64,000 bases of DNA from Thermostichus lividus PCC 6715 (lineage in GTDB: Bacteria; Cyanobacteriota; Cyanobacteriia; Thermosynechococcales; Thermosynechococcaceae). The position numbers and the translations under genes were made by a program. The stretch is from assembly GCF_002754935.1 (NCBI RefSeq), contig NZ_CP018092.1:62001-126000 (forward strand). The letters are read 5' to 3'. Positions 1 through 64,000 of the stretch are shown here, one piece after another. Under the pieces are notes generated by a model, which worked only from the letters and a program-made list of their open reading frames with translations, was not told where the DNA came from and ran no database searches. Numbering within the stretch: the first letter of the stretch is position 1; each line of letters begins with the position of its first letter.

Positions 1-230
1 CGCATGGTGACGGGTTTATCCGGGAAAATGCGAATCCAAATTTTGCCCCCACGGCGAATATAGCGGGTCATGGCTCGCCGCCCCGCCTCGATCTGCCGCG
101 AGGTAATCCACGCTGGCTCAAGGGCTTGCAGGGCAAAGTCACCAAAATGAATCGAGCTACCGCGACTGGCAACCCCAGTCATTCGTCCCCGCTGTTGTTT
201 CCGAAATTTAGTACGCTTAGGACTTAACAT
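1..230 (-). CDS. rplP: 50S ribosomal protein L16, partial (C-terminal part outside window)
   Basis: The reverse strand reads from an ATG at 228-230 into a protein beginning [17 protein letters not shown] and continuing with a conserved [14 protein letters not shown] stretch, the standard N-terminal half of bacterial uL16, which sits near the A site and helps accept tRNA in the large subunit. About 76 residues are inside the window and the gene runs off the left edge. It starts 14 bases after the rpsC stop and is the last visible gene of the ribosomal operon, matching the usual order rpsC-rplP. No start is displayed among longer frames because the frame is open to the edge. Confidence 0.95.
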
Positions 231-244
231 CGCTGACTTCCTTG

Positions 245-961
245 TTAGTTAGAGCGATTTTCAAATTGAGGCAAGCGGCGTTGGCCAGTGCGCCGATGTG
301 GTTCACGACTCGCAGCTTCTGGTTGACCTGGGAGCACTTCACCCTTGAAGATCCACACCTTGACCCCCAAAATACCGTAAATGGTGCGCGCTGTCCGATA
401 GGCGTAGTCAATATCGGCACGTAGGGTATGCAGGGGCACTCGACCTTCGCGCGTCCATTCGGTACGGGCAATTTCAGCGCCGTTCAGCCGACCCGCCACT
501 TGAATTTTGATCCCTTCAACCCCGGCTCGCTGTGCCCGCTGAATCGCCTGCCGCACAGCCCGCCGGAAGGCCACCCGCCGCTCTAGCTGCTGGGTGATAT
601 ACTCCGCCAGCAAACTGGCTTCCGCATCCACACGATTGACTTCAAGGACATTGACTTTGACCGTGCGGCTAGGGGGTAGCATTTGCCGCAGGTCTTCCCG
701 CAGCTTTTCTATCCCTTGCCCGCCTTTGCCAACAACCACCCCAGGACGAGCAGTGCGAATTTGCAACTCCACTTGATCGGCCTTGCGTTCAATGCGAATC
801 TCGGCAATACCGGCATTCCCCATCACCTTGTTGATGTAGGTGCGGATTTGATGATCTTCTTTGAGTAAATCGGGGTAGCGATCGGCATCTGCATACCAGC
901 GGGAGCGGTGCTCCTGAGTAATGCCGAGGCGAAAGCCAATTGGGTGAATCTTCTGTCCCAC
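245..961 (-). CDS. rpsC: 30S ribosomal protein S3
   Basis: 238 residues, the normal size for cyanobacterial uS3. The N-terminus [15 protein letters not shown] and the KH-domain segment [14 protein letters not shown] (about residues 75-88) are diagnostic; the second half carries the [25 protein letters not shown] signature. S3 lines the mRNA entry tunnel of the small subunit. The start is GTG at 959-961, preceded by AAGGA seven bases upstream on the minus strand. It lies 12 bases after rplV and 14 bases before rplP, so it is translated from the polycistronic ribosomal mRNA. Confidence 0.97.
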
Positions 962-973
962 AGTGGTATCCTT

Positions 974-1342
974 CTACGATTCGTCAGCGGTGTTTTGGGC
1001 AGCCACAGCAATGGTGATGTGGCAGGTTGGTTTGCGAATTTGATAGGCACGGCCTTGAGCGCGGGGGCGAAACCGCTTTAAGGAAGGGCCTTGATCCGCG
1101 TAGGCTTGGCTGATCACTAGGGTTGCTGGGTCTAACCCCAGATTGTGCTCTGCGTTAGCCGCTGCCGAGCGCAGCACCTTTGTAATGGGTTCACAGGCAC
1201 GATAGGGCATAAACCGCAGCATAATCAGGGCATCACGATAAGTTTGTCCCCGGAGTTGATCTAGCACCCGCCGTACCTTATGGGGGGACATGCGGACGTA
1301 TTTGGCTGAAGCACGGGCGGCAGGAGAAGCGGTAGAAACCAT
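974..1342 (-). CDS. rplV: 50S ribosomal protein L22
   Basis: 122 residues. The [18 protein letters not shown] segment near residue 15 and the C-terminal [23 protein letters not shown] tail are characteristic of uL22, whose extended hairpin lines the nascent peptide exit tunnel. The ATG is at 1340-1342. It lies between rpsS and rpsC in the conserved operon order. Nothing unusual is seen. Confidence 0.97.
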
Positions 1343-1378
1343 AGACAGCTATCCAATACGGTGGCTAAACAGTAATGA

Positions 1379-1657
1379 TCAATGGCGGGCTTTTTTATCC
1401 CCCTTGACGTGGCTGCGGAAGTTACGGGTGGGAGCAAATTCCCCCAGCTTATGGCCGACCATTTGCTCGGTGATATACACAGGCACGTGCTGTTTGCCGT
1501 TGTGTACCGCAATGGTGTGGCCAATCATCTCTGGCACAATGGTGGATGCCCGCGACCATGTTTTGATCACCTCCTTGCTGTTGCGCTCGTTGAGTGCCTC
1601 AATTTTCCGTAAGAGATGATCTGCCACAAAGGGGCCTTTTTTCAGTGAACGTCCCAT
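1379..1657 (-). CDS. rpsS: 30S ribosomal protein S19
   Basis: 92 residues starting [16 protein letters not shown], with the conserved [11 protein letters not shown] and [11 protein letters not shown] motifs of uS19, a head protein of the small subunit that works with S13. ATG at 1655-1657. It follows rplB by 22 bases and precedes rplV by 36 bases in the same operon. Confidence 0.97.
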
Positions 1658-1679
1658 AACCTAACTTCTCCGGAGTACC

Positions 1680-2546
1680 TTAAGACTGACGACCGCCACG
1701 ACCACGCTTGGACGACTTCTTGCGTCGCCGCACAATGAGGGCATTGCTGAGTTTCTTCTTCTTGCGGGTTTTGTAACCAAGGGTGGGTTTGCCCCAAGGG
1801 GTAACCGGTCCACTGCGACCAATGGGGGCACGGCCTTCACCACCACCGTGGGGGTGATCCACTGGGTTCATGACGGAACCGCGTACCTTTGGCCGCCGAC
1901 CTTTCCAACGATTGCGCCCAGCCTTACCCATGCTAAGGTTGTTGGCCTCCACATTGCCGACTTGGCCGATGGTGGCATAGCACTCTTTACGGAAGAGGCG
2001 CACCTCACCGGAAGGGAGTTTTAAGGTAACCATATCCCCTTCCTTAGCCACGACCTGTGCCATTGCCCCTGCGGCGCGCACCATTTGAGCACCACGACCG
2101 GGGGTAATTTCTACGTTATGCACACTGGTTCCCAGCGGGATTTTGCCAAGGGGCAGCGCATTGCCGACTTCAATGGGGGCATCGGGGCTGGCAATAATGT
2201 TGCTACCTGGAGCGAGATCGCGAGCATGAAGGATATAGCGCTTTTCACCATCTTGGTAGTGAATAAGGGCAATCCGGGCGTTGCGGTTGGGGTCGTATTC
2301 TACCGTGGCCACTTTGGCGGGTACATTCACTTTGCTGCTGCGGCGAAAGTCCACCTCACGGTAACGGCGCTTATGGCCGCCACCTCGCCGCCGACTGGTA
2401 ATCACACCGCGATTATTCCGACCTTTATCCCGCTTATAGCCACGGGTGAGGGATTTTTCGGGGGTATCTGTTGTAATTTCGGCAAAGTCGGAAACGGATT
2501 TTTGGCGGGTACCGGGGGTGTAGGGTCGGTATGCACGAATGCCCAT
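1680..2546 (-). CDS. rplB: 50S ribosomal protein L2
   Basis: 288 residues, full length for bacterial uL2. It contains the [23 protein letters not shown] signature around residue 220, with the conserved histidine needed for peptidyl transferase centre assembly, and ends in the usual basic tail. ATG at 2544-2546, 15 bases downstream of the rplW stop. Large open frames on the opposite strand across this gene are shadows of its biased codon use. Confidence 0.97.
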
Positions 2547-2561
2547 GATCTTGGTGCTCCG

Positions 2562-2864
2562 TTAAACGTCGGGGAAGAGGTTAATTTTGCTCTCGGGGGC
2601 AAGGGTGACGATCGCCCGCTTGTATTGGGTGCGATGACCGATGAAGCGCCCTACCCGCTTTGCTTTTTTGGGTAAGTTGTAGGTGTTAACGCCAGTGACC
2701 TTGACATTAAACAGATCTTCAATGGCGGCCTTGATTTGCGGCTTGGTGGCACGGCGATCGACATCAAAGGTATATTGGTTGTTTTCCAATAGCACCGTGG
2801 CCTTTTCGGTTACGATCGGACGCTTAATTAGATCCGCAAGGACGCGGGGCTGCACTTTAGTCAC
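2562..2864 (-). CDS. rplW: 50S ribosomal protein L23
   Basis: A 100-residue protein starting at a GTG (2862-2864) and reading [20 protein letters not shown]. This start is preferred over longer upstream frames because AGGAGG lies just upstream and 100 residues is the normal cyanobacterial length. The [15 protein letters not shown] and [14 protein letters not shown] segments are typical of uL23, which forms the docking site for trigger factor and SRP at the tunnel exit. The start overlaps the last 8 bases of rplD, suggesting translational coupling. Confidence 0.95.
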
Positions 2865-3489
2865 CGTACACCTCCTGAATTTTGGCGATCGCCCCCGTTG
2901 TGGCAACAATGCGATCGGCGTGGAGCAAATCAAACACATTTAACTGATCGGCGCGCAACACTTTAAGCGTTGGTACATTACGTGCCGAGAGAATAATCAT
3001 TTCCGCCAGATCATTCACCAACAGCAGTACTTTTTGGTCTGGCTGCACCCCCCAGCGTTGGAGTGCTGTCACCAATTCCTTGGTTTTGGGGCGCGGCAAC
3101 TGATCCGCAAACTCCTGAACCACAATTAAATCTGCGGCACGATCCATCAGCGCTGTGCGCAGAGCCAGCCGCCGCTCTTTACGGTTCATTTTTTGGGAGT
3201 AGTCCCGGGGCTTAGGGCCAAAGATGACACCACCACCGCGCCACAGAGGTGAGCGAATCGAGCCAGCACGGGCACGACCCGTACCTTTTTGCCGCCATGG
3301 TTTGCGACCACCGCCGCGAACTTCAGCACGGGTTTTCGTGGAAACCGTTCCCTGACGCGCGTTAGCTAACTGCCGCACAAGGGCGCGATGGACAATATGA
3401 CTCGCGGTTTCTGGCTTGGCCGTAGCAAGATCAAGGGTTGCCTCGCCGCTATCAGCCCCTTGCCAGTCCTTTACAACACATGCAACCAT
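2857..3489 (-). CDS. rplD: 50S ribosomal protein L4
   Basis: 210 residues from the ATG at 3487-3489 ([19 protein letters not shown]). A longer in-frame start at 3522 overlaps the rplC end and adds 11 residues not expected in the family, so it was not used. The loop with [20 protein letters not shown] (near residue 60) is the L4 extension that reaches the exit tunnel. Its last 8 bases overlap the GTG of rplW. Confidence 0.95.
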
Positions 3490-3508
3490 AACTGCACTCT
3501 CTAAGCCC

Positions 3509-4150
3509 TTACTTGTGACCAACGACCTTTGCGGGGGTAATACTCACCAGTGCCCCCGGCTTACCGGGCAGTGCCCCCTTGATTAAGATCAAGTTCCGCT
3601 CGCTATCGACACGCACAACTTGCAACTTGCGAATTGTGACCGTTGCATTCCCCATGCGACCGGCCATGCGTTTCCCTGGAAAGACGCGCCCCGGCGTTGT
3701 ACCGGCACCGGTTGACCCCGGTAAGCGGTGATTCTTAGAGCCGTGAGCCATCGGGCCGCGCTTAAAGTTGTGTCGTTTTTGATAGCCTGCAAAGCCGCGA
3801 CCAATGCTGGTGCCACGCACATCGACCAATTGACCAGGGCTAAAAATATCCACGGTGATGGTCTGACCCAGTTGGTAGGGGGACGTGTCATCAAGGCGAT
3901 ATTCCCGCAGATGACGCATGGGCGGCGTTTGCGAATGTTTGCTGAGGTGGCCGCGCTCAGGACGACTAAGGGTTTTTTCGCGCACCTCGCCAAATGCCAC
4001 CTGAATGGCCGTGTAGCCGTCTGTTGCAGGGGTCTTGATTTGGGTGATCGGACACGGTCCGGCCTGCACCACTGTAATGGGGACAGCTTTGCCCACCTCA
4101 TCAAAGATTTGGGTCATGCCCAATTTTGTCCCTAAAATACCAACTGTCAC
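3509..4150 (-). CDS. rplC: 50S ribosomal protein L3
   Basis: 213 residues, starting at GTG (4148-4150) with AAGGA eight bases upstream. It begins [16 protein letters not shown] and contains the [30 protein letters not shown] segment near the peptidyl transferase centre, diagnostic of uL3. It is the first gene of the operon here; in cyanobacteria rpsJ is usually encoded elsewhere, so starting with rplC is normal. The transcript leader must lie in the 385-base gap toward tgt. Confidence 0.96.
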
Positions 4151-6096
<1,946 letters not shown>

Positions 6097-6111
<15 letters not shown>

Positions 6112-7257
6112 CAGATCTAAAATTTCCGTCGCGGCACGCTCCACCACACCGGGGGTTCCCATGGCCCGTCGCATAGCACGATACTCGGCCTTCATGGCTG
6201 CTTGCTGTTCAGGATTAGCGAGTAGCCCTAGGGCAGTGGCAGTAATGGTTTGAACCGTAGCGTTCTCCTGGAGTAGCTCCGGCACAATGGCTTTTCCGGC
6301 CAGTAAATTGGGGGGAGAGACAAAGTCAAGGTTAAAGTTCAAAAAGATGCGGTACAGCCAAAGACTAATGGGGTTGACCCGATAAATCACCACCTGCGGC
6401 ACATTCAACAAGGCGGTTTCTAGGTTGACCGTGCCCGACTTGGCGATCGCCAGATCTGCGGCGGCCAACACCAGTAACGAGTCATCGGCGAGCGTGACTC
6501 TAATGGGGTAGTGCTGCAAAGCGGCCTCAATCGATGGGCGGTACTGCTGCAGAGAAAGCGGCAGCCAAAACCGCGCGTGGGGATAGACCTTGGCAATATT
6601 TGTTGCTGCTCCCAAAATCAAGGGCAACAGCGACCTGATTTCCTGCTTGCGGGAGAGGGGCAACAGGGCGATCGCCAACTCCTCTGGGCCAATCCCTAAG
6701 GCTTGACGCGCCGCCTCGCGACTGGGGGCAGCAGCAATGCGATCTAACAGCGGATGCCCCACCCACACCACATTGGCACCGTGTTGGCGATAGTATTTGG
6801 CTTCCTCTGGGAAAATAGCAATCAGGCGATCGCTGAGGGCAACAATTTGGCGGGTGGTTTTCAGGCTATGGGACCACACCCATTCCTGCGGCGCAATGTA
6901 ATAGACCATCGGCACCGCAAAGTGTTTACGAATAAACCCTCCCATAGCCATATTGCCGCCAATATAGTCAATCAGGACAACCAGATCGGGGGGATGGCGC
7001 TGCAGATAGCGGCGAGCCTTGAGTTGCAGCGCAATGGTCGTTTTCACTAAGGGCAGGGCTTCCAGAAGGCCAACCGAGCCAATACCGCCGGTATTAAAGA
7101 GCACCGTTGCCCCTGCCGCCGCCATGCGATCGCCCCCCAAGGCAGAAATGCGCAGGGGAATGTTGCGGTCGGCAGCTAAGCGATAGAGAGCCTTGACTAA
7201 TAATGCCCCCTGTAAATCCCCGGACACCTCACCCGTGCTAATAAACAAATGCGCCAT
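6097..7257 (-). CDS. lpxB: lipid-A-disaccharide synthase
   Basis: 386 residues from the ATG at 7255-7257 (MAHLFISTGEVSGDLQG); longer frames upstream run into the gshA coding region and lack the motif. The STGEVSGD start, DYIGGNMAMGGF and YYIAPQEWVWS segments and the C-terminal KSGTVNLETALLNVPQVVIYR region match the GT19 family, which joins UDP-diacylglucosamine to lipid X in outer membrane lipid A synthesis at the inner membrane. It begins 2 bases after the gshA stop, so the two are co-transcribed. The lpxA, lpxC and lpxD genes are not in the window. Confidence 0.93.
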
Positions 7258-7259
7258 GC

Positions 7260-8411
7260 CTATCCTTGAAGAATGGGAACCGGTTGACAGAGTTGCGCGG
7301 CAAACTCTTGTTCTGCCGTGGCCATTGCCTGCACCGCCGCCGCCATAATCTCTGAGATCGGTACTCCGGCATGGTACTGCCCTAGCCATTGTTGGGCAGT
7401 GTTGCCTTGACGCAAAATTTTCTTGATAGGAGCCAAAAAGCAGCTAAACCCCTGCCCCTTGGCGATCGGCCATACCTCCTCAACGAGTTCGGCAATCCAG
7501 GCTGCGGCTGTAAGTTGACGACCGTCTTGCCAGTGGGTCAACACCGCCTCGAGGCTGTGGCGAGCCGCTTGCATTTCGTTGGCATCGGCCAGTTGTGCTA
7601 GATCCACCCCTTGGCGGTGGAGGTAACTCCCCTGCAGCGGATCCAGCTCCGGCTGCTCCAGCAACTGCAACAAACGCGCTTCTAAAAGGGCAGTAATGGC
7701 CAGTAACTCAATGGGATCCGTAACGAGGTCACAAATCCGCAACTCCAGACGGTTGAGATCGTAGGGGCGGCGATCGCCATTGGGGCGCACCGCACTCCAA
7801 AGATGGCGCACATTTTGCATTGTGCCCTGCCGCAGTTGGGCTTCGGTCCACGCAATAAAATGGGCATGGCTGCTAAACAGGGGTACATAGGCAGGGGTCT
7901 TGGGAAACGTTGCCCAGCGAGTCGAGTGGTAACCAGTCACGTCCCCATCCAAAAAGGGGGAAGATGCACTTAAGGCCAGAAACAGCGCTGCCTCTAAGCG
8001 CACTAACCGACAGGCGCGGATCAGCGCGTCTGGGTCCCGCAGGCCAATATTGATATGAACACTGGCCGTCACAACGCGGCTGCCGTAGGTTTGCTCAATG
8101 TAGGTGTGGTAAGGATTGTGCGGGTCTGAGCGATAAAACTGCTGACTATCCCCTAAACTCAGGGTACTGCCAGGCACCAGCGTCAACTCCCCTAATGAGT
8201 GTAGGTAGGCTCGCAAGCGAAACCGTGGTCGCAATAGATCACACAATGCTTGATCGTAAAGATACACAGGCGGAGTTGTGAATTCGACATTGCGACTGTC
8301 CGGCTCCCGCACAAAACCGGGCAACGCTTGGACAATTTGATCCGACAGGCCAATAACCTCTCCTGTTGGGGTACCAGTATAGAGTTCAACCTCAAAGCCC
8401 TTGGATAGCAT
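7260..8411 (-). CDS. gshA: glutamate-cysteine ligase, cyanobacterial type
   Basis: 383 residues, MLSKGFEVELYTGTPTGEVIGLSD. The sequence matches the cyanobacterial GshA group (a separate branch of the GCS2-like ligases), with VNIGL-like HINIGLRDPDALIRACRLVRLEAALFLALSASSPFLDG and the NRLELRICD motif. It catalyses the first step of glutathione synthesis, ATP-dependent gamma-linkage of glutamate to cysteine. ATG at 8409-8411. It precedes lpxB by 2 bases; the pairing has no obvious metabolic logic and is probably just operon packing. Confidence 0.9.
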   Translation of the reverse strand: MLSKGFEVELYTGTPTGEVIGLSDQIVQALPGFVREPDSRNVEFTTPPVYLYDQALCDLLRPRFRLRAYLHSLGELTLVPGSTLSLGDSQQFYRSDPHNPYHTYIEQTYGSRVVTASVHINIGLRDPDALIRACRLVRLEAALFLALSASSPFLDGDVTGYHSTRWATFPKTPAYVPLFSSHAHFIAWTEAQLRQGTMQNVRHLWSAVRPNGDRRPYDLNRLELRICDLVTDPIELLAITALLEARLLQLLEQPELDPLQGSYLHRQGVDLAQLADANEMQAARHSLEAVLTHWQDGRQLTAAAWIAELVEEVWPIAKGQGFSCFLAPIKKILRQGNTAQQWLGQYHAGVPISEIMAAAVQAMATAEQEFAAQLCQPVPILQG

Positions 8412-8443
8412 TGTTTCCCCTCAATTAGCACTATCCTAACCCG

Positions 8444-9320
8444 CTAGGGGCGCACCGGCAGCGATCGCTCAGCCAACGCTGCCTCAAGGGCAGCGGCCAT
8501 CACCGCAGTGGGAGCCGGTTGGCCAAGCCAGTGCTCAAGAGCTGCCGCCCCCTGGTGCAGCAGCATCGTTAATCCATCAATGGTGTGCAGTTGCCGCGCC
8601 ATAGCCAATTGCAGCAGCAGGGTAGGGCGAGGTTTATAGATTAAGTCATAGACCACTGCGGTGGCCGGCAATTGTGCTAAATCCTCCGCCGCAAGGGGGG
8701 TAGCCTCCCGGTGAGGACTCATGCCAATGGGGGTCGTATTGACCACTAAGCGAATATCCCCGAGACACGAAGTGCGTGCCTCCCACGGCAGCGCCTCTAA
8801 AGTGAGATTCGGCCAACTGGCTACAAAGGCTGCCAACCGCTCCGGCTGACGGCCACTCACATAAAGCTGTGAGCACCCTAAATCATGGCAGGCCGCCACC
8901 ACTGCTCGGGCAGCACCGCCATAGCCTAAAACCAGTACTGCCGTGTCTGACCAGTTCCAAAGGAGCGATCGCAGCGGCGCTAAAAAAACCATGCACATCT
9001 GTGTTGGTACCTACCCACCCTTGGTCACTGCGATAGACCGTGTTCACCGCCCCTACCTGCTGCGCCAAGTCACTAATGGCAGCCAAGTGAGGCACAATGG
9101 CCTCTTTGTGGGGAATGGTAACATTAAAGCCCACTACCCTCAGTGCCGCCAACCCCGCTATGGCCGCCTCCAAATCGCTAGCCTTGACCGCAAAGGGCAC
9201 ATAGACATAATCCAGCCCTAAGTATTCCAGTGCGGCATTGTGCATAGCTGGCGAGAGGGTATGGGAAATGGGGTCGCCAATCACCCCCAAGAGCTGGGTA
9301 TTGCCGGAAATGGCAACCAT
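8444..9320 (-). pseudogene. aroE: shikimate dehydrogenase, frameshifted at a T7 run
   Basis: The gene begins at ATG 9318-9320 (MVAISGNTQLLGVIGDPISHTLSPAMHNAAL) and reads well through FNVTIPHKEA and GTNTDVHGF, with the substrate and NADP-linked signatures of AroE. At 8982-8988 there is a run of seven A on the plus strand (seven T in the gene); six would keep the frame. After it, the frame that matches the family is shifted by one and reads FLAPLRSLLW, VLGYGGAARAV (NADP-binding), NTTPIGMSP and IDGLTMLLHQGA to a stop at 8444. Taken together the two parts give a normal length of about 290 residues. A one-base insertion in a homopolymer is most simply a sequencing error or a fresh null mutation; slippage-dependent expression is also possible. 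Confidence 0.88.
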
Positions 9321-9326
9321 CAAGAC

Positions 9327-9707
<381 letters not shown>

Positions 9708-9708
9708 C

Positions 9709-9751
9709 TATTTAGCACTGGCTAGAGACGATAACGTGTAGCAATAGCTAC
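9709..9751 (-). promoter_or_regulatory. NtcA-activated promoter of glnB
   Basis: GTAGCAATAGCTAC at 9738-9751 is a perfect, palindromic GTA-N8-TAC NtcA box. On the minus strand it is followed after 23 bases by TAAATA (9709-9714), the expected distance to the -10 box in a class II NtcA-activated promoter, where the NtcA dimer replaces the -35 element. The leader to the TTG start would be roughly 40 bases. This predicts induction of glnB under nitrogen limitation (high 2-oxoglutarate). Confidence 0.85.
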
Positions 9752-9794
9752 ATTATCTTCCATCCCAGACACAGGGACACTTTAACTCTAGGAT

Positions 9795-9822
9795 TGATAA
9801 TAAAAAATCAACTAGCAGGAGG
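9795..9822 (+). promoter_or_regulatory. -10 box and ribosome binding site of rph
   Basis: GATAAT at 9795-9800 could serve as a -10 box, and AGGAGG at 9817-9822 lies seven bases before the ATG at 9830. The strong ribosome binding site fixes the rph start. The -35 region was not identified with confidence. Confidence 0.5.
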
Positions 9823-9900
9823 AACACCCATGGGGTGGCAGCGACCCGATGGCCGAGACCCACAGGAGTTGCGATCGCACCGCTTTCAACGGCACTTCAC

Positions 9901-10122
9901 ATCGGGTATGGCTGGAAGCCCCGTACTTCAGTGCGGGGAGGAAAGCTCCTTTAGCAACTTTAGTTGCCTTAGGTTATAATTGTACTGCGGACACCAGAAA
10001 CGGTTGTTTAAGGCACTGGTAACGGTCGATTGGGGGTGTTGTAAACCACCCCAGAGGCTCGTGGTTGGCTTGCTAACTGCAGGGCTACTAAAAGCTCCCT
10101 GCTTTAGCTGGGAGTAGTTTAC
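9901..10122 (+). mobile_element. IS200/IS605-type non-autonomous element, copy 1 (in rph)
   Basis: 222 bp flanked on the left by TTCAC (9896-9900) and ending in TTTAC (10118-10122); no target duplication is needed to rebuild rph, as expected for the peel-and-paste transposition of IS200/IS605 single-strand transposases, which cut 3' of a short target motif. It has imperfect hairpins near both ends (9919-9938 and 10095-10114) and internal ones (9954-9967, 10033-10052). No open frame of useful size. By eye it is identical to the inverted copy at 19717-19938, so both are recent. It has no transposase and would depend on a TnpA elsewhere in the genome. Confidence 0.85.
9975..10122 (+). ncRNA. possible structured RNA encoded by the element (omega/reRNA-like)
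   Basis: Within copy 1 a TATAAT box lies at 9975-9980. The following roughly 135 bases form hairpins (GGGGTG/CACCCC at 10033-10052; CTCCC/GGGAG at 10095-10114) and end at the element's TTTAC end. In IS605-family TnpB systems the guide RNA scaffold occupies the same place, ending at the right end with the guide read from flanking DNA. There is no tnpB in this copy, so the RNA itself and its use are inference. The same sequence exists on the minus strand of copy 2. Confidence 0.3.
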
Positions 10123-10772
10123 ACAATTTCCCCTCGGATCGGTGCTAGCCCAAGCCGAACAAACCCACGTTTTGTGTACCGTGAGTGTGCGCGAAGGGGT
10201 ACCCAAGTTTTTGGAGGGCAGTGGCCGTGGCTGGTTAACCGCCGAATACCGCATGCTTCCCGGTGCCACGCGCCAACGGCAGGAGCGGGAAGTGTTAACA
10301 CTCTCTGGCCGCACCCAAGAAATTCAACGCTTGATTGGTCGCAGCTTACGCGCCGCCCTAGACTTTAGCCGTTTGGGGGAGCGCACGCTCATTGTGGATG
10401 CCGATGTGTTACAAGCGGATGCCGGCACCCGTTCTGTGGCCATCACTGGTGGCTATATTGCCTTAGTCGATGCGGTGAATCAACTCGTAAAGACGGGTGT
10501 CCTAGCAGAATCGCCCCTGATTCAGCAGGTGGCCGCCGTTTCCGTGGGACTCATCGACGGGACGGCTTACTTGGATCTCACCTATGCCGAAGATGTCGCG
10601 GCTAGCGTTGACTTTAATGTAGTGATGACCAGTGACGGTCAATTTCTTGAGGTACAAGGCACTGCCGAGGCCGGAGTCTTTAGCCGCAGTGACCTCAATA
10701 CCATGCTCGATGCCGCCACCCATGGGATTCACCAGCTTGTTTTAGCCCAACAACAAGCCCTAGCAGAGCATT

Positions 10773-11384
10773 ATGACTAATACTGCCATTTACCTCGGAC
10801 ACATTGTTAAATCCAACTCCCACTGTGATTACATTGCCCAACTGGTGGATCAGTTTGATGTGTCCACCCCACCGCAACCGGAAGACTATGGTTTTGGCCG
10901 CTTTGTGCAACTCGCGGATGAGCAGCGGCACTGGGCCGTTGGTGTCATTTATAACTCCCAATTGCTCAACCCGCAGTTTAATCAACTTAGCCCGCGCTTA
11001 ACAACCACGGCAGACACCTTCCTCAGCCCGGATTTGGTGAGTGAAACCCGCACCCTGCTGTGGATTGCCCTCATTGGCCACCTTGAGCAAGCTCAGGGAC
11101 ACGCCTACGGTCAACAGGGAATCCCAACCTTGGTGGTGCCTGTGAATACGCCAGTGTGGCAGCTAACCCCAAAAGAGATCGCGACCTTTCATCGCAGCCA
11201 CAACGGACACGCCCAGTTTCGCTACTATGCCCATCTATTGCGCTCAACGGGGAACTATGCTGCTCCCCTGCTTGCCCATATTCTGGAAACCATTACCCCC
11301 TTATTTGAGGGCAAAGAGCGGCGATCGCTAGAAATTCTAAGCAAGGAGTTGGCATGGCGGCATACCCTTGGTAGTTTGCGCTAG
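10773..11384 (+). CDS. conserved cyanobacterial protein, HAS-barrel-like
   Basis: 203 residues, [30 protein letters not shown]. The first 70 residues resemble the HAS-barrel beta domain seen beside HerA-type ATPases in cyanobacteria (short beta segments, then GFGRFVQL and [14 protein letters not shown]). I recall homologues in many cyanobacteria but no assigned function. There is no signal peptide or membrane segment. The ATG overlaps the rph 3' end by 8 bases, so it is normally co-expressed with RNase PH; the element in rph may have polar effects on it. Confidence 0.6.
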
Positions 11385-11695
11385 GCAGCGCCATTGCTAT
11401 ACATATAGCCCAGCTTCGCAATCAAAATTCATGAAAAATCGTGTGCAATAGTGACAAAACTGCGGAGTTTCTGCTAAGGTCTTTAAGTGTGTGAGGAGCG
11501 AACCAGTTAAGGGCACCGAGACGAAACACGGCCAGTCGTCGGTGCTCTTTCTGATTTTTGCAACTACAGAGATATGGAGGCGATCGCCAGTGAAGAGGAA
11601 TGCCCCCACTGTACGCAGAGTAGCAGCCTTGGGGACTCTAGGTGTAAGCGTTTTCCAGATCAGCAGAGCTGCTGCCACTGACAGGACGGTGATGA
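11385..11695 (+). other. intergenic region with one strong hairpin
   Basis: 311 bases without a supported gene. The inverted repeat GGGCACCGA (11511-11519) / TCGGTGCTC (11539-11547) forms a nine-pair stem with one G-T pair, followed by a T-rich stretch (TTTCTGATTTTT), so it may be a terminator on the plus strand, though it is about 125 bases beyond the preceding stop. The remaining sequence must contain the promoter of the response regulator gene. A 77-codon open frame at 11491-11724 overlaps the next gene out of frame and is not supported. Confidence 0.4.
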
Positions 11696-12409
11696 GTGCT
11701 GCCGCTGCAAATTTTAATCATTGAAGATGACCGTGACATTGCCACGCTTGTCGAAAGCACGCTCACCAGTGATGGCTTTAGTTGTCGTTTGTGTCATGAT
11801 GGCCTGCAAGGGCTAGAGTTAGCCAAAGACCTCCAACCCGATTTAATTATTCTTGACCTGCTGCTACCGCGCCTTGATGGCCTTGAACTGTGTGCCCGTC
11901 TGCGTCAAAAGCCCCTTGCCAAAGATCCTTATATTTTGATGCTGACAGCTAAAAGTGATGAAATTGACCGTATTGTGGGTCTTTCCACGGGCGCTGATGA
12001 TTACTTGGTGAAGCCCTTTAGCCCTCGGGAACTCATTGCCCGGGTGCGGGCATTGTTGCGACGGAGTTTACGCCAAGGGGGGCAAACCCCCATCTACCGT
12101 ACGTCCAGCTTTACCCTTGACCCCGACCAGCGAAAGGCAGTGCGCCATTTAGGTCACCAGCCCCCAGAAACCCTTGATTTAACAACCCTTGAGTTTAACT
12201 TACTGATGCACCTGATGAGCCAACCCGGGCGAGTGTGGCAGCGAGAACAATTAATTGAGCGGGTGTGGGGGAGCGACTACTTTGGGGATGATCGCGTTGT
12301 CGATACCCACATCGCGCGACTGCGAAAAAAGGTGGAACCAGATCCCAGTGAACCAAGGTTTATTAAAACTGTCATTGGAGTGGGGTATAAGTTTCAAGAC
12401 CATGCTTGA
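11696..12409 (+). CDS. OmpR/PhoB-type two-component response regulator
   Basis: 237 residues from GTG at 11696; an ATG four bases earlier is out of frame. The receiver domain (about 1-120) shows the acidic pair IIEDD, the phospho-acceptor in LIILDLLLPRLDG, the threonine in MLTAKSD and the lysine in LVKPFSP. The C-terminal winged helix (about 140-235) has TTLEFNLLMHLMSQPGRV and VDTHIARLRKKVEPDP ending in GVGYKF, the OmpR DNA-binding signature. No sensor kinase is adjacent, so its signal is unknown. The family is certain; which of the cyanobacterial paralogues it is cannot be told here. Confidence 0.9.
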   Translation: MLPLQILIIEDDRDIATLVESTLTSDGFSCRLCHDGLQGLELAKDLQPDLIILDLLLPRLDGLELCARLRQKPLAKDPYILMLTAKSDEIDRIVGLSTGADDYLVKPFSPRELIARVRALLRRSLRQGGQTPIYRTSSFTLDPDQRKAVRHLGHQPPETLDLTTLEFNLLMHLMSQPGRVWQREQLIERVWGSDYFGDDRVVDTHIARLRKKVEPDPSEPRFIKTVIGVGYKFQDHA

Positions 12410-12417
12410 GTAGAGGT

Positions 12418-13941
12418 ATGCTGGCGCGGGTTTGGAGTGCAGCGGTTTTGGGCATTGATGCCATTCCAGTAGGGGTTGAGGTGGATGTGGCTGGGGGGCT
12501 GCCCGCCATTGTGGTGGTGGGGTTGCCGGATGCAGGGGTACAAGAGGCTCGGGAGCGGGTGAAGGCGGCCATTCGCAATGCTGGGTTTAACGTGCCGATG
12601 CGGCGGATTGTAGTCAATTTAACGCCAGCGGATTTGCGGAAGGAAGGCCCCAGTTTTGACCTGCCCATTAGTCTTGGTATCTTGGCGGCCTCTGGTCAGG
12701 TCGCCACGGAGGTGCTGGGGGATTATCTCTTTCTGGGGGAGTTGTCTTTAGATGGCACACTACGTCCGGTTGCTGGGGTGCTCGCGATCGCCGTTGCTGC
12801 CCAAGCCCAAGGCATGAGCGGGTTGGTGGTGCCCATGGCCAATGTAGCTGAGGCGGCGGTGGTGCAGGGCTTAAGGATCTACGGTTGCCAGACCCTTACG
12901 GAGGTGGCCGCATTCCTCAATGACCCGGCATCGCGATCGCCTACAACAGCACTGTCGGAACCAGTGCAGCGCCCTTCCTTTACCCTTGATCTAAAAGATG
13001 TCAAAGGCCAGTACCAAGCCCGCCGCGCCCTAGAAATTGCTGCTGCCGGCGGCCATAATCTGATCTTTGTCGGGCCACCGGGGAGTGGTAAAACCATGCT
13101 GGCACGGCGACTACCCACGATTTTGCCACCCCTGAGTTTTAGCGAAGCCCTAGAAGTCACCAAAATCCACTCTGTTGCGGGGTTACTCAAGGAGCGGGGG
13201 CGGCTGATCCAAGAGCCACCCTTCCGCAGTCCCCATCACTCAGCCTCAGGTCCCGCCCTAGTGGGGGGTGGCAGCTATCCTCGTCCGGGAGAAATCTCCC
13301 TTGCTCACCGTGGTGTCTTGTTCCTAGATGAATTAACGGAGTTCAAGCGGGATGTTTTAGAATTTTTGCGCCAGCCCCTTGAGGATGGACAGGTTACCAT
13401 TTCCCGCACCCGCCAATCGGTGGTTTTTCCCGCACAATTTACCCTAGTCGCCAGTACCAATCCCTGCGCCTGTGGCTACTATGGCGATCCGGTGCAACCC
13501 TGTACCTGCTCACCCCGCCAGCGGGAACACTACTGGGCAAAGCTTTCTGGCCCACTCCTAGATCGCATTGATCTGCAGGTGAGTGTGAGTCGTCTTACCC
13601 CTGAGGAAATTACCCGCCAGACCTCAGGGGAAGACTCGCAAACAGTACGGCAGCGGGTTTTGGCAGCGCGGCAGCGATCGCAACAGCGCTTTGCCCACGA
13701 CCCCGGTCTGCACTGTAATGCCCAAATGCAGAGTCGCCATTTGCGCCAGTGGTGCCGCCTTGATGACTCCTCGACCACCTTACTCGAAGGGGCGATCGCC
13801 AAGTTAGGCTTATCGGCGCGGGCAACAGACCGTATCCTAAAAGTAGCCCGTACCATTGCCGATCTGGCTGCCAGTGAACCCCTACAAGCACCCCATGTGG
13901 CCGAAGCCATCCAGTACCGCACGATTGATCGACTCCAATAG
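12418..13941 (+). CDS. ComM/YifB family Mg-chelatase-like AAA+ protein
   Basis: 507 residues from ATG at 12418; a TTG at 12406 overlapping the previous stop is an alternative. An N-terminal Lon-protease-like domain (GIDAIPVGVEVDVAGGLPAIVVVGLPD, then DLPISLGILAASGQ) is followed by a ChlI-like AAA+ domain with Walker A GPPGSGKT (about residue 220), Walker B VLFLDEL, and the cysteine cluster NPCACGYYGD..CTCSPRQ. Homologous ComM is a helicase that aids branch migration when foreign DNA recombines during natural transformation. Thermosynechococcus is naturally competent, which fits. Its end overlaps the next gene's start. Confidence 0.9.
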   Translation: MLARVWSAAVLGIDAIPVGVEVDVAGGLPAIVVVGLPDAGVQEARERVKAAIRNAGFNVPMRRIVVNLTPADLRKEGPSFDLPISLGILAASGQVATEVLGDYLFLGELSLDGTLRPVAGVLAIAVAAQAQGMSGLVVPMANVAEAAVVQGLRIYGCQTLTEVAAFLNDPASRSPTTALSEPVQRPSFTLDLKDVKGQYQARRALEIAAAGGHNLIFVGPPGSGKTMLARRLPTILPPLSFSEALEVTKIHSVAGLLKERGRLIQEPPFRSPHHSASGPALVGGGSYPRPGEISLAHRGVLFLDELTEFKRDVLEFLRQPLEDGQVTISRTRQSVVFPAQFTLVASTNPCACGYYGDPVQPCTCSPRQREHYWAKLSGPLLDRIDLQVSVSRLTPEEITRQTSGEDSQTVRQRVLAARQRSQQRFAHDPGLHCNAQMQSRHLRQWCRLDDSSTTLLEGAIAKLGLSARATDRILKVARTIADLAASEPLQAPHVAEAIQYRTIDRLQ

Positions 13942-15181
13942 GCGCTGGTTACTGCTTGGCCTACTGGCACTCCTCAGCATCCTGCTGGTGGGATGTAGTG
14001 CGCCCCGTGCCAGCGATCGCCTCGAGATCACCTTCTGGCATGGGGTCAACCCCCCTGCTAACCGGGTTGTCCTGCAACGCTTGGTCGACCGCTTCAATGC
14101 TCAGCATCCTCAAATCCACGTCCAAGCCCTCTACGTCGGGCAACCCGACCAGCAATTGCCGAAAATCTTGGCCGCTGTTGTGGGGGATGCCGCGCCAGAT
14201 CTGCTCTGGTACAACCCCACCATCACCGGCCAATTTGTCGATCTGGGGGCATTGCGTCCCCTTGATGACTGGTGGGCTACCACCCCCTATCGGAAGCACA
14301 TCAGCCCTGCCCTCCTGCCCACGATGCGCTACGGTGACCACTACTGGTCCATTCCCTTTGCCACCAACAATGTCGGTATTTTTTACCGCCCCAGCCTGTT
14401 TGCTGCCGCAGGCATTACCACTCTCCCCACCACTTGGCAGGAGCTAGAGGCCGTTGCCCAAACCCTGAAAACCACGGGAACCATGCCCCTGCTGCTGGCT
14501 CTAGGACAAGGGGAATTCACAGTCTTTACATGGTTGCCCTTTTTTTGGAGTGCCGGGGGGCACCTCGGAGACACTGCCGCCACCGCCCACATTGACACCC
14601 CTGCCGCCATCACTGCCCTTGAATTTTGGCAACGCCTCCGCCAAAAAGGGCTAGCCACCCTGTCTGCCCCCGAGCGCGGCTACGAACTGGATCAATTTAT
14701 CCGTGGGGAGGTGGCGATGCAAATTAGCGGACCATGGACCCTAGGGCAACTGCAACAGTCAGGGGTGGACTTTGATGTTTTGGCCATCCCTGCCCTGACA
14801 ACCACCGCCACAGCTCTCGGAGGTGAAAACTTGTTTGTCTTTCGCTCTAGCCCTGAGCGTGAACAGGCCGCCCTAGAATTTCTGAGTTATGTCCTCAGCG
14901 AGGAGTTTCAAACCGAGTGGGCCGTGGGAACCGGCTATTTACCCGTAAATGAAGCCGTCTTGACTAGCGATCGCTATCAAGCATTTTTAGCCACACAGCC
15001 CACCCTGAAGGTATTTTTGGAACAACTACCAACAGCTCAAGCACGGCCAAATTTTCGCGGTTATGCCCGCTTTTCCCAAAATGTGGGTCGCGCCATTGAA
15101 AGTGTCTTACTACAAAAAGCGACTCCCACAGCCGCTGTCAAGACTGCTGAGAGCCGCTGGCAACTGATGCGCCCCCGCTAG
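13895..15181 (+). CDS. ABC transporter sugar-binding lipoprotein (family 1 SBP)
   Basis: About 428 residues from ATG 13895; TTG at 13925 is an alternative start giving a shorter n-region. The signal segment RRWLLLGLLALLSILLVGC is a lipoprotein signal with a LVGC lipobox, so the protein is anchored on the periplasmic face. The mature part (ITFWHGVNPPANRVVLQRLVDRFNAQHP, then DLLWYNPT, IPFATNNVGIFYRPSLF, GEVAMQISGPW) is a clear family 1 extracellular solute-binding protein, usually for oligosaccharides, trehalose/maltose or glycerol compounds. No permease or ATPase genes are adjacent, so the transporter partners are elsewhere and the substrate is unknown. Confidence 0.88.
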   Translation: MWPKPSSTARLIDSNRRWLLLGLLALLSILLVGCSAPRASDRLEITFWHGVNPPANRVVLQRLVDRFNAQHPQIHVQALYVGQPDQQLPKILAAVVGDAAPDLLWYNPTITGQFVDLGALRPLDDWWATTPYRKHISPALLPTMRYGDHYWSIPFATNNVGIFYRPSLFAAAGITTLPTTWQELEAVAQTLKTTGTMPLLLALGQGEFTVFTWLPFFWSAGGHLGDTAATAHIDTPAAITALEFWQRLRQKGLATLSAPERGYELDQFIRGEVAMQISGPWTLGQLQQSGVDFDVLAIPALTTTATALGGENLFVFRSSPEREQAALEFLSYVLSEEFQTEWAVGTGYLPVNEAVLTSDRYQAFLATQPTLKVFLEQLPTAQARPNFRGYARFSQNVGRAIESVLLQKATPTAAVKTAESRWQLMRPR

Positions 15182-15183
15182 GC

Positions 15184-16194
15184 TTAAAATAGACTGGCCG
15201 CCGCCTTCACCATATTGCCGGGGTTAAAGGCATCCATAGCCGCAGTGGGTTCATAACCACAGTGCACCATACAATCGCGGCACTTGGGATTACCACTCTT
15301 GTGGCCATAGTTCTCCCAGTTCGTATTGTCTAGGAGTTCTTGCCACGTTTGATAATGACCTTCGTTCAGTAAGTAGCAAGGCTTCTGCCAGCCTAGCACA
15401 CTGTAGCTCGGCATCCCCCATGGAGTACACTCATAATCTTTCTCGCCAACAAGAAAGTCGAGGAACAGGGGATTGTGGTTGAAGTTCCAGTTCTTCTTGC
15501 CCGCACGGTAGGGTGCCAGAATCTCGCGGAAAAGGGCACGGGTTTGCTCTCGCTTCAGGAAATGCTCTTGATCCGGTGCCCACTCGTAGGCATACCCCGG
15601 AGAAATCATCATCCCATCCACACCAAGGGAGCTAATAAAGTCAAAGAAGGCTTGCATGTCTGCCACATTCGCGCCCTCAAAAATTGTCGTGTTCGTGGTG
15701 ACGCGAAAGCCTTTTGCCTTGGCTGCCTTAATGGCCTTGACCGCAATATCGAAAACTCCCTTGCGATCCACACACTTGTCGTGCCACTCCCGTAAGCCAT
15801 CTAAGTGAACGCTGAAGCTAAAGTAGGGGGAGGGCTTAAATTTGTGGAGGCTCTCCTCCAGTAAAATACCATTGGTACACAGATAAACAAACTTGCGCCG
15901 TGCCACTAGGCCACTGACAATTTCATCAATTTGCGGGTGCAGTAGGGGTTCGCCGCCGGGAATGGCCACAATGGGCGCGCCACACTCTTCAACCGCCCGA
16001 AAGCACTCTTCCGGGGTGAGGTATTTCCGCAAAATGTCTAGAGGATGCTGAATTTTGCCGCAACCGGAACAGGCAAGGTTACAACGGAAGAGAGGCTCAA
16101 GCATCAAGGTGAGCGGAAAGCGTTTTTTCCCTTGGAGGCGTTGTGAGATAATGTAGGTGGCGACTTCCACTGCTTGCTTGATGTGGACTCCCAT
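15184..16194 (-). CDS. hpnH: hopanoid biosynthesis radical SAM protein HpnH
   Basis: 336 residues, [30 protein letters not shown]. The radical SAM cluster site CNLACSGCG (CxxxCxxC, about residues 38-46) and [10 protein letters not shown] are visible, and the C-terminus has further cysteines ([14 protein letters not shown]). HpnH joins the adenosyl group to diploptene to form adenosylhopane, the first step toward extended hopanoids in the membrane. The required squalene-hopene cyclase is encoded at 28163-30085 in the same window but in a different unit. The gene converges on the lipoprotein gene with 2 bases between. Confidence 0.93.
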
Positions 16195-16759
16195 GCGTTA
16201 ATCTCCTCAATGGGGCTAATGACTCCATCTAAAACTCTTAACAGATGTTTATAGATGCTTATAGTTGTAGCAGCTTTACAGGCGATCGCTAAAGTGTCCT
16301 ATCAAGTTTCCAAAGTGTCACACACGAGAGGTAGGGGTGGGTAGCGATCGCCACCAGCTCCAAGGGGCAAGAAAGTTTTTTCTAAAGACCCCTAGTCAAT
16401 ATTGACAGAGGTGCGTATAATCAGAGACCATTAGAGTAACTGTAGAAAAATGACTCTAATACTTAACTTTAATAGCCCAAGAGACAAAAAGTTAAGTACT
16501 CCCATCTCATCCCAGTTGGCCTTCGGTGGCATCTTTACTACCTGCAACCTGTGCAGAGTCTTCAGGTATCACCAATTTTGCATTCTAGCGTTCGTTGCCA
16601 ACTGACCTCTACAGCAACTCTGACACCAACCTTACCTCTAGCCATACGTGCTGTCGTCTCCACTGTTTGCGGGGGGGCAGCGATGGCTTAGATCTAGCCG
16701 TTAGCTTTTTAGCCAATTCATGCTTACGTTTGTTGCGTTAAACTATCCAAGGATAATGA
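16195..16759. promoter_or_regulatory. divergent hpnH/rne control region and long rne leader
   Basis: 565 bases without a gene. On the plus strand a perfect TATAAT lies at 16416-16421; the nearest -35 at normal spacing is weak (around TAGTCA), while TTGACA at 16402-16407 is only 8 bases away and cannot pair with it. Use of this box would give an rne leader of about 330 bases. Long RNase E leaders that feed back on their own cleavage are established in other bacteria; whether that holds here is inference. AAGGA at 16749-16753 is the rne ribosome binding site. No riboswitch was recognised. Confidence 0.45.
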
Positions 16760-18802
16760 ATGCCTAAGCAAATTATTATTGCCGAGCAGCATCGGCTGGC
16801 GGCAGTTTTTGCCGAAGATCAAATTCAAGAGCTCATTGTAGCCACCGGCAGCCATCAGGTGGGAGATATTTACCTCGGTGTGGTTGAAAATGTGCTTCCC
16901 GGTATTGATGCTGCCTTCGTCAATTTGGGTGACACCGCCCGCAATGGCTTTATCCATGTCACTGACCTTGGACCGCTGCGGTTAAAGCGTACCGCTGGGG
17001 CAATTACCGAACTGCTCAGCCCCCAACAAAAGGTGCTGGTGCAAGTGATGAAAGAACCCACTGGCAACAAGGGGCCACGGCTGACGGGGAACATTTCCCT
17101 GCCCGGTCGCTATCTGGTGCTCATGCCCTACGGGCGAGGGGTGAACCTGTCGCGGCGCATTGCCAACGAAGCGGAACGGCACCGGCTGCGCGCCCTCGGT
17201 ATTTTGGTGAAGCCAGCGGGGATGGGGCTACTTGTGCGCACTGAAGCAGAGGGCATGAGCGAAGAGGCCATTCTCGAAGACCTAGAGCTATTGCAACGGC
17301 AGTGGGAAACCATTCAACAGCAAGCCGCATCTAGTCGTCCTCCCCTGCTGCTAGGGCGAGATGACGATTTTATTCAGCGGGTGCTGCGGGATGTCTATAG
17401 CAGTGATGTGAACCGTATTGTGGTGGATACCGCCGGTGGGGTGAAGCGCGTGAAGCAGCACCTAATGAACTGGAACAGTAATAAACCCCCCGTGGGTGTG
17501 CTCATTGACCATCACCAAGAGGCCATTCCCATTCTCGATTATTTCCGGGTCAATGCTGCAATTCGTGAAGCCCTGAAGCCACGGGTCGATTTACCCTCAG
17601 GGGGCTACATTATCATTGAACCCACAGAAGCCCTAACGGTCATTGATGTTAACTCTGGCTCCTTTACCAGTTCGGCCACCTCACGCGAAACAGTGCTGTG
17701 GACCAACTGCGAAGCAGCAACGGAAATTGCCCGGCAACTGCGACTGCGCAATATTGCAGGGGTGATTATTGTTGACTTTATTGACATGGACTCCCGCCGT
17801 GATCAACTTCAGTTGCTTGAGCACTTTAGTAAAGCACTGCGAGCCGATAAAGCCCGTCCCCAAATTGCCCAGCTTTCAGAACTGGGACTGGTCGAGCTGA
17901 CGCGGAAACGGCAAGGGCAAAATATCTATGAACTGTTTGGCCGTCCTTGTGGAGCCTGTGGGGGCTTAGGGCATTTAGTGCATTTGCCTGGGGAACCGGA
18001 CGATAGCCCCGGAGAAAGTGTGGAGCGATCGCCCCTGCCACGACCGGCAGACCCCCGCCGTAGCATCGATAACCGCAGCGAACCCAACGGCTTCACCTCA
18101 AGTGGTACCACCACAGAGACGCAGTTTCTCAATCATCCCGACTACCAAGAGGTAGGCGGAGCACGGCGATCCACCTCGCGCTCCCCCCGCGGTTCTAGTG
18201 GCAGTAATAGTCGTCCGCTGCGCCGCAACAGCGACAGCCGCAGTAGTGAGAGTAGCAATGGTCGCAAGGTGATTACAACCCCCACAGTGGTTGAGGTTGC
18301 CAGCCCTGTGGTCAAGCTCAGTCCTGAAACCCGGTCGGCTCGTCCACCGCGCCCCAGTCGTTCGGAGCCGCCAGAGGTGGTCACAGTCACGATGACGGAT
18401 CAAGAGCAAGCTATCTATGCAGAAATCGGTATTTCACCCTTAGTTTTGCACAGCGAGGAGGTTAAAAATCCGCGCTCAGCCATTGTGATGGTGGCTAGCC
18501 CGGGTCAAGAGCCGCTGCCCTTACCAGAGAAAGTGACGCGCCCCCTTGGGGATCCATTGCCAGAGGATCCCCTTGAAGGTGAGACCCCCTTAGATAGCAG
18601 TGATAGCAGTGGGGAGTTGCCGCCCATCCCCCTTGAGCCGATCGTTGCGACCGTGCCACCAACTGAAATAGAGCAGGTCGTAGAGGTTCCGCAAGCAGCC
18701 CCTACGGAGAGTTCACTCCCCGCGGAGCCAACCGTATCGGCAGGACGACGGCGACGGCGGCGCGTCACCAGCAGTAGTGACTCCCCTAATCCGGAAACCT
18801 AG
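16760..18802 (+). CDS. rne: ribonuclease E/G
   Basis: 680 residues from ATG 16760. It begins with an S1 domain (about 35-125, VGDIYLGVVENVLPGIDAAFVNLGDTARNGFIHV) and a 5'-sensor/RNase H-like region; the catalytic DNase I-like part has the metal ligands in VIDVNSG (about 294-300) and DFIDMD (about 336-341). The Zn-link pair CGACGG... (GRPCGACGGLGH, about 393-404) sets the dimer interface. The last 270 residues are low-complexity and charged. Near the C-terminus is GRRRRRRVTSS, matching the arginine-rich motif by which cyanobacterial RNase E binds PNPase. In many cyanobacteria rnhB follows rne; here a glutaminase follows after 11 bases. Confidence 0.96.
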   Translation: MPKQIIIAEQHRLAAVFAEDQIQELIVATGSHQVGDIYLGVVENVLPGIDAAFVNLGDTARNGFIHVTDLGPLRLKRTAGAITELLSPQQKVLVQVMKEPTGNKGPRLTGNISLPGRYLVLMPYGRGVNLSRRIANEAERHRLRALGILVKPAGMGLLVRTEAEGMSEEAILEDLELLQRQWETIQQQAASSRPPLLLGRDDDFIQRVLRDVYSSDVNRIVVDTAGGVKRVKQHLMNWNSNKPPVGVLIDHHQEAIPILDYFRVNAAIREALKPRVDLPSGGYIIIEPTEALTVIDVNSGSFTSSATSRETVLWTNCEAATEIARQLRLRNIAGVIIVDFIDMDSRRDQLQLLEHFSKALRADKARPQIAQLSELGLVELTRKRQGQNIYELFGRPCGACGGLGHLVHLPGEPDDSPGESVERSPLPRPADPRRSIDNRSEPNGFTSSGTTTETQFLNHPDYQEVGGARRSTSRSPRGSSGSNSRPLRRNSDSRSSESSNGRKVITTPTVVEVASPVVKLSPETRSARPPRPSRSEPPEVVTVTMTDQEQAIYAEIGISPLVLHSEEVKNPRSAIVMVASPGQEPLPLPEKVTRPLGDPLPEDPLEGETPLDSSDSSGELPPIPLEPIVATVPPTEIEQVVEVPQAAPTESSLPAEPTVSAGRRRRRRVTSSSDSPNPET

Positions 18803-18813
18803 AGACAGCCAGC

Positions 18814-19698
18814 ATGGTGGAACGCCTGCGGCAGCTACAATCTGAGCAGATTTATGAGTGGGTGGGTCGGGTTCCCTTAGACGGCACCCCGCTGCAACGA
18901 CTCCCCAAGGTTGCAGCCGATGCCTTTGCCTTTGAGGTGTTGACCCATGACTATGCATTAACTGTGGGCGATGGGGCATTATCGTTTCCCTTAATGAGTG
19001 TGGTGAAGCCGTTTTTGTTGCTCTATGCCCTCACGCATTGGGATCAGCAGGTGTGGGAGTGGGTTGGGCAGCGTCCCTCCGAGTACCCGTACAACTCTGT
19101 CTTGCAATTAAGCTTGGATCAGGGGTGGCCCCGAAATCCGATGATCAACAGTGGAGCGATCGCCTTGGCCAGCCGTTTGAGTCAAGCCGGTGGCGTGGCT
19201 GCATTTCAAGAGTGGCTGAATCAGTGTGCGGGGACAGCCTTGACGGTTGATCCGGTTGTGCTTGCAGCGGTCTATCGCCATCCTAACTGGCACAATCGCA
19301 GTTTGAGCTACTACTTGGCAGAGGCGGGTAGCATCACAGATGCAATGGCCGCCTTAGACAGCTATAACCAAATCTGCTGCCTTCAAGGGACCATTCACGA
19401 TGTTGCCCGCTTGGGACTGCTTCTGGCGTGCCCCCATCCTGCAATTCGCGATCGCCATCGCCACATAGTGAATACCCTGATGCTCATGTGTGGCCTCTAC
19501 GAGGATTCGCCCCGCTATGCCCTTGACATTGGCTTGCCCATGAAATCTGGAGTGAGTGGCCTTGTCCTAGCAGTGGTACCTCAACAGGGGGCGATCGCCT
19601 GCTATAGCCCTCCCCTTGATGCCAGTGGTAACTCTGTCTTGGGGCTGCACCTCCTCCAGTGTATCAGTCGCCACCTCAGCCTCAGTCCCTTGAGCTAG
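18814..19698 (+). CDS. glutaminase family protein
   Basis: 294 residues, MVERLRQLQSEQIYEWVGRVPLDG. It resembles beta-lactamase-fold glutaminases: MSVVKPF supplies the Ser-x-x-Lys catalytic pair (about residues 62-66), PYNSV the substrate asparagine region and NPMINSGAI the strongest family signature (about 107-115); the MKSGVSG stretch near residue 245 supports the same fold. The enzyme hydrolyses glutamine to glutamate and ammonia. It starts 11 bases after rne, so it is likely co-transcribed. Some positions are diverged (for example RPSEYPYNS in place of the usual PSGRxFNS), so activity is probable rather than certain. Confidence 0.85.
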   Translation: MVERLRQLQSEQIYEWVGRVPLDGTPLQRLPKVAADAFAFEVLTHDYALTVGDGALSFPLMSVVKPFLLLYALTHWDQQVWEWVGQRPSEYPYNSVLQLSLDQGWPRNPMINSGAIALASRLSQAGGVAAFQEWLNQCAGTALTVDPVVLAAVYRHPNWHNRSLSYYLAEAGSITDAMAALDSYNQICCLQGTIHDVARLGLLLACPHPAIRDRHRHIVNTLMLMCGLYEDSPRYALDIGLPMKSGVSGLVLAVVPQQGAIACYSPPLDASGNSVLGLHLLQCISRHLSLSPLS

Positions 19699-19716
19699 GT
19701 AAACTCAGTAAACTCA
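19699..19716 (+). repeat. two tandem 9-bp repeats beside the element
   Basis: GTAAACTCA occurs at 19699-19707 and 19708-19716, and the element itself opens with GTAAACTAC at 19717. In the element's own orientation this is its TTTAC end repeated three times at nine-base spacing. It could come from replication slippage or from repeated imprecise cleavage at the element end. Confidence 0.8.
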
Positions 19717-19938
19717 GTAAACTACTCCCAGCTAAAGCAGGGAGCTTTTAGTAGCCCTGCAGTTAGCAAGCCAACCACGAGCCTCTGGGGTGGTTTACAA
19801 CACCCCCAATCGACCGTTACCAGTGCCTTAAACAACCGTTTCTGGTGTCCGCAGTACAATTATAACCTAAGGCAACTAAAGTTGCTAAAGGAGCTTTCCT
19901 CCCCGCACTGAAGTACGGGGCTTCCAGCCATACCCGAT
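19717..19938 (-). mobile_element. IS200/IS605-type non-autonomous element, copy 2
   Basis: The same 222-bp sequence as copy 1, in inverted orientation and, compared by eye, without differences. On the minus strand it is preceded by TTCAC (GTGAA at 19939-19943 on the plus strand) and ends with TTTAC (GTAAA at 19717-19721), so both copies share the same target and end motifs. It lies between the glutaminase gene and a tnpB remnant. The two copies in opposite orientation also form a 9.8-kb inverted repeat that could allow inversion of the DNA between them. Confidence 0.85.
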
Positions 19939-19959
19939 GTGAACCTCACAGCTTGAAAA

Positions 19960-20070
19960 ATGTCTCAAATTCTCACCGTATCTTGCAAACTGGAGGTGTT
20001 GCCGCAGCAGGCTGAAACACTTGATGCGGTGCTGGCTGCCGTTGCAAAATGCTGTGAGATCGATAGATAA
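19960..20070 (+). pseudogene. remnant of an IS605-type tnpB (first 36 codons)
   Basis: ATG 19960 reads MSQILTVSCKLEVLPQQAET followed by a short helix and stops at TAA 20068-20070. This pattern (an xVSCKLxV strand, then PEQ-like residues and an A-rich helix with a CC pair) resembles the N-terminus of cyanobacterial TnpB proteins, which are normally about 400 residues. Nothing recognisable as TnpB follows. It starts 22 bases beyond the end of element copy 2 on the opposite strand. The match is from memory of the family and needs a search. Confidence 0.5.
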
Positions 20071-20145
20071 TCAACCTACAAACGTTGTTCCCTTTTGCAA
20101 ATGTATTGTCGGACATCACTCTCATCACACTAACGAGGCTAGGAC

Positions 20146-20241
20146 ATGCAACCCCCTAACCCCGACCAGTTTACCGACCTCACGGTACCTCTGGGCACGG
20201 GCAGCACCGAAGAAGTTTGGCAAAAACCGCTACTATGTTGA
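20146..20241 (+). CDS. possible 31-residue ORF upstream of the sigma-like gene
   Basis: ATG 20146 is preceded by CTAGGA and opens a 31-residue frame, MQPPNPDQFTDLTVPLGTGS and ending WQKPLLC. The first ten residues resemble the N-terminus of ClpB (MQPxNPxQFT) but the rest does not, so it may be a truncated gene start brought here by rearrangement, or chance. Low support. Confidence 0.2.
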   Translation: MQPPNPDQFTDLTVPLGTGSTEEVWQKPLLC

Positions 20242-20268
20242 GTAACAATTTTAGCGTTGCCTATTCGG

Positions 20269-21750
20269 ATGAGTCCCTCGACCCGCAGTCCTGACCTTGA
20301 GGTGGAACAACTCCCCCAGTTATTACAGGCCGCTCGTGCCCGCTATCTGGCCGGGGAGCGATCGCCAACGGTTGTCAAGCCTCTGTGTCAAGCCCTGCGA
20401 GCCATTTTAGAGCGCAGTATCGATCCCAATGGCGACAGCCAGCAACGGGGGGGCTACCTCCAACGCCTCGTTGAAGCCTATTTTCGCTTATTTCCCCGCT
20501 GTTTGGACGGTGTGAGCCGCACTCAACTGCAACAGCAATCGCTCCACAAAACCGTCCTGCGGCTGCTGCAAATTCCCGCTACAGTGATTCAGGATGAGTA
20601 CAATCGTCTCAATCGGGGACACTATAACGGCCCACTCAAACAACTGGTGCTAGCGTTTAGTCGGCCAGCGCTGATGCAGCGCACCCCACCCCCAACCCTC
20701 ACAGAAGCAGAGTGTTTTCTCGCCTTTTTTATTCAATGCTTGCGCCAAGAGCTGGGAGCCAGCGTTCTGCTGACCCCCCAATTTCGCCAAGAGTATCGGG
20801 ATCTGCTGCGCACCGTTTGCCTTGGCAGTGCTGACCCCGATCACTGTCAAAGTAATCTTATAGGATGGCTATGGGAAGCCATGAAATCCTTTGACCCGCT
20901 GAAGCCCTTTAGTGCCAGCGGCCATGGCCGACCCACCTTTGAAGCATGGGTTCGCACCGTTGTCAGCAATAAGCTGGCGGACGAAAAACGAAAACTGCTG
21001 AAACGGGAAGCGGATGAACTGCTATTTTACGAAAGCCGCGCCCTGCAAGTCTTTCAGGATCGCTACAGCGCATCGCCGCCAGAGATTCAGCGGGAGATTG
21101 ACCCCAAGGCCTGCATCAGCCTGATTACGATTGTGCAAACGGAAATTACCGATCCGCGCATCCGCGCCTCCACCGCTCGCCTGCGGCAGCACATCGCCCA
21201 ACTACTCGGTTGGAGCATTGAATATACCCGCGATGTCCATCAGCAGGTGCGGCGCATTTTGGGGCGTTACGTCCAGTCCACCCGCTCCTTGAATATTTGC
21301 TCCACTGATAGCAACCAAGAATGGATTGATAACTATCCTGATGCCCGCTCTCTACCCAGTAACAGTGGCCAAGGCATTGAATGTATGGTGGACTTTCTCA
21401 ATGATCCCCAAACCCCCACATGGGTACGGGACTGGTGTGAGCGGCGCCGCACCCAAGCGGAAATTGCCCGCGAACTCTTTGTGAGCCAACCAACAATTTC
21501 CCGTTGTCTGGGTCGTGAATATCGCCTCTGGCTCTACCGTAAATTCTTTCAAGATCCGCAGATTCCTGAGTGGATGAAACGCTGGTATGACACCCAATCA
21601 ATTCCCAGTCCCCATCAACGGCGGCAAACTCGACGGGAGATTCACCCCGAATATGCCCGTGGTACCTGCACTGCGAAGCAAATTGATGACCAAATAGAAA
21701 CCAAACTCGCCCAGTGGTGCGATCGTAACGGCATTTACTATCTTCCCTAG
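20269..21750 (+). CDS. sigma-70-like regulatory protein with C-terminal HTH
   Basis: 493 residues from ATG 20269; a TTG four codons earlier is possible. The middle part contains a region resembling sigma region 2 (NLIGWLWEAMKSFDPLKPF, FEAWVRTVVSNKLADEKRKLLKRE, about residues 200-250), and the C-terminal part has a helix-turn-helix (RRRTQAEIARELFVSQPTISRCLGREYRLW, about 390-420) like sigma region 4. The first 170 residues are helical and unfamiliar. It pairs with a DUF1822 gene 45 bases downstream, an arrangement I recall from other cyanobacteria. Target promoters are unknown, and it may not act as a true sigma factor. Confidence 0.65.
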   Translation: MSPSTRSPDLEVEQLPQLLQAARARYLAGERSPTVVKPLCQALRAILERSIDPNGDSQQRGGYLQRLVEAYFRLFPRCLDGVSRTQLQQQSLHKTVLRLLQIPATVIQDEYNRLNRGHYNGPLKQLVLAFSRPALMQRTPPPTLTEAECFLAFFIQCLRQELGASVLLTPQFRQEYRDLLRTVCLGSADPDHCQSNLIGWLWEAMKSFDPLKPFSASGHGRPTFEAWVRTVVSNKLADEKRKLLKREADELLFYESRALQVFQDRYSASPPEIQREIDPKACISLITIVQTEITDPRIRASTARLRQHIAQLLGWSIEYTRDVHQQVRRILGRYVQSTRSLNICSTDSNQEWIDNYPDARSLPSNSGQGIECMVDFLNDPQTPTWVRDWCERRRTQAEIARELFVSQPTISRCLGREYRLWLYRKFFQDPQIPEWMKRWYDTQSIPSPHQRRQTRREIHPEYARGTCTAKQIDDQIETKLAQWCDRNGIYYLP

Positions 21751-21795
21751 GCGGTTTGGCTCAGTTTCTCGTACTTGGTTTGGATAATAACTGCT

Positions 21796-22560
21796 ATGAC
21801 TTCTTTCTTGGCACCGGTTGTTCCCATTCGTTCCCTGACATTAGATGCCGCCCACGCCGTCCTCAAGGAGTGCCGCCCAAGCCGCCAGCAACAGGTACTG
21901 CCCTATCTTGTAGCTCTCTATACGTTTATTGACTGGTGGGAACATGAAGGGGTGCTGAGTAAGGCAGACGACTGGGAGGATGTGCCTCCACAACTTACCC
22001 TTAGTACAACATGGTGTGAGCGTCCAGATGTTTTAGATTTACTCGATATTGCGGATCTGAATTTGGAAGGGGTGCAACTGGCTCTTTATCCTGTAGAGCA
22101 AGGTAAGGCGCTAGAAATCCACTGCCCCACCTTCTTAGGGGTGGTGAATGCTGATATTGCGGTTGCTGTTGCCCTGGATCGCGATCGCCGCTGGGCACGA
22201 ATTCTCGGCTTTAGCGATCGCCAAACCCTCGTCAATCATTGGCAACAGTTCCCTGCGAATGCCCAAGGCTTCGGTACCTTTCCCCTAGAGCAACTGCAAC
22301 CCATTTACTATCTTGCAGAGCAAATTAGCTTCCTGACTCCGCTGCCGGAAGCCCCCCCCAAAGCTGCCCCCACCAAGGGCAATACCTATGGCGAGCCGTT
22401 GCACAACATTCCAGAGTTGGCCGCCTTACTACAAACCCTTGAGAGCGAGCCTCCTCTGGAGCGCTCCAGCATCGATCAAGCAGCGGTACAGCGTCTTTTG
22501 CAAGCGCTTCAGCAGGGCTATGGCACTCCGGCCTCGGAAACTCCCTTATCGCGGGACTAG
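21796..22560 (+). CDS. DUF1822 family protein
   Basis: 254 residues from ATG 21796, MTSFLAPVVPIRSLTLDAAH. The sequence (RQQQVLPYLVALYTFIDWWE, then a beta-rich segment with DLLDIADLNLEGVQLALYPVE) matches DUF1822, a cyanobacterial family of unknown function often found directly after a sigma-like gene, as here. It has no signal peptide or membrane segment; the C-terminal third is proline- and glutamate-rich. Its TAG stop lies in a CTAG that is also the stop codon of the convergent gene. Confidence 0.75.
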   Translation: MTSFLAPVVPIRSLTLDAAHAVLKECRPSRQQQVLPYLVALYTFIDWWEHEGVLSKADDWEDVPPQLTLSTTWCERPDVLDLLDIADLNLEGVQLALYPVEQGKALEIHCPTFLGVVNADIAVAVALDRDRRWARILGFSDRQTLVNHWQQFPANAQGFGTFPLEQLQPIYYLAEQISFLTPLPEAPPKAAPTKGNTYGEPLHNIPELAALLQTLESEPPLERSSIDQAAVQRLLQALQQGYGTPASETPLSRD

Positions 22561-23444
22561 ATCTCAGCGACTGCTCGCTCAATTAAGCGGCGTGCTAAGG
22601 TCTGAACCCCTGTGTGGTAGTAATAATTCGTGGTCATGTCGAGGAATGCCCCTAAGTAATCAAGGTTATCCTTCGAGAGTTCAATAAAGTTCTGTAAACT
22701 GTTCACCACCTTTTCGGGCGTTAGATCCCGCGAGGCCACAAACTGACTCATCCAACCTTGCACCGCGCCAACGCTTTGGAGAATAAAGCCCAACTGACCC
22801 GCAGGGCTGCCGCCGGGGACAACGCTACTAATGGCCTTGAAGGTTGGATTTTCTTGCAGGTCGTTGGGTTGCAGACTGTGGAGCGTGTTGAGACATTTCA
22901 ACAAAAAGTCGGGGCCTAAGGGAATTAAGCCATCGAAGCAGATCAGTGCCGCCATACGCATTAAGGATTCGCCACCATAGTCCCCGAGGGCGCGGAGGAA
23001 GTCACTGAGGCTGTCCCCCGGAATCCCGTTGATTTGGCAGAAGGCAAGGATCTCAACAATCAGTTTAATGCTCAGATCAATGGCTTGTGCCCGCTCGGGT
23101 TTTGGGGTGATTTTGTCGAGAAAGCCAAGGAAGGAGATTTTTTCACCGACCTTGTTCGCTAAGGCGGCGGCACCTAGGAGTGCGTCGGTATTATCCACGG
23201 TTTGGTACAGCCACAGTGCCCGCTGATACCCCTGTGACCGATCGTTAAACAGCCGTACAGCGCGCTCGCCAATTTGTCGCACCAAGGCTGGATCGGTTTC
23301 TCCCGTCACATGGCGGATGGTGTTATCAAAGCCAACAATATTCTGCCACTGTCCGGGGATGACGAAATCTAGGGCTTTTAGCGACATCACCGTAATGCCG
23401 CCGCTGGGAAGTTGGTCAACAACTTTGAAGATGGCCTCGCTCAC
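22557..23444 (-). CDS. conserved cyanobacterial protein of unknown function
   Basis: 295 residues, MSEAIFKVVDQLPSGGITVMSLKALDFVIPGQWQNIVGFDN. Largely helical and soluble in appearance, with no motif I can assign to an enzyme. Segments such as ERAVRLFNDRSQGYQRALWLYQTVDNTD look like a conserved core. It is 27 bases downstream of a lipoprotein gene on the same strand, so the two may be an operon. The family appears confined to cyanobacteria as far as I know. Confidence 0.6.
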   Translation of the reverse strand: MSEAIFKVVDQLPSGGITVMSLKALDFVIPGQWQNIVGFDNTIRHVTGETDPALVRQIGERAVRLFNDRSQGYQRALWLYQTVDNTDALLGAAALANKVGEKISFLGFLDKITPKPERAQAIDLSIKLIVEILAFCQINGIPGDSLSDFLRALGDYGGESLMRMAALICFDGLIPLGPDFLLKCLNTLHSLQPNDLQENPTFKAISSVVPGGSPAGQLGFILQSVGAVQGWMSQFVASRDLTPEKVVNSLQNFIELSKDNLDYLGAFLDMTTNYYYHTGVQTLARRLIERAVAEI

Positions 23445-23471
23445 GGAATCTCCTTATGACTGGGGGATAGG

Positions 23472-23978
23472 TTACTGCGCTAGTTGCGCCAAACCAGCTA
23501 GGTCAAACTTTTCAATCCAAGCGCGGCGATCGCTGGCGCTAAAGCTTGGATCGCGGGAGAGCACTTTCACCTGATACCGATTGGCCACCAGAATGGCGGT
23601 TTGAGTGGTACCAATTTCGAGGGCAGGGTAACCCGCAATGGTAGTGGTGCTGTTTTGGAATTTGGCAGCGGCGTCCGGCAGACTAATGGTGTCTGAAATC
23701 GCTAGCATGGCAAGGTCTTTGCCATCTTTTTTGAGTTTTGCTTCCGCAAACCCTTTTTTCTCTTGCACGTAAATTCGCTCGTAGCCATCACCCTCTGGGG
23801 GAAAGAAGCGGTTAAATTCACTGCCTTGGGTGGCCTCGCGAGCCACTGCTGCCGGAGCATTGCGCTGGGTGCTCTCCTGCTGAACCTGTTGGTAGGGTGA
23901 CGGAGGTGTAGCGGCACAACCAGTCACCACTAAGGTGAGGGCTAGCAGTAGGGCGGTGAACCAGCGGGTGAACGGCAT
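23472..23978 (-). CDS. small predicted lipoprotein
   Basis: 168 residues. The N-terminus MPFTRWFTALLLALTLVVTGC is a lipoprotein signal with lipobox VTGC, so the mature protein starts at Cys21 and is lipid-anchored outside the inner membrane. The mature part (FFPPEGDGYERIYVQEKKGFAEAKLKKDGK) is small, charged and of unknown function; I associate this pattern with a conserved cyanobacterial lipoprotein family. Likely co-transcribed with the following gene. Confidence 0.65.
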   Translation of the reverse strand: MPFTRWFTALLLALTLVVTGCAATPPSPYQQVQQESTQRNAPAAVAREATQGSEFNRFFPPEGDGYERIYVQEKKGFAEAKLKKDGKDLAMLAISDTISLPDAAAKFQNSTTTIAGYPALEIGTTQTAILVANRYQVKVLSRDPSFSASDRRAWIEKFDLAGLAQLAQ

Positions 23979-24011
23979 TATTGTTCCCTATTCCAACACG
24001 CTGATTCTAGC

Positions 24012-24749
24012 TTAGAGGGTTTGGCCTGCGACCAATGTTGCAATTCTCTTAACGTCTTGCCATTCTGCGTGGGTGAGTGGTTCGGGGGTTAAGGTGACGT
24101 GCCACTGCTCGGCAAAGGCGCTCAGGAGAGCGTCTTGTACCCGCTCCGGTGGCGGTAAGGCCAATGAATGGGGTGCGCAGCCAAAGACCTGCTGCCAAAG
24201 ATCACGGTTGGGTTGCAGGAGAATAGAGCCGTGCTGGAGGACGCGATCGCCTCGCCAGCCCTGAGCACTGCCGATGATCTTCTCACCACTGAGCAGGGTA
24301 ATATCTGCGGCGGTGGCGGTGGCAAAACAGTTGACGGGTTGTTCTCCGTAGGCACTGAGGGCTGCATGGCCAAACGCTAGGGAATACCCTAACGCTTCCC
24401 AGCCCTTGAGGAGAAACTGGCAGAGTTGCCTATAGAGGTGATGGCGCGATCGCCCTAGCCCCCACACCACAATACTGTAGGTCAGATCCCCTTGGTGAAG
24501 CACCGCCCGCCCACCGGTGGGTCGCCGCACTAGCGAGAGGGGTTGCCCTTGCCACCCCAAAGAGCGCCAAGATGCTGGGAACTGCCGCTGATGATACCCC
24601 AAGGAAATGGCAGCGGGTTCCCATGTATAAAAGCGCAGGCAGGGGCGATCGCTGTGGTGCCACAACCACGTATCGATGGCCATTTGTAAGGCACCCGTGG
24701 TGGCGATCGCTGGAATGTAGCGCCAGTTCAAATCCCCTTGCAAGGGCAT
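24012..24749 (-). CDS. lipoate/octanoate transferase family protein (LipM/LplA-like)
   Basis: 245 residues from ATG 24747-24749 (MPLQGDLNWRYIPA); longer frames upstream run into moeB. It has the biotin/lipoate A/B ligase fold: VRRPTGGRAVLHQGDLTYS (about 78-96) is the RRxxGGxxxxH motif, and GEKIIGSAQ with its lysine (about 160-168) plus VLQHGSILL are conserved. A cysteine at VNCFAT lies where LipM-type octanoyltransferases have their nucleophile, so LipM-like octanoyl transfer is likelier than lipoate scavenging. It would feed lipoylation of pyruvate dehydrogenase (pdhB is at 45098) and the glycine cleavage system. The start lies 1 base after the moeB stop. Confidence 0.75.
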   Translation of the reverse strand: MPLQGDLNWRYIPAIATTGALQMAIDTWLWHHSDRPCLRFYTWEPAAISLGYHQRQFPASWRSLGWQGQPLSLVRRPTGGRAVLHQGDLTYSIVVWGLGRSRHHLYRQLCQFLLKGWEALGYSLAFGHAALSAYGEQPVNCFATATAADITLLSGEKIIGSAQGWRGDRVLQHGSILLQPNRDLWQQVFGCAPHSLALPPPERVQDALLSAFAEQWHVTLTPEPLTHAEWQDVKRIATLVAGQTL

Positions 24750-24750
24750 C

Positions 24751-25923
24751 CTAGTAAGTAGGAACGGTGGGATCGACCTCTTGGCTCCAAGCGTTAATCC
24801 CCCCCTTGATGTTAATCCCCTCAATGCCCGCTTGCTTCAAGATTGCCAGTGCCTTGGCCGAGCGTCCCCCCATCTTGCAGTGCACAAGAAGACGATGCCC
24901 ATTCACCAGTTGACGGACTGTTTCGATCCCAGTGCCGTTTTCAATCTCTGAGAGGGGAACCAAAACTGAACCCGGGATTTTGGCAATCTCGTACTCGTTC
25001 GGATTGCGGACATCCACCAGAACATAGTCCGTCGCACCGCTATCTAGGAGGTGTTTGAGTTCCTGAACCGTCATTTCTGGAATGTCTGCCATTTGCGCTG
25101 CCTCTTGGGCTTGGGCTTGTCGAATACCGCAAAATTCTTCATAGTCAATGAGCTTGTCGATGACAGGGCGCTCTGGATTGGGGCGCAGTTTTAGCTCGCG
25201 AAACGTCATCTCAAGAGCGTTAAACAACAGCAGCCGACCACTGAGGGTAGTGCCCTTACCAAGAATAATTTTGATGGTTTCTGTGGCCTGAATCACGCCA
25301 ATAATGCCCGGCAAAATACCCAGAACGCCCCCCTCTGCACAGGAGGGAACCAATCCCGGGGGTGGCGGTTCAGGATAGAGATCGCGATAGTTAGGACCAC
25401 CTTCGTAGTTAAACACGGTGGCTTGGCCTTCAAAGCGGAAAATAGAGCCATAGACATTGGGCTTGTTGAGCAATACACAGGCATCATTCACCAAGTAGCG
25501 AGTTGGGAAATTATCTGTGCCATCCACCACAATGTCGTAGCTTGCGGCAATATCGAGGGCGTTAGCGGCATTCAGACGGGTTTCGTAGAGATCCACTTGG
25601 CAGTAGGGATTAATCTCAAGGATGCGCTGCTTGGCCGACTGAATTTTCGGCTTGCCCACCCAAGACGTGCCATGGATGATTTGCCGTTGTAGGTTAGAGC
25701 TATCGACAACATCAAAGTCCACAATGCCCAAGCGGCCAATGCCTGCGGCTGCAAGGTATAGCAGCAAGGGGGACCCCAGCCCACCGGTACCAATGCAGAG
25801 TACGCTAGCGGCCTTGAGGCGTTTTTGTCCCTCAACGCCCACTTCCGGCAAGATCAAATGGCGCGAATAGCGCTCATAGTCATCTTTAGTTAGTTCAATC
25901 GTTGCAAGATCAGGATTTAGCAT
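24751..25923 (-). CDS. moeB: MoeB/ThiF-type adenylyltransferase with rhodanese domain
   Basis: 390 residues. The N-terminal E1-like domain has the nucleotide motif GTGGLGSP (about residues 42-49), DFDVVDSSNLQRQ and the VPSCAEGGVLGILPG segment. The C-terminal rhodanese domain (about 285-388) carries the persulfide cysteine in LVHCKMGGRS. It activates the C-terminus of MoaD or ThiS by adenylation and passes sulfur for molybdopterin or thiamine synthesis. The CxxC zinc pairs seen in E. coli MoeB are not visible: the segment reads RPNPERPVIDKL. Start ATG 25921-25923. Confidence 0.9.
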   Translation of the reverse strand: MLNPDLATIELTKDDYERYSRHLILPEVGVEGQKRLKAASVLCIGTGGLGSPLLLYLAAAGIGRLGIVDFDVVDSSNLQRQIIHGTSWVGKPKIQSAKQRILEINPYCQVDLYETRLNAANALDIAASYDIVVDGTDNFPTRYLVNDACVLLNKPNVYGSIFRFEGQATVFNYEGGPNYRDLYPEPPPPGLVPSCAEGGVLGILPGIIGVIQATETIKIILGKGTTLSGRLLLFNALEMTFRELKLRPNPERPVIDKLIDYEEFCGIRQAQAQEAAQMADIPEMTVQELKHLLDSGATDYVLVDVRNPNEYEIAKIPGSVLVPLSEIENGTGIETVRQLVNGHRLLVHCKMGGRSAKALAILKQAGIEGINIKGGINAWSQEVDPTVPTY

Positions 25924-26216
25924 GGTGAGAATGCAGTAAGGTCAAGCTGATCTAACCTGATCAGCAAAGGTGAGGGGTTAGTCTCTCCATTGTACTCAGA
26001 GAGTCCTCTCGCAACGCTCTAACTTGCAAGTGGTCTCAACGAAGATGAGTGTCGCGAGCCGTTCATCCAAATCCCTCGCCCTTACCAATATGCAGGGTAC
26101 TGCTTCGCCGATGGGGGTGGTTGAAGGGTTTAGAGGACTGGTGCAGAATTCCCATCTGTTAGGGCAGGGGAATATGCCAACATAGGACTATTGAGTCAAC
26201 ACTATACGCTCTCGGC
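25924..26216. promoter_or_regulatory. divergent region between moeB and cysteine synthase
   Basis: 293 bases without a gene. On the plus strand CACTATACGC lies just upstream of the cysteine synthase ATG and may be part of its -10 region. No structured RNA or known operator was recognised. Confidence 0.35.
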
Positions 26217-27206
26217 ATGGATATTAAACAGGGATTTGTGGGTACTATTGGTCAAACGCCCCTCATTCGCCTCAACTACTTTAGTGACCTGACAGGTTGT
26301 AACATTTTAGGCAAAGCTGAGTTTCTCAACCCCGGTGGCTCCGTTAAAGACCGGGCTGCGCTTTACATTATCGAAGATGCCGAAAAAAAAGGACTACTCA
26401 AACCCGGTGGCACGGTTGTTGAAGGGACGGCTGGGAACACGGGAATTGGCTTAGCCCACATCTGCAATGCCAAGGGCTACAAGTGCCTAATTGTTATCCC
26501 CAACACCCAATCCCAAGAGAAAATCGACCTGCTGCGCACCCTAGGTGCCGAGGTGCGAACCGTGCCCGCCGTTCCCTACAAAGATCCCAATAATTACGTC
26601 AAGCTCTCGGGGCGGATTGCGGCGGAAATGGAGAATGCCATCTGGGCAAACCAGTTTGATAACCTTGCGAACCGCCAAGCCCACTATGAGACGACTGGTG
26701 CGGAAATTTGGCAGCAAACGGATGGCCAAGTGGATGCATGGGTTGCAGCCACGGGAACGGGTGGCACCTATGCTGGCGTGGCACTATACCTGAAGGAAAA
26801 AAATCCGGCTATTCGTACGGTGGTGGCAGATCCGATGGGCAGTGCCATCTATAGCTATGCCAAAACGGGAATCCTTAGCAGCAGCGGCAACTCAATCACG
26901 GAAGGGATTGGCAATAGCCGCATTACCGCCAATTTAGCGGGCGCACCCATTGATGATGCCATCCAAATTACTGATCAAGAGTGCCTGGAGGTGATCTATC
27001 AATTGCTGCATTACGATGGCCTGTTTATGGGTGGGTCAGTGGGCATCAATGTCGGTGCAGCCCTACGCTTGGCCAAAGAACTTGGCCCCAATCACACTAT
27101 TGTCACAGTACTATGCGACGGTGGCTCCCGCTATCAGTCTCGCCTCTTTAACCCGGAGTGGCTAGCCAGTAAGGGACTCACGGTTCCTGAGATTAAGAAA
27201 CCTTAA
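26217..27206 (+). CDS. cysK: cysteine synthase (O-acetylserine sulfhydrylase), CysK-type
   Basis: 329 residues from ATG 26217. The PLP lysine is in NPGGSVKDRAA (Lys about 45), the substrate loop is GTAGNTGIG (about 69-77), and the PLP phosphate loop is ATGTGGTYAG (about 177-186). It makes cysteine from O-acetylserine and sulfide. The gene stands alone, with divergent moeB upstream and an M48 protease gene downstream. Whether it is the main CysK or a paralogue cannot be told from the window. Confidence 0.9.
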   Translation: MDIKQGFVGTIGQTPLIRLNYFSDLTGCNILGKAEFLNPGGSVKDRAALYIIEDAEKKGLLKPGGTVVEGTAGNTGIGLAHICNAKGYKCLIVIPNTQSQEKIDLLRTLGAEVRTVPAVPYKDPNNYVKLSGRIAAEMENAIWANQFDNLANRQAHYETTGAEIWQQTDGQVDAWVAATGTGGTYAGVALYLKEKNPAIRTVVADPMGSAIYSYAKTGILSSSGNSITEGIGNSRITANLAGAPIDDAIQITDQECLEVIYQLLHYDGLFMGGSVGINVGAALRLAKELGPNHTIVTVLCDGGSRYQSRLFNPEWLASKGLTVPEIKKP

Positions 27207-27320
27207 GGACTGGGAACAAGACGCTAGGGCTACCGGTCACAGGAGGGCAAGTAGCCCCTAGGCGTGGGTGTGGATTTTTGCACTGCTTGTGTGCTGTCTA
27301 GGTGAAGGATCAAGTTTGCC

Positions 27321-28166
27321 GTGAAACAAAGACGCTGGTTCCTGCTGTTAATGAGTGTGGTGTGTGGGCTAGCCATTGTCCTGCACCCCGGCATGGTACA
27401 GGCTCAAAACCTTTGGCAGCGCCTCCTGCTACAGGGAGTCCAAGTTCTCCAACTGTCCAATATTTCACCGCGACAGGAGGTGGCGCTTGGGCAACAGATT
27501 AATGACCAAATGCTGCGGCAAGGAATGCGTATCGTTCGCAATCGGGCAGCTCAGGATTACATTAACAGCATTGGCCAACGATTGGTGAGTGTAGGCGATC
27601 GCCGCGGTTTGCCTTACCAGTTTCAGATCATTCAAGACCGACAAGTGAATGCCTACGCAACCATGGGCGGGTTTGTGTATGTCACCACCGGGCTGATGCT
27701 GCGGGCTGAAAACGAGGCCGAGCTAGCCAGTGTGATTGCCCACGAAATTGGCCACATTGACCAGCGCCATGTGATCCGGCAGCTACAGCAGACCGCTATT
27801 GCCCAAGGACTGATGACCGCCGCTGGTTTGGATCGCGATCGCGGCATTCAACTGGCGATGGAACTGGCCTTCCGCCGTCCCCGTAGCCGTGAGCAGGAAT
27901 TAGACGCCGATCGCTATGGTCTCAACCTGTTGACCCGCAGTAATTATGATCCGCGGGGAATGGTCACCTTCCTGCAAAAGTTACGACAGCAGGGGGGAAC
28001 CCCACCAACCATTTTGAGCACTCACCCTGCCCCGGGCGATCGCCTCGCCATTGCCGAGAACTTAATTCGGTCTGGTTTAGGGAATGCGTGCTTGCATACC
28101 CCGCAGCCGATGTGTGGTACCGATACCATTGCCTATCAGCAAACCCTGCGTTCGTTTAGCAACTAG
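27321..28166 (+). CDS. M48 family metalloprotease, secreted
   Basis: 281 residues from GTG 27321. A Sec signal (RRWFLLLMSVVCGLAIVLHPGMVQAQ, probable cleavage after AQA) is followed by an M48 peptidase domain with zinc motif HEIGH in VIAHEIGHIDQRH (about 140) and the downstream glutamate in ELDADRYG (about 193). Resembles BepA/YcaL-like periplasmic proteases that act in outer membrane protein quality control. Its stop codon shares a CTAG with the convergent shc stop. Confidence 0.85.
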   Translation: MKQRRWFLLLMSVVCGLAIVLHPGMVQAQNLWQRLLLQGVQVLQLSNISPRQEVALGQQINDQMLRQGMRIVRNRAAQDYINSIGQRLVSVGDRRGLPYQFQIIQDRQVNAYATMGGFVYVTTGLMLRAENEAELASVIAHEIGHIDQRHVIRQLQQTAIAQGLMTAAGLDRDRGIQLAMELAFRRPRSREQELDADRYGLNLLTRSNYDPRGMVTFLQKLRQQGGTPPTILSTHPAPGDRLAIAENLIRSGLGNACLHTPQPMCGTDTIAYQQTLRSFSN

Positions 28167-30085
28167 GCTTGCTCTCGCCACCGCGCATAGCGACCTAAAG
28201 CAGTCAAGGGAAAGTGCTGTTGGTAGTAGTGGTACTTCAGGTAAAAATGGCAAGGAAACCCCGTCCCCGTAAAATAATCCTCATTCCATGTGCCATCACT
28301 ACGCTGGGTTTCTAGGAGGTAGGTTACCCCACGCTCAATTGCCGCTGTTGCAGCCTCCCCCGTCGCCTCTGCCGCCGCTAGCAGGCCAATGAGCGCCCAC
28401 GCCGTTTGCGAAGGCGTACTATCCCCTTTGCCTTTCAACGAGGGATCATTGTAGCTCCAGCAGGTTTCCCCCCAGCCACCATCCCTATTTTGGCACTGCA
28501 CTAACCATTCCGCCGCGCGGCGAATTCGCCAGCGATCGTAGCGGGGAGCAACCAGAGCTAACGCGGAGAGCACCCCACTGGTGCCATAGATATAATTCAC
28601 CCCCCAACGGCCAAACCAGCAGCCTTCCGGTTCCTGCTCATTGCGCAGGTAAGCCAAGGCGCGATCTACTGCCGTGCTGTCAAACGAAAGAGCGCATCGC
28701 CCCACCATTTCCAGCACACGTGCCGTTACATCCGCCGTATTCGGATCAATCATCGCCTTGAGATCGCCGTAGGGAATAGCATTCAACCAATCTTGGTCGT
28801 TGTCCACATCAAAGGCTGCCCACCCTCCCGGACGGCACTGCATTGAAGCCACCCATGCGGCAGCACGCTCCATGGCCTGTCGTTTCACCTTTTCGTCAGG
28901 AAGTGTGACCGCCTCTAACGCCATCACCACCACGGCGGTATCGTCAACATCTGGGTAAAAGCGATTTTCAAACTCAAACGCCCAGCCACCAGGCTGACCC
29001 GTTTTATTTTTAACGCACCAGTCACCATAGTCGAGAATTTGCTTTGAGAGCAACCACTCCCCTGCCTTGACCAACGCAGGATGATCCGCAGCTATCCCTG
29101 AGTCCACCATTGCCCGCATCACCAGCGCCGTATCCCACACCGGCGAGACACAGGGCTGCACACGGTACTCCGTCTCTGTTTCAATGGCAAAGCGATCAAC
29201 CGCCGCCATTCCCCGCTGCACAATCGGGTCATCCACTGCATAGTTCAGAACCCGCAGCGCCAGTAGGGAGTTCAGCATCGCCGGAATAATGCCCCCCCAG
29301 TCACCGCTGGCCTCTTGTCGCTCGAGCACCCATTTTTCTGCTGCCTTGATCCCTTCCTGCCGCAGAGGGGTGAGATTCCATGCTTCGCAGACCTTGAACA
29401 CCTGATCCAAGCCAATAAACACATCCCCCCAGTTACCTTGGCGCGGCAGTTCATAGGATGCATTGGCGCGGCCTTCCACGTACAGTTCATCGAGGCTAAG
29501 GGCAGGCTGCATCGGATAGACAGGTTTGCGATCCATCACAATCAGCAAGGGCACCGTACTCCCTCGTGCCCAACTAGACATGTCATAGATGGTGAACGGG
29601 CTGCCCTCAGGCAGGAGCATAATCCACGGCGGCAGTGAAGGGATCCCCCGCCAGTCATAGCACCCCAAGAGGGCAAGATGCAGCTTGGTAAAAATACGGG
29701 TTTTGGTAATGCCGCCCCGTGCCAGAATAAACTGTCGGGCTTTGACTAGGGCAGGATCATCCATGGGAACCCCCAGCAGCCGTAACCCCATGTAGGCTTC
29801 GACACTGGTGCTGAGGTCGCCGCCATCACTGTAGAACAATTCCCAACCACCATGCTCTCGCTGGTGAATGCGCAGGTAATGCTCGGCTTTAGCTAAAGGA
29901 AGTCGCTGCTCAGTGCCCCAAATTTTGTGCAGCAGAATTACCTCTGCCGTCATTGTGACATTTGACTCCAATTCCGCCCACCAGTAGCCTTCTGGATATT
30001 GCTGGGAGAGTAAATAGTCTTGGCTAGCGCGAATGGCCTGTTGGAGCTTCTGTTGATCAATGGCAGGAGCAAGTTCAGTGTGCAT
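28163..30085 (-). CDS. shc: squalene-hopene cyclase
   Basis: 640 residues from ATG 30083-30085; a GTG six codons upstream is an alternative. The catalytic acid motif DVDDTAVV lies near residue 375, and several QW repeats (for example [31 protein letters not shown]) stabilise the alpha/alpha barrels. It cyclises squalene to hopene/diplopterol at the membrane. Together with hpnH at 15184 it indicates that the organism makes hopanoids, including extended ones. The start faces pcyA divergently across 86 bases. Confidence 0.96.
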
Positions 30086-30171
30086 GGGGTTCCGGTTGTT
30101 CACTGAAGGTTAGTTTAGCCGTGGCGATGCCCTGTCGCAAGTTGTGCGACGTTGAGCTAGGATCAGTACTT

Positions 30172-30876
30172 ATGTCTCTCCGTCAGCAACAACATCCCCT
30201 CATTCAACGCTTGGCCGATCGCATCGAGCAGATTTGGCAGACTCACCTGCAGCTTGCTCCTTACGAGTTACCCGCAGACCTTGGCTATGTTGAAGGCAAA
30301 CTGGAGGGAGAGCGCCTCGTCATTGAAAACCACTGCTACCAAGCTCCTCCCTTTCGCAAACTGCATTTAGAATTGGCACGGGTGGGGAACACCCTCGATA
30401 TTTTGCACTGCGTGATGTTTCCGCAGCCAACCTATGATCTGCCCATGTTTGGCTGTGACTTAGTGGGAGGGCGTGGGCAAATTAGTGCTGCCATTGTTGA
30501 TCTGTCTCCTGTGACTGGGGAGCTACCCCCTGCCTACACTACTGCCTTGAATGCACTGCCTAAGATAGCCTTTAGCCAGACGCGGGAGCTGCCGCCATGG
30601 GGCTATATTTTTTCGCCATTTTGCCTTTTTATTCGCCCCCAAGGTGCTAGCGAAGAGCAGCAATTTTTAGATCGCATTGGCGACTATCTAGCGCTTCACT
30701 GCCAGCTAAGCCAACAGAGCACCCCCCTCCTCGATCCCCAGCCAGTGATTGCTGGTCAACAGCAATATTGCCAGCAACAACAGCAAAACGACAAAACACG
30801 GCGAGTCCTTGAAAAAGCCTTTGGTCACGACTGGGCGGAGCGGTATATGACCACTGTACTGTTTGATGCACCATAG
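30172..30876 (+). CDS. pcyA: phycocyanobilin:ferredoxin oxidoreductase
   Basis: 234 residues from ATG 30172 ([20 protein letters not shown]); the upstream frame to 30121 lacks family similarity. The active-site region reads [37 protein letters not shown], containing the glutamate, histidine and aspartate used for proton transfer in PcyA. The enzyme reduces biliverdin by four electrons to phycocyanobilin, the chromophore of phycobilisomes, phytochromes and cyanobacteriochromes. It is a marker for the cyanobacterial origin of the DNA. Confidence 0.95.
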
Positions 30877-31065
30877 CTACCCATACTCTAGTCAAAGGGT
30901 TGTCTGAAGCTTGCTTGCAGGCAAGATCAAATCAGCCTGTGGGTCAAGACTGACCAATTGAAGACTGTTTTTTACGGCAATCAATCAGTTGATGTGGTCA
31001 AGGCACCTAGAATCTAGGGTTCCATTGGCGAACACCCTCTGCTATACTCAGAGATCGCGATGAAT

Positions 31066-31147
31066 GGGTCGGTGCCCGAGTGGTTAATGGGGGCGGACTG
31101 TAAATCCGTTGGCTACGCCTACGCTGGTTCGAATCCAGCCCGGCCCA
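31066..31147 (+). tRNA. trnY: tRNA-Tyr (GTA)
   Basis: 82 bases fold as a long-variable-arm tRNA. The acceptor strands GGGTCGG (31066-31072) and CCGGCCC (31140-31146) pair with one G-T; the anticodon GTA is at 31100-31102; the T arm is GCTGG-TTCGAAT-CCAGC; the discriminator base is A at 31147. CCA is not encoded (ATCA follows), so it is added after transcription. TATACT at about 31043-31048 is a likely -10 box. Its GTA anticodon makes this tRNA a substrate for the tgt product at 4536. Confidence 0.95.
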
Positions 31148-31225
31148 TCAAGACAAAACACCTCATAAGTCCTATAACTATAAAGGGGCTTAAGGATTGA
31201 TCTGCCTCCCTTATTTGGTGTATTT

Positions 31226-31258
31226 GTAGCCAAATCATAGCTGTTTGGCTGCTTTTTT
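31226..31258 (+). terminator. Rho-independent terminator after tRNA-Tyr
   Basis: GTAGCCAAA and TTTGGCTGC form a nine-pair stem with a short loop, followed directly by TTTTTT at 31253-31258. It is about 80 bases beyond the tRNA and also precedes the 3' end of the convergent gene at 31380. Confidence 0.8.
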
Positions 31259-31379
31259 CGCTCTTTTCTTACCAAATTCAACACTCGTGGATAGCTATAT
31301 GTAGTCGTCCTCAAGAATAGAGTGTTGACAGGGCACCATCGCATCTCCACTGTCGGCGCAGTTCTAGAGAGGCAATCGT

Positions 31380-32873
31380 TCACTTCTGGTCGCTAGCTAG
31401 GGACTTGAGGGCTTGCTCCAGTTCCTTTTGGGAGCGGGGCATCCAGTGTTGTCCCCGTAGTCGCCGTAGCATTTCAAGCGCCTCTTCACGGCTTTGGCCG
31501 GTATTTTGCTGATGGCGTTGCCAAAAGTCATCCCACCAGCCGGGAGGTTCCTGCTTACTGCCGGTATATTCTGTGGGTCGCCCTGTATCCCCATCAATAA
31601 CAAGGCTGCCCACATAATCGGCATTACTATAGACCTTGGCGATCTGATCGTGAATGTGGCGCATATCCGCTGCCGAGACAACGCCATTATCGGTAGCTTT
31701 ATAGAATTGCACCGTGACGCGCACGGGGAATCGCGGATCTCGTTCAATGGGTAAATTATCAATTTCTGTAAAGGGACCTTCCACCTTGCCGTGGCTAATG
31801 ACAGCAGCCTCTACATTAGAGCGACTTAGACCGGTAGGGGCAGCCGACTCAAAGACAACAGATGGAGCAGGGAACACGGACATTGGCTGACGGGGGCGTG
31901 GGGTTTGTTTGAGGGGGACTTGAATGAGCATGACCATATTCATACCAGCGGCTTCTGCTTGGGTAGAGGTGATCTCGCTACCACCGCTGATAACGCCAAA
32001 GTCACTGGCGCGCTGTCCCACAAGGCTCGCTCGCTCGCCATTTTTGTTAAAGAAGAGCCGCTGCCCCCACGTCATTCCTGCTTCAAAGGCATCCCGCTTG
32101 TTGTCAATGATAGTGGCACTGGTGCCTTGGCGGGTCACAAGAATGGTTAAAACCGCCGGATTTTTCTCATAGCTTTGGTAGTTAAAGAGGACGGGGTTAA
32201 AGGTGGCTTCTCCTTGAGCGGGAATTGGTAAGAAGCAGGCTTGGGCACTTACGAGGACGTGGCTGTCGCGCGCAGCAAGTAACGAACGCCGGTTCCCAGC
32301 CCAAGAACGGGGGTTGTGCAGGTATTTTCGGAAGTTCCCTAAAAGTTCCTTTAAGCTGACCCGCTCTAGGGGTTTGCCTTTTTCATTCCCCACAAGGATA
32401 AAGAAGCGCTCGAGGGGAATATCCGCAGTGCGATCGCTGAAATTGGGAAAGCGAATCACGGGCATGAGGCTGAGTTCGTAGGTTTTAGTGCGGGGGTTGT
32501 ATTGTTGAATTTGAATGGTCATGTCGCTAATGTTGGGGCCTACCGCAGAGTTCTGATAGCGGCCTGTATCTTCCCATGTCACATCTAGGATGTTGAGGCC
32601 GTACTGCTGTGCTAGGCGTTGAGCCTCAGGATTGTGGATCATGCTGCGGGTTTGCTCAATGACGTGGCGGTAGCGATCGTACTCAATGGGGGTCGTCGTT
32701 GGTGACGGGGGGGTAGAGGCCACGGATGGCGTTGTGTCAATGCCCCAACTGGGTTGACTCTGGGCAGGTTGGATCATAATGGCATCTCCTTGGGGGAGCG
32801 ATCGCCCCGATAAACTGAGTCCTAAACCAAAAACAGCCGCAAGGGCAAGGCTAAGCTTGAGTGGCGCAGACAT
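31380..32873 (-). CDS. secreted protein of unknown function
   Basis: 497 residues from ATG 32871-32873, which has AGGA eight bases upstream; an in-frame ATG three codons earlier is the alternative. MSAPLKLSLALAAVFGLGLSLSG is a signal peptide or anchor. The rest is rich in proline and glutamine near the N-terminus, then beta-rich without cysteine motifs or repeats. Segments such as QQYNPRTKTYELSLMPVIRFPNFSDRTADIPLERFFILVGNEKG look well structured. I do not recognise the family. It stands alone between the tRNA terminator and a divergent FAD enzyme. Confidence 0.6.
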   Translation of the reverse strand: MSAPLKLSLALAAVFGLGLSLSGRSLPQGDAIMIQPAQSQPSWGIDTTPSVASTPPSPTTTPIEYDRYRHVIEQTRSMIHNPEAQRLAQQYGLNILDVTWEDTGRYQNSAVGPNISDMTIQIQQYNPRTKTYELSLMPVIRFPNFSDRTADIPLERFFILVGNEKGKPLERVSLKELLGNFRKYLHNPRSWAGNRRSLLAARDSHVLVSAQACFLPIPAQGEATFNPVLFNYQSYEKNPAVLTILVTRQGTSATIIDNKRDAFEAGMTWGQRLFFNKNGERASLVGQRASDFGVISGGSEITSTQAEAAGMNMVMLIQVPLKQTPRPRQPMSVFPAPSVVFESAAPTGLSRSNVEAAVISHGKVEGPFTEIDNLPIERDPRFPVRVTVQFYKATDNGVVSAADMRHIHDQIAKVYSNADYVGSLVIDGDTGRPTEYTGSKQEPPGWWDDFWQRHQQNTGQSREEALEMLRRLRGQHWMPRSQKELEQALKSLASDQK

Positions 32874-32972
32874 AGGGCACATCCTGAGGGTAGGCTACTG
32901 TCTAGCCTAGACAAGGTATCGCAGCATAGGATGGTGGTTTCACTTTTTGCAACATCACAGGTAGATCACGAT

Positions 32973-34718
32973 ATGCAAACTGAGGTTCTGGTGGTGGGAG
33001 GGGGCACAGGGGGAGTTGCTGCTGCTTTAACCGCTGCTCGTTGTGGTGCTAAAACCCTGTTGGTAAGCGAAGAGCCATGGTTAGGGGGTATGCTCACCAG
33101 TGCTGGGGTGCCTGCGCCTGACGGCAATGAGCTATTGGCATGGCAAACGGGGGTGTGGGGACGGTTCCTGCGGGCGATCGCCCAACGACAATCCCATGGC
33201 TTAGATCATGCGTGGGTGAGCTTTTTTACGTTTGAGCCTAAAGTGGCTGCTGCCATATTCCATGATTGGGTGACGGCCAGCCCCAACTTAACGTGGATGG
33301 CCGGTCACACTCCCCAAGCGGTTTTGCGTCGGGGCGATCGCATCACCGGGGTAGAATTTAGTGCCTTTACCGTCTATGCAGAGATTACGATCGATGCCAC
33401 GGAACTAGGGGATCTGCTGCCCTTGGGAGAGATTCCCCACCGTTGGGGGTGGGAGTGGCAGCCAGAGACCGGTGAACCCTCGGCACCCCCTGCCCCGAAT
33501 GCGCTGACCACAACCTATCCTGTGCAAGCCCCCACGTGGGTAGTGATGTTGCGAGATTACGGCAGTGGTGAAACAGCGCCAGAGATTCCGCCGTCTCCCC
33601 TGTGGGATGATCATAAGTTTGAGGGAGCATGGCAGGGGTACGATCCAGAGCACTTCTTGAACTATGGCCGCCTGCCGGGCGATCGCTTCATGCTCAATTG
33701 GCCGCAGCAGGGGAATGACTATGGGGTGAACCTAGGGCGATTAGTGCAGTCTGCCACTGCTAAGCAAGAATTTCTGCAAGAAGCCCGCTGGCACAGCCAA
33801 GATTTTGCCTGCTACATACAACGCCACTTGGGTCGCCGTTATGGTCTTGCCGAGGATACCTTTCCCGTCCTACCAAACCAGCTTGGTGGGGGAGCCTATG
33901 CCTTGCATCCCTACTACCGTGAAAGCCGCCGCCTGATTGGCCTAACCACCGTGCAAGAGCAAGACATTTTGCCAGTGGCGGGGGGCATCGTAGCCCCAGC
34001 TCCGAGCACCGTAACAGGGCGCTATACAGGGGTGGCGATCGGGAATTATGCCAACGATCATCATTATCCGGGACACAACTTTGCCCTTGCGACCAAATCC
34101 ATTCGCTGGGGCGGGCGCTGGACCGGTACACCTTTTATGATTCCCTACACCTGTCTGATTCCCAAGGACATCGACGGCTTCTTAGTAGCTGAAAAGAATA
34201 TCTCGGTGACCCACATTGCCAATGGGGCAACCCGACTGCAACCCGTTGTAATGGCGATTGGTCAGGCGGCAGGTTGGCTGGCCGCTACTGCCGTTCAGCA
34301 ACACCGACAGCCTCGGGATCTGGTTGATAGCTTAGATCTTATACCCCTCATTACTGAGCATCGGCAGGCGATTTTTCCGTTTTTCAACCTCCACCCCGAT
34401 CACCCAGAATGGGAAGACTGGCAATGCCACACCCTCCGCACCTTTGAGGCCACACGTCCCTTGAGCGGCTACGCCCCCTTGCAAACCCCCGCACCAGACC
34501 CCTCCCCTGAGGGCTTGGTCTCTGTTTGTGGTGAGTTCCAAAAACTAGGGGACCAGCAATACCAACTTCTTGAGGGCGATCGCCAGTGGCCGTTGGTCAC
34601 CCTGCGCTCAACGATCAATGACCGTCTGCACGAGTGTGTAAGCGGTCAGCAGGTACACATTATGGGGGTTGTCAATCCCTATGCACCATGGATTCGCGTT
34701 GAGATTCTTGACAGCTAA
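32973..34718 (+). CDS. FAD-dependent oxidoreductase
   Basis: 581 residues from ATG 32973; an ATG at 32931 would add 14 residues. The N-terminal Rossmann motif EVLVVGGGTGGVAAAL and a second FAD contact near the C-terminal side (IANGATRLQPVVMAIGQAAG) place it in the FAD_oxidored group of flavoproteins related to fumarate reductase and xanthan lyase-type proteins. The last 100 residues form a small extra domain. The substrate is unknown. A sugar kinase gene follows 97 bases later on the same strand. Confidence 0.75.
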   Translation: MQTEVLVVGGGTGGVAAALTAARCGAKTLLVSEEPWLGGMLTSAGVPAPDGNELLAWQTGVWGRFLRAIAQRQSHGLDHAWVSFFTFEPKVAAAIFHDWVTASPNLTWMAGHTPQAVLRRGDRITGVEFSAFTVYAEITIDATELGDLLPLGEIPHRWGWEWQPETGEPSAPPAPNALTTTYPVQAPTWVVMLRDYGSGETAPEIPPSPLWDDHKFEGAWQGYDPEHFLNYGRLPGDRFMLNWPQQGNDYGVNLGRLVQSATAKQEFLQEARWHSQDFACYIQRHLGRRYGLAEDTFPVLPNQLGGGAYALHPYYRESRRLIGLTTVQEQDILPVAGGIVAPAPSTVTGRYTGVAIGNYANDHHYPGHNFALATKSIRWGGRWTGTPFMIPYTCLIPKDIDGFLVAEKNISVTHIANGATRLQPVVMAIGQAAGWLAATAVQQHRQPRDLVDSLDLIPLITEHRQAIFPFFNLHPDHPEWEDWQCHTLRTFEATRPLSGYAPLQTPAPDPSPEGLVSVCGEFQKLGDQQYQLLEGDRQWPLVTLRSTINDRLHECVSGQQVHIMGVVNPYAPWIRVEILDS

Positions 34719-34815
34719 AATAGCCGTGGCGGTTGGCAGCTGCTCCATGCCTTAAGCAAATAGTGTTATGACACCCTTTGGTACAATGACATCGCCAGTC
34801 TCTTGAAACCTTGGC

Positions 34816-36111
34816 ATGACCATCACCGCCCTTGGAATTGATTTTGGTACCTCCGGTGCCCGGGCGATCGCCCTCAACGCCAAGGGTGAGATACTTGCCA
34901 GCACTCGCCGCACCTTAGCCCAGCCAGATAATCCTCAAGAATGGGCGGCAACCCTGTGGGAGTTAATTCAGGAGATTCCCCTTAAAGTACGGCAACAGAT
35001 CCAGCGCATTGCCATTGATGGCACTTCTGCCACGGTCTTATTGTGCAATCCTGACGGTGACCCCATTTCCCCCGCTCTTCTCTACAACGATGATCGTGCT
35101 CAAGAGTCCCTCAAGGTATTAGCAGGCATCGCGCCAGCCAATCATCTCGTCCTCAGTGCCACTAGTAGTCTTGTGAAACTGCTGTGGTTATGGGAGCACT
35201 ACCCCACAGCAGGCGGTTATTTCTTGCACCAAGCAGACTGGCTAGCCTTTTTGCTCCACGGCCAACTGGGTATATCGGATTGGCACAATGCCCTCAAATT
35301 GGGGTATGACCCCGCTGCCGAGACCTATCCTGACTGGTTTTATCATCCCATCCTTGCCCCTTTGCAACCGTTGCTCCCTAAGGTTGTTGCCCCTGGAACA
35401 GTCATCGGCACTCCAACAAGGATAGCGCAATCGTTGGGACTGTCGTCAGAGTGCCAAATTTGTGCAGGCACCACTGATAGTATTGCTGCCTTTTTGGCCA
35501 GTGGTGCCCATCACGTGGGGGATGCGGTAACGTCCTTAGGCTCAACCCTAGTGCTGAAACTTCTGAGTAACCGTCCTGTGCAGGATCGGGCAGCAGGAAT
35601 CTACAGTCATCGCCTTGGCGATCTCTGGTTGGTGGGGGGTGCCTCTAACTGCGGTGCAGCAATTCTGGGACAATTTTTTACCCCTACAGAACTAGAGCAT
35701 CTCAGTCGCCACATCAACCCTCAGCAGCCTACGGGGTTAGACTATTATCCCCTCCTCAGGCGAGGAGAGCGTTTTCCCGTTAATGATCCGCACCTTGAGC
35801 CGCGTTTAGAACCACGACCTGCTGAACCCCATTTGTTTTTGCAAGGACTTCTAGAAAGCCTCAGCCGCATTGAACAACAGGGCTATCAGCGATTACAAAC
35901 CCTTGGTGCGTCACCACTGCAACGGGTTTGGACAGCAGGGGGAGGTGCCCATAATCCAGCATGGCTAGCCATTCGTCAACAATTTTTGGGGGTGCCCGTG
36001 GCCATTTCGCCGCAAACAGAGGCGGCCTACGGTGCTGCACTCCTTGCCTGTGGCTCAACCAACTCCTTACAAAATCGACAACAAAGCTACCCTTTTACAA
36101 GCGGCTGCTGA
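34816..36111 (+). CDS. FGGY-family carbohydrate kinase (xylulose/ribulose kinase-like)
   Basis: 431 residues from ATG 34816. The ATPase fold motifs are ALGIDFGTSGARAIAL (phosphate 1) and TAGGGAHNPAWLAIRQQFLGVPV (adenosine), with the catalytic aspartate probably in LYNDDRAQ or AGTTDSIAAF. It is shorter than xylulokinase (about 480-500) and resembles the cyanobacterial/plant kinases reported to prefer D-ribulose, so phosphorylation of a free ketopentose is likely. This would return sugars to the Calvin/pentose phosphate route. Substrate assignment is inference. Confidence 0.75.
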   Translation: MTITALGIDFGTSGARAIALNAKGEILASTRRTLAQPDNPQEWAATLWELIQEIPLKVRQQIQRIAIDGTSATVLLCNPDGDPISPALLYNDDRAQESLKVLAGIAPANHLVLSATSSLVKLLWLWEHYPTAGGYFLHQADWLAFLLHGQLGISDWHNALKLGYDPAAETYPDWFYHPILAPLQPLLPKVVAPGTVIGTPTRIAQSLGLSSECQICAGTTDSIAAFLASGAHHVGDAVTSLGSTLVLKLLSNRPVQDRAAGIYSHRLGDLWLVGGASNCGAAILGQFFTPTELEHLSRHINPQQPTGLDYYPLLRRGERFPVNDPHLEPRLEPRPAEPHLFLQGLLESLSRIEQQGYQRLQTLGASPLQRVWTAGGGAHNPAWLAIRQQFLGVPVAISPQTEAAYGAALLACGSTNSLQNRQQSYPFTSGC

Positions 36112-36173
36112 GCACACATTACTGGTTTTCAACGCTCTATGTGTAGCAGCTATTTGGAGAATTCGTATTATAT

Positions 36174-36224
36174 CCCCATAGCTAAAGCTAGGGGCTTGAC
36201 GGCGCTTTTTCGGTAGAATAGAGT
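36174..36224 (+). promoter_or_regulatory. hairpin and candidate promoter upstream of proS
   Basis: CCCCATAGCTAAAGCTAGGGG (36174-36194) is a hairpin with one bulged A; its AGCTAAAGC core matches the end hairpin of the 222-bp element. Directly after it TTGACG (36196-36201) and TAGAGT (36219-36224) are spaced by 17 bases and make a plausible promoter for proS, whose ATG is 25 bases further on. The hairpin may be a leftover IS605-type end, or a terminator of the preceding kinase gene without a T run. Confidence 0.45.
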
Positions 36225-36249
36225 CTCTGTGCTGTATCAGTAGCGATCC

Positions 36250-38049
36250 ATGCGCCTGTCGCAAATGCTTTTTGTCACCTTGCGGGATAACCCTGCGGAA
36301 GCGGAAATTCCCAGCCACAGGCTATTGCTGCGGGCTGGCTATATTCGCCGCATTGCCAGTGGGGTGTATAGCTACTTACCCCTGATGTGGCGGGTGCTCC
36401 AGAAGGTGAGTGCCATTGTACGCTCCGAAATGGATCGCAGTGGTGCCCTTGAGTGCCTGCTGCCGCAATTGCAGCCCGCTGAGCTATGGCAGGAATCTGG
36501 CCGTTGGGATACCTACACCCAAGCAGAAGGCATTATGTTTGCCCTCACGGATCGGGCAGAGCGGCAGTTGGGGCTAGGCCCAACCCATGAAGAGGTCATT
36601 ACCACCCTTGCTAAGGATCTGATTCGTTCCTACCGGCAGTTACCGGTGCACCTGTATCAAATTCAAACTAAGTTCCGCGATGAAATTCGCCCCCGGTTTG
36701 GCCTGTTGCGGGGACGGGAATTCATCATGAAGGATGGCTACTCCTTCCATGCTGATGTGGCCAGCCTTCAGGACACCTATCAGGTGATGTACGACACCTA
36801 CAGTCGTATCCTCAGCCGTTGCGGTCTTACTTTTCGGGCAGTTGAGGCAGATTCGGGGGCAATTGGCGGCTCTGGCTCCCATGAATTTATGGTGCTAGCC
36901 GATGCGGGTGAAGATGAAGTGCTCTATACCGCCGATGGTGAGTATGCTGCCAATGTAGAAAAGGCGGTGTCTGTGCCGCCAGCGGCTGTACCTAGCCCCT
37001 ATAGGAAAATGGAAACCCTCAGCACCCCCAATGCAACCACCATTGAGGCATTAGTGGCGCAACTGGGCTGTGATCCGACCCAGATTGTCAAAACGGTTCT
37101 CTATCGTGCTGGGTTTGATAATGGTTGCTGCGGCTTAGTATTGGTGAGCATTCGTGGCGATCAAGAGGTGAATGCGGTGAAGCTTCAGAATGTGCTGACG
37201 GGTTTAGCTGCCAACTATGGAGCCAGTAAACTGTTGGATCTGAGGGTGGCCGACGCTGAAACCGCGCAGGAGTGGGCAGCACAACCCTTACCCTTTGGTT
37301 ATATTGGGCCTGATCTGCCGGATACGTATCTAAAAACCACGGCCAACCTCATTCCCCAATTTATTCGAATTGCCGATACAACGGTGGCCGAGCTGAAGCG
37401 GTTTGTCACGGGGGCGAATAAGGCAGAGCACCATCGGGTTGGGGTGAACTGGGGCAACACCTGTGCCCTGCCAGCGTTAGTGGTGGATGTGCGCAAGGCG
37501 CAAGCGGGCGATCGCGCCTGTCATGATCCAACGCAGTACTTAGAAACTGCCCGTGGGATTGAAATTGGCCATATCTTTCAACTGGGCACTAAGTACTCCC
37601 AAGCTATGCAGGCTACCTATACCAATGAGCAGGGGGAGGAGGTGCCCTTAGTGATGGGGTGCTATGGCATTGGTGTCTCCCGCTTAGCCCAAGCTGCTGT
37701 GGAGCAGCACCACGATGCCAACGGGATTATCTGGCCGTTGGCGATCGCCCCTTATCAGGTCATTATTGTTGTCCCCAACATCACCGATCCCACTCAGATG
37801 CACTTGGCCACTGAACTCTACACCAAGCTGCAAACAGTCGGAATTGAGGTGCTGCTAGATGATCGCGATGAGCGTGCTGGGGTCAAATTCAAAGATGCGG
37901 ATCTCATTGGAATCCCCTATCGGGTGGTAACGGGGCGCACGAGTGCCAAAGGGGAGGTGGAATTAGTAGAGCGCGCTACGGGCAAAACCGTGACTCTCTC
38001 TGTGAGCGAGGCGATCGCCTATCTGCAACAGCAAGTAGATCAGCTTTGA
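36250..38049 (+). CDS. proS: prolyl-tRNA synthetase, bacterial type
   Basis: 599 residues from ATG 36250. Class II motifs are clear: [16 protein letters not shown] (motif 1 region), [26 protein letters not shown] (motif 2, about 137-162) and [11 protein letters not shown] (motif 3, about 473-483). Between motifs 2 and 3 lies the YbaK-like editing insertion (about 230-400) typical of bacterial ProRS, and a C-terminal anticodon-binding domain ([14 protein letters not shown]). It charges tRNA-Pro and removes Ala-tRNA-Pro. fumC follows 21 bases later. Confidence 0.96.
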
Positions 38050-38070
38050 CATTCCCTTAAAAGATGGATC

Positions 38071-39474
38071 ATGGCTCCTGCAACCCGCACCGAATCCGAT
38101 TCCCTAGGTACGATTGAGGTTCCCGCTGACTGTTATTGGGGCGCCCAGACGGCACGATCCCTAAAATACTTTCCCATTGGCGGCCTAAAAATGCCCCTTG
38201 CGGTCATTTATGCCATGGCACGGCTGAAGCAAGCAGCGGCGATCGCCAACCGGGATCTAGGTGTTCTGGCGCCGGAGAAAGCGGCGTGGATCTGTCAAGC
38301 AGCAGCGGAAATCATTGACGGTCGTTGGGATAATCAGTTTCCGCTATCGATTTGGCAGACCGGCAGTGGCACGCAAACCAATATGAATGTCAATGAGGTC
38401 ATTGCCAACCGTGCCATTGAGTTAGCGGGAGGCACAAAGGGAACCAAAACCCCCATTCACCCTAATGATCACGTTAACTGTAGTCAGTCCTCGAATGATA
38501 CGTTTCCCACCGCAATGCACATCGCCACTGTCTTAGAGGTACAGGAGCGGCTGCTGCCCATGCTGCAAAACATGCTGGCGGCTCTGGAGGAAAAAACCGC
38601 TGCGTTTGCCAACATTATTAAAATTGGGCGCACTCACCTGATGGATGCGGTGCCCCTCACCCTTGGTCAAGAGTTTTCGGGGTATGCTAGCCAGTTGGCG
38701 GCCTGTCAACACCACTTGCAGTACTGCCTCCAGCACCTTTATCCCCTAGCCATTGGCGGTACCGCCGTCGGCACCGGCTTAAATGCCCCCCCCGGCTTTG
38801 GCGATCGCGTTGCTCAAGAGTTAGCCCGGATGACCGGCTATCCCTTCTGTGTTGCCGAAAATCGCTTTGCGGCCTTGGCGGCTCACGATCCCCTAGTGCT
38901 GTTGAGTGGTGCCCTCAAAACGCTGGCGGTGGCCTTGATGAAAATGGCCAATGATATTCGCTGGTTAGGGTCGGGTCCTCGCTGTGGGTTGGGGGAATTA
39001 ATCTTGCCCGCCAATGAACCCGGCTCATCGATTATGCCTGGCAAGGTGAACCCGACCCAGTGCGAAGCCTTGACCATGGTGTGTGTGCAGGTGATGGGCA
39101 ATGATGCGGCCATTGGTATGGCTGGTAGTCAGGGCAACTTTGAACTCAATGTGTTTAAGCCCCTCATCATCCACAATGTACTGTGCTCCATTGAACTCCT
39201 CAGCGATGCGGGGTCTGCCTTTACGGACTTTTGTTTGCGGGGGCTACAGCCGAATCACCCCCAAATTCAGACGCATTTAGAGCGATCCTTGATGCTCGTG
39301 ACCGCCTTGAACCCCCGTATTGGTTACGACAAGGCGGCAGCCGTGGCTAAAAAAGCCTATAGCGAGCAGAAAACCCTCAAGGAGGCTGCCGTAGAGCTGG
39401 GCTACCTCACCCCAGAGGAGTTTGATCAGTGGGTGCGTCCAGAGGACATGCTTGGCGAAAGCGCCGACAGTTGA
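38071..39474 (+). CDS. fumC: class II fumarate hydratase
   Basis: 467 residues from ATG 38071. Signature [13 protein letters not shown] (about 323-335) plus [13 protein letters not shown] (about 99-111) and the catalytic-site [20 protein letters not shown]. The homotetramer interconverts fumarate and malate, an important step in cyanobacteria because fumarate is released by purine and arginine synthesis. Its last 49 bases overlap the end of the convergent dihydroorotase-like gene. Confidence 0.96.
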
Positions 39475-40691
39475 CCCCGTAGGGTGCGCTGCCAGTAGGG
39501 GGTATTGTGGCAGCGCGATCGCAGGCTTTGGGCATTTACCGTCCATGCTGCCGTCGGATCAAACAGGATAACGTTGCGGCTAGGGGGCTGCAACTGCGGG
39601 GGGGCAAGGCCAAGAATGCGGGCAGGCGCGGTACTGATGGCGTGCCAGAGGTCAACCGCCGTGAGGTGCCCAGGGGCGACTAATCCCTGCCAGAGGGCGG
39701 GCAAGGCCAACTCCAGACCAATTGCCCCCGGGAGGGCTTCGGCAAAGGAGATCATTTTTTCCTCGTAAAGGAGGGGGGTGTGGTCAATGGCGATCGCCTC
39801 AATCACGCCTGTTTTGACCCCCTCAATTAAGGACTGGCGATCCGTAGGGGTTCCGAGGGGTGGCTCAAGGCGCAGGTTTGGATCGTAGGTGGCCAAGTCC
39901 CCAGTGTCAAACAGTAGATGCAACCAACAAACGCTGGCGGTAACAGTCTCCGGCTTAGCCTGCGTTAAGATTTCAACACTGCGAGCGGTGGAGAGGCGCA
40001 TCAGATGAATAGGGGTCGTGACGGTGCGCCCTAGCTCCAAAATTGCCAGTAGGGGAATGGTTTCACAGCAGATTAGTTGCTCTGCCAGACCCAAGCGCAG
40101 GGCGTCTAAACTCTCGCGGGCAACGCCATGGGCCGCCAAGGTTGCGTCAAACGGCCAAAGCGCCACACATTTCTGGATAGGTTGCAAATAGGTGAGAGCG
40201 CGCTGCAATAATGGCCAATTGACGAGGCCGGAGTCATCGCAAAACCCCACTACGCCGGCTGCGGCCAGTTCCGCTAGATTGCTAAGAGCCTTGCCTGCAC
40301 CCCCTTGGCTGAGAGCCGCCCACACCCGCACCTGCGTCCAACTCTCTGCGGGCAAATCGTGCTGGATTGAGTTCCACACCGCTGGATCATCAATGACGGG
40401 TTGGGTAGTAGGCAAAAGAGTCAGGTGCTGCACCCCCCCCGCCGCCGCAGCAGCAAGCAGAGAGGTTAGGCTTTCGCGCGCTTCGTACCCTGGTTGGCCG
40501 CTGTGGCTGTAGAGATCTACTAAAGGGGGTGCCAAAATTAACTGCTCAGCAGGGACCCGCTCGCTCTCAGGGGGAATGTCCGCTGGGGCGATCGCCACCA
40601 GTTCATCGCCCCTAAAGAGCACATCCGCACGGTAATCTGCGCGGTTGAGCGGATCCACCACCCGCACCTGTTGCAGCAGTCGCCATGCCAT
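39426..40691 (-). CDS. dihydroorotase-like protein lacking key metal ligands
   Basis: 421 residues, full length for type I dihydroorotase. The overall pattern (an [14 protein letters not shown] start of the barrel, [36 protein letters not shown]) follows the family. However, the metal-binding HxH near residue 60 reads YSH, the usual AHCED histidine segment reads ALWPFD, and the HVST histidine is replaced by MRLST. The aspartates in CDDSG and AIDHTP remain. It is probably a catalytically dead PyrC-prime-type partner of aspartate carbamoyltransferase, with a true dihydroorotase elsewhere. Its end overlaps fumC by 49 bases. Confidence 0.8.
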
Positions 40692-40695
40692 GGCT

Positions 40696-42048
40696 TTACA
40701 AGGCTCCGGCTGCCGTCCGATCCAGCACGCCCCCTAAATGGGTGGTAATGTTGACCGCCTGTAGCCGCGGCAGCCCTCCTTTTAGCGGGTAGTCAATCAC
40801 CGTCACACTGCCATTGCCTTGCTTAAAGAGCCAGAAGTTCTCGATCCCTAGGCCGACAATATGGCACAGCAGCACTTTATTGGTGGCATCGTGAGCCACA
40901 ACCAAAACATTGTGGGGGGTAAGGGCACTGGCTTTCCATGCCTCGAGCCACTGCTCCCACGCTGTGACGACGCGATCGTGCACCTGTTGCAGGTTTTCCC
41001 CGTTGGGCATTTGCACCGCCGCTGGGGTGGTGCGCCACCGCTCTAGCTCCCCTGGGTACTGCGCTTCCACCTCTGGCTCAAACTTGCCTTCCCAGTCACC
41101 ATGGCTAATTTCTGCCAAGGCTGGCTCTAGCTCTAAGGAAACATCGGGATGGTGCTGCAAAATGGCTAAGGCTGTGTCTTTGGGGCGCAATAGGGGGCTA
41201 CTCAGGGCATGGTGGAAGGTTACATCCTTGAGAAAATCTGCCACAGTTGCCGCTTGGGCACGACCATTCTCATTAAGGGGCACATCAATCTGGCCTTGAA
41301 ACCGTCCTTCGCGGTTCCAATTGGTTTCACCATGGCGCACCAAAAAGATACGCAGGGTGTGCGCCTTAAACCGGGGTTCCGGAAAGGGATCGTTGAGATG
41401 ACTGGTAAGGTTCAGGGCTTCTATCTGCGCCGGTTGGTGCCGACCGTGGGCAAAGTTGAGAACACTGATGCCGCCATTGGCCTGTTGCAGCCGCAAATAG
41501 CCCTTGACCCCCAAGCCCAAGGCTGTGCAGATTAAGGCGCGGTTCATACCACTGTGGCCCACAATCAGGATAGTATCATTGTCGTGCTGGGGCAGCAGCG
41601 TATCCAAGACTAGACCGGCCCGATCAAACAAATCTAGGACTGGGAAGAAGTCCTTTGGCTCCCCAGTCTCATCTAGGGTCCGCATGACTAAGGTGTCCGG
41701 TGCCTCTTGCCAGCGGCGATAGTCCTCTGGAAACCGCTCTTTCACCGCTGCAAAGGGTAAGTCTTCCCACGCAGGTAAGGCAATTTCCTTGAGCAAATCC
41801 ATAGGGATAGGGGCAGGGATCCCTAGACTGCCTAGTTGCTGGTAAATGTCCTCAGCCGTTTCCTGAGCACGCTTAAGGGGGCTGGTGTAAATTTTGCGGA
41901 TGGGGATGCCCTGTAATGCTGCACCCACCTGCTGCGCCATCCAATGACCACGCTCCGTCAGCGAGGAGGAATCACTATGACCTTGGACGCGCTGTTCAAC
42001 GTTAAATGTGCTTTCACCGTGGCGGACAATAATAACTCGGGTACTCAG
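40696..42048 (-). CDS. two-domain histidine phosphatase (phosphoglycerate mutase family)
   Basis: About 450 residues with two tandem histidine phosphatase domains: [13 protein letters not shown] at the start with VGHSGMNR later, and [13 protein letters not shown] near residue 228 with VAHDATNK. Each provides the RHG nucleophile and the second histidine. Homologues in cyanobacteria act as small-molecule phosphatases (phosphoserine or sugar phosphates). In the expected start region there is no ATG, GTG or TTG; the best start is a CTG at 42046-42048 with AAGGAG six bases upstream. It begins 62 bases from the divergent ruvC start. Confidence 0.8.
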
Positions 42049-42110
42049 ATGTCTCTCCTTGGATGCACCATAGGCAATTGTATCTTGTCTGTTACCTCTC
42101 GAGGCCAGCC

Positions 42111-42590
42111 GTGCGTATCTTAGGGGTTGATCCGGGCTTGGCCACCCTTGGCTATGGCTGCATTGAAATGACACCCACAAGCTGCCACGTCTGCGATTTT
42201 GGGGTGATCACAACCACTGCCAAGGAACCTGTTGGCGATCGCCTGCACAGTCTTTACACTGACCTACACCAGTTAATTCCAGCCCTGCGCCCTGACGTGG
42301 TGGCGATCGAAAAATTATTTTTCTATAAAATGAGCCACACCATTGTGGTTGCTCAGGCGCGGGGGGTGATTCTCTTGGTGCTGAGTCAACTGGGGTGTCC
42401 GCTTTTGGAGTTTACGCCTGCCCAGGTCAAGCAAACACTGACAGGGTATGGCAACGCCACCAAAACTGAGGTGCAACTGGCGGTACAGCGGGAACTTGAC
42501 TTGGCTACCCTCCCTAGGCCGGATGATGCGGCTGATGCCTTGGCGATCGCCCTTACTGCCAGCCGTCACCACGAGACTCCCTGTTCCTAG
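42111..42590 (+). CDS. ruvC: Holliday junction endodeoxyribonuclease RuvC
   Basis: 159 residues from GTG 42111 ([16 protein letters not shown]); the frame open to 42063 has no family similarity in its first 16 codons. The acidic active-site residues are in GVDPG, AIEKLFF and [11 protein letters not shown]. RuvC resolves Holliday junctions after RuvAB branch migration. Length is near the usual 165-170. ruvA and ruvB are not adjacent. Confidence 0.93.
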
Positions 42591-42635
42591 ACAGGGGCGA
42601 TCCTCCCTAGAGGTAGTTGTCAAAGTGGCGAATAC

Positions 42636-43157
42636 TTAGTCCTGTTTGGCAGTATTGGTAGATGCTTCTGTGAGAGCAGAAGGGGCAGTCTCACTCACCG
42701 GAATTGCAACGGGAGGGCGATCGAGGCTGAGCATCAGGCCAACAGCTGTAGGTTCAACGGGTACAGGAGACACCTCTGGAGCAATGCTGGCAGGACTAGT
42801 CACTGCAATCTGTGATCCGGGGAGTGGGTTAGGGAGAAGCCCATTGAGAACACCCACCACCGATGCAGCTAGGGTGGCACCCACCCCTCCCCATACCCAC
42901 ACTGCGCGGGGGCGACGCTGCGCCTTGGCAATGACCCGAGCTGCCAAATAATCCGTAGGGCAAGGGGACACAGGCACGGGAAGTTGCTGCATTTGCACTT
43001 TTAGGGTTAACAGCCGCTGGTACAGTCGTTGAGCCTTAGGATCGCTGGCGAGCCATGCCTCCACCTGCTGTCGCTCCCCAGCCGTGACTTCACCATCGAG
43101 ATAGGCACTCAGCAATTCGAAGTGATCTCGTTTGCAGTGATCCAGTTCGTCCATCAT
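42636..43157 (-). CDS. anti-sigma factor for SigG
   Basis: 173 residues with a cytoplasmic N-terminal anti-sigma domain (ELLSAYLDGEVTAGERQQVEAWLASDP, about 15-41), one transmembrane segment (VWVWGGVGATLAASVVGVL, about 87-105) and a Pro/Thr/Ser-rich outer part. The zinc HxxxCxxC motif of many ECF anti-sigma proteins is absent, though an isolated HCKRDH occurs near the start. It follows the sigma gene by 53 bases, as in the Synechocystis SigG locus. It should hold the sigma factor at the membrane until an envelope signal releases it. Confidence 0.82.
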   Translation of the reverse strand: MMDELDHCKRDHFELLSAYLDGEVTAGERQQVEAWLASDPKAQRLYQRLLTLKVQMQQLPVPVSPCPTDYLAARVIAKAQRRPRAVWVWGGVGATLAASVVGVLNGLLPNPLPGSQIAVTSPASIAPEVSPVPVEPTAVGLMLSLDRPPVAIPVSETAPSALTEASTNTAKQD

Positions 43158-43210
43158 TGTTCAACATCCTTCATCAAAATCTAGCCAAAGCCAAGGTGTG
43201 GGGCAATAGT

Positions 43211-43876
43211 TTAGGAGCGGGGGCTGTCAAGGTGGGGTTGCAATTCCGTTTGCAGTCGCTGCCGAGCGCGGGCAATTCTTGATTTTACTGTTCCTAAGGA
43301 GACACCCGTGATCTGGGCAATTTCTTCGTAGGACAATCCCTCAATTTCCCGCAGGACAATCGTGGTTCGGAAGGTTTCCGGCAAGTTGGCGATCGCCTGT
43401 CGCAATTGGTCATAAAATTCATCGGTATGCAATAACTCATCCGGACTGGCATCACTGGAGGCGAGTTCCCATAGTATTTCCCCATCATGGGTCTTGAGGG
43501 GGGCATCGAGGGAGAGGGGAGCTTGGTGGCGCTTCCGTTTGCGCAGCTCATCATAGAATAGGTTTGTGGCAATACGGCTGAGCCAACCGCGAAATTTACT
43601 GGCATCCTGTAACTTATGAATATTCCGGTACACCCGTATCCACACTTCTTGTACTAAATCGGCTCGATCCTCCCAGTCCGGTGCCAAGTGATAGATCAGT
43701 CGCTCCACGTGAGCTTGATGGCGGCGTAACAACTCTGTAAACGCGGCTCGATCGGGTGATCTCCCCGCCTGACAGCGAATCACCAATTCCTGTGGTGAAA
43801 GTTTTGTTAGCGGCAGCGTCACCCGGTAACAGGTCTCCTCAACACTGGGCCAAGCAAGGGGGATACTGGATGTCAT
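43211..43876 (-). CDS. sigG: group 3 (ECF-type) sigma factor SigG
   Basis: 221 residues. Region 2 is DLVQEVWIRVYRNIHKLQDASKFRGWLSRIATNLFYDELRK (about 75-115) and region 4 is LPETFRTTIVLREIEGLSYEEIAQITGVSLGTVKSRIARARQRL (about 165-208), the ECF pattern. Gene order with a membrane anti-sigma protein matches sigG of other cyanobacteria, where it is needed under envelope or metal stress. The ATG at 43874-43876 gives about 30 extra residues before region 2, so a later start is possible. Confidence 0.88.
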   Translation of the reverse strand: MTSSIPLAWPSVEETCYRVTLPLTKLSPQELVIRCQAGRSPDRAAFTELLRRHQAHVERLIYHLAPDWEDRADLVQEVWIRVYRNIHKLQDASKFRGWLSRIATNLFYDELRKRKRHQAPLSLDAPLKTHDGEILWELASSDASPDELLHTDEFYDQLRQAIANLPETFRTTIVLREIEGLSYEEIAQITGVSLGTVKSRIARARQRLQTELQPHLDSPRS

Positions 43877-44054
43877 GGAAACAACAGACCTCAGACCAAA
43901 CTATCTCCCATGACGCAAGGTCGGTGATCAGGTTCCCTCCTCCGTTATACCGTGCTAGCTGCCACTCTATGCGCAACAGCTCCTCTGGGCGGGCTTCACT
44001 GTTTGAGAGATGGTGAGGGATTTTTATCGCCGACTGCTTAATGTTTTCTTAATG

Positions 44055-44083
44055 TTGACTCAATTCAGACTAAACTTTAATTG
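44055..44083 (+). promoter_or_regulatory. candidate promoter of cdsA
   Basis: TTGACT at 44055-44060 and TAATTG at 44078-44083 are separated by 17 bases, about 75 bases before the cdsA ATG. The -10 match is weak. The rest of the 280-base gap between sigG and cdsA holds no supported gene. Confidence 0.35.
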
Positions 44084-44156
44084 TAGCGGCGATCGCCCCT
44101 TGATTTTCGTTAGGCTAACCTGTGAACACCTTATTTAGTCAACTGCCATAATCACC

Positions 44157-45026
44157 ATGCCGTGGATACGCATTTCCAGTGGACTTGTTGCGATCGCGGT
44201 GGCATTGATAATAACCCTCTTGGGGGGATGGTACTTTTGCTTGGGTATTGGTGCCTTAATTTACCTAGGGCAACTGGAATATTTTGAACTAGCGCGTGCC
44301 AAAGGCAGTGCCCCAGCGGCTAAAACCACCTTAGTTGTCAGTCAGGTGCTACTGATTACTGCGCTGTTGCGTCCCGATTTGGCCGATGCCGTCTTTCCTG
44401 TCGCCGGTACCCTAATTTGCTTTTACCTGCTGTTTCAGCCTAAACTGGCCTCCATTGCCGACATTTCTACCTCCATCATGGGGCTATTCTACGGCGGGTA
44501 TCTCCCCAGCTATTGGGTGCGCCTACGGGGGCTAGATCATACTGCCACCCTTCCCTTAGGCGGGTTTTGGCCACAGCAGTGGCACTTAGAGGCTCTCCCC
44601 CTAGGATTGCAGGCAACCCTGTTAGCGTTTACCTGTATTTGGGCGGCGGATATTGGGGCTTATACCGTCGGCAAGCTGTTTGGTCGCACCCGCCTATCGC
44701 ACATTAGCCCCAAGAAAACTGTTGAAGGGGCGGTATTTGGTGTTTTAGGGAGCTTAGCCGTCGCCTTTTGGGGTGCCTATTCCCTCCAGTGGCCATGGCC
44801 GTGGTTCGCCGGAGCCACCCTAGGCTTGCTCATTGGCATTGCTAGCCTCTTGGGCGACCTCACCGAATCAATGATGAAGCGGGATGCCGGGGTTAAAGAC
44901 TCTGGGCAGTTGATTCCTGGCCATGGGGGGATTCTGGATCGTGCCGATAGCTACGTCTTCACCGCCCCGCTTGTGTTTTACTTTGTTACCTTGCTGCTGC
45001 CAGCCTTGGGGCAATGGCACCCCTGA
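44157..45026 (+). CDS. cdsA: phosphatidate cytidylyltransferase
   Basis: 289 residues with about eight hydrophobic segments. The C-terminal family signature is complete: GDLTESMMKRDAGVKDSGQ then LIPGHGGILDRADS (about 238-271), with the aspartates that bind Mg and CTP. It makes CDP-diacylglycerol for phosphatidylglycerol, which cyanobacteria need for photosystem assembly. pdhB follows 71 bases downstream on the same strand. Confidence 0.94.
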   Translation: MPWIRISSGLVAIAVALIITLLGGWYFCLGIGALIYLGQLEYFELARAKGSAPAAKTTLVVSQVLLITALLRPDLADAVFPVAGTLICFYLLFQPKLASIADISTSIMGLFYGGYLPSYWVRLRGLDHTATLPLGGFWPQQWHLEALPLGLQATLLAFTCIWAADIGAYTVGKLFGRTRLSHISPKKTVEGAVFGVLGSLAVAFWGAYSLQWPWPWFAGATLGLLIGIASLLGDLTESMMKRDAGVKDSGQLIPGHGGILDRADSYVFTAPLVFYFVTLLLPALGQWHP

Positions 45027-45097
45027 GGTGTTGGCGATCGCAAGCGGTGCAGTTTCAACTACCCTAGGAAATAGTCCTTAACGTTTGCCGCGCAACC

Positions 45098-46081
45098 ATG
45101 GCCGAAACCTTGATGTTTAATGCCCTCCGTGCTGCCATTGATGAAGAAATGGAGCGTGACCCTACCGTATTTGTACTGGGGGAAGACGTAGGACATTATG
45201 GCGGCTCCTACAAAGTCACCAAAGACCTCTACAAAAAGTACGGCGAACTCCGCCTGCTGGATACCCCCATTGCCGAAAATAGCTTTACGGGAATGGCCAT
45301 TGGGGCAGCCATGACCGGTCTGCGTCCCATTGTTGAAGGCATGAACATGGGCTTTTTGCTGCTGGCCTTTAACCAAATTGCCAATAATGCCGGGATGCTG
45401 CGCTATACGTCCGGCGGCAACTTCAAAATTCCGATTGTGATCCGCGGGCCTGGGGGGGTAGGGCGGCAACTGGGGGCAGAGCACTCCCAGCGCCTAGAAG
45501 CCTATTTCCAAGCGGTTCCAGGGTTGAAAATTGTTGCCTGCTCAACCCCCTACAATGCCAAAGGGCTATTGAAATCGGCCATTCGTGACCCCAACCCTGT
45601 TCTCTTTTTTGAGCACGTGCTGCTGTACAACCTCAAGGAAAACCTACCGGAAGAGGAGTATTACTTGCCCCTTGACAAAGCAGAGGTGGTTCGTCCGGGA
45701 ACGGAGGTCACTATTCTCACCTATTCGCGGATGCGGCACCATGTCCTGCAAGCGGTGAGAACCCTTGAAAACGAGGGCTACGATCCGGAGGTGATTGATT
45801 TAATTTCCCTGAAGCCCCTTGACTTTGAGACCATTGGCGCATCAGTTTGTAAAACCCATCGTGTTGTTATTGTTGAAGAATGCATGAAAACCGGTGGCAT
45901 TGGCGCAGAACTCTCGGCCTCTATTATGGAGCGTTACTTTGACGAGTTAGATGCCCCAGTGGTGCGGCTCTCCTCTCAGGACGTTCCCACCCCCTACAAT
46001 GGCACCCTCGAGAACCTAACCATCGTGCAACCGCCGCAAATTGTGGCCGCTGTGCAGAAACTGGTGCGGGGTCAGATTTAA
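45098..46081 (+). CDS. pdhB: pyruvate dehydrogenase E1 beta subunit
   Basis: 327 residues from ATG 45098 ([21 protein letters not shown]). Typical E1-beta features are [38 protein letters not shown] and the C-terminal transketolase domain with [11 protein letters not shown] and [10 protein letters not shown]. It partners E1 alpha (not in the window) and uses thiamine diphosphate to decarboxylate pyruvate for acetyl-CoA. secD follows 2 bases later, an arrangement I recall in other cyanobacteria. Confidence 0.94.
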
Positions 46082-46083
46082 TC

Positions 46084-47514
46084 ATGGGGAAATATCGCGG
46101 CTGGCTAATTGCAATTTTAGTTTTACTGATGGCCGCCACATGGGTGATCGTGCGCACCCCGGCTCGCTTAGGTCTGGATCTGCGCGGCGGTGCCCAACTG
46201 ACCCTCCAGGTGCAAACGACGGATAAAGTGCCGCAAATTACGCCCCAAGTGCTCTCAGCGGTACAAAGTGTGGTGCAAAAGCGCATCGATGGCTTGGGGG
46301 TTGCCGAGGCGGTGGTGCAAACCGCAGGCGACGATAAGCTACTGGTGCAGCTGCCGGGGGTCACCGATCCCGAGCAGGCAGAGCGCATTCTCAAGGGAAC
46401 CGCCCAGTTATTGTTTGCACCCCAAAAGCCCGGCACTGAAGCGCAACTGCAAGTGGAGCGACAAATCCAAGCGCAGCTTCTCCTAGAGCAAACGCAACTC
46501 CTGCTAGAGCAATCCCAAAATGCCAACAATCCTGAAGCGTTAGCCGATATTGAGGCCAAGCTTGCTAAAAACCGCGAGTCTCTTGCGGCCAGTCAGCAGG
46601 CGATCGCCAACCTCTTTGCGCCTTCAGAGCTTACTGGAGCCATGCTGCAAGAAGCCTTCGCTAGTCCGGTGGCGCCCGGCTCCCCCAACTGGAATGTCAT
46701 TGTCCGCTTTGACCCCCAAGGGGCAGAGTTGTTTGCCCGCCTCACCAAAGAGATTGCCGGTACGGGCCGCAGCATTGGCATTTTTCTTGATGACCGCCTC
46801 ATTAGTGCCCCCACGGTGTCTGCGCAGTATGCTGAAACCGGCATTATTGGCGGCAATGCGGAAATTTCCGGTGGCTTTACCGCCCAAACTGCGAACGATC
46901 TTGCCATTCAGCTCCAGGGGGGTGCTCTACCGGTACCGCTGGAGGTAGTTGAAAACCGGACGGTGGGCGCGTCCCTTGGCCAAGACAGTATCCGTGATAG
47001 CCTCTACGCGGGGGTGGTGGGCCTAGTGCTGGTGCTGGTGTTTATGGTTGCCTATTACCGTTTGCCGGGTCTGATTGCCGATATTGCCCTTGTGCTCTAC
47101 GCCATTTTTACCTATGCCGCCTTTTTGCTGTTTGGGGTGACCTTAACCCTGCCGGGCATTGCGGGTTTCATCCTCAGTATTGGCATGGCGGTGGATGCGA
47201 ATGTGCTGATTTTTGAGCGCACCCGCGAAGAACTACGGCTGGGTAAAACCCTCTACCGCTCGGTGGAGTCGGGCTTTGATCGTGCCTTTGCCAGTATTTT
47301 AGACAGCAATGTCACCACCCTGATTGCCTGTGGGGCGTTGTTTGCTCTTGGCACGGGCTTTGTGCGAGGGTTTGCCGTGACCCTAGCCATTGGCATTGGG
47401 GTGAGTATGTTCACCGCCCTGACCTGTAGCCGTAGCTTCTTGTTCTACGCCATTAGCATCCCCAGCTTGCGTAAACCCACGTGGTTTTGTCCCAAACTGG
47501 AGACCCTGAAATGA
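46084..47514 (+). CDS. secD: protein translocase subunit SecD
   Basis: 476 residues with one N-terminal membrane segment, a large periplasmic region containing [15 protein letters not shown] (D1 motif) and six membrane segments in all. The C-terminal RND-like part has [28 protein letters not shown] (about 357-384), the D5/D6 signature. SecDF uses the proton motive force to pull proteins through SecYEG. Its TGA overlaps the secF ATG. Confidence 0.95.
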
Positions 47515-48446
47515 GTTTTAGCGTCAATCGCCAGCGATCGCTGTGGTGGGGTATATCCCTAGTTGTCATTCTCAGTGGTCTGATGGCCATGGCCATCTCT
47601 TCGGTCTCCTTAGGCAGTCCGCTCCGCCTAGGCTTAGACTTTATTGGCGGAACGCGACTGCAATTTGAACTTGCCTGTAGTACCACAAACACCTGCAAGC
47701 AGCCCATTGACATTGATGTGGTTCGCCGCATTCTGAATCAAGAGGGGTTGGGCAACAGCAGCCTACAGGTGATTGATCAGTATGGGATTGGTATCCGCAC
47801 CATTCCCTTAGGGGTAGAGCAGCGCACACGGCTCAGTAGTGCCTTGACTCAAGAATTGGGTGCCTTTAATCCGGCGCAGACGCAAATTGAAACCGTCGGC
47901 CCCACCCTTGGGGGGCAAATTTTGCGCTCCGGTCTGCTTGCGCTGCTGGTGGCCTTCATTGGCATTACGATTTATCTGACCCTACGCTTTCAGTTTGACT
48001 ATGCCTTTTTTGCCCTTGTGGCGCTGTTTCACGATGTCTTGCTCACCGCAGGTATCTTTGCCATTTTAGGGCTGACCCTTGGGGTTGAAATTGACAGCCT
48101 GTTTATTGTGGCGTTGCTCACCATTATTGGTTTTTCCGTGAATGATACGGTGGTCATCTACGATCGCGTCCGCGAAACCCTTAAGCTCAACCCCGACCTG
48201 AACATTAAGGAGGTCGTCGATCAGGCCGTGGTACAAACCCTTGGCCGCTCCATTAACACAACCCTGACGACTCTGTTGCCCTTGGTCACGATTTTTATTT
48301 TTGGGGGCGATACTCTGCGCTTTTTTGCCTTAGCCTTAATTATTGGCTTTGTGACGGGTGCGTATTCTAGTATTTTTGTGGCGAGTACCCTGCTTGCTTG
48401 GTGGCGCGATCGCCAACCCACACCAACCCCTTCGCCAGTCACCTAG
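47511..48446 (+). CDS. secF: protein translocase subunit SecF
   Basis: 311 residues from the ATG at 47511, which overlaps the secD stop as ATGA, a classic coupled start. Six membrane segments; [15 protein letters not shown] near residue 40 and [18 protein letters not shown] (about 207-224) are SecF signatures. Forms the SecDF complex with the upstream gene product in the cytoplasmic or thylakoid membrane. Confidence 0.95.
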
Positions 48447-48478
48447 GCCAGACCCACTCCCGTCTCTCCCCCTGTGTT

Positions 48479-49159
48479 GTGCTAATTCCCATTACCCAAG
48501 AAAAACTGCGCCAGCTTGTTCCTGCGGTTGCCACAGGTGCTCAGTATCTCTACGTGTGGGGGAAGCTACAGGACGTTTTACGGCGGGTAATCTTTGCTGT
48601 GGTGGCCGTAGCAATTGTGACGTTTGGCCTCGAGTTTTTGGGAGATGGCACCCAGCTTGTGCTTGGTTTGGTGGCGGGGCTGTATTGGCTGTGGGCACCG
48701 GCTGTGTTGGCCAGTTGGCGCAACCGTCGCTACCGCCGATTTCCCTACGCCGGCTTTTGGCAAGGGCGGGTGCTAGAGGTCTATGTCACTGAAGAACTGG
48801 TGGGCAAAGAAGAGACCGTTGACGATCAAGGCCAGTTAGTCATCATCGAGAACCGCGAACGCTGCCTTAACCTTGAGATAGGCGACAAAAGCGGCTTTGA
48901 AACAACGGTGCGCACTAAGCTGCTGCGGCAGCACCGCGTGATTCGGCCAGGAGATGTCGCACAGATGCTGGTGCTATCGCGGCGACCGGACTTAGCAGAG
49001 ATTGAGATGATTTCGGAAGTTTATTTGCCACGCCATCGCCTCTGGATTGGCAACTATCCGATGTTGCAGCGGGATATCTTCGTGGAATTATCGGAAACAC
49101 TACGGCGGCAGCGGCGATCGCCCCGAAGATCCCGTTCTCCACGGCGGTCAACCCTGTGA
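48479..49159 (+). CDS. conserved cyanobacterial membrane protein
   Basis: 226 residues from GTG 48479 (VLIPITQEKLRQLVPAVATGAQYLYVWGK); the frame is open further upstream into secF but only this start fits the conserved-looking N-terminus. Two close hydrophobic segments (about 37-80) are followed by a soluble domain with basic C-terminus RRQRRSPRRSRSPRRS. Similar proteins are sometimes labelled phosphate ABC transporter permease, but I see no ABC permease motif, so the function is unknown. Located 32 bases after secF. Confidence 0.6.
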   Translation: MLIPITQEKLRQLVPAVATGAQYLYVWGKLQDVLRRVIFAVVAVAIVTFGLEFLGDGTQLVLGLVAGLYWLWAPAVLASWRNRRYRRFPYAGFWQGRVLEVYVTEELVGKEETVDDQGQLVIIENRERCLNLEIGDKSGFETTVRTKLLRQHRVIRPGDVAQMLVLSRRPDLAEIEMISEVYLPRHRLWIGNYPMLQRDIFVELSETLRRQRRSPRRSRSPRRSTL

Positions 49160-49205
49160 TACCTTAAAGGGAAAGACATAAAAGTTAACATTTCCCAAGA
49201 GTCCC

Positions 49206-49925
49206 TTGACCGCGCTGACCTCGACCGCTGTTTTCCCCGCCCTGCGCTTTGGCTCCCGGCCAGCGTGGTGTATTTTTTCTCTTGCGGCTTTTTTAGTCTC
49301 TGTCCCTGTCTTTATTGAGGCACCACTGGTACGTACCTATCCTTGGTTGAGCTTAGGGATCACTCCCCTGCTGTGGGGGATCAGTCGTTACCTACAAACC
49401 CAAACTCGCTACCAGCGCTTCGGTGCACTCCTCTATGGCTTTAGTTGGTGTTGGGGGGCAGGGTCGCTGTACTGGGGCTGGTTGCGCTGGGAACCGCTGT
49501 GGCACTTGCCGGTGGAGGCGCTGCCGTTACCCCTGATGGTTTGGCATCTGCGACAACGGCAACAACTGGTAGGGGTCTTTTTCTTTTTGGGGTCATTTTT
49601 AGGCACGGCCATTACGGATGCCTATTTTTACCTGATTGATGTGATTCCCCATTGGCGAGCCATTATGTACCTCGAGCAGGATCTAGTGTCAGTGCAAGAA
49701 ATGCTCGTGCAGGCGATCGCCCAAGCCCAGACCTTTAGCGGGGAAGTGTGGGGTGTACTGCTTAGCCTAAGCCTACTGCTCATTGGCCTGTTGCCCCTGT
49801 TTCAATCCCAGATTCGCCAAGGAATACCTGCCATGCTGCCGAGTTGGGCGTTTATGGGGGCGGTACTAAGTACCCTTGTGGTGGATGGGTTATTTGGTTT
49901 AACGATTGGGCTTTTACCCCTTTAG
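49206..49925 (+). CDS. DUF3120 family membrane protein
   Basis: 239 residues from TTG 49206 with about seven hydrophobic segments and an aromatic-rich middle (YGFSWCWGAGSLYWGWLRWEPLWHLPVEALPLPL). This fits the cyanobacterial DUF3120 membrane family of unknown function. In the segment AYFYLIDVIPHWRAIM charged residues lie within the hydrophobic region. It is 46 bases after the previous gene and may belong to the sec operon. Confidence 0.65.
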   Translation: MTALTSTAVFPALRFGSRPAWCIFSLAAFLVSVPVFIEAPLVRTYPWLSLGITPLLWGISRYLQTQTRYQRFGALLYGFSWCWGAGSLYWGWLRWEPLWHLPVEALPLPLMVWHLRQRQQLVGVFFFLGSFLGTAITDAYFYLIDVIPHWRAIMYLEQDLVSVQEMLVQAIAQAQTFSGEVWGVLLSLSLLLIGLLPLFQSQIRQGIPAMLPSWAFMGAVLSTLVVDGLFGLTIGLLPL

Positions 49926-50307
49926 GGGCAACATTTTGGCACACCGAATCGTCAATTTAAAAACTAGAAACTAAAATAGGAATGGATACCAAAAGGAACT
50001 CTGGAAGAGGCCGAAATAAAGTGTATCCATTATTACAAATCTCTGATGATTCAAGGAGACAGTCTATATTGCTGAATAATGCATTGACTTTTCTCTGGTG
50101 TTTACAGTTCATCGCAACGCCACGCAAGGTACGTCTAAAGCCCATTCGCCAGAGTGCACAAATTTAGTTTTTTCCTATCCAAATCCCAGCTTTGATGTTC
50201 TATTCTCAGTCTTGTATTTTTAGATGCTGATTCACGCTCTAGAAGGCTACGGGAATAGGCAATCTGTGCTGTGGCTATCTTTATTACGATGAGGTGTTGA
50301 GTTCACT
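49926..50307 (+). other. AT-richer intergenic region without a supported gene
   Basis: 382 bases between the DUF3120 gene and the Mo-nitro_C gene, visibly richer in A and T than its surroundings. Frames of 61-62 codons exist on both strands around 49957-50167, but neither has a convincing start, ribosome binding site or family match. It must contain the promoter of the gene at 50308. It may be remnant DNA. Confidence 0.4.
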
Positions 50308-50604
50308 ATGCTTCGTCAGTCTGTTTTAACGCTGGGGCAACGGTTTATCAAAGCGGTATTGCTGCCGGTGCGTCGTTGGCTAGAGTGCTTTGACGTGCGC
50401 GATCGCCAGCTTGCTCACCGTCTGTGCCGTTTGATCCCTGCCCAGTGCCCCTTTGAGCGGGATATTGTGGTTGCAAAGTGGCACATCCATATTCCTCCCC
50501 TGTGCCATCTCAATCCCCTCTACGAAGAGTTGATGCTGTTACGCTATCGTGCTCTCTGTTATTTAGCGGACGAGTGTCAGGAAGATATTAGCGCCTACTG
50601 CTAG
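50308..50604 (+). CDS. Mo-dependent nitrogenase C-terminal domain family protein
   Basis: 98 residues. RDRQLAHRLCRLIPAQCPFERDI and IPPLCHLNPLYEELMLLRYRALCYLADECQED, with the conserved cysteines, match the Mo-nitro_C domain (first seen at the C-terminus of a nitrogenase protein) that occurs as a free small protein in many non-fixing cyanobacteria. The function is unknown; the cysteines suggest metal or redox binding. comF follows 13 bases downstream. Confidence 0.8.
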   Translation: MLRQSVLTLGQRFIKAVLLPVRRWLECFDVRDRQLAHRLCRLIPAQCPFERDIVVAKWHIHIPPLCHLNPLYEELMLLRYRALCYLADECQEDISAYC

Positions 50605-50617
50605 GGGGTACGTCGGA

Positions 50618-51271
50618 GTGTGGCGATCCCTAGCCGCCGTGCTGTTCCAACAGCCCTGCCCCTGCTGTGGTCGTCTGAGTCGGCAACCTCTGTGCCCAAG
50701 CTGCGAACGGCGGCTGCGAACGTGGGAGCTGCGCGATCGCCGCTCTTACTGGCGCGGATCAGTGCCCCTATTGCCGTGGGGCAGCTACCGTCAGGACTTA
50801 AAGCGGGCGATCGCCACCCTCAAGTACCATGCCCATCCCGAATTGGGCACCCTCTTTGGTGAATGGCTCGCTGTTGCTTGGCTAGAGAGTCAGGTCAGCC
50901 ACAACCTGCCGCTCCAGGTGGTTCCCATTCCCCTCCATGCCGATAAATTAAAGGCGCGGGGCTTTAACCAAGCAGAAATCATTGCCGCCAGCTTTTGTCG
51001 TGCCCTAGAATTGCCCTTGGTTCCCCATGCCTTGGTACGGCAGCGCGCAACGCAGTCAATGTTTCAACTGACGGTGGCTGAGCGGGTCGCTAATTTAGAG
51101 CAGGCGTTTGTCTTAGGGCGCGGTTTAAGGAAGCAATGCTGGGTGCTGCTGTGTGATGACATTTACACCACGGGCACAACCGCCCGTGCGGCGGCAGAAA
51201 CCCTGAGAGCCGCAGGGCATCGGGTACTGGGAATCGTTACAGTGGCGGTAGCGCTCCCTGAGCCACACTAA
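50618..51271 (+). CDS. ComF family phosphoribosyltransferase-like protein
   Basis: 217 residues from GTG 50618. The N-terminal zinc finger CPCCGRLSRQPLCPSCERRL (CxxC...CxxC) is followed by a type I phosphoribosyltransferase domain with VPIPLHADKLKARGFNQAE and the PRPP loop LLCDDIYTTGTTARAAAE (about 175-192). ComF acts in DNA uptake in competent bacteria, which fits with the comM gene at 12418. The final 35 bases overlap the convergent cobS end. Confidence 0.88.
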   Translation: MWRSLAAVLFQQPCPCCGRLSRQPLCPSCERRLRTWELRDRRSYWRGSVPLLPWGSYRQDLKRAIATLKYHAHPELGTLFGEWLAVAWLESQVSHNLPLQVVPIPLHADKLKARGFNQAEIIAASFCRALELPLVPHALVRQRATQSMFQLTVAERVANLEQAFVLGRGLRKQCWVLLCDDIYTTGTTARAAAETLRAAGHRVLGIVTVAVALPEPH

Positions 51272-51992
51272 GGCCAACCAGCATCAGAGCCTCGTTCCAC
51301 TCCACCACGGCACCGTAGGTATCGCCGGTGTGCCCTCCCACTTGGTGATAAAACCATGCCGGTACCAAGAGCATCAGGAGGAGGCCAAGACTGTGGAGGT
51401 ATAGCAACTGGCCAAGGGAGAGGGGCAGTATCACACTCATGAGACTCAATACGAGGCCACTTGGCCAAAAATCCCAAGGGACGCGGCAGGAGACTTTATG
51501 AATCTGACCAGTTCCTGTGGGCTTGAGGTAGGGGTAGCGGGCGATCGCCCACACTTGTGCTACCCGTCCCCACACCGCCGCCCACAGCACGCTAAAGGGC
51601 ATGGTTGAACTCGCCAGAGCACTGACTTTCAGCAACAGGATCACGATGGCAGCCATCACCCCAAACGCACCGCTGCGACTGTCTGCCATGACTGCGAGCC
51701 GCCGTTGCGGATCCCTCACCCCTAAGCCATCTGCTGTATCCATTGCCCCATCCAGATGCAGCCCACCGGTGAGCCCTAACCAGAGCGCCACCAGCAACAC
51801 GCCTTGCACCAGCCGTGGCAGGTAAAGCAGGTCTAGCAGCCAGTCTGCCCCGAACAGTAGCCCGCCAATCAGTACCCCCACCCCTGGGCACCACTTTGCT
51901 GCGCCAGCAAGTTTGATAGGGCATCTAGGGGGAAGGGGCAAACAGGTGTAGAAGATCACTGCCCCTAGCCATTCCTGCCACAGGGACTTCAT
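51237..51992 (-). CDS. cobS: adenosylcobinamide-GDP ribazoletransferase
   Basis: 251 residues, strongly hydrophobic with about six membrane segments. The FTCLPLP-like YTCLPLP start and GGLHLDGAMDTADGLG (about 80-95) with its aspartates are the CobS signature; KVSALASS and GRVAQVWAIARYPYLKPTGTG also fit. It joins alpha-ribazole to adenosylcobinamide-GDP in the last steps of cobamide synthesis. Its start overlaps the M16 peptidase stop by 4 bases. No cobalamin riboswitch was seen. Confidence 0.92.
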   Translation of the reverse strand: MKSLWQEWLGAVIFYTCLPLPPRCPIKLAGAAKWCPGVGVLIGGLLFGADWLLDLLYLPRLVQGVLLVALWLGLTGGLHLDGAMDTADGLGVRDPQRRLAVMADSRSGAFGVMAAIVILLLKVSALASSTMPFSVLWAAVWGRVAQVWAIARYPYLKPTGTGQIHKVSCRVPWDFWPSGLVLSLMSVILPLSLGQLLYLHSLGLLLMLLVPAWFYHQVGGHTGDTYGAVVEWNEALMLVGLSVAQGALPPL

Positions 51993-53500
51993 AATCGTGT
52001 TTGAATTTGGGCTACGGTGCGTTGCTGTGGCCGGAGGGACTGTGCTACCTGTTGAATATCAGCAGGGGTGATCTGTTCAATGGCCTCAAGGCGATTAAAT
52101 AATTGCTGCCACCCCTCCCCCTTGACGGCGTAATCGGCCAAGAGCTTGGCCATCCCCTCGTTGGAGGTCAGGTTTTGCAGCAGTTCCATACGCAGTTGTG
52201 TTTTTACCCGAGCCAACTCGTCGGCTCTGATGGGATCTGCCTGTAGTGCTTGTAACTCCTTGGCAATGCCCGCCGCCAATGCTGCGGTAGTATGCCCTGG
52301 AGCCGGTGCGCCATAAATGAGAAAACGGTTGGGATATTTATTGCCCGGAAAGCCGACGTACGCTTGCACATTCAGGGCAGTTTTCTGTTCTAGGACAAGG
52401 GCGCGATAAAGGCGGGAGGTGCGGCCACCACTGAGAATCTGCGCCAACATTTCGTACTGGAGGTAAGTGGGGTCGCGCAGGGCAGGACAGGGATACGCCT
52501 CGATATAAAGGGGTTGGCTAGCTAGCTCTAGGGTAATGCTACGCGGTTCAGTCGGCGGAGGTTCAGGGGCGATCGCCGTGGCCTTGCCCTGACCCTTGGG
52601 ATAGCGGCCAAAATATACCTGCGCCAACCGTTGCACCTGTTTGGGGTCAACATCCCCCACCAGCACCATGGTCATTTTTTCAGGGGTGTAATACTCCGCA
52701 AAAAAACGCTCGACATCAATGCGGCGCAGATTTTGAATATCGTCGCGGTAGCCAATCACCGGACGGCGGTAGGGGTGTTCCTGAAACGTGGTAGCTAAAA
52801 AGGCTTCAAAGAGTTGTCCTGAGGGTGAGTTCTCTGTTCGCAGGCGACGCTCCTCAAGGATGACTTCTTTTTCTTGGTAAAACTCACGGAACACCGGCTC
52901 TAGAAATCGCTCTGACTCTAAGGACATCCACAGTTCCAGTTTGTTGGCCGGAAAACTGTAGAAATAGCGGGTGGCATCAGCAGAGGTGGTGGCATTGAGA
53001 CCGACCCCCCCTGCCTGTTGGACAATTTGACCATACTGGTTTTGCAGCACGTAACGATCTGCGACCCGTTGCACTGCCGCAAACTCCACCAATAGCTGCT
53101 GACGTTGGGCATCATCATGGGTAGCCTGTAGCTGATCAAAGAGCTGATCGAGTTGGGCAAATGTTTCCTTTTCTGCTGCATAGTTGCGAGTGCCAATGCG
53201 GCGGGTTCCCTTAAAGGCAAGGTGTTCCAGATAGTGCGCCACCCCAGTTTGCCCCTCCGGTTCATCTACCCCCCCCACATCGACATAGGTCAGGAAAGAA
53301 ATAATGGGGGCTTGGTGCTGCTCCATGACAATAAAGTGCATCCCATTGTCAAGGTAAAACTCGCTAATTTGATTCATGGCGCGGTCAATGTAAGGCCGGA
53401 TCGTCTGGGCAGACGCAATGGGCGTGAGCCATACCCACAGGGCGATCGCCCCAACACAGAAGCACTGGCATTGACTCCAAATAAGCTGCAACAATGACAC
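51989..53500 (-). CDS. M16 family zinc peptidase, secreted
   Basis: 503 residues from GTG 53498-53500. A signal peptide (CFCVGAIALWVWLTPIASAQ) precedes the peptidase domain with the inverted zinc motif HYLEH in GVAHYLEHLAFKGT (about 84-97) and the third ligand region further down. A second, non-catalytic M16 domain (MTMVLVGDVDPKQVQRLAQVYFGRYP, from about 255) follows. A periplasmic processing protease of the insulinase/PqqL type is likely. Its last 4 bases overlap cobS. Confidence 0.87.
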   Translation of the reverse strand: MSLLQLIWSQCQCFCVGAIALWVWLTPIASAQTIRPYIDRAMNQISEFYLDNGMHFIVMEQHQAPIISFLTYVDVGGVDEPEGQTGVAHYLEHLAFKGTRRIGTRNYAAEKETFAQLDQLFDQLQATHDDAQRQQLLVEFAAVQRVADRYVLQNQYGQIVQQAGGVGLNATTSADATRYFYSFPANKLELWMSLESERFLEPVFREFYQEKEVILEERRLRTENSPSGQLFEAFLATTFQEHPYRRPVIGYRDDIQNLRRIDVERFFAEYYTPEKMTMVLVGDVDPKQVQRLAQVYFGRYPKGQGKATAIAPEPPPTEPRSITLELASQPLYIEAYPCPALRDPTYLQYEMLAQILSGGRTSRLYRALVLEQKTALNVQAYVGFPGNKYPNRFLIYGAPAPGHTTAALAAGIAKELQALQADPIRADELARVKTQLRMELLQNLTSNEGMAKLLADYAVKGEGWQQLFNRLEAIEQITPADIQQVAQSLRPQQRTVAQIQTRL

Positions 53501-53721
53501 AGGGATGTCTCAGGTACTGCTTCTATTACACCCTATTTCAGTCGTTCAGACGCTATGCTGCTGTCTTGATCTTCTGCGTGGTTTTTACCTCTTGCGCAGC
53601 AACACGCTTGGCAGCACTGACAAGATTAGCTTATAACTATTACCATTACTCTTTAATTTATTGCCCCAAAGACGTGATCCAGTTCTAAGCCGCTCACTCC
53701 CCAGTTCATTTTCTTGTTTTG

Positions 53722-56700
53722 ATGGATTGTCAACTGCCGCCTTCTGACCCCTTGCAAGTGCGCGGGGTTCTTCTGCCCTGTAGTGGTGCTCTGCTGGACT
53801 TCCTTGAACATGCGGTCGGTCAGGATCTTTGTTGCGCCCTAGTAGAGATTTTGGCGGCGTTGCCTATGGGAGTTTGCCTCTACAATGCTGCCAAGCAAGT
53901 TATCTACATCAACCCCTACGCTCGCAACCTATTGGGGATCACTGATGCCTCGCAACCGGCAACGGAAATTTGGCAAAACATCCATCTTTTTGAGGAGGAC
54001 AGCGCCGCCGCGCCGAATCATCCTCGTCCCTACCCCAAAGAGAACTTGCTGAAACCCCAAGGGCAACATCCTGCGGTTGATGAGCGCAGAACTGTGACTC
54101 TCCAGTATGGCGATCGCCGCATGACCATTGAGCTAGAAGTTAGACCGATTTTCAATCGTAGCGGGGAGATGCAACTTGGCCTGATCACCTTTCAGGATAT
54201 TAGGGATCGCCATCGAGATGCAACGGAACACCAACATCTGATTAATCACTTGCGCCAGCAGGCAGACCGCTACTACAGCCTAGTACAACGCCAAACGGAT
54301 TTTTTGATTTGCTCGCGAGCCGATACGGTCATTACCTTTGCCAACACGGCCTTCTGCCGGGCGTTTGAACGGGCGGTGACCGACGTGATTGGCCAGCCGT
54401 GGGCGACCTTTGTCCTGCCGGAAGATTTACCTGCTCTGTTAGCCAAAGTCCAGGCATTGACACCCGATGCCCCCACCTTTACCAACGAGAACCGCGTCTG
54501 TAGCCCTCAAGGGATTAAGTACACCCAATGGATTAATTTAGGTATTTTTGACGACGCTGGCCAACTTGTCGAAATTCAGTCTGTGGGGCGCGATATTAGC
54601 ATGCTCAAAGAGCAGTTATTACGGGAGCAGGCACTGAATCGGGTGATTCAGGCCATTCGTAACTCATTAGATCTCGAGACCATTTTTGCCACAGTGGTTG
54701 AAGAAGTTGGCAAGCTGTGGCTGAAGCTCGATTGCGTGGTGGTGCAGTACCTTCCCCATCGGCACGCATGGGTGCGGCGATCAGAGTATCGCCAAGATCC
54801 CAACTGGCCGCACCATATTGGCTACGAAGTTTCCGATGCCGATAACCCCATGGCCGCGCAGCTTAAGGCGGGTCACATTATCCAAATTAGCGATGCCAGT
54901 GAAATTACGGATCCCGTCCTAAAACCTTTAACCGAGATGTTTCCGGGGGCATGGCTGATAGTGCCCTTACGGGTAGAAGAGCAGACCTGGGGTGCCTTGG
55001 GGGTGTTTACTACCAATGGTGCCCACCAGTGGTCTGCGGCTGAAATTTCGCTGATGACGACGATTGCAACCCAACTGGAAGTGGCCATTTATCAAGCCAA
55101 GCTATACCAACGGGCACAGGAGGAATTGGCGCAGCGCCGCCGCATTGAAGCAGCATTGCGCGACAGTGAAGAACGATTTCGCTCAACTGCGATGAATGTG
55201 CCGGGAGGCATCTTCCGCTATCTGCACTTTCCTGATGGGCGCAATCAAGTTTTTTACCTTAACCCTATGTGTGAAAAGTTATGGGGTGTGCCAGCGGCGG
55301 TGGCAGCGGCGGATGGTTCTGCGCTCTGGCAGCTTGTGCATCCTGATGATCGCCCTGCCATGCTTGAATCTGTAGAGAAATCAGCCCGAACGTTGCAGCC
55401 ATGGTTTTGGCAGTGGCGAATCATTCACCCCAATGGCGACATTCGCTGGCTGGAAGGGGCAGGTCAACCGGAGCGCCGCGACGATGGTGCGGTGATGTGG
55501 TACACCCTTGTTCTGGATGTGAGCGATCGCCATGCGGCTCAAGAGCGCCTACAAGAGCAACAGGCACAGTTAGATTTAGCGGTGCAAGCCTCCAATATTG
55601 GCTTTTATTTTTGCGACTTACGCACCCAAACCGCCTATGTCTCTCCCACCTATAAAGCGCAGTTGGGGTATCCGGCCAATGCGGCGGAAGCCAGTCCTAA
55701 AGATTGGGCCAGCCGGCTGCATCCCGAGGATCGAGAGCGGGCAGTGAGTGCCTTTCAGCGGTTTCTGCGGGGCGAGGCAGCCTACAGCATTGATTTTCGC
55801 TTGCGTCACCGCGATGGCAGCTACCGCTGGATTCACAGTAAGGCTGTCCTCATTCGCGATTCCTTGGGGCAGCCCTGTAAGGTGGTGGGTACCCACATCG
55901 ACATTACCGATCGCAAAACTGCGGAAATGGCCTTGCGAGAGAGTGAAGAGCGCTATCGACTGCTCGCGGAAAACATGAATGACATTGTGTGTGTGCACGA
56001 TCCCGCTGGCCACTGCCTTTATATCAGCCCGTCCTACGAAGCACTCTTAGGGCGCAAGAGTACAGACCTAATTAGCCAACACTTTAGTGAACTGTCTCAT
56101 CCTGAGGATCGCGCTCAGGTGCGGCAAGAATTGGCACAAATGATTCAACAAAATAAATTTTGGCCCCTCACCCATCGTGTGTGCACTGCCTCTGGCGAAA
56201 CACTGTGGCTAGAGACCCTCATCAAGCCCCGCTACGACGACCAAGGTCAGTTACAAAGGCTGCAAACCACCTCGCGGGATGTGACGGCACGCCTTAAGGT
56301 GCAAAACCAACTGCATTACGAAGCCTACCACGACATGCTGACCGGCCTGCCCAATCGCCTTTACCTGATGGAACAGCTGGAAGCAGCGATCTCTGAGGCT
56401 CGCCGTAACCCCCGCTACCATTATGCCGTCGTCTTTTTAGACTTAGATGCCTTTAAGGTGATCAACGATAGTTTGGGTCATGCGGTTGGCGATCGCGTAC
56501 TCGTTGAGTTTGCCCGGTTGCTGCGCAGCCTGATTCACCGCAGCCATACAGTGGCACGGTTTGGTGGCGATGAGTTTGTCATTTTGATGAGTGGCCTCAG
56601 CCATATACAGGAAGTGATTGCCCCCTGTGAAGGCATTATCACGCGCTTGCAAGACTCTATAAATGTTGATGAGCGGCAAATTTTTGTCAGTAGTAGCTTG

Positions 56701-57612
56701 GGTATGGTCTTTGCCCAAAATGAGTATCTAAACAGCCTTGAGGTGTTGCGCAATGCCGACATTGCAATGTATGAAGCCAAAGGCCATCAGCGGGGACGCT
56801 ACGCCATTTTCAATCAAGGGATGTACAAGCAGGTGCTCCAACGCCTCCACATTGAACACGACCTCCGCCGTGCCCTAGAGCAGGATGAGCTGCGGGTGTT
56901 TTATCAGCCCTTTTTTGACTTACAGGAGCAGCGTTTAGTGGGGTTTGAAGCCTTAGTGCGCTGGTATCACCCTGAACGGGGTCTCATTTCGCCTGCTGAG
57001 TTTATTCCCATTGCGGAAGATACCGGCTTGATTGTGGCCTTAGATCAGTGGGTCTTGCGTCATGCCTGCCAGCAACTGACGCAGTGGTACCAGCAGTACC
57101 CCAGCACCAAGCGCCTGATTCTCAGTGTCAATGTCTCTGCCAAAACTCTGAAGCACCCAAATTTTTTGGCACACTTAGATCACATCCAACAGGAATTTCG
57201 TTTGGCGGAGGGCAGGTTAATCCTTGAGCTAACAGAGCGAATTGCACTAGAACTCAACGAAGAGATGAGGGGGCTACTGAGTGCCCTTAGCGATCGCCAC
57301 ATTGAAATTAGTATTGATGATTTTGGCACTGGCTATTCTTGCCTTAGCTACCTCCATAGTTTACCGATTCAGCACCTCAAAGTGGATCGCTCCTTCGTCA
57401 GTCAGCTGGAAAACAACCAACGTAACTATCAAATCACCCAAATGATTTTAGTCCTTACCCATCAATTGGGATACCGGGCGATCGCCGAAGGCATTGAAAC
57501 GGCTGATCAGCTTCAACTGTTGCGGGAACTCGGGTGTGACTATGGCCAAGGGTATCTATTTGCCCGCCCAGCCCCTGCGAGCGCGATCGAACCCTTACTG
57601 CAAGCGCTATAG
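53722..57612 (+). CDS. multi-sensor diguanylate cyclase/phosphodiesterase (PAS-GAF-GGDEF-EAL)
   Basis: 1296 residues from ATG 53722, no membrane segment. Order: PAS (about 35-160), PAS (185-300), GAF (315-463), three further PAS domains (478-600, 617-740, 739-865), GGDEF (875-1035) and EAL (1045-1290). The GGDEF motif is intact (RFGGDEF, about 947), while the RxxD inhibitory site upstream reads RSHT and is absent. The EAL motif (FEALVRW, about 1075), DDFGTGYS and KVDRSF are intact. It could make and/or degrade cyclic di-GMP. The GAF domain lacks an obvious bilin-binding cysteine, so it is not a recognisable cyanobacteriochrome. Confidence 0.92.
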   Translation: MDCQLPPSDPLQVRGVLLPCSGALLDFLEHAVGQDLCCALVEILAALPMGVCLYNAAKQVIYINPYARNLLGITDASQPATEIWQNIHLFEEDSAAAPNHPRPYPKENLLKPQGQHPAVDERRTVTLQYGDRRMTIELEVRPIFNRSGEMQLGLITFQDIRDRHRDATEHQHLINHLRQQADRYYSLVQRQTDFLICSRADTVITFANTAFCRAFERAVTDVIGQPWATFVLPEDLPALLAKVQALTPDAPTFTNENRVCSPQGIKYTQWINLGIFDDAGQLVEIQSVGRDISMLKEQLLREQALNRVIQAIRNSLDLETIFATVVEEVGKLWLKLDCVVVQYLPHRHAWVRRSEYRQDPNWPHHIGYEVSDADNPMAAQLKAGHIIQISDASEITDPVLKPLTEMFPGAWLIVPLRVEEQTWGALGVFTTNGAHQWSAAEISLMTTIATQLEVAIYQAKLYQRAQEELAQRRRIEAALRDSEERFRSTAMNVPGGIFRYLHFPDGRNQVFYLNPMCEKLWGVPAAVAAADGSALWQLVHPDDRPAMLESVEKSARTLQPWFWQWRIIHPNGDIRWLEGAGQPERRDDGAVMWYTLVLDVSDRHAAQERLQEQQAQLDLAVQASNIGFYFCDLRTQTAYVSPTYKAQLGYPANAAEASPKDWASRLHPEDRERAVSAFQRFLRGEAAYSIDFRLRHRDGSYRWIHSKAVLIRDSLGQPCKVVGTHIDITDRKTAEMALRESEERYRLLAENMNDIVCVHDPAGHCLYISPSYEALLGRKSTDLISQHFSELSHPEDRAQVRQELAQMIQQNKFWPLTHRVCTASGETLWLETLIKPRYDDQGQLQRLQTTSRDVTARLKVQNQLHYEAYHDMLTGLPNRLYLMEQLEAAISEARRNPRYHYAVVFLDLDAFKVINDSLGHAVGDRVLVEFARLLRSLIHRSHTVARFGGDEFVILMSGLSHIQEVIAPCEGIITRLQDSINVDERQIFVSSSLGMVFAQNEYLNSLEVLRNADIAMYEAKGHQRGRYAIFNQGMYKQVLQRLHIEHDLRRALEQDELRVFYQPFFDLQEQRLVGFEALVRWYHPERGLISPAEFIPIAEDTGLIVALDQWVLRHACQQLTQWYQQYPSTKRLILSVNVSAKTLKHPNFLAHLDHIQQEFRLAEGRLILELTERIALELNEEMRGLLSALSDRHIEISIDDFGTGYSCLSYLHSLPIQHLKVDRSFVSQLENNQRNYQITQMILVLTHQLGYRAIAEGIETADQLQLLRELGCDYGQGYLFARPAPASAIEPLLQAL

Positions 57613-57708
57613 GTTGGCCACTAATTGTGTTGGTGTCCTCTGTTGGCTGCTGGCTAGTGGCGTTGTCTGGTTCATATCGATTCCGGCTCAGCCAACTGGT
57701 TGAGTGAG

Positions 57709-59250
57709 CTATCGCGGTTCAGCCGGCTCTTCGGTACTTACAATCTTGCCTAGGCGTTCAATCTGTAGGGGGGTGGCTGGGAAATCCGCCTGAATTAAAC
57801 GGCGAATGAGTTGCACACTGGCAAAGTTTTGGTCAATGTGGGGAATGCCCTGATTGTCGATGCGTACAGGAATGATCTTGCCTTGAAGAAACTGACCTGA
57901 GCCGTCTAATTCTACATCGAGAATCAAGGACTTACCGAGGTTACCGTAGCTACCCAAGGTTTGGTAGCCCACAAAGTTGCCCAAGGAGTAGGCAATGAGG
58001 CGGCCTTTGTAGAGTTCGAGGGCGCGAGGGACATGCGGGCCATGACCAAGGACTAAATCGGCCCCCTGGTCAATCATTGCCCGCGCAAATTGCACCACGT
58101 TACCCCGATCTTCGCCGTAGAAATATTCGGTGCGATCGCGAGTATGGATTTGGTCGCTGCCTTCAGCGCCACCGTGGAAGGTGACAACCACAATATCAGC
58201 CGTCTTCTTGGCCTGTTGCACCAGTGCTGCCCCTGCATTCAGGTCTTGGATGCGGTTTTGGCCATGGTAGGTGGCAAAGCCAATGAAGGCGGTTTTGATG
58301 CCATTGGTTTCAAGATAAGCAATTTGATTCAGGTCACCAACGGCGGTCATGCCTGCGGCGTTGATGTGGCGCATCGTATCCCGAAAGCCCTGTTCATTGA
58401 AGTCATAGCTATGGTTATTTGCCACGCTCAGCACATCAAAGCCAGTGTTCCGCAGGAGCTGGGCATAGCTGGGAGGTGAACGAAAGGCAAAGCTGCGACC
58501 ACTGCTGGTGTTTTTGAAGGGATGGGGATAATCGGTGAGGGTGCTTTCGTAGTTGCCAAAGAGAATATCAGCCCCCTGTAGGTGGGGCTTAACGTGGGCA
58601 AATAGTACTTGTGGATCAGCAGGAAGGCGATTATTGGGAAAATTCGTTCCCAAGACCATATCCCCCACCGCTTTAATGCGCAGGCGACGCTCTACCGCAG
58701 TAGAGGGAGGGAGAATGGCGGGAGGGCTTGGCTGTGGTGTGGTGACTGCGGGGGTTGGCTCCGGAGTGTCCGTCGGTGCGACTTCGGCAGTCAGTTGATT
58801 CTGTACGGCCCACGCCACAACCCCCGTGCTAGCGATCGCCAACACGCTAAGGGTAACCGCAGTAACGCCCGATTGCCTCGTTTTACTAGGTGTTGTAGGG
58901 GGAACGGCGGCAGGCAGAGTCATTGCTTCAGCCCCAGCAGCCGCTAAGCTCTCCTTAAGCTGTACAGTCTGTGTCCATTCCGGCCACTCTTCCCCCTTGA
59001 GGCGACCGTGGAGTCGCACACTGAGAATTCCTTGAGGACTCAGACGCTTCAGACCTTTGAGGACAAATTGGACACAGGCGTCGGGAGGCAGCGATCGCCC
59101 CGCTTCAAACATAATTTGTAAACAGTCACCCCGCCGTCGCACGAGGGCATGAACTCCCTTAAGATTTAGGGTGCGGTTCATCAATTGGGCGATCGCCTCC
59201 GCTTGACCCCGCTGCGCGTCCTGCCACAGTAGCTCCAAAGATGCTGCCAT
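57709..59250 (-). CDS. CapA-family (poly-gamma-glutamate synthesis type) metallophosphatase-like protein
   Basis: 513 residues. Residues 1-110 form a cytoplasmic domain of unknown role, then a membrane segment (VTAVTLSVLAIASTGVVAWAV, about 128-148), a Pro/Thr linker and the CapA domain (about 190-510) with AVGDMVLG, ILFGNYESTLTD, VLSVANNHSYDF and LVLGHGPHVPRALELYKGRLIAYSLGNFV, all standard PGA_cap motifs. The outer domain resembles calcineurin-like phosphoesterases. Its natural substrate is unknown; a role in envelope polymer metabolism is inference. Confidence 0.82.
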   Translation of the reverse strand: MAASLELLWQDAQRGQAEAIAQLMNRTLNLKGVHALVRRRGDCLQIMFEAGRSLPPDACVQFVLKGLKRLSPQGILSVRLHGRLKGEEWPEWTQTVQLKESLAAAGAEAMTLPAAVPPTTPSKTRQSGVTAVTLSVLAIASTGVVAWAVQNQLTAEVAPTDTPEPTPAVTTPQPSPPAILPPSTAVERRLRIKAVGDMVLGTNFPNNRLPADPQVLFAHVKPHLQGADILFGNYESTLTDYPHPFKNTSSGRSFAFRSPPSYAQLLRNTGFDVLSVANNHSYDFNEQGFRDTMRHINAAGMTAVGDLNQIAYLETNGIKTAFIGFATYHGQNRIQDLNAGAALVQQAKKTADIVVVTFHGGAEGSDQIHTRDRTEYFYGEDRGNVVQFARAMIDQGADLVLGHGPHVPRALELYKGRLIAYSLGNFVGYQTLGSYGNLGKSLILDVELDGSGQFLQGKIIPVRIDNQGIPHIDQNFASVQLIRRLIQADFPATPLQIERLGKIVSTEEPAEPR

Positions 59251-59372
59251 ACAGCCTGTTTTTCAGGTTTGAGTCAGAGAATGTTGGGGGTGAGCCACCC
59301 TGCCGTTATTCTAGGGGATACTGCCAAGGATCATTCTAAGAAACAGACCAATTTAGCAAACGTCACGCCAAG

Positions 59373-59831
59373 CTAATTGTTATGCAACGCCCGTAATAAG
59401 TCATGGCGACTAATAATCCCCACCAGTTGGCCATCGTGATCCAGAACCGGTAAGCGACTAATGTGGTGGGTCACCATCAGGCGGGCAGCTTCGGAAATAG
59501 GCGCATCCACAGACACCGTATGGGGGTTAGGGGTCATTACATCTTGTACCTGCTGGCCTAGGGTTTTCTTCAGGTGCTGATGAAAGGATTCTGGGGACTC
59601 AAAGTAAATGACACTCCCTAAAAACGTAATGTACAGTGGTGGTTCTAGGGGCGCTTCCCGGACAATTAAATCCGCCTCTGACACTAAACCCACAAGGGTG
59701 CCATTGCTGTTAAGCACCGGTAACCCCCGCACCTGTTTTTCCTCCATGAGTTTAATGGCCTCAGTAATCGGGGCATCGGCGCGAATGGTGTAAGGGTTGG
59801 GGGTCATGTAATCACGAACAACAGCAGTCAT
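59373..59831 (-). CDS. CBS-domain protein
   Basis: 152 residues made of two CBS motifs: VRDYMTPNPYTIRADAPITEAIKLMEEKQVRGLPVLNSNG and VQDVMTPNPHTVSVDAPISEAARLMVTHHISRLPVLDHDG, each followed by LVGxxS. Such stand-alone pairs bind adenine nucleotides and regulate partner proteins. Its ATG overlaps the aroH stop by 4 bases, so it is translated with chorismate mutase. Confidence 0.88.
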   Translation of the reverse strand: MTAVVRDYMTPNPYTIRADAPITEAIKLMEEKQVRGLPVLNSNGTLVGLVSEADLIVREAPLEPPLYITFLGSVIYFESPESFHQHLKKTLGQQVQDVMTPNPHTVSVDAPISEAARLMVTHHISRLPVLDHDGQLVGIISRHDLLRALHNN

Positions 59832-60265
59832 AGCGAACCCAAGGAATGAGAGGACAGTTCAAGGGAAGGGTAACCACCATTCACTGCCAGATCAGGCCGG
59901 AGACTTTGGGCATGGCGCAAGTAGGCATGGTAAATGGGGTGATCGGCGCTAGGGGTATTGACATAAATCAGGCAGCGAATACAGTAGGGCAAGCCCCCCT
60001 CAACGTGCATTTGCTGGACATCCAACAGCGGAATATTGCGCCAGTGGGGGCACTCGCGGGCGATCGCCGCCGGAAAAATTTGATCTAGATCCCGAGTGAC
60101 CGAAAACGTGACACTAATCACTTCCGAGAAATCAAGGGCGTTGCGCCGTTCGATTTCGCTGAGGAGTTCCAGCACTGCCTCACGGATAGCTGGAATAGAG
60201 TTTTCAGTGGCGGTGGTTGCTCCACGAATTGCTCGGACACGCCAGCCCACGTTATGCTCCTCCAT
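59828..60265 (-). CDS. aroH: chorismate mutase, AroH type
   Basis: 145 residues. RVRAIRGATTATENSIPAI at the start and VQQMHVEGGLPYCIRCLIYVN further on are signatures of the monofunctional AroH fold (trimeric alpha/beta barrel as in Bacillus), including the active-site arginines. It converts chorismate to prephenate for phenylalanine and tyrosine. Together with aroE and aroC in this window it covers parts of the aromatic pathway. sppA ends 18 bases upstream. Confidence 0.92.
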   Translation of the reverse strand: MEEHNVGWRVRAIRGATTATENSIPAIREAVLELLSEIERRNALDFSEVISVTFSVTRDLDQIFPAAIARECPHWRNIPLLDVQQMHVEGGLPYCIRCLIYVNTPSADHPIYHAYLRHAQSLRPDLAVNGGYPSLELSSHSLGSL

Positions 60266-60283
60266 GCAGCTACTGTATCCAGC

Positions 60284-61108
60284 TTAGGGGCGATAGAGCC
60301 ACAGGGGAAGCCCATGGGTGGCCATTTCAAATTCTAGCCACTCCAGTCCTGCACGCCACGGGTAGTGTCGCTCTTCCTGCTGACGGGGAAGGAGCCGCGC
60401 CAAGGGGGACTTAGGTTCCTCGATGGTGTGTACTTTGGCTTTCTCTGGATCTAAGCCCGCTAACTCTGCTAGCCATCGCCGCGCGTCCTCTTCGGTGCCC
60501 AAGCGATCCACCAAGCCAAGGGCAAGAGCTTGCTCCCCTGTAAACACCCGGCCATCGGCAAACTGCCGTACCGTTTCAACCTCTAGGTTGCGGCCTTCGG
60601 CAACGGTTTGCACAAACTGTAGGTAGCTGGTATCAATCAACTCTTGCAGAATCCGAGTTTCCTCCTCAGTCAGCTCGCGGTCAAAGGCCAAAATATCCTT
60701 ATAGGGGCCAGACTTAATCACCTTGAAGGACACCCCCACCTTATCGAGGAGTCGTTGCAGGTTGTTACCGCGCAAAATAACGCCAATGCTGCCGGTAATG
60801 GTGCCCGGATTGGCCATGATATGTTCGGCTCCCATGCCAATATAAACCCCACCGGAAGCGGAAATATTGCCAAAGCTAGCAACAATCTTGATCTTTGAGC
60901 GGAGTCGCTTTAGCGCCCCATAGATTTCTTGGGAATCTCCCACGGTGCCACCAGGGCTGTCGATGCGCAGCAGTAGCGCTGGGTACCCCCGCTCCTCAAT
61001 CGTCTTTAAGGCTTTGAGAACTCGTTTGCGCGTCCCACTGGCGATCGCCCCGGTAATTTCAAGGCGAGCAATCTGGTGGCGATAGCTACGGAACAGTGGC
61101 CAAGGCAT
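60284..61108 (-). CDS. sppA: signal peptide peptidase SppA
   Basis: 274 residues, the short form. Catalytic serine in SASGGVYIGMG (about residue 88) after GNI, oxyanion-type LRIDSPGGTVGDSQEIY (about 48-64) and the general base lysine in SGPYKDIL (about 138-145). No clear N-terminal membrane anchor, so this is the compact SppA of cyanobacteria, which trims signal peptides and may act in thylakoid protein turnover. It lies 190 bases from the divergent murI. Confidence 0.9.
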   Translation of the reverse strand: MPWPLFRSYRHQIARLEITGAIASGTRKRVLKALKTIEERGYPALLLRIDSPGGTVGDSQEIYGALKRLRSKIKIVASFGNISASGGVYIGMGAEHIMANPGTITGSIGVILRGNNLQRLLDKVGVSFKVIKSGPYKDILAFDRELTEEETRILQELIDTSYLQFVQTVAEGRNLEVETVRQFADGRVFTGEQALALGLVDRLGTEEDARRWLAELAGLDPEKAKVHTIEEPKSPLARLLPRQQEERHYPWRAGLEWLEFEMATHGLPLWLYRP

Positions 61109-61298
61109 AGGCAGATAATCTTCAGTCCTGCGTGATCAGCATTTTCTTCAGACTTCTACTGTAGCAGCGAGTTGTAAAAGGATTCCATGGCTGCTAAAAG
61201 CTGCTAGAGTGGCACTAGATTTCAGTGTGGTTGCTTAGCCACGACTGTGGTGCTGAGCAACCCCGCTAACGTGCTCAAATGTTTGGTGTGAGGTCGGA

Positions 61299-62183
61299 GT
61301 GGACAACTGGTACGAGGGAACCCAAGGACTCGATCCTACAGGGTCGATTGGCGTGTTTGACAGCGGGGTAGGTGGCCTAACGGTTTTACGTGCCCTACAA
61401 GCTCAGTTGCCAAGGGAGTCGTTTCTTTACCTTGCGGATACAGCACGACTTCCCTACGGCACCCGCAGCCGCAGTGAGATTCTCCAGTACGTGCGGGAAA
61501 TCCTCACGTGGATGCAGCATCGGGGGATCAAAATGGCCGTCATGGCCTGCAATACCAGTTCTGCCCTTGCCCTAGAACAGGTGCGCCATGAATTTTCCTT
61601 TCCCATTTTGGGACTCATTGAACCTGCTGCTCAGGCCGCTGTCACCATTGGTAAACGCATTGGCATTATTGCGACCCCTGCCACCGTTAAAAGTGGTACC
61701 TATGTACGGGTACTGCAGGAGTGCTCCCCCCACGTGGCGATCGCCCAAGTGGCCTGTCCGGAATTTGTGCCCTTAATTGAAAGTAACTGCCTCAGCGGCG
61801 AGCGAGTGCGCCGTAGTGTTCGCCAAGCCTTAGCCCCTCTGATTGAATTTGGACTCGACACCTTAGTGTACGGGTGTACCCACTACCCACACCTGCGCCA
61901 CATCATTGCGGACTACCTTCCCAGTTCAGTTCATCACCTTGATCCGGCGACAACTGTTGCCCATAGCACTGCCCATGCCCTGAAAGCGCTCTCTCTCCAG
62001 ACGGTTGCGCACCAAGGGCACGTTCACTTCTACGTCAGTGGTGCTCCAGAGCAGTTTGCCCGACTTGCCTCCCAGTGGTTAGGGTACTACCCCCGCACTC
62101 AACACCTACCCCTGAGTGTCCTCAGCCAGTCCTATAGTGTTGAGATCACCCTGCCCACGGTGCCTGCCGTTGTTGCCAGTTGA
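61299..62183 (+). CDS. murI: glutamate racemase
   Basis: 294 residues from GTG 61299. GVFDSGVGGLTVLRAL gives the active-site start; the catalytic cysteines are in MACNTSSA (about 86) and YGCTHYPHL (about 194). It supplies D-glutamate for peptidoglycan. The first 13 residues before the core are an extension. The gap to sppA (190 bases) contains no gene. Confidence 0.94.
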   Translation: MDNWYEGTQGLDPTGSIGVFDSGVGGLTVLRALQAQLPRESFLYLADTARLPYGTRSRSEILQYVREILTWMQHRGIKMAVMACNTSSALALEQVRHEFSFPILGLIEPAAQAAVTIGKRIGIIATPATVKSGTYVRVLQECSPHVAIAQVACPEFVPLIESNCLSGERVRRSVRQALAPLIEFGLDTLVYGCTHYPHLRHIIADYLPSSVHHLDPATTVAHSTAHALKALSLQTVAHQGHVHFYVSGAPEQFARLASQWLGYYPRTQHLPLSVLSQSYSVEITLPTVPAVVAS

Positions 62184-62277
62184 ACCTGCCTTGCTAGGGA
62201 AATTTTGGCACAATAGAAGTTAGTTATCCCTGTGGGGATAGCCAGTGAATTCTATTGACTACCCTCGGAGGAACCTC

Positions 62278-63003
62278 GTGAGTAGTACCAGTAACTTTCA
62301 GGATGCCATTCGCCAAGCCCAAAGTAGCGCCCTAGTGGGGCCTAACGTCATCCGCAATGCACTTCCCTTTGTGGGGGGTGGCCTTCTTCTCACTGCCGTG
62401 GGTAGCTGGGGTGGCTTGGGCGTTATCAGTACCGCACCACAACTGTTTATGCCCACCTTTATTGTGGCAATTATTGCTGAAATTGCTCTCTTTTTCATTG
62501 CCCAAGGTGTGGCGGCCAAAGGTAATAATGGAGCAGCCGTCCCCCTACTTGCCACCTATAGCTTGCTGTCGGGCTATACCCTTGCGGGTCTGATCTATGT
62601 TGCCCTGAGCACCGTCGGCATTATGGGGATTGTGATTGCAGCAGGGGGGTGCGGCATCACATTTATGGCAGCTAGCCCCATTGGTTCGAATTTGTCAGAG
62701 CGCGATGGCTTTGCCCTTGCCAAAACGGTGCAACTGGGAATCATTGCCCTATTGGTGGTGCTGGTTGCCCAACTACTGTTTAGCTTCTTTGGCGTCTTTA
62801 CCCCCACCTTTTTGGAAATTGCCATCTCTGGTGTTGGGGTAGTGCTCTTTGTCGGCGCTGCGGTGGTGGACTTTTTTATCTTGCCTCGCACCTACCGCGA
62901 TGACCAGTACCTCGCGGCGGCGCTTTCGATGTACTTGACCTACATCAACCTGTTTATTTTTATTCTCCGCTTATTGATCGCGTTTAATCGCCGCCAGGGG
63001 TGA
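62278..63003 (+). CDS. Bax inhibitor-1/YccA-like membrane protein
   Basis: 241 residues from GTG 62278, with GGAGGA about 9 bases upstream; the frame opens at 62245 but that start has no such site. Seven hydrophobic segments and the layout ([72 protein letters not shown]) fit the BI-1/UPF0005 family of membrane leak proteins. Role in this organism unknown. It overlaps the convergent aroC end by 33 bases. Confidence 0.8.
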
Positions 63004-64000
63004 CTCACTCCGAAGTAAGTGACATTGGGCATGATCTCTGAGCAGATGATCGCACAGGACTAAGGCCACCATGGCCTCTACCATGGGCACCGCTCGAGGT
63101 AAGACACAGGGATCATGCCGCCCTTTTGCCGCTAGGATAGTTTCTTCTCCCGCTTGATTCACGGTTTTTTGGCGTTGGCCAATGGTTGCGGTGGGCTTAA
63201 AGGCCACTCGCAAAATAATATTTTCACCGTTGGAAATCCCCCTTGAATGCCGCCAGAACGGTTGGTGCGGGTGCGAATACGGCCTGCTTGGTCGGCATAG
63301 AATTCATCGTTGTGCTCCAGACCTGTGAGGAGGGTGCCCGCAAACCCAGAGCCAATTTCAAACCCTTTGCTGGCGGGCAAGGACATGAGTGCCTTAGCGA
63401 GGTCTGCCTCTAGCTTGTCGAACACTGGGGAGCCTAGCCCTACGGGCACATTGCGAGCCACACATTCAATGACACCGCCAATGGAGTTGGCCTGCCGCCG
63501 GATCGCATCCACAAGGGCAATCATCTGCTCGGCGGTGGTGGGGTCGGGGCAGCGCATGATGTTGGCCTCCACTGCGGTGGCGGTGACGGTGTCGGGATCG
63601 ACCGTGGCTTCAATGTCTTTAACTCGCTTAACGTAGGCAATGATTTCAATCCCGGCCACCTGGGTTAAAATTTTGCGGGCGATCGCCCCTGCGGCCACCC
63701 GCCCAATGGTTTCACGAGCGGAGGAACGACCTCCTCCCTGCCAGTTGCGAATGCCGTACTTACCGTCATAGGTGGCATCGGCGTGGGAGGGACGATAGAC
63801 CTGTGCCATATCGGCGTAGTCAGCGGGACGGGGATCCTGATTGCGCACCAAAATGGCAATGGGAGTGCCGAGGGTTTTGCCCTGAAAGACTCCGGAGATA
63901 ATTTCGCAGCGATCGCCCTCTTGGCGTGGTGTTGTCAGGCGGCTTTGACCGGGGCGACGGCGATCCAACTCTTTTTGAATATCTGCTTCACAAAGGTCAA
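62971..64000 (-). pseudogene. aroC: chorismate synthase, frameshifted and cut by window edge
   Basis: Reading from the right edge ([29 protein letters not shown]) the protein matches AroC through [28 protein letters not shown] and [10 protein letters not shown]. At the run of five C at 63238-63242 on the plus strand (five G in the gene) the frame breaks; six would give the conserved [18 protein letters not shown]. The correct continuation ([36 protein letters not shown]) is in the next frame to a stop at 62971. The first roughly 36 residues lie outside the window. AroC makes chorismate and is normally essential, so a sequencing error or very recent mutation is likely. Confidence 0.88.

Follow-up and report, generated by a model that had tools for sequence, protein, structure and literature searches.

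A divergent sigma-like gene and the DUF1822 gene that closely follows it in Thermostichus lividus PCC 6715 very probably form a functional pair, and the first product, a protein of 493 residues, probably has a sigma-type function. On sequence comparison its sigma ancestry and its linkage to DUF1822 are well supported, whilst an inhibitory role of the DUF1822 protein towards its sigma-like neighbour, suggested by analogy, is given slightly less than an even chance. What is new here is a distinct clade of sigma-like proteins, a DUF1822 protein which lacks the C-terminal half of its family, and the predicted nuclease-type N-terminal domain of the latter, from which the catalytic residues are missing.

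The gene pair and its surroundings

The window, by which we mean the whole stretch of 64,000 nucleotides that was analysed, comprises bases 62001-126000 of a genome assembled as a single contig of 2,659,739 bases. The sigma-like gene occupies window positions 20269-21750 (+) and encodes 493 aa from the ATG at 20269, its stop codon ending at 21750; a longer frame, opening with TTG at 20257, is possible. The DUF1822 frame extends from 21775 to 22560 (261 codons, TTG-initiated), but the protein is likely to start at the ATG at 21796, giving 254 aa. The features of the pair are as follows.

20219..20268 (+), leader, including a 19-base stretch (20219-20237) conserved 5′ of the sigma-like gene within the genus, from an alignment of 11 upstream regions
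20269..20838 (+), N-terminal part, residues ~1-190, unmatched in Pfam and NCBIfam; helical in the model, for the most part at good confidence
20845..21006 (+), region 2-like block, residues ~193-246, with an ECF-like FEAW...N...DE.RK (likeness judged by eye), from the TIGR02937 match, ortholog alignments and a profile-profile alignment that begins at residue 192
21040..21282 (+), helical region at the place of region 3, residues ~258-338, from the helices of the model and the VIA rows aligned across it
21286..21342 (+), conserved region-3.2-like linker SLNICSTDSNQEWIDNYPD, residues 340-358, nearly invariant in 11 orthologs
21436..21549 (+), helix-turn-helix at the position of region 4, residues ~390-427, from Pfam, NCBIfam, ortholog and profile alignments and the model
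21568..21750 (+), C-terminal extension, residues 434-493, helical and conserved, of no named family
21796..22560 (+), DUF1822 gene; an alpha/beta domain takes up residues 1-185, the remainder is of low confidence and the C-terminal half of the family is absent, from the PF08852 match, the model, structural matches and comparison with a 431-aa homologue

The preliminary description, made from the letters alone, had seen a 493-residue protein with sigma region 2-like and helix-turn-helix parts behind a long unfamiliar N-terminal part, closely followed by a DUF1822 gene, and all of this was borne out by the frames and by the comparisons given below.

Upstream of the sigma-like gene, beyond ~570 bases, lies a glutaminase gene, and the 3′ neighbour of the pair is convergent and without a Pfam match. 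Four neighbours were scanned and none encodes a caspase or CHAT protein, nor was any other protease gene seen among the immediate neighbours; the window pair stands alone, unlike many of the short-type DUF1822 pairs, which precede CHAT/CHASE2 genes. The 19-base stretch of the leader occurs once in the genome when up to 3 mismatches are allowed, and being single-copy it names no regulon; a scan for promoters and terminators gave nothing beyond what its shuffles gave. A frame of 36 codons at 19960-20070 (+), 5′ of the sigma-like gene, resembles in our judgement the start of an IS200/IS605-type TnpB, and we take it to be a possible insertion-sequence remnant.

Sigma ancestry of the 493-residue protein

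The window protein reaches none of the curated cut-offs for sigma factors, whether of TIGR02937 or of the Pfam sigma models. TIGR02937 matches residues 197-414 with an E-value of 8.9e-4 (18.9 bits against a curated cut-off of 42.9), whilst Sigma70_r4 and Sigma70_r2 of Pfam give E-values of 0.062 and 0.12, both below their cut-offs. Modest when the protein is taken alone, the sigma likeness is made firmer by its relatives: TIGR02937 matches all 27 aligned sigma-like proteins at E ≤0.1, 16 of them from the window clade, and an hhalign comparison of 10 clade members with 23 DUF1822-linked proteins of a type of some 400 aa gave an alignment that covers columns 192-415 and is colinear across all of regions 2, 3.2 and 4 (E 5.7e-6, probability 85.5; this, like all pairwise hhalign E-values given here, is not calibrated on a database). 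An earlier comparison, which used another alignment, had joined residues 329-415 only to the DUF1822-linked sigma factors (E 3.6e-8). Judged by their sequences the 400-aa-type proteins are plainly sigma factors; their profile matches the region-4 part of FliA at E 8.7e-11 and, more weakly, other sigma chains at positions 77-147 (best E 1.7e-4) and 212-362 (E 0.0073).

Within the clade the region 2-like block contains many residues that are invariant in ortholog alignments of 11 and 10 sequences. The linker aligns with SINIPKAG..GELLDDLPD of the DUF1822-linked sigma factors and is partly missing in G048, a genome from another family. Region 4.1 of the window protein is shorter than in its relatives, and it is this, together with the N-terminal part and the C-terminal extension, which sets the clade apart.

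The predicted structure is helical with a mean pLDDT of 81.5, falling below 50 at residues 340-369, where the linker lies. Structure had been put forward in the preliminary description as a check for a sigma-type core-binding domain, and this check, though weak, did not go against one: each of the 50 matches listed by VIA is a sigma factor, judged by title and chain, with a best Z of 6.3 and mostly large rmsd, whilst Foldseek gave nothing significant, returning a mixed list with many unrelated helical proteins. A sequence search of the PDB with the clade profile yielded one weak helix-turn-helix match and two chance ones.

Distribution and conservation of the pair

The sigma-like gene was found in 15 of 39 related genomes, namely its own, 9 of the 10 others of the genus and 5 of the 12 others of the family, and in none of the 16 beyond, although absences in these genome searches are soft as only the best few first-look candidates were scored. 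When 290 genomes of the class were searched 15 matched in all, the one addition being G048, and the exact clade is narrow within the genomes searched, comprising one family and one genome of another family. Among the named genomes scanned, the sigma-like protein had its closest matches in two Thermosynechococcus MAGs, with 86 and 84% identity. A loose search of the phylum gave, outside the clade, only matches with E-values of 0.009 or worse; three of these distant matches were opened, of which proteins of 469 and 467 aa were set aside by eye and one of 401 aa was sigma-like.

Of the 16 genomes with the sigma-like gene, 14 have the DUF1822 gene next to it and in the same direction, and the gene neighbourhood, which the preliminary description had wished to see examined, is thus conserved. 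A single-sequence search of 29 genomes of the family with the DUF1822 protein gave 14 matches, 13 of them directly 3′ of the sigma-like gene; a weak match (E 9.4e-4) was obtained in G022, where the sigma-like gene was not found. The sigma-like gene of G048 is directly followed by one for a DUF1822 protein of full length (431 aa). By eye, the gene 5′ of the pair differs among genomes, and as this gene varies whilst the pair stays, the pairing is not mere synteny. Two genomes, G011 and G014, carry the sigma-like gene but have no DUF1822 gene next to it, nor was a DUF1822 gene of this clade found anywhere in them; each has one DUF1822 gene elsewhere in the genome, that of G011 following another sigma-like gene. 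As both keep the sigma-like gene alone, the DUF1822 partner is not indispensable. Neither gene was found in G006, which is ~90% complete.

For pairs with estimable dS, dN/dS lies between 0.062 and 0.079 for the sigma-like gene and between 0.078 and 0.155 for the DUF1822 gene, ratios which are rough because dS exceeds 1 in most pairs. Both genes look to be under purifying selection, and a decayed gene was rejected on the low ratios.

The DUF1822 family and its upstream genes

DUF1822 was detected in 93 of 146 genomes of the cyanobacterial class, with up to 13 matches in one genome, and in none of 14 well-known control genomes. At every one of the 29 loci judged in a first set (30 were returned; L099, at a contig edge, was left unjudged) the DUF1822 gene is immediately preceded by a gene in the same direction, which is of the longer type in 27 cases and short in two, and the same was found at 18 distinct lower-scoring loci, a hand-picked and non-random sample, which makes 47 of 47 in total. 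In this count L113, a repeat of L086, was entered once, L114 is an empty 10-base stretch, and at L071 and L088 the upstream and the main gene were assigned by eye. A co-directional neighbour is by itself common in bacteria, and it is for this reason that the sigma likeness of the upstream gene matters. With the near-duplicates L073, L081, L092 and L097 excluded, the scan took in 43 of the 47 proteins encoded upstream, and a sigma-family model was matched at E ≤0.1 by 37 of them, clearly for the 400-aa type and weakly for the short type. Within the first set, 23 of the 25 scanned proteins (two of the 25 being short) matched Sigma70_r4 of Pfam, and neither of the two short proteins of this set, at L096 and L100, matched a sigma model of NCBIfam. 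At the lower-scoring loci the upstream protein matches an NCBIfam sigma-family model in 14 of 18 cases (E ≤0.1) and TIGR02937 in 11; those at L101, L107, L115 and L120 match no sigma-family model at E ≤0.1, and the 457-aa neighbour at L120 is not sigma-like in appearance. An hhalign comparison of the short with the 400-aa type was non-significant (E 0.01, probability 4). The recurrence of the pairing in cyanobacteria, put forward in the preliminary description, is supported, whereas the exact clade of the window is narrow and two of its genomes are without the adjacent partner.

Downstream of the lower-scoring loci, 10 chosen proteins contain CHAT in 9 cases and CHASE2 in 7 (E ≤0.01), and for the 400-aa type no common downstream gene was seen by eye. 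At one locus TIGR02937 is matched (E 0.002) by a 319-aa gene 5′ of DUF1822 (L116:1088-2044), which also has a weak match to HetZ-related protein 2 (E 0.0037).

A second module of this kind is present in the genome of the window. At genome positions 317236-318723 (L001:601-2088) sigma-like and DUF1822 C-terminal parts are joined in one frame of 495 aa, behind which lies a CHAT-domain gene. Compared with a two-gene version in another genome (G010), the DUF1822 side is 67.9% identical over 221 columns and the sigma side 46.2% over 338, with ~1 kb missing between the parts. The module may have arisen by a deletion or be a fusion of natural origin.

The DUF1822 protein of the window

PF08852 matches the window protein at E 1.5e-5 with 24.6 bits against a cut-off of 25 (25.3 bits when neighbours in frame are included), the match spanning only positions 21-158 of the 370 in the profile; the G048 homologue scores 51.9 bits on the DUF1822 profile. 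Amongst the 13 clade members aligned, of 14 found, the C-terminal part is present only in the protein of G048. In a tree of 53 DUF1822 N-terminal domains seven proteins of the clade group together with support of 99/96.

The model has a mean pLDDT of 72.2 and is confident at residues 11-50 and ~91-180. All 50 VIA matches listed for the N-terminal domain are nuclease-type folds, nearly all restriction-endonuclease-like and three of tRNA-splicing endonucleases, entries which we take to share one superfold. The best has a Z of 8.3 (rmsd 3.2, 117 aligned), to be read against the 7 to 8 which this tool typically gives as its best for models without a clear match, the VIA rows being themselves drawn from the Foldseek ranking. 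Foldseek alone gave a non-significant best E of 0.17, with unrelated enzymes also in the top 50, and DUF1822 profiles found no match to solved structures by sequence, anti-sigma factors included. The motif of PD-(D/E)XK nucleases is D...(D/E)XK. In an alignment of 53 DUF1822 proteins, of which 24 rows were shown and in which motif residues were mapped by eye, the window clade has the Asp (ADLNL) and is without the Glu and the Lys; 15 short-type proteins all have the Asp and nearly all have the Glu, with Arg or Cys at the place of the Lys. From the model, then, there is about an even chance that the N-terminal domain is an inactive nuclease-like domain, and the window protein is probably not a nuclease; the fold predicted for it would be that of I-Ssp6803I, Hjc, PvuII and RecU, from which it differs in the missing Glu and Lys. 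Searched against Pfam, the 15 short-type proteins matched no nuclease family and gave single weak matches, such as HEAT; weak HEAT-repeat matches were seen in L001 and in one short-type DUF1822 protein.

Discussion

In the arrangement we favour, the first gene would encode a divergent sigma-70-family factor with an ECF-like region 2, a region-3.2-like linker, a region-4-like helix-turn-helix and extra parts at both termini, and the second a dedicated cytoplasmic regulator of it. The DUF1822 protein would bind the sigma factor and keep it off RNA polymerase or promoters until some signal freed it, as in the Csx30 model for CASP-sigma. What the analysis shows is the sequence relationship to sigma factors, the selection and the linkage, to which the second pair of this genome, fused in one frame, may be added; that the factor binds RNA polymerase, that the partners bind each other and that the effect is inhibitory we infer. 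Inhibition is favoured by analogy with the CASP-sigma/Csx30 system of type III-E CRISPR, where, according to PMC10028731, Csx30 binds and inhibits CASP-sigma and is cleaved by a TPR-CHAT protease. That system also joins an ECF-like sigma to a cytoplasmic partner gene, with CHAT proteases in the wider family, and CHAT genes follow many DUF1822 genes too; however, inhibition was demonstrated there and is only supposed for the window pair, and the likeness of DUF1822 to Csx30 is put here as an analogy. This explanation is weakened by the lack of the adjacent partner in G011 and G014 and of a CHAT or other protease gene among the immediate neighbours of the window pair. It is weakened further by the unreached sigma cut-offs, the short region 4.1, the weak structural matches and the lack of a sequence match between DUF1822 and solved structures, as well as by the four of 18 lower-scoring loci without a recognisable sigma gene upstream (E ≤0.1). 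Such loci leave the case for a functional pair as it was, since that is drawn from the 14 of 16 genomes of the window pair.

The DUF1822 protein could instead act positively, as a co-factor whose domain, nuclease-like but lacking catalytic residues, binds nucleic acid or polymerase and helps the sigma-like factor to particular promoters. The uniformly nuclease-type VIA matches point this way, as does selection on the gene despite the loss of its C-terminal half; a common fold, however, proves no function, the best Z is close to that typical of models without a clear match, and Foldseek alone was non-significant, so that such a role, derived from a model, appears rather doubtful. It is unlikely that the 493-residue protein is a helix-turn-helix regulator of sigma ancestry which has lost core RNA polymerase binding and whose binding to DNA is modulated by DUF1822. 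The shortened region 4.1, the 190 N-terminal residues of no family and the unmet curated cut-offs would fit a sequence that has moved away in this manner. Region 2 of sigma factors contacts core RNA polymerase, though, and the region 2 block is among the best conserved parts of the protein, whilst a nearly invariant region-3.2-like linker would be odd without the core.

The pairing as such was already in print, Kaur et al. (2021; PMC8195603) having reported genes for an ECF sigma factor and DUF1822 next to those for EACC2-caspases. In both cases the sigma-like gene adjoins the DUF1822 gene, but no caspase or CHAT gene was seen beside the window pair, and what that paper treats as a TPR protein has in the window an N-terminal domain modelled as alpha/beta and nuclease-like. 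A stand-alone remnant of such a caspase/CHAT conflict system, domesticated or decaying, would agree with the frequency of CHAT and CHASE2 in the downstream proteins of the lower-scoring loci, with the fused module and its CHAT gene in the same genome, and with the missing C-terminal half of the window DUF1822. This too we regard as improbable: a dN/dS of 0.06-0.16 speaks against decay, as far as ratios at so high a dS can be trusted, and as the 400-aa type has no common downstream gene, stand-alone pairs look normal.

Returning to a sigma factor with a dedicated regulator, a wider proposal would make DUF1822 a nuclease-fold protein which has lost its active site and taken on the dedicated regulation of sigma-like factors, a large class of them, in cyanobacteria; CHAT/CHASE2-linked and stand-alone pairs would be two wirings of one switch, and the window clade a stand-alone form whose sigma factor bears an additional sensory part at its N-terminus. 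In this full form the proposal is tentative and rather unlikely. Similar two-gene arrangements in cyanobacteria may constitute an unstudied gene switch, and if most DUF1822 copies govern their sigma-like neighbour there would be an unstudied layer of cyanobacterial gene control, for which the stand-alone pair of the window, in a small single-contig genome, offers a simple test case. A survey of cyanobacterial sigma factors (PMC11119718) demanded at least one seed domain and would have missed the window protein, which has no seed domain at Pfam cut-offs; another survey, which dealt with the regulators of thermophilic cyanobacteria (PMC10775510), has in the available text nothing on a sigma-like/DUF1822 pair, and in the literature searched PF08852 goes unnamed whilst DUF1822 is mentioned by two papers.

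Conventional pairs of ECF and anti-sigma factors share the two-gene layout of sigma and regulator, but the regulator in the window pair is DUF1822, of another kind, and the sigma-like protein bears ~190 N-terminal and 60 C-terminal extra residues. A likely conventional pair is found in the same window at 42636-43876 (-), where a 221-aa protein with clear sigma features, whose place in the genome scores 111 bits on TIGR02937, is followed by a 173-aa protein that is anti-sigma-like by eye.
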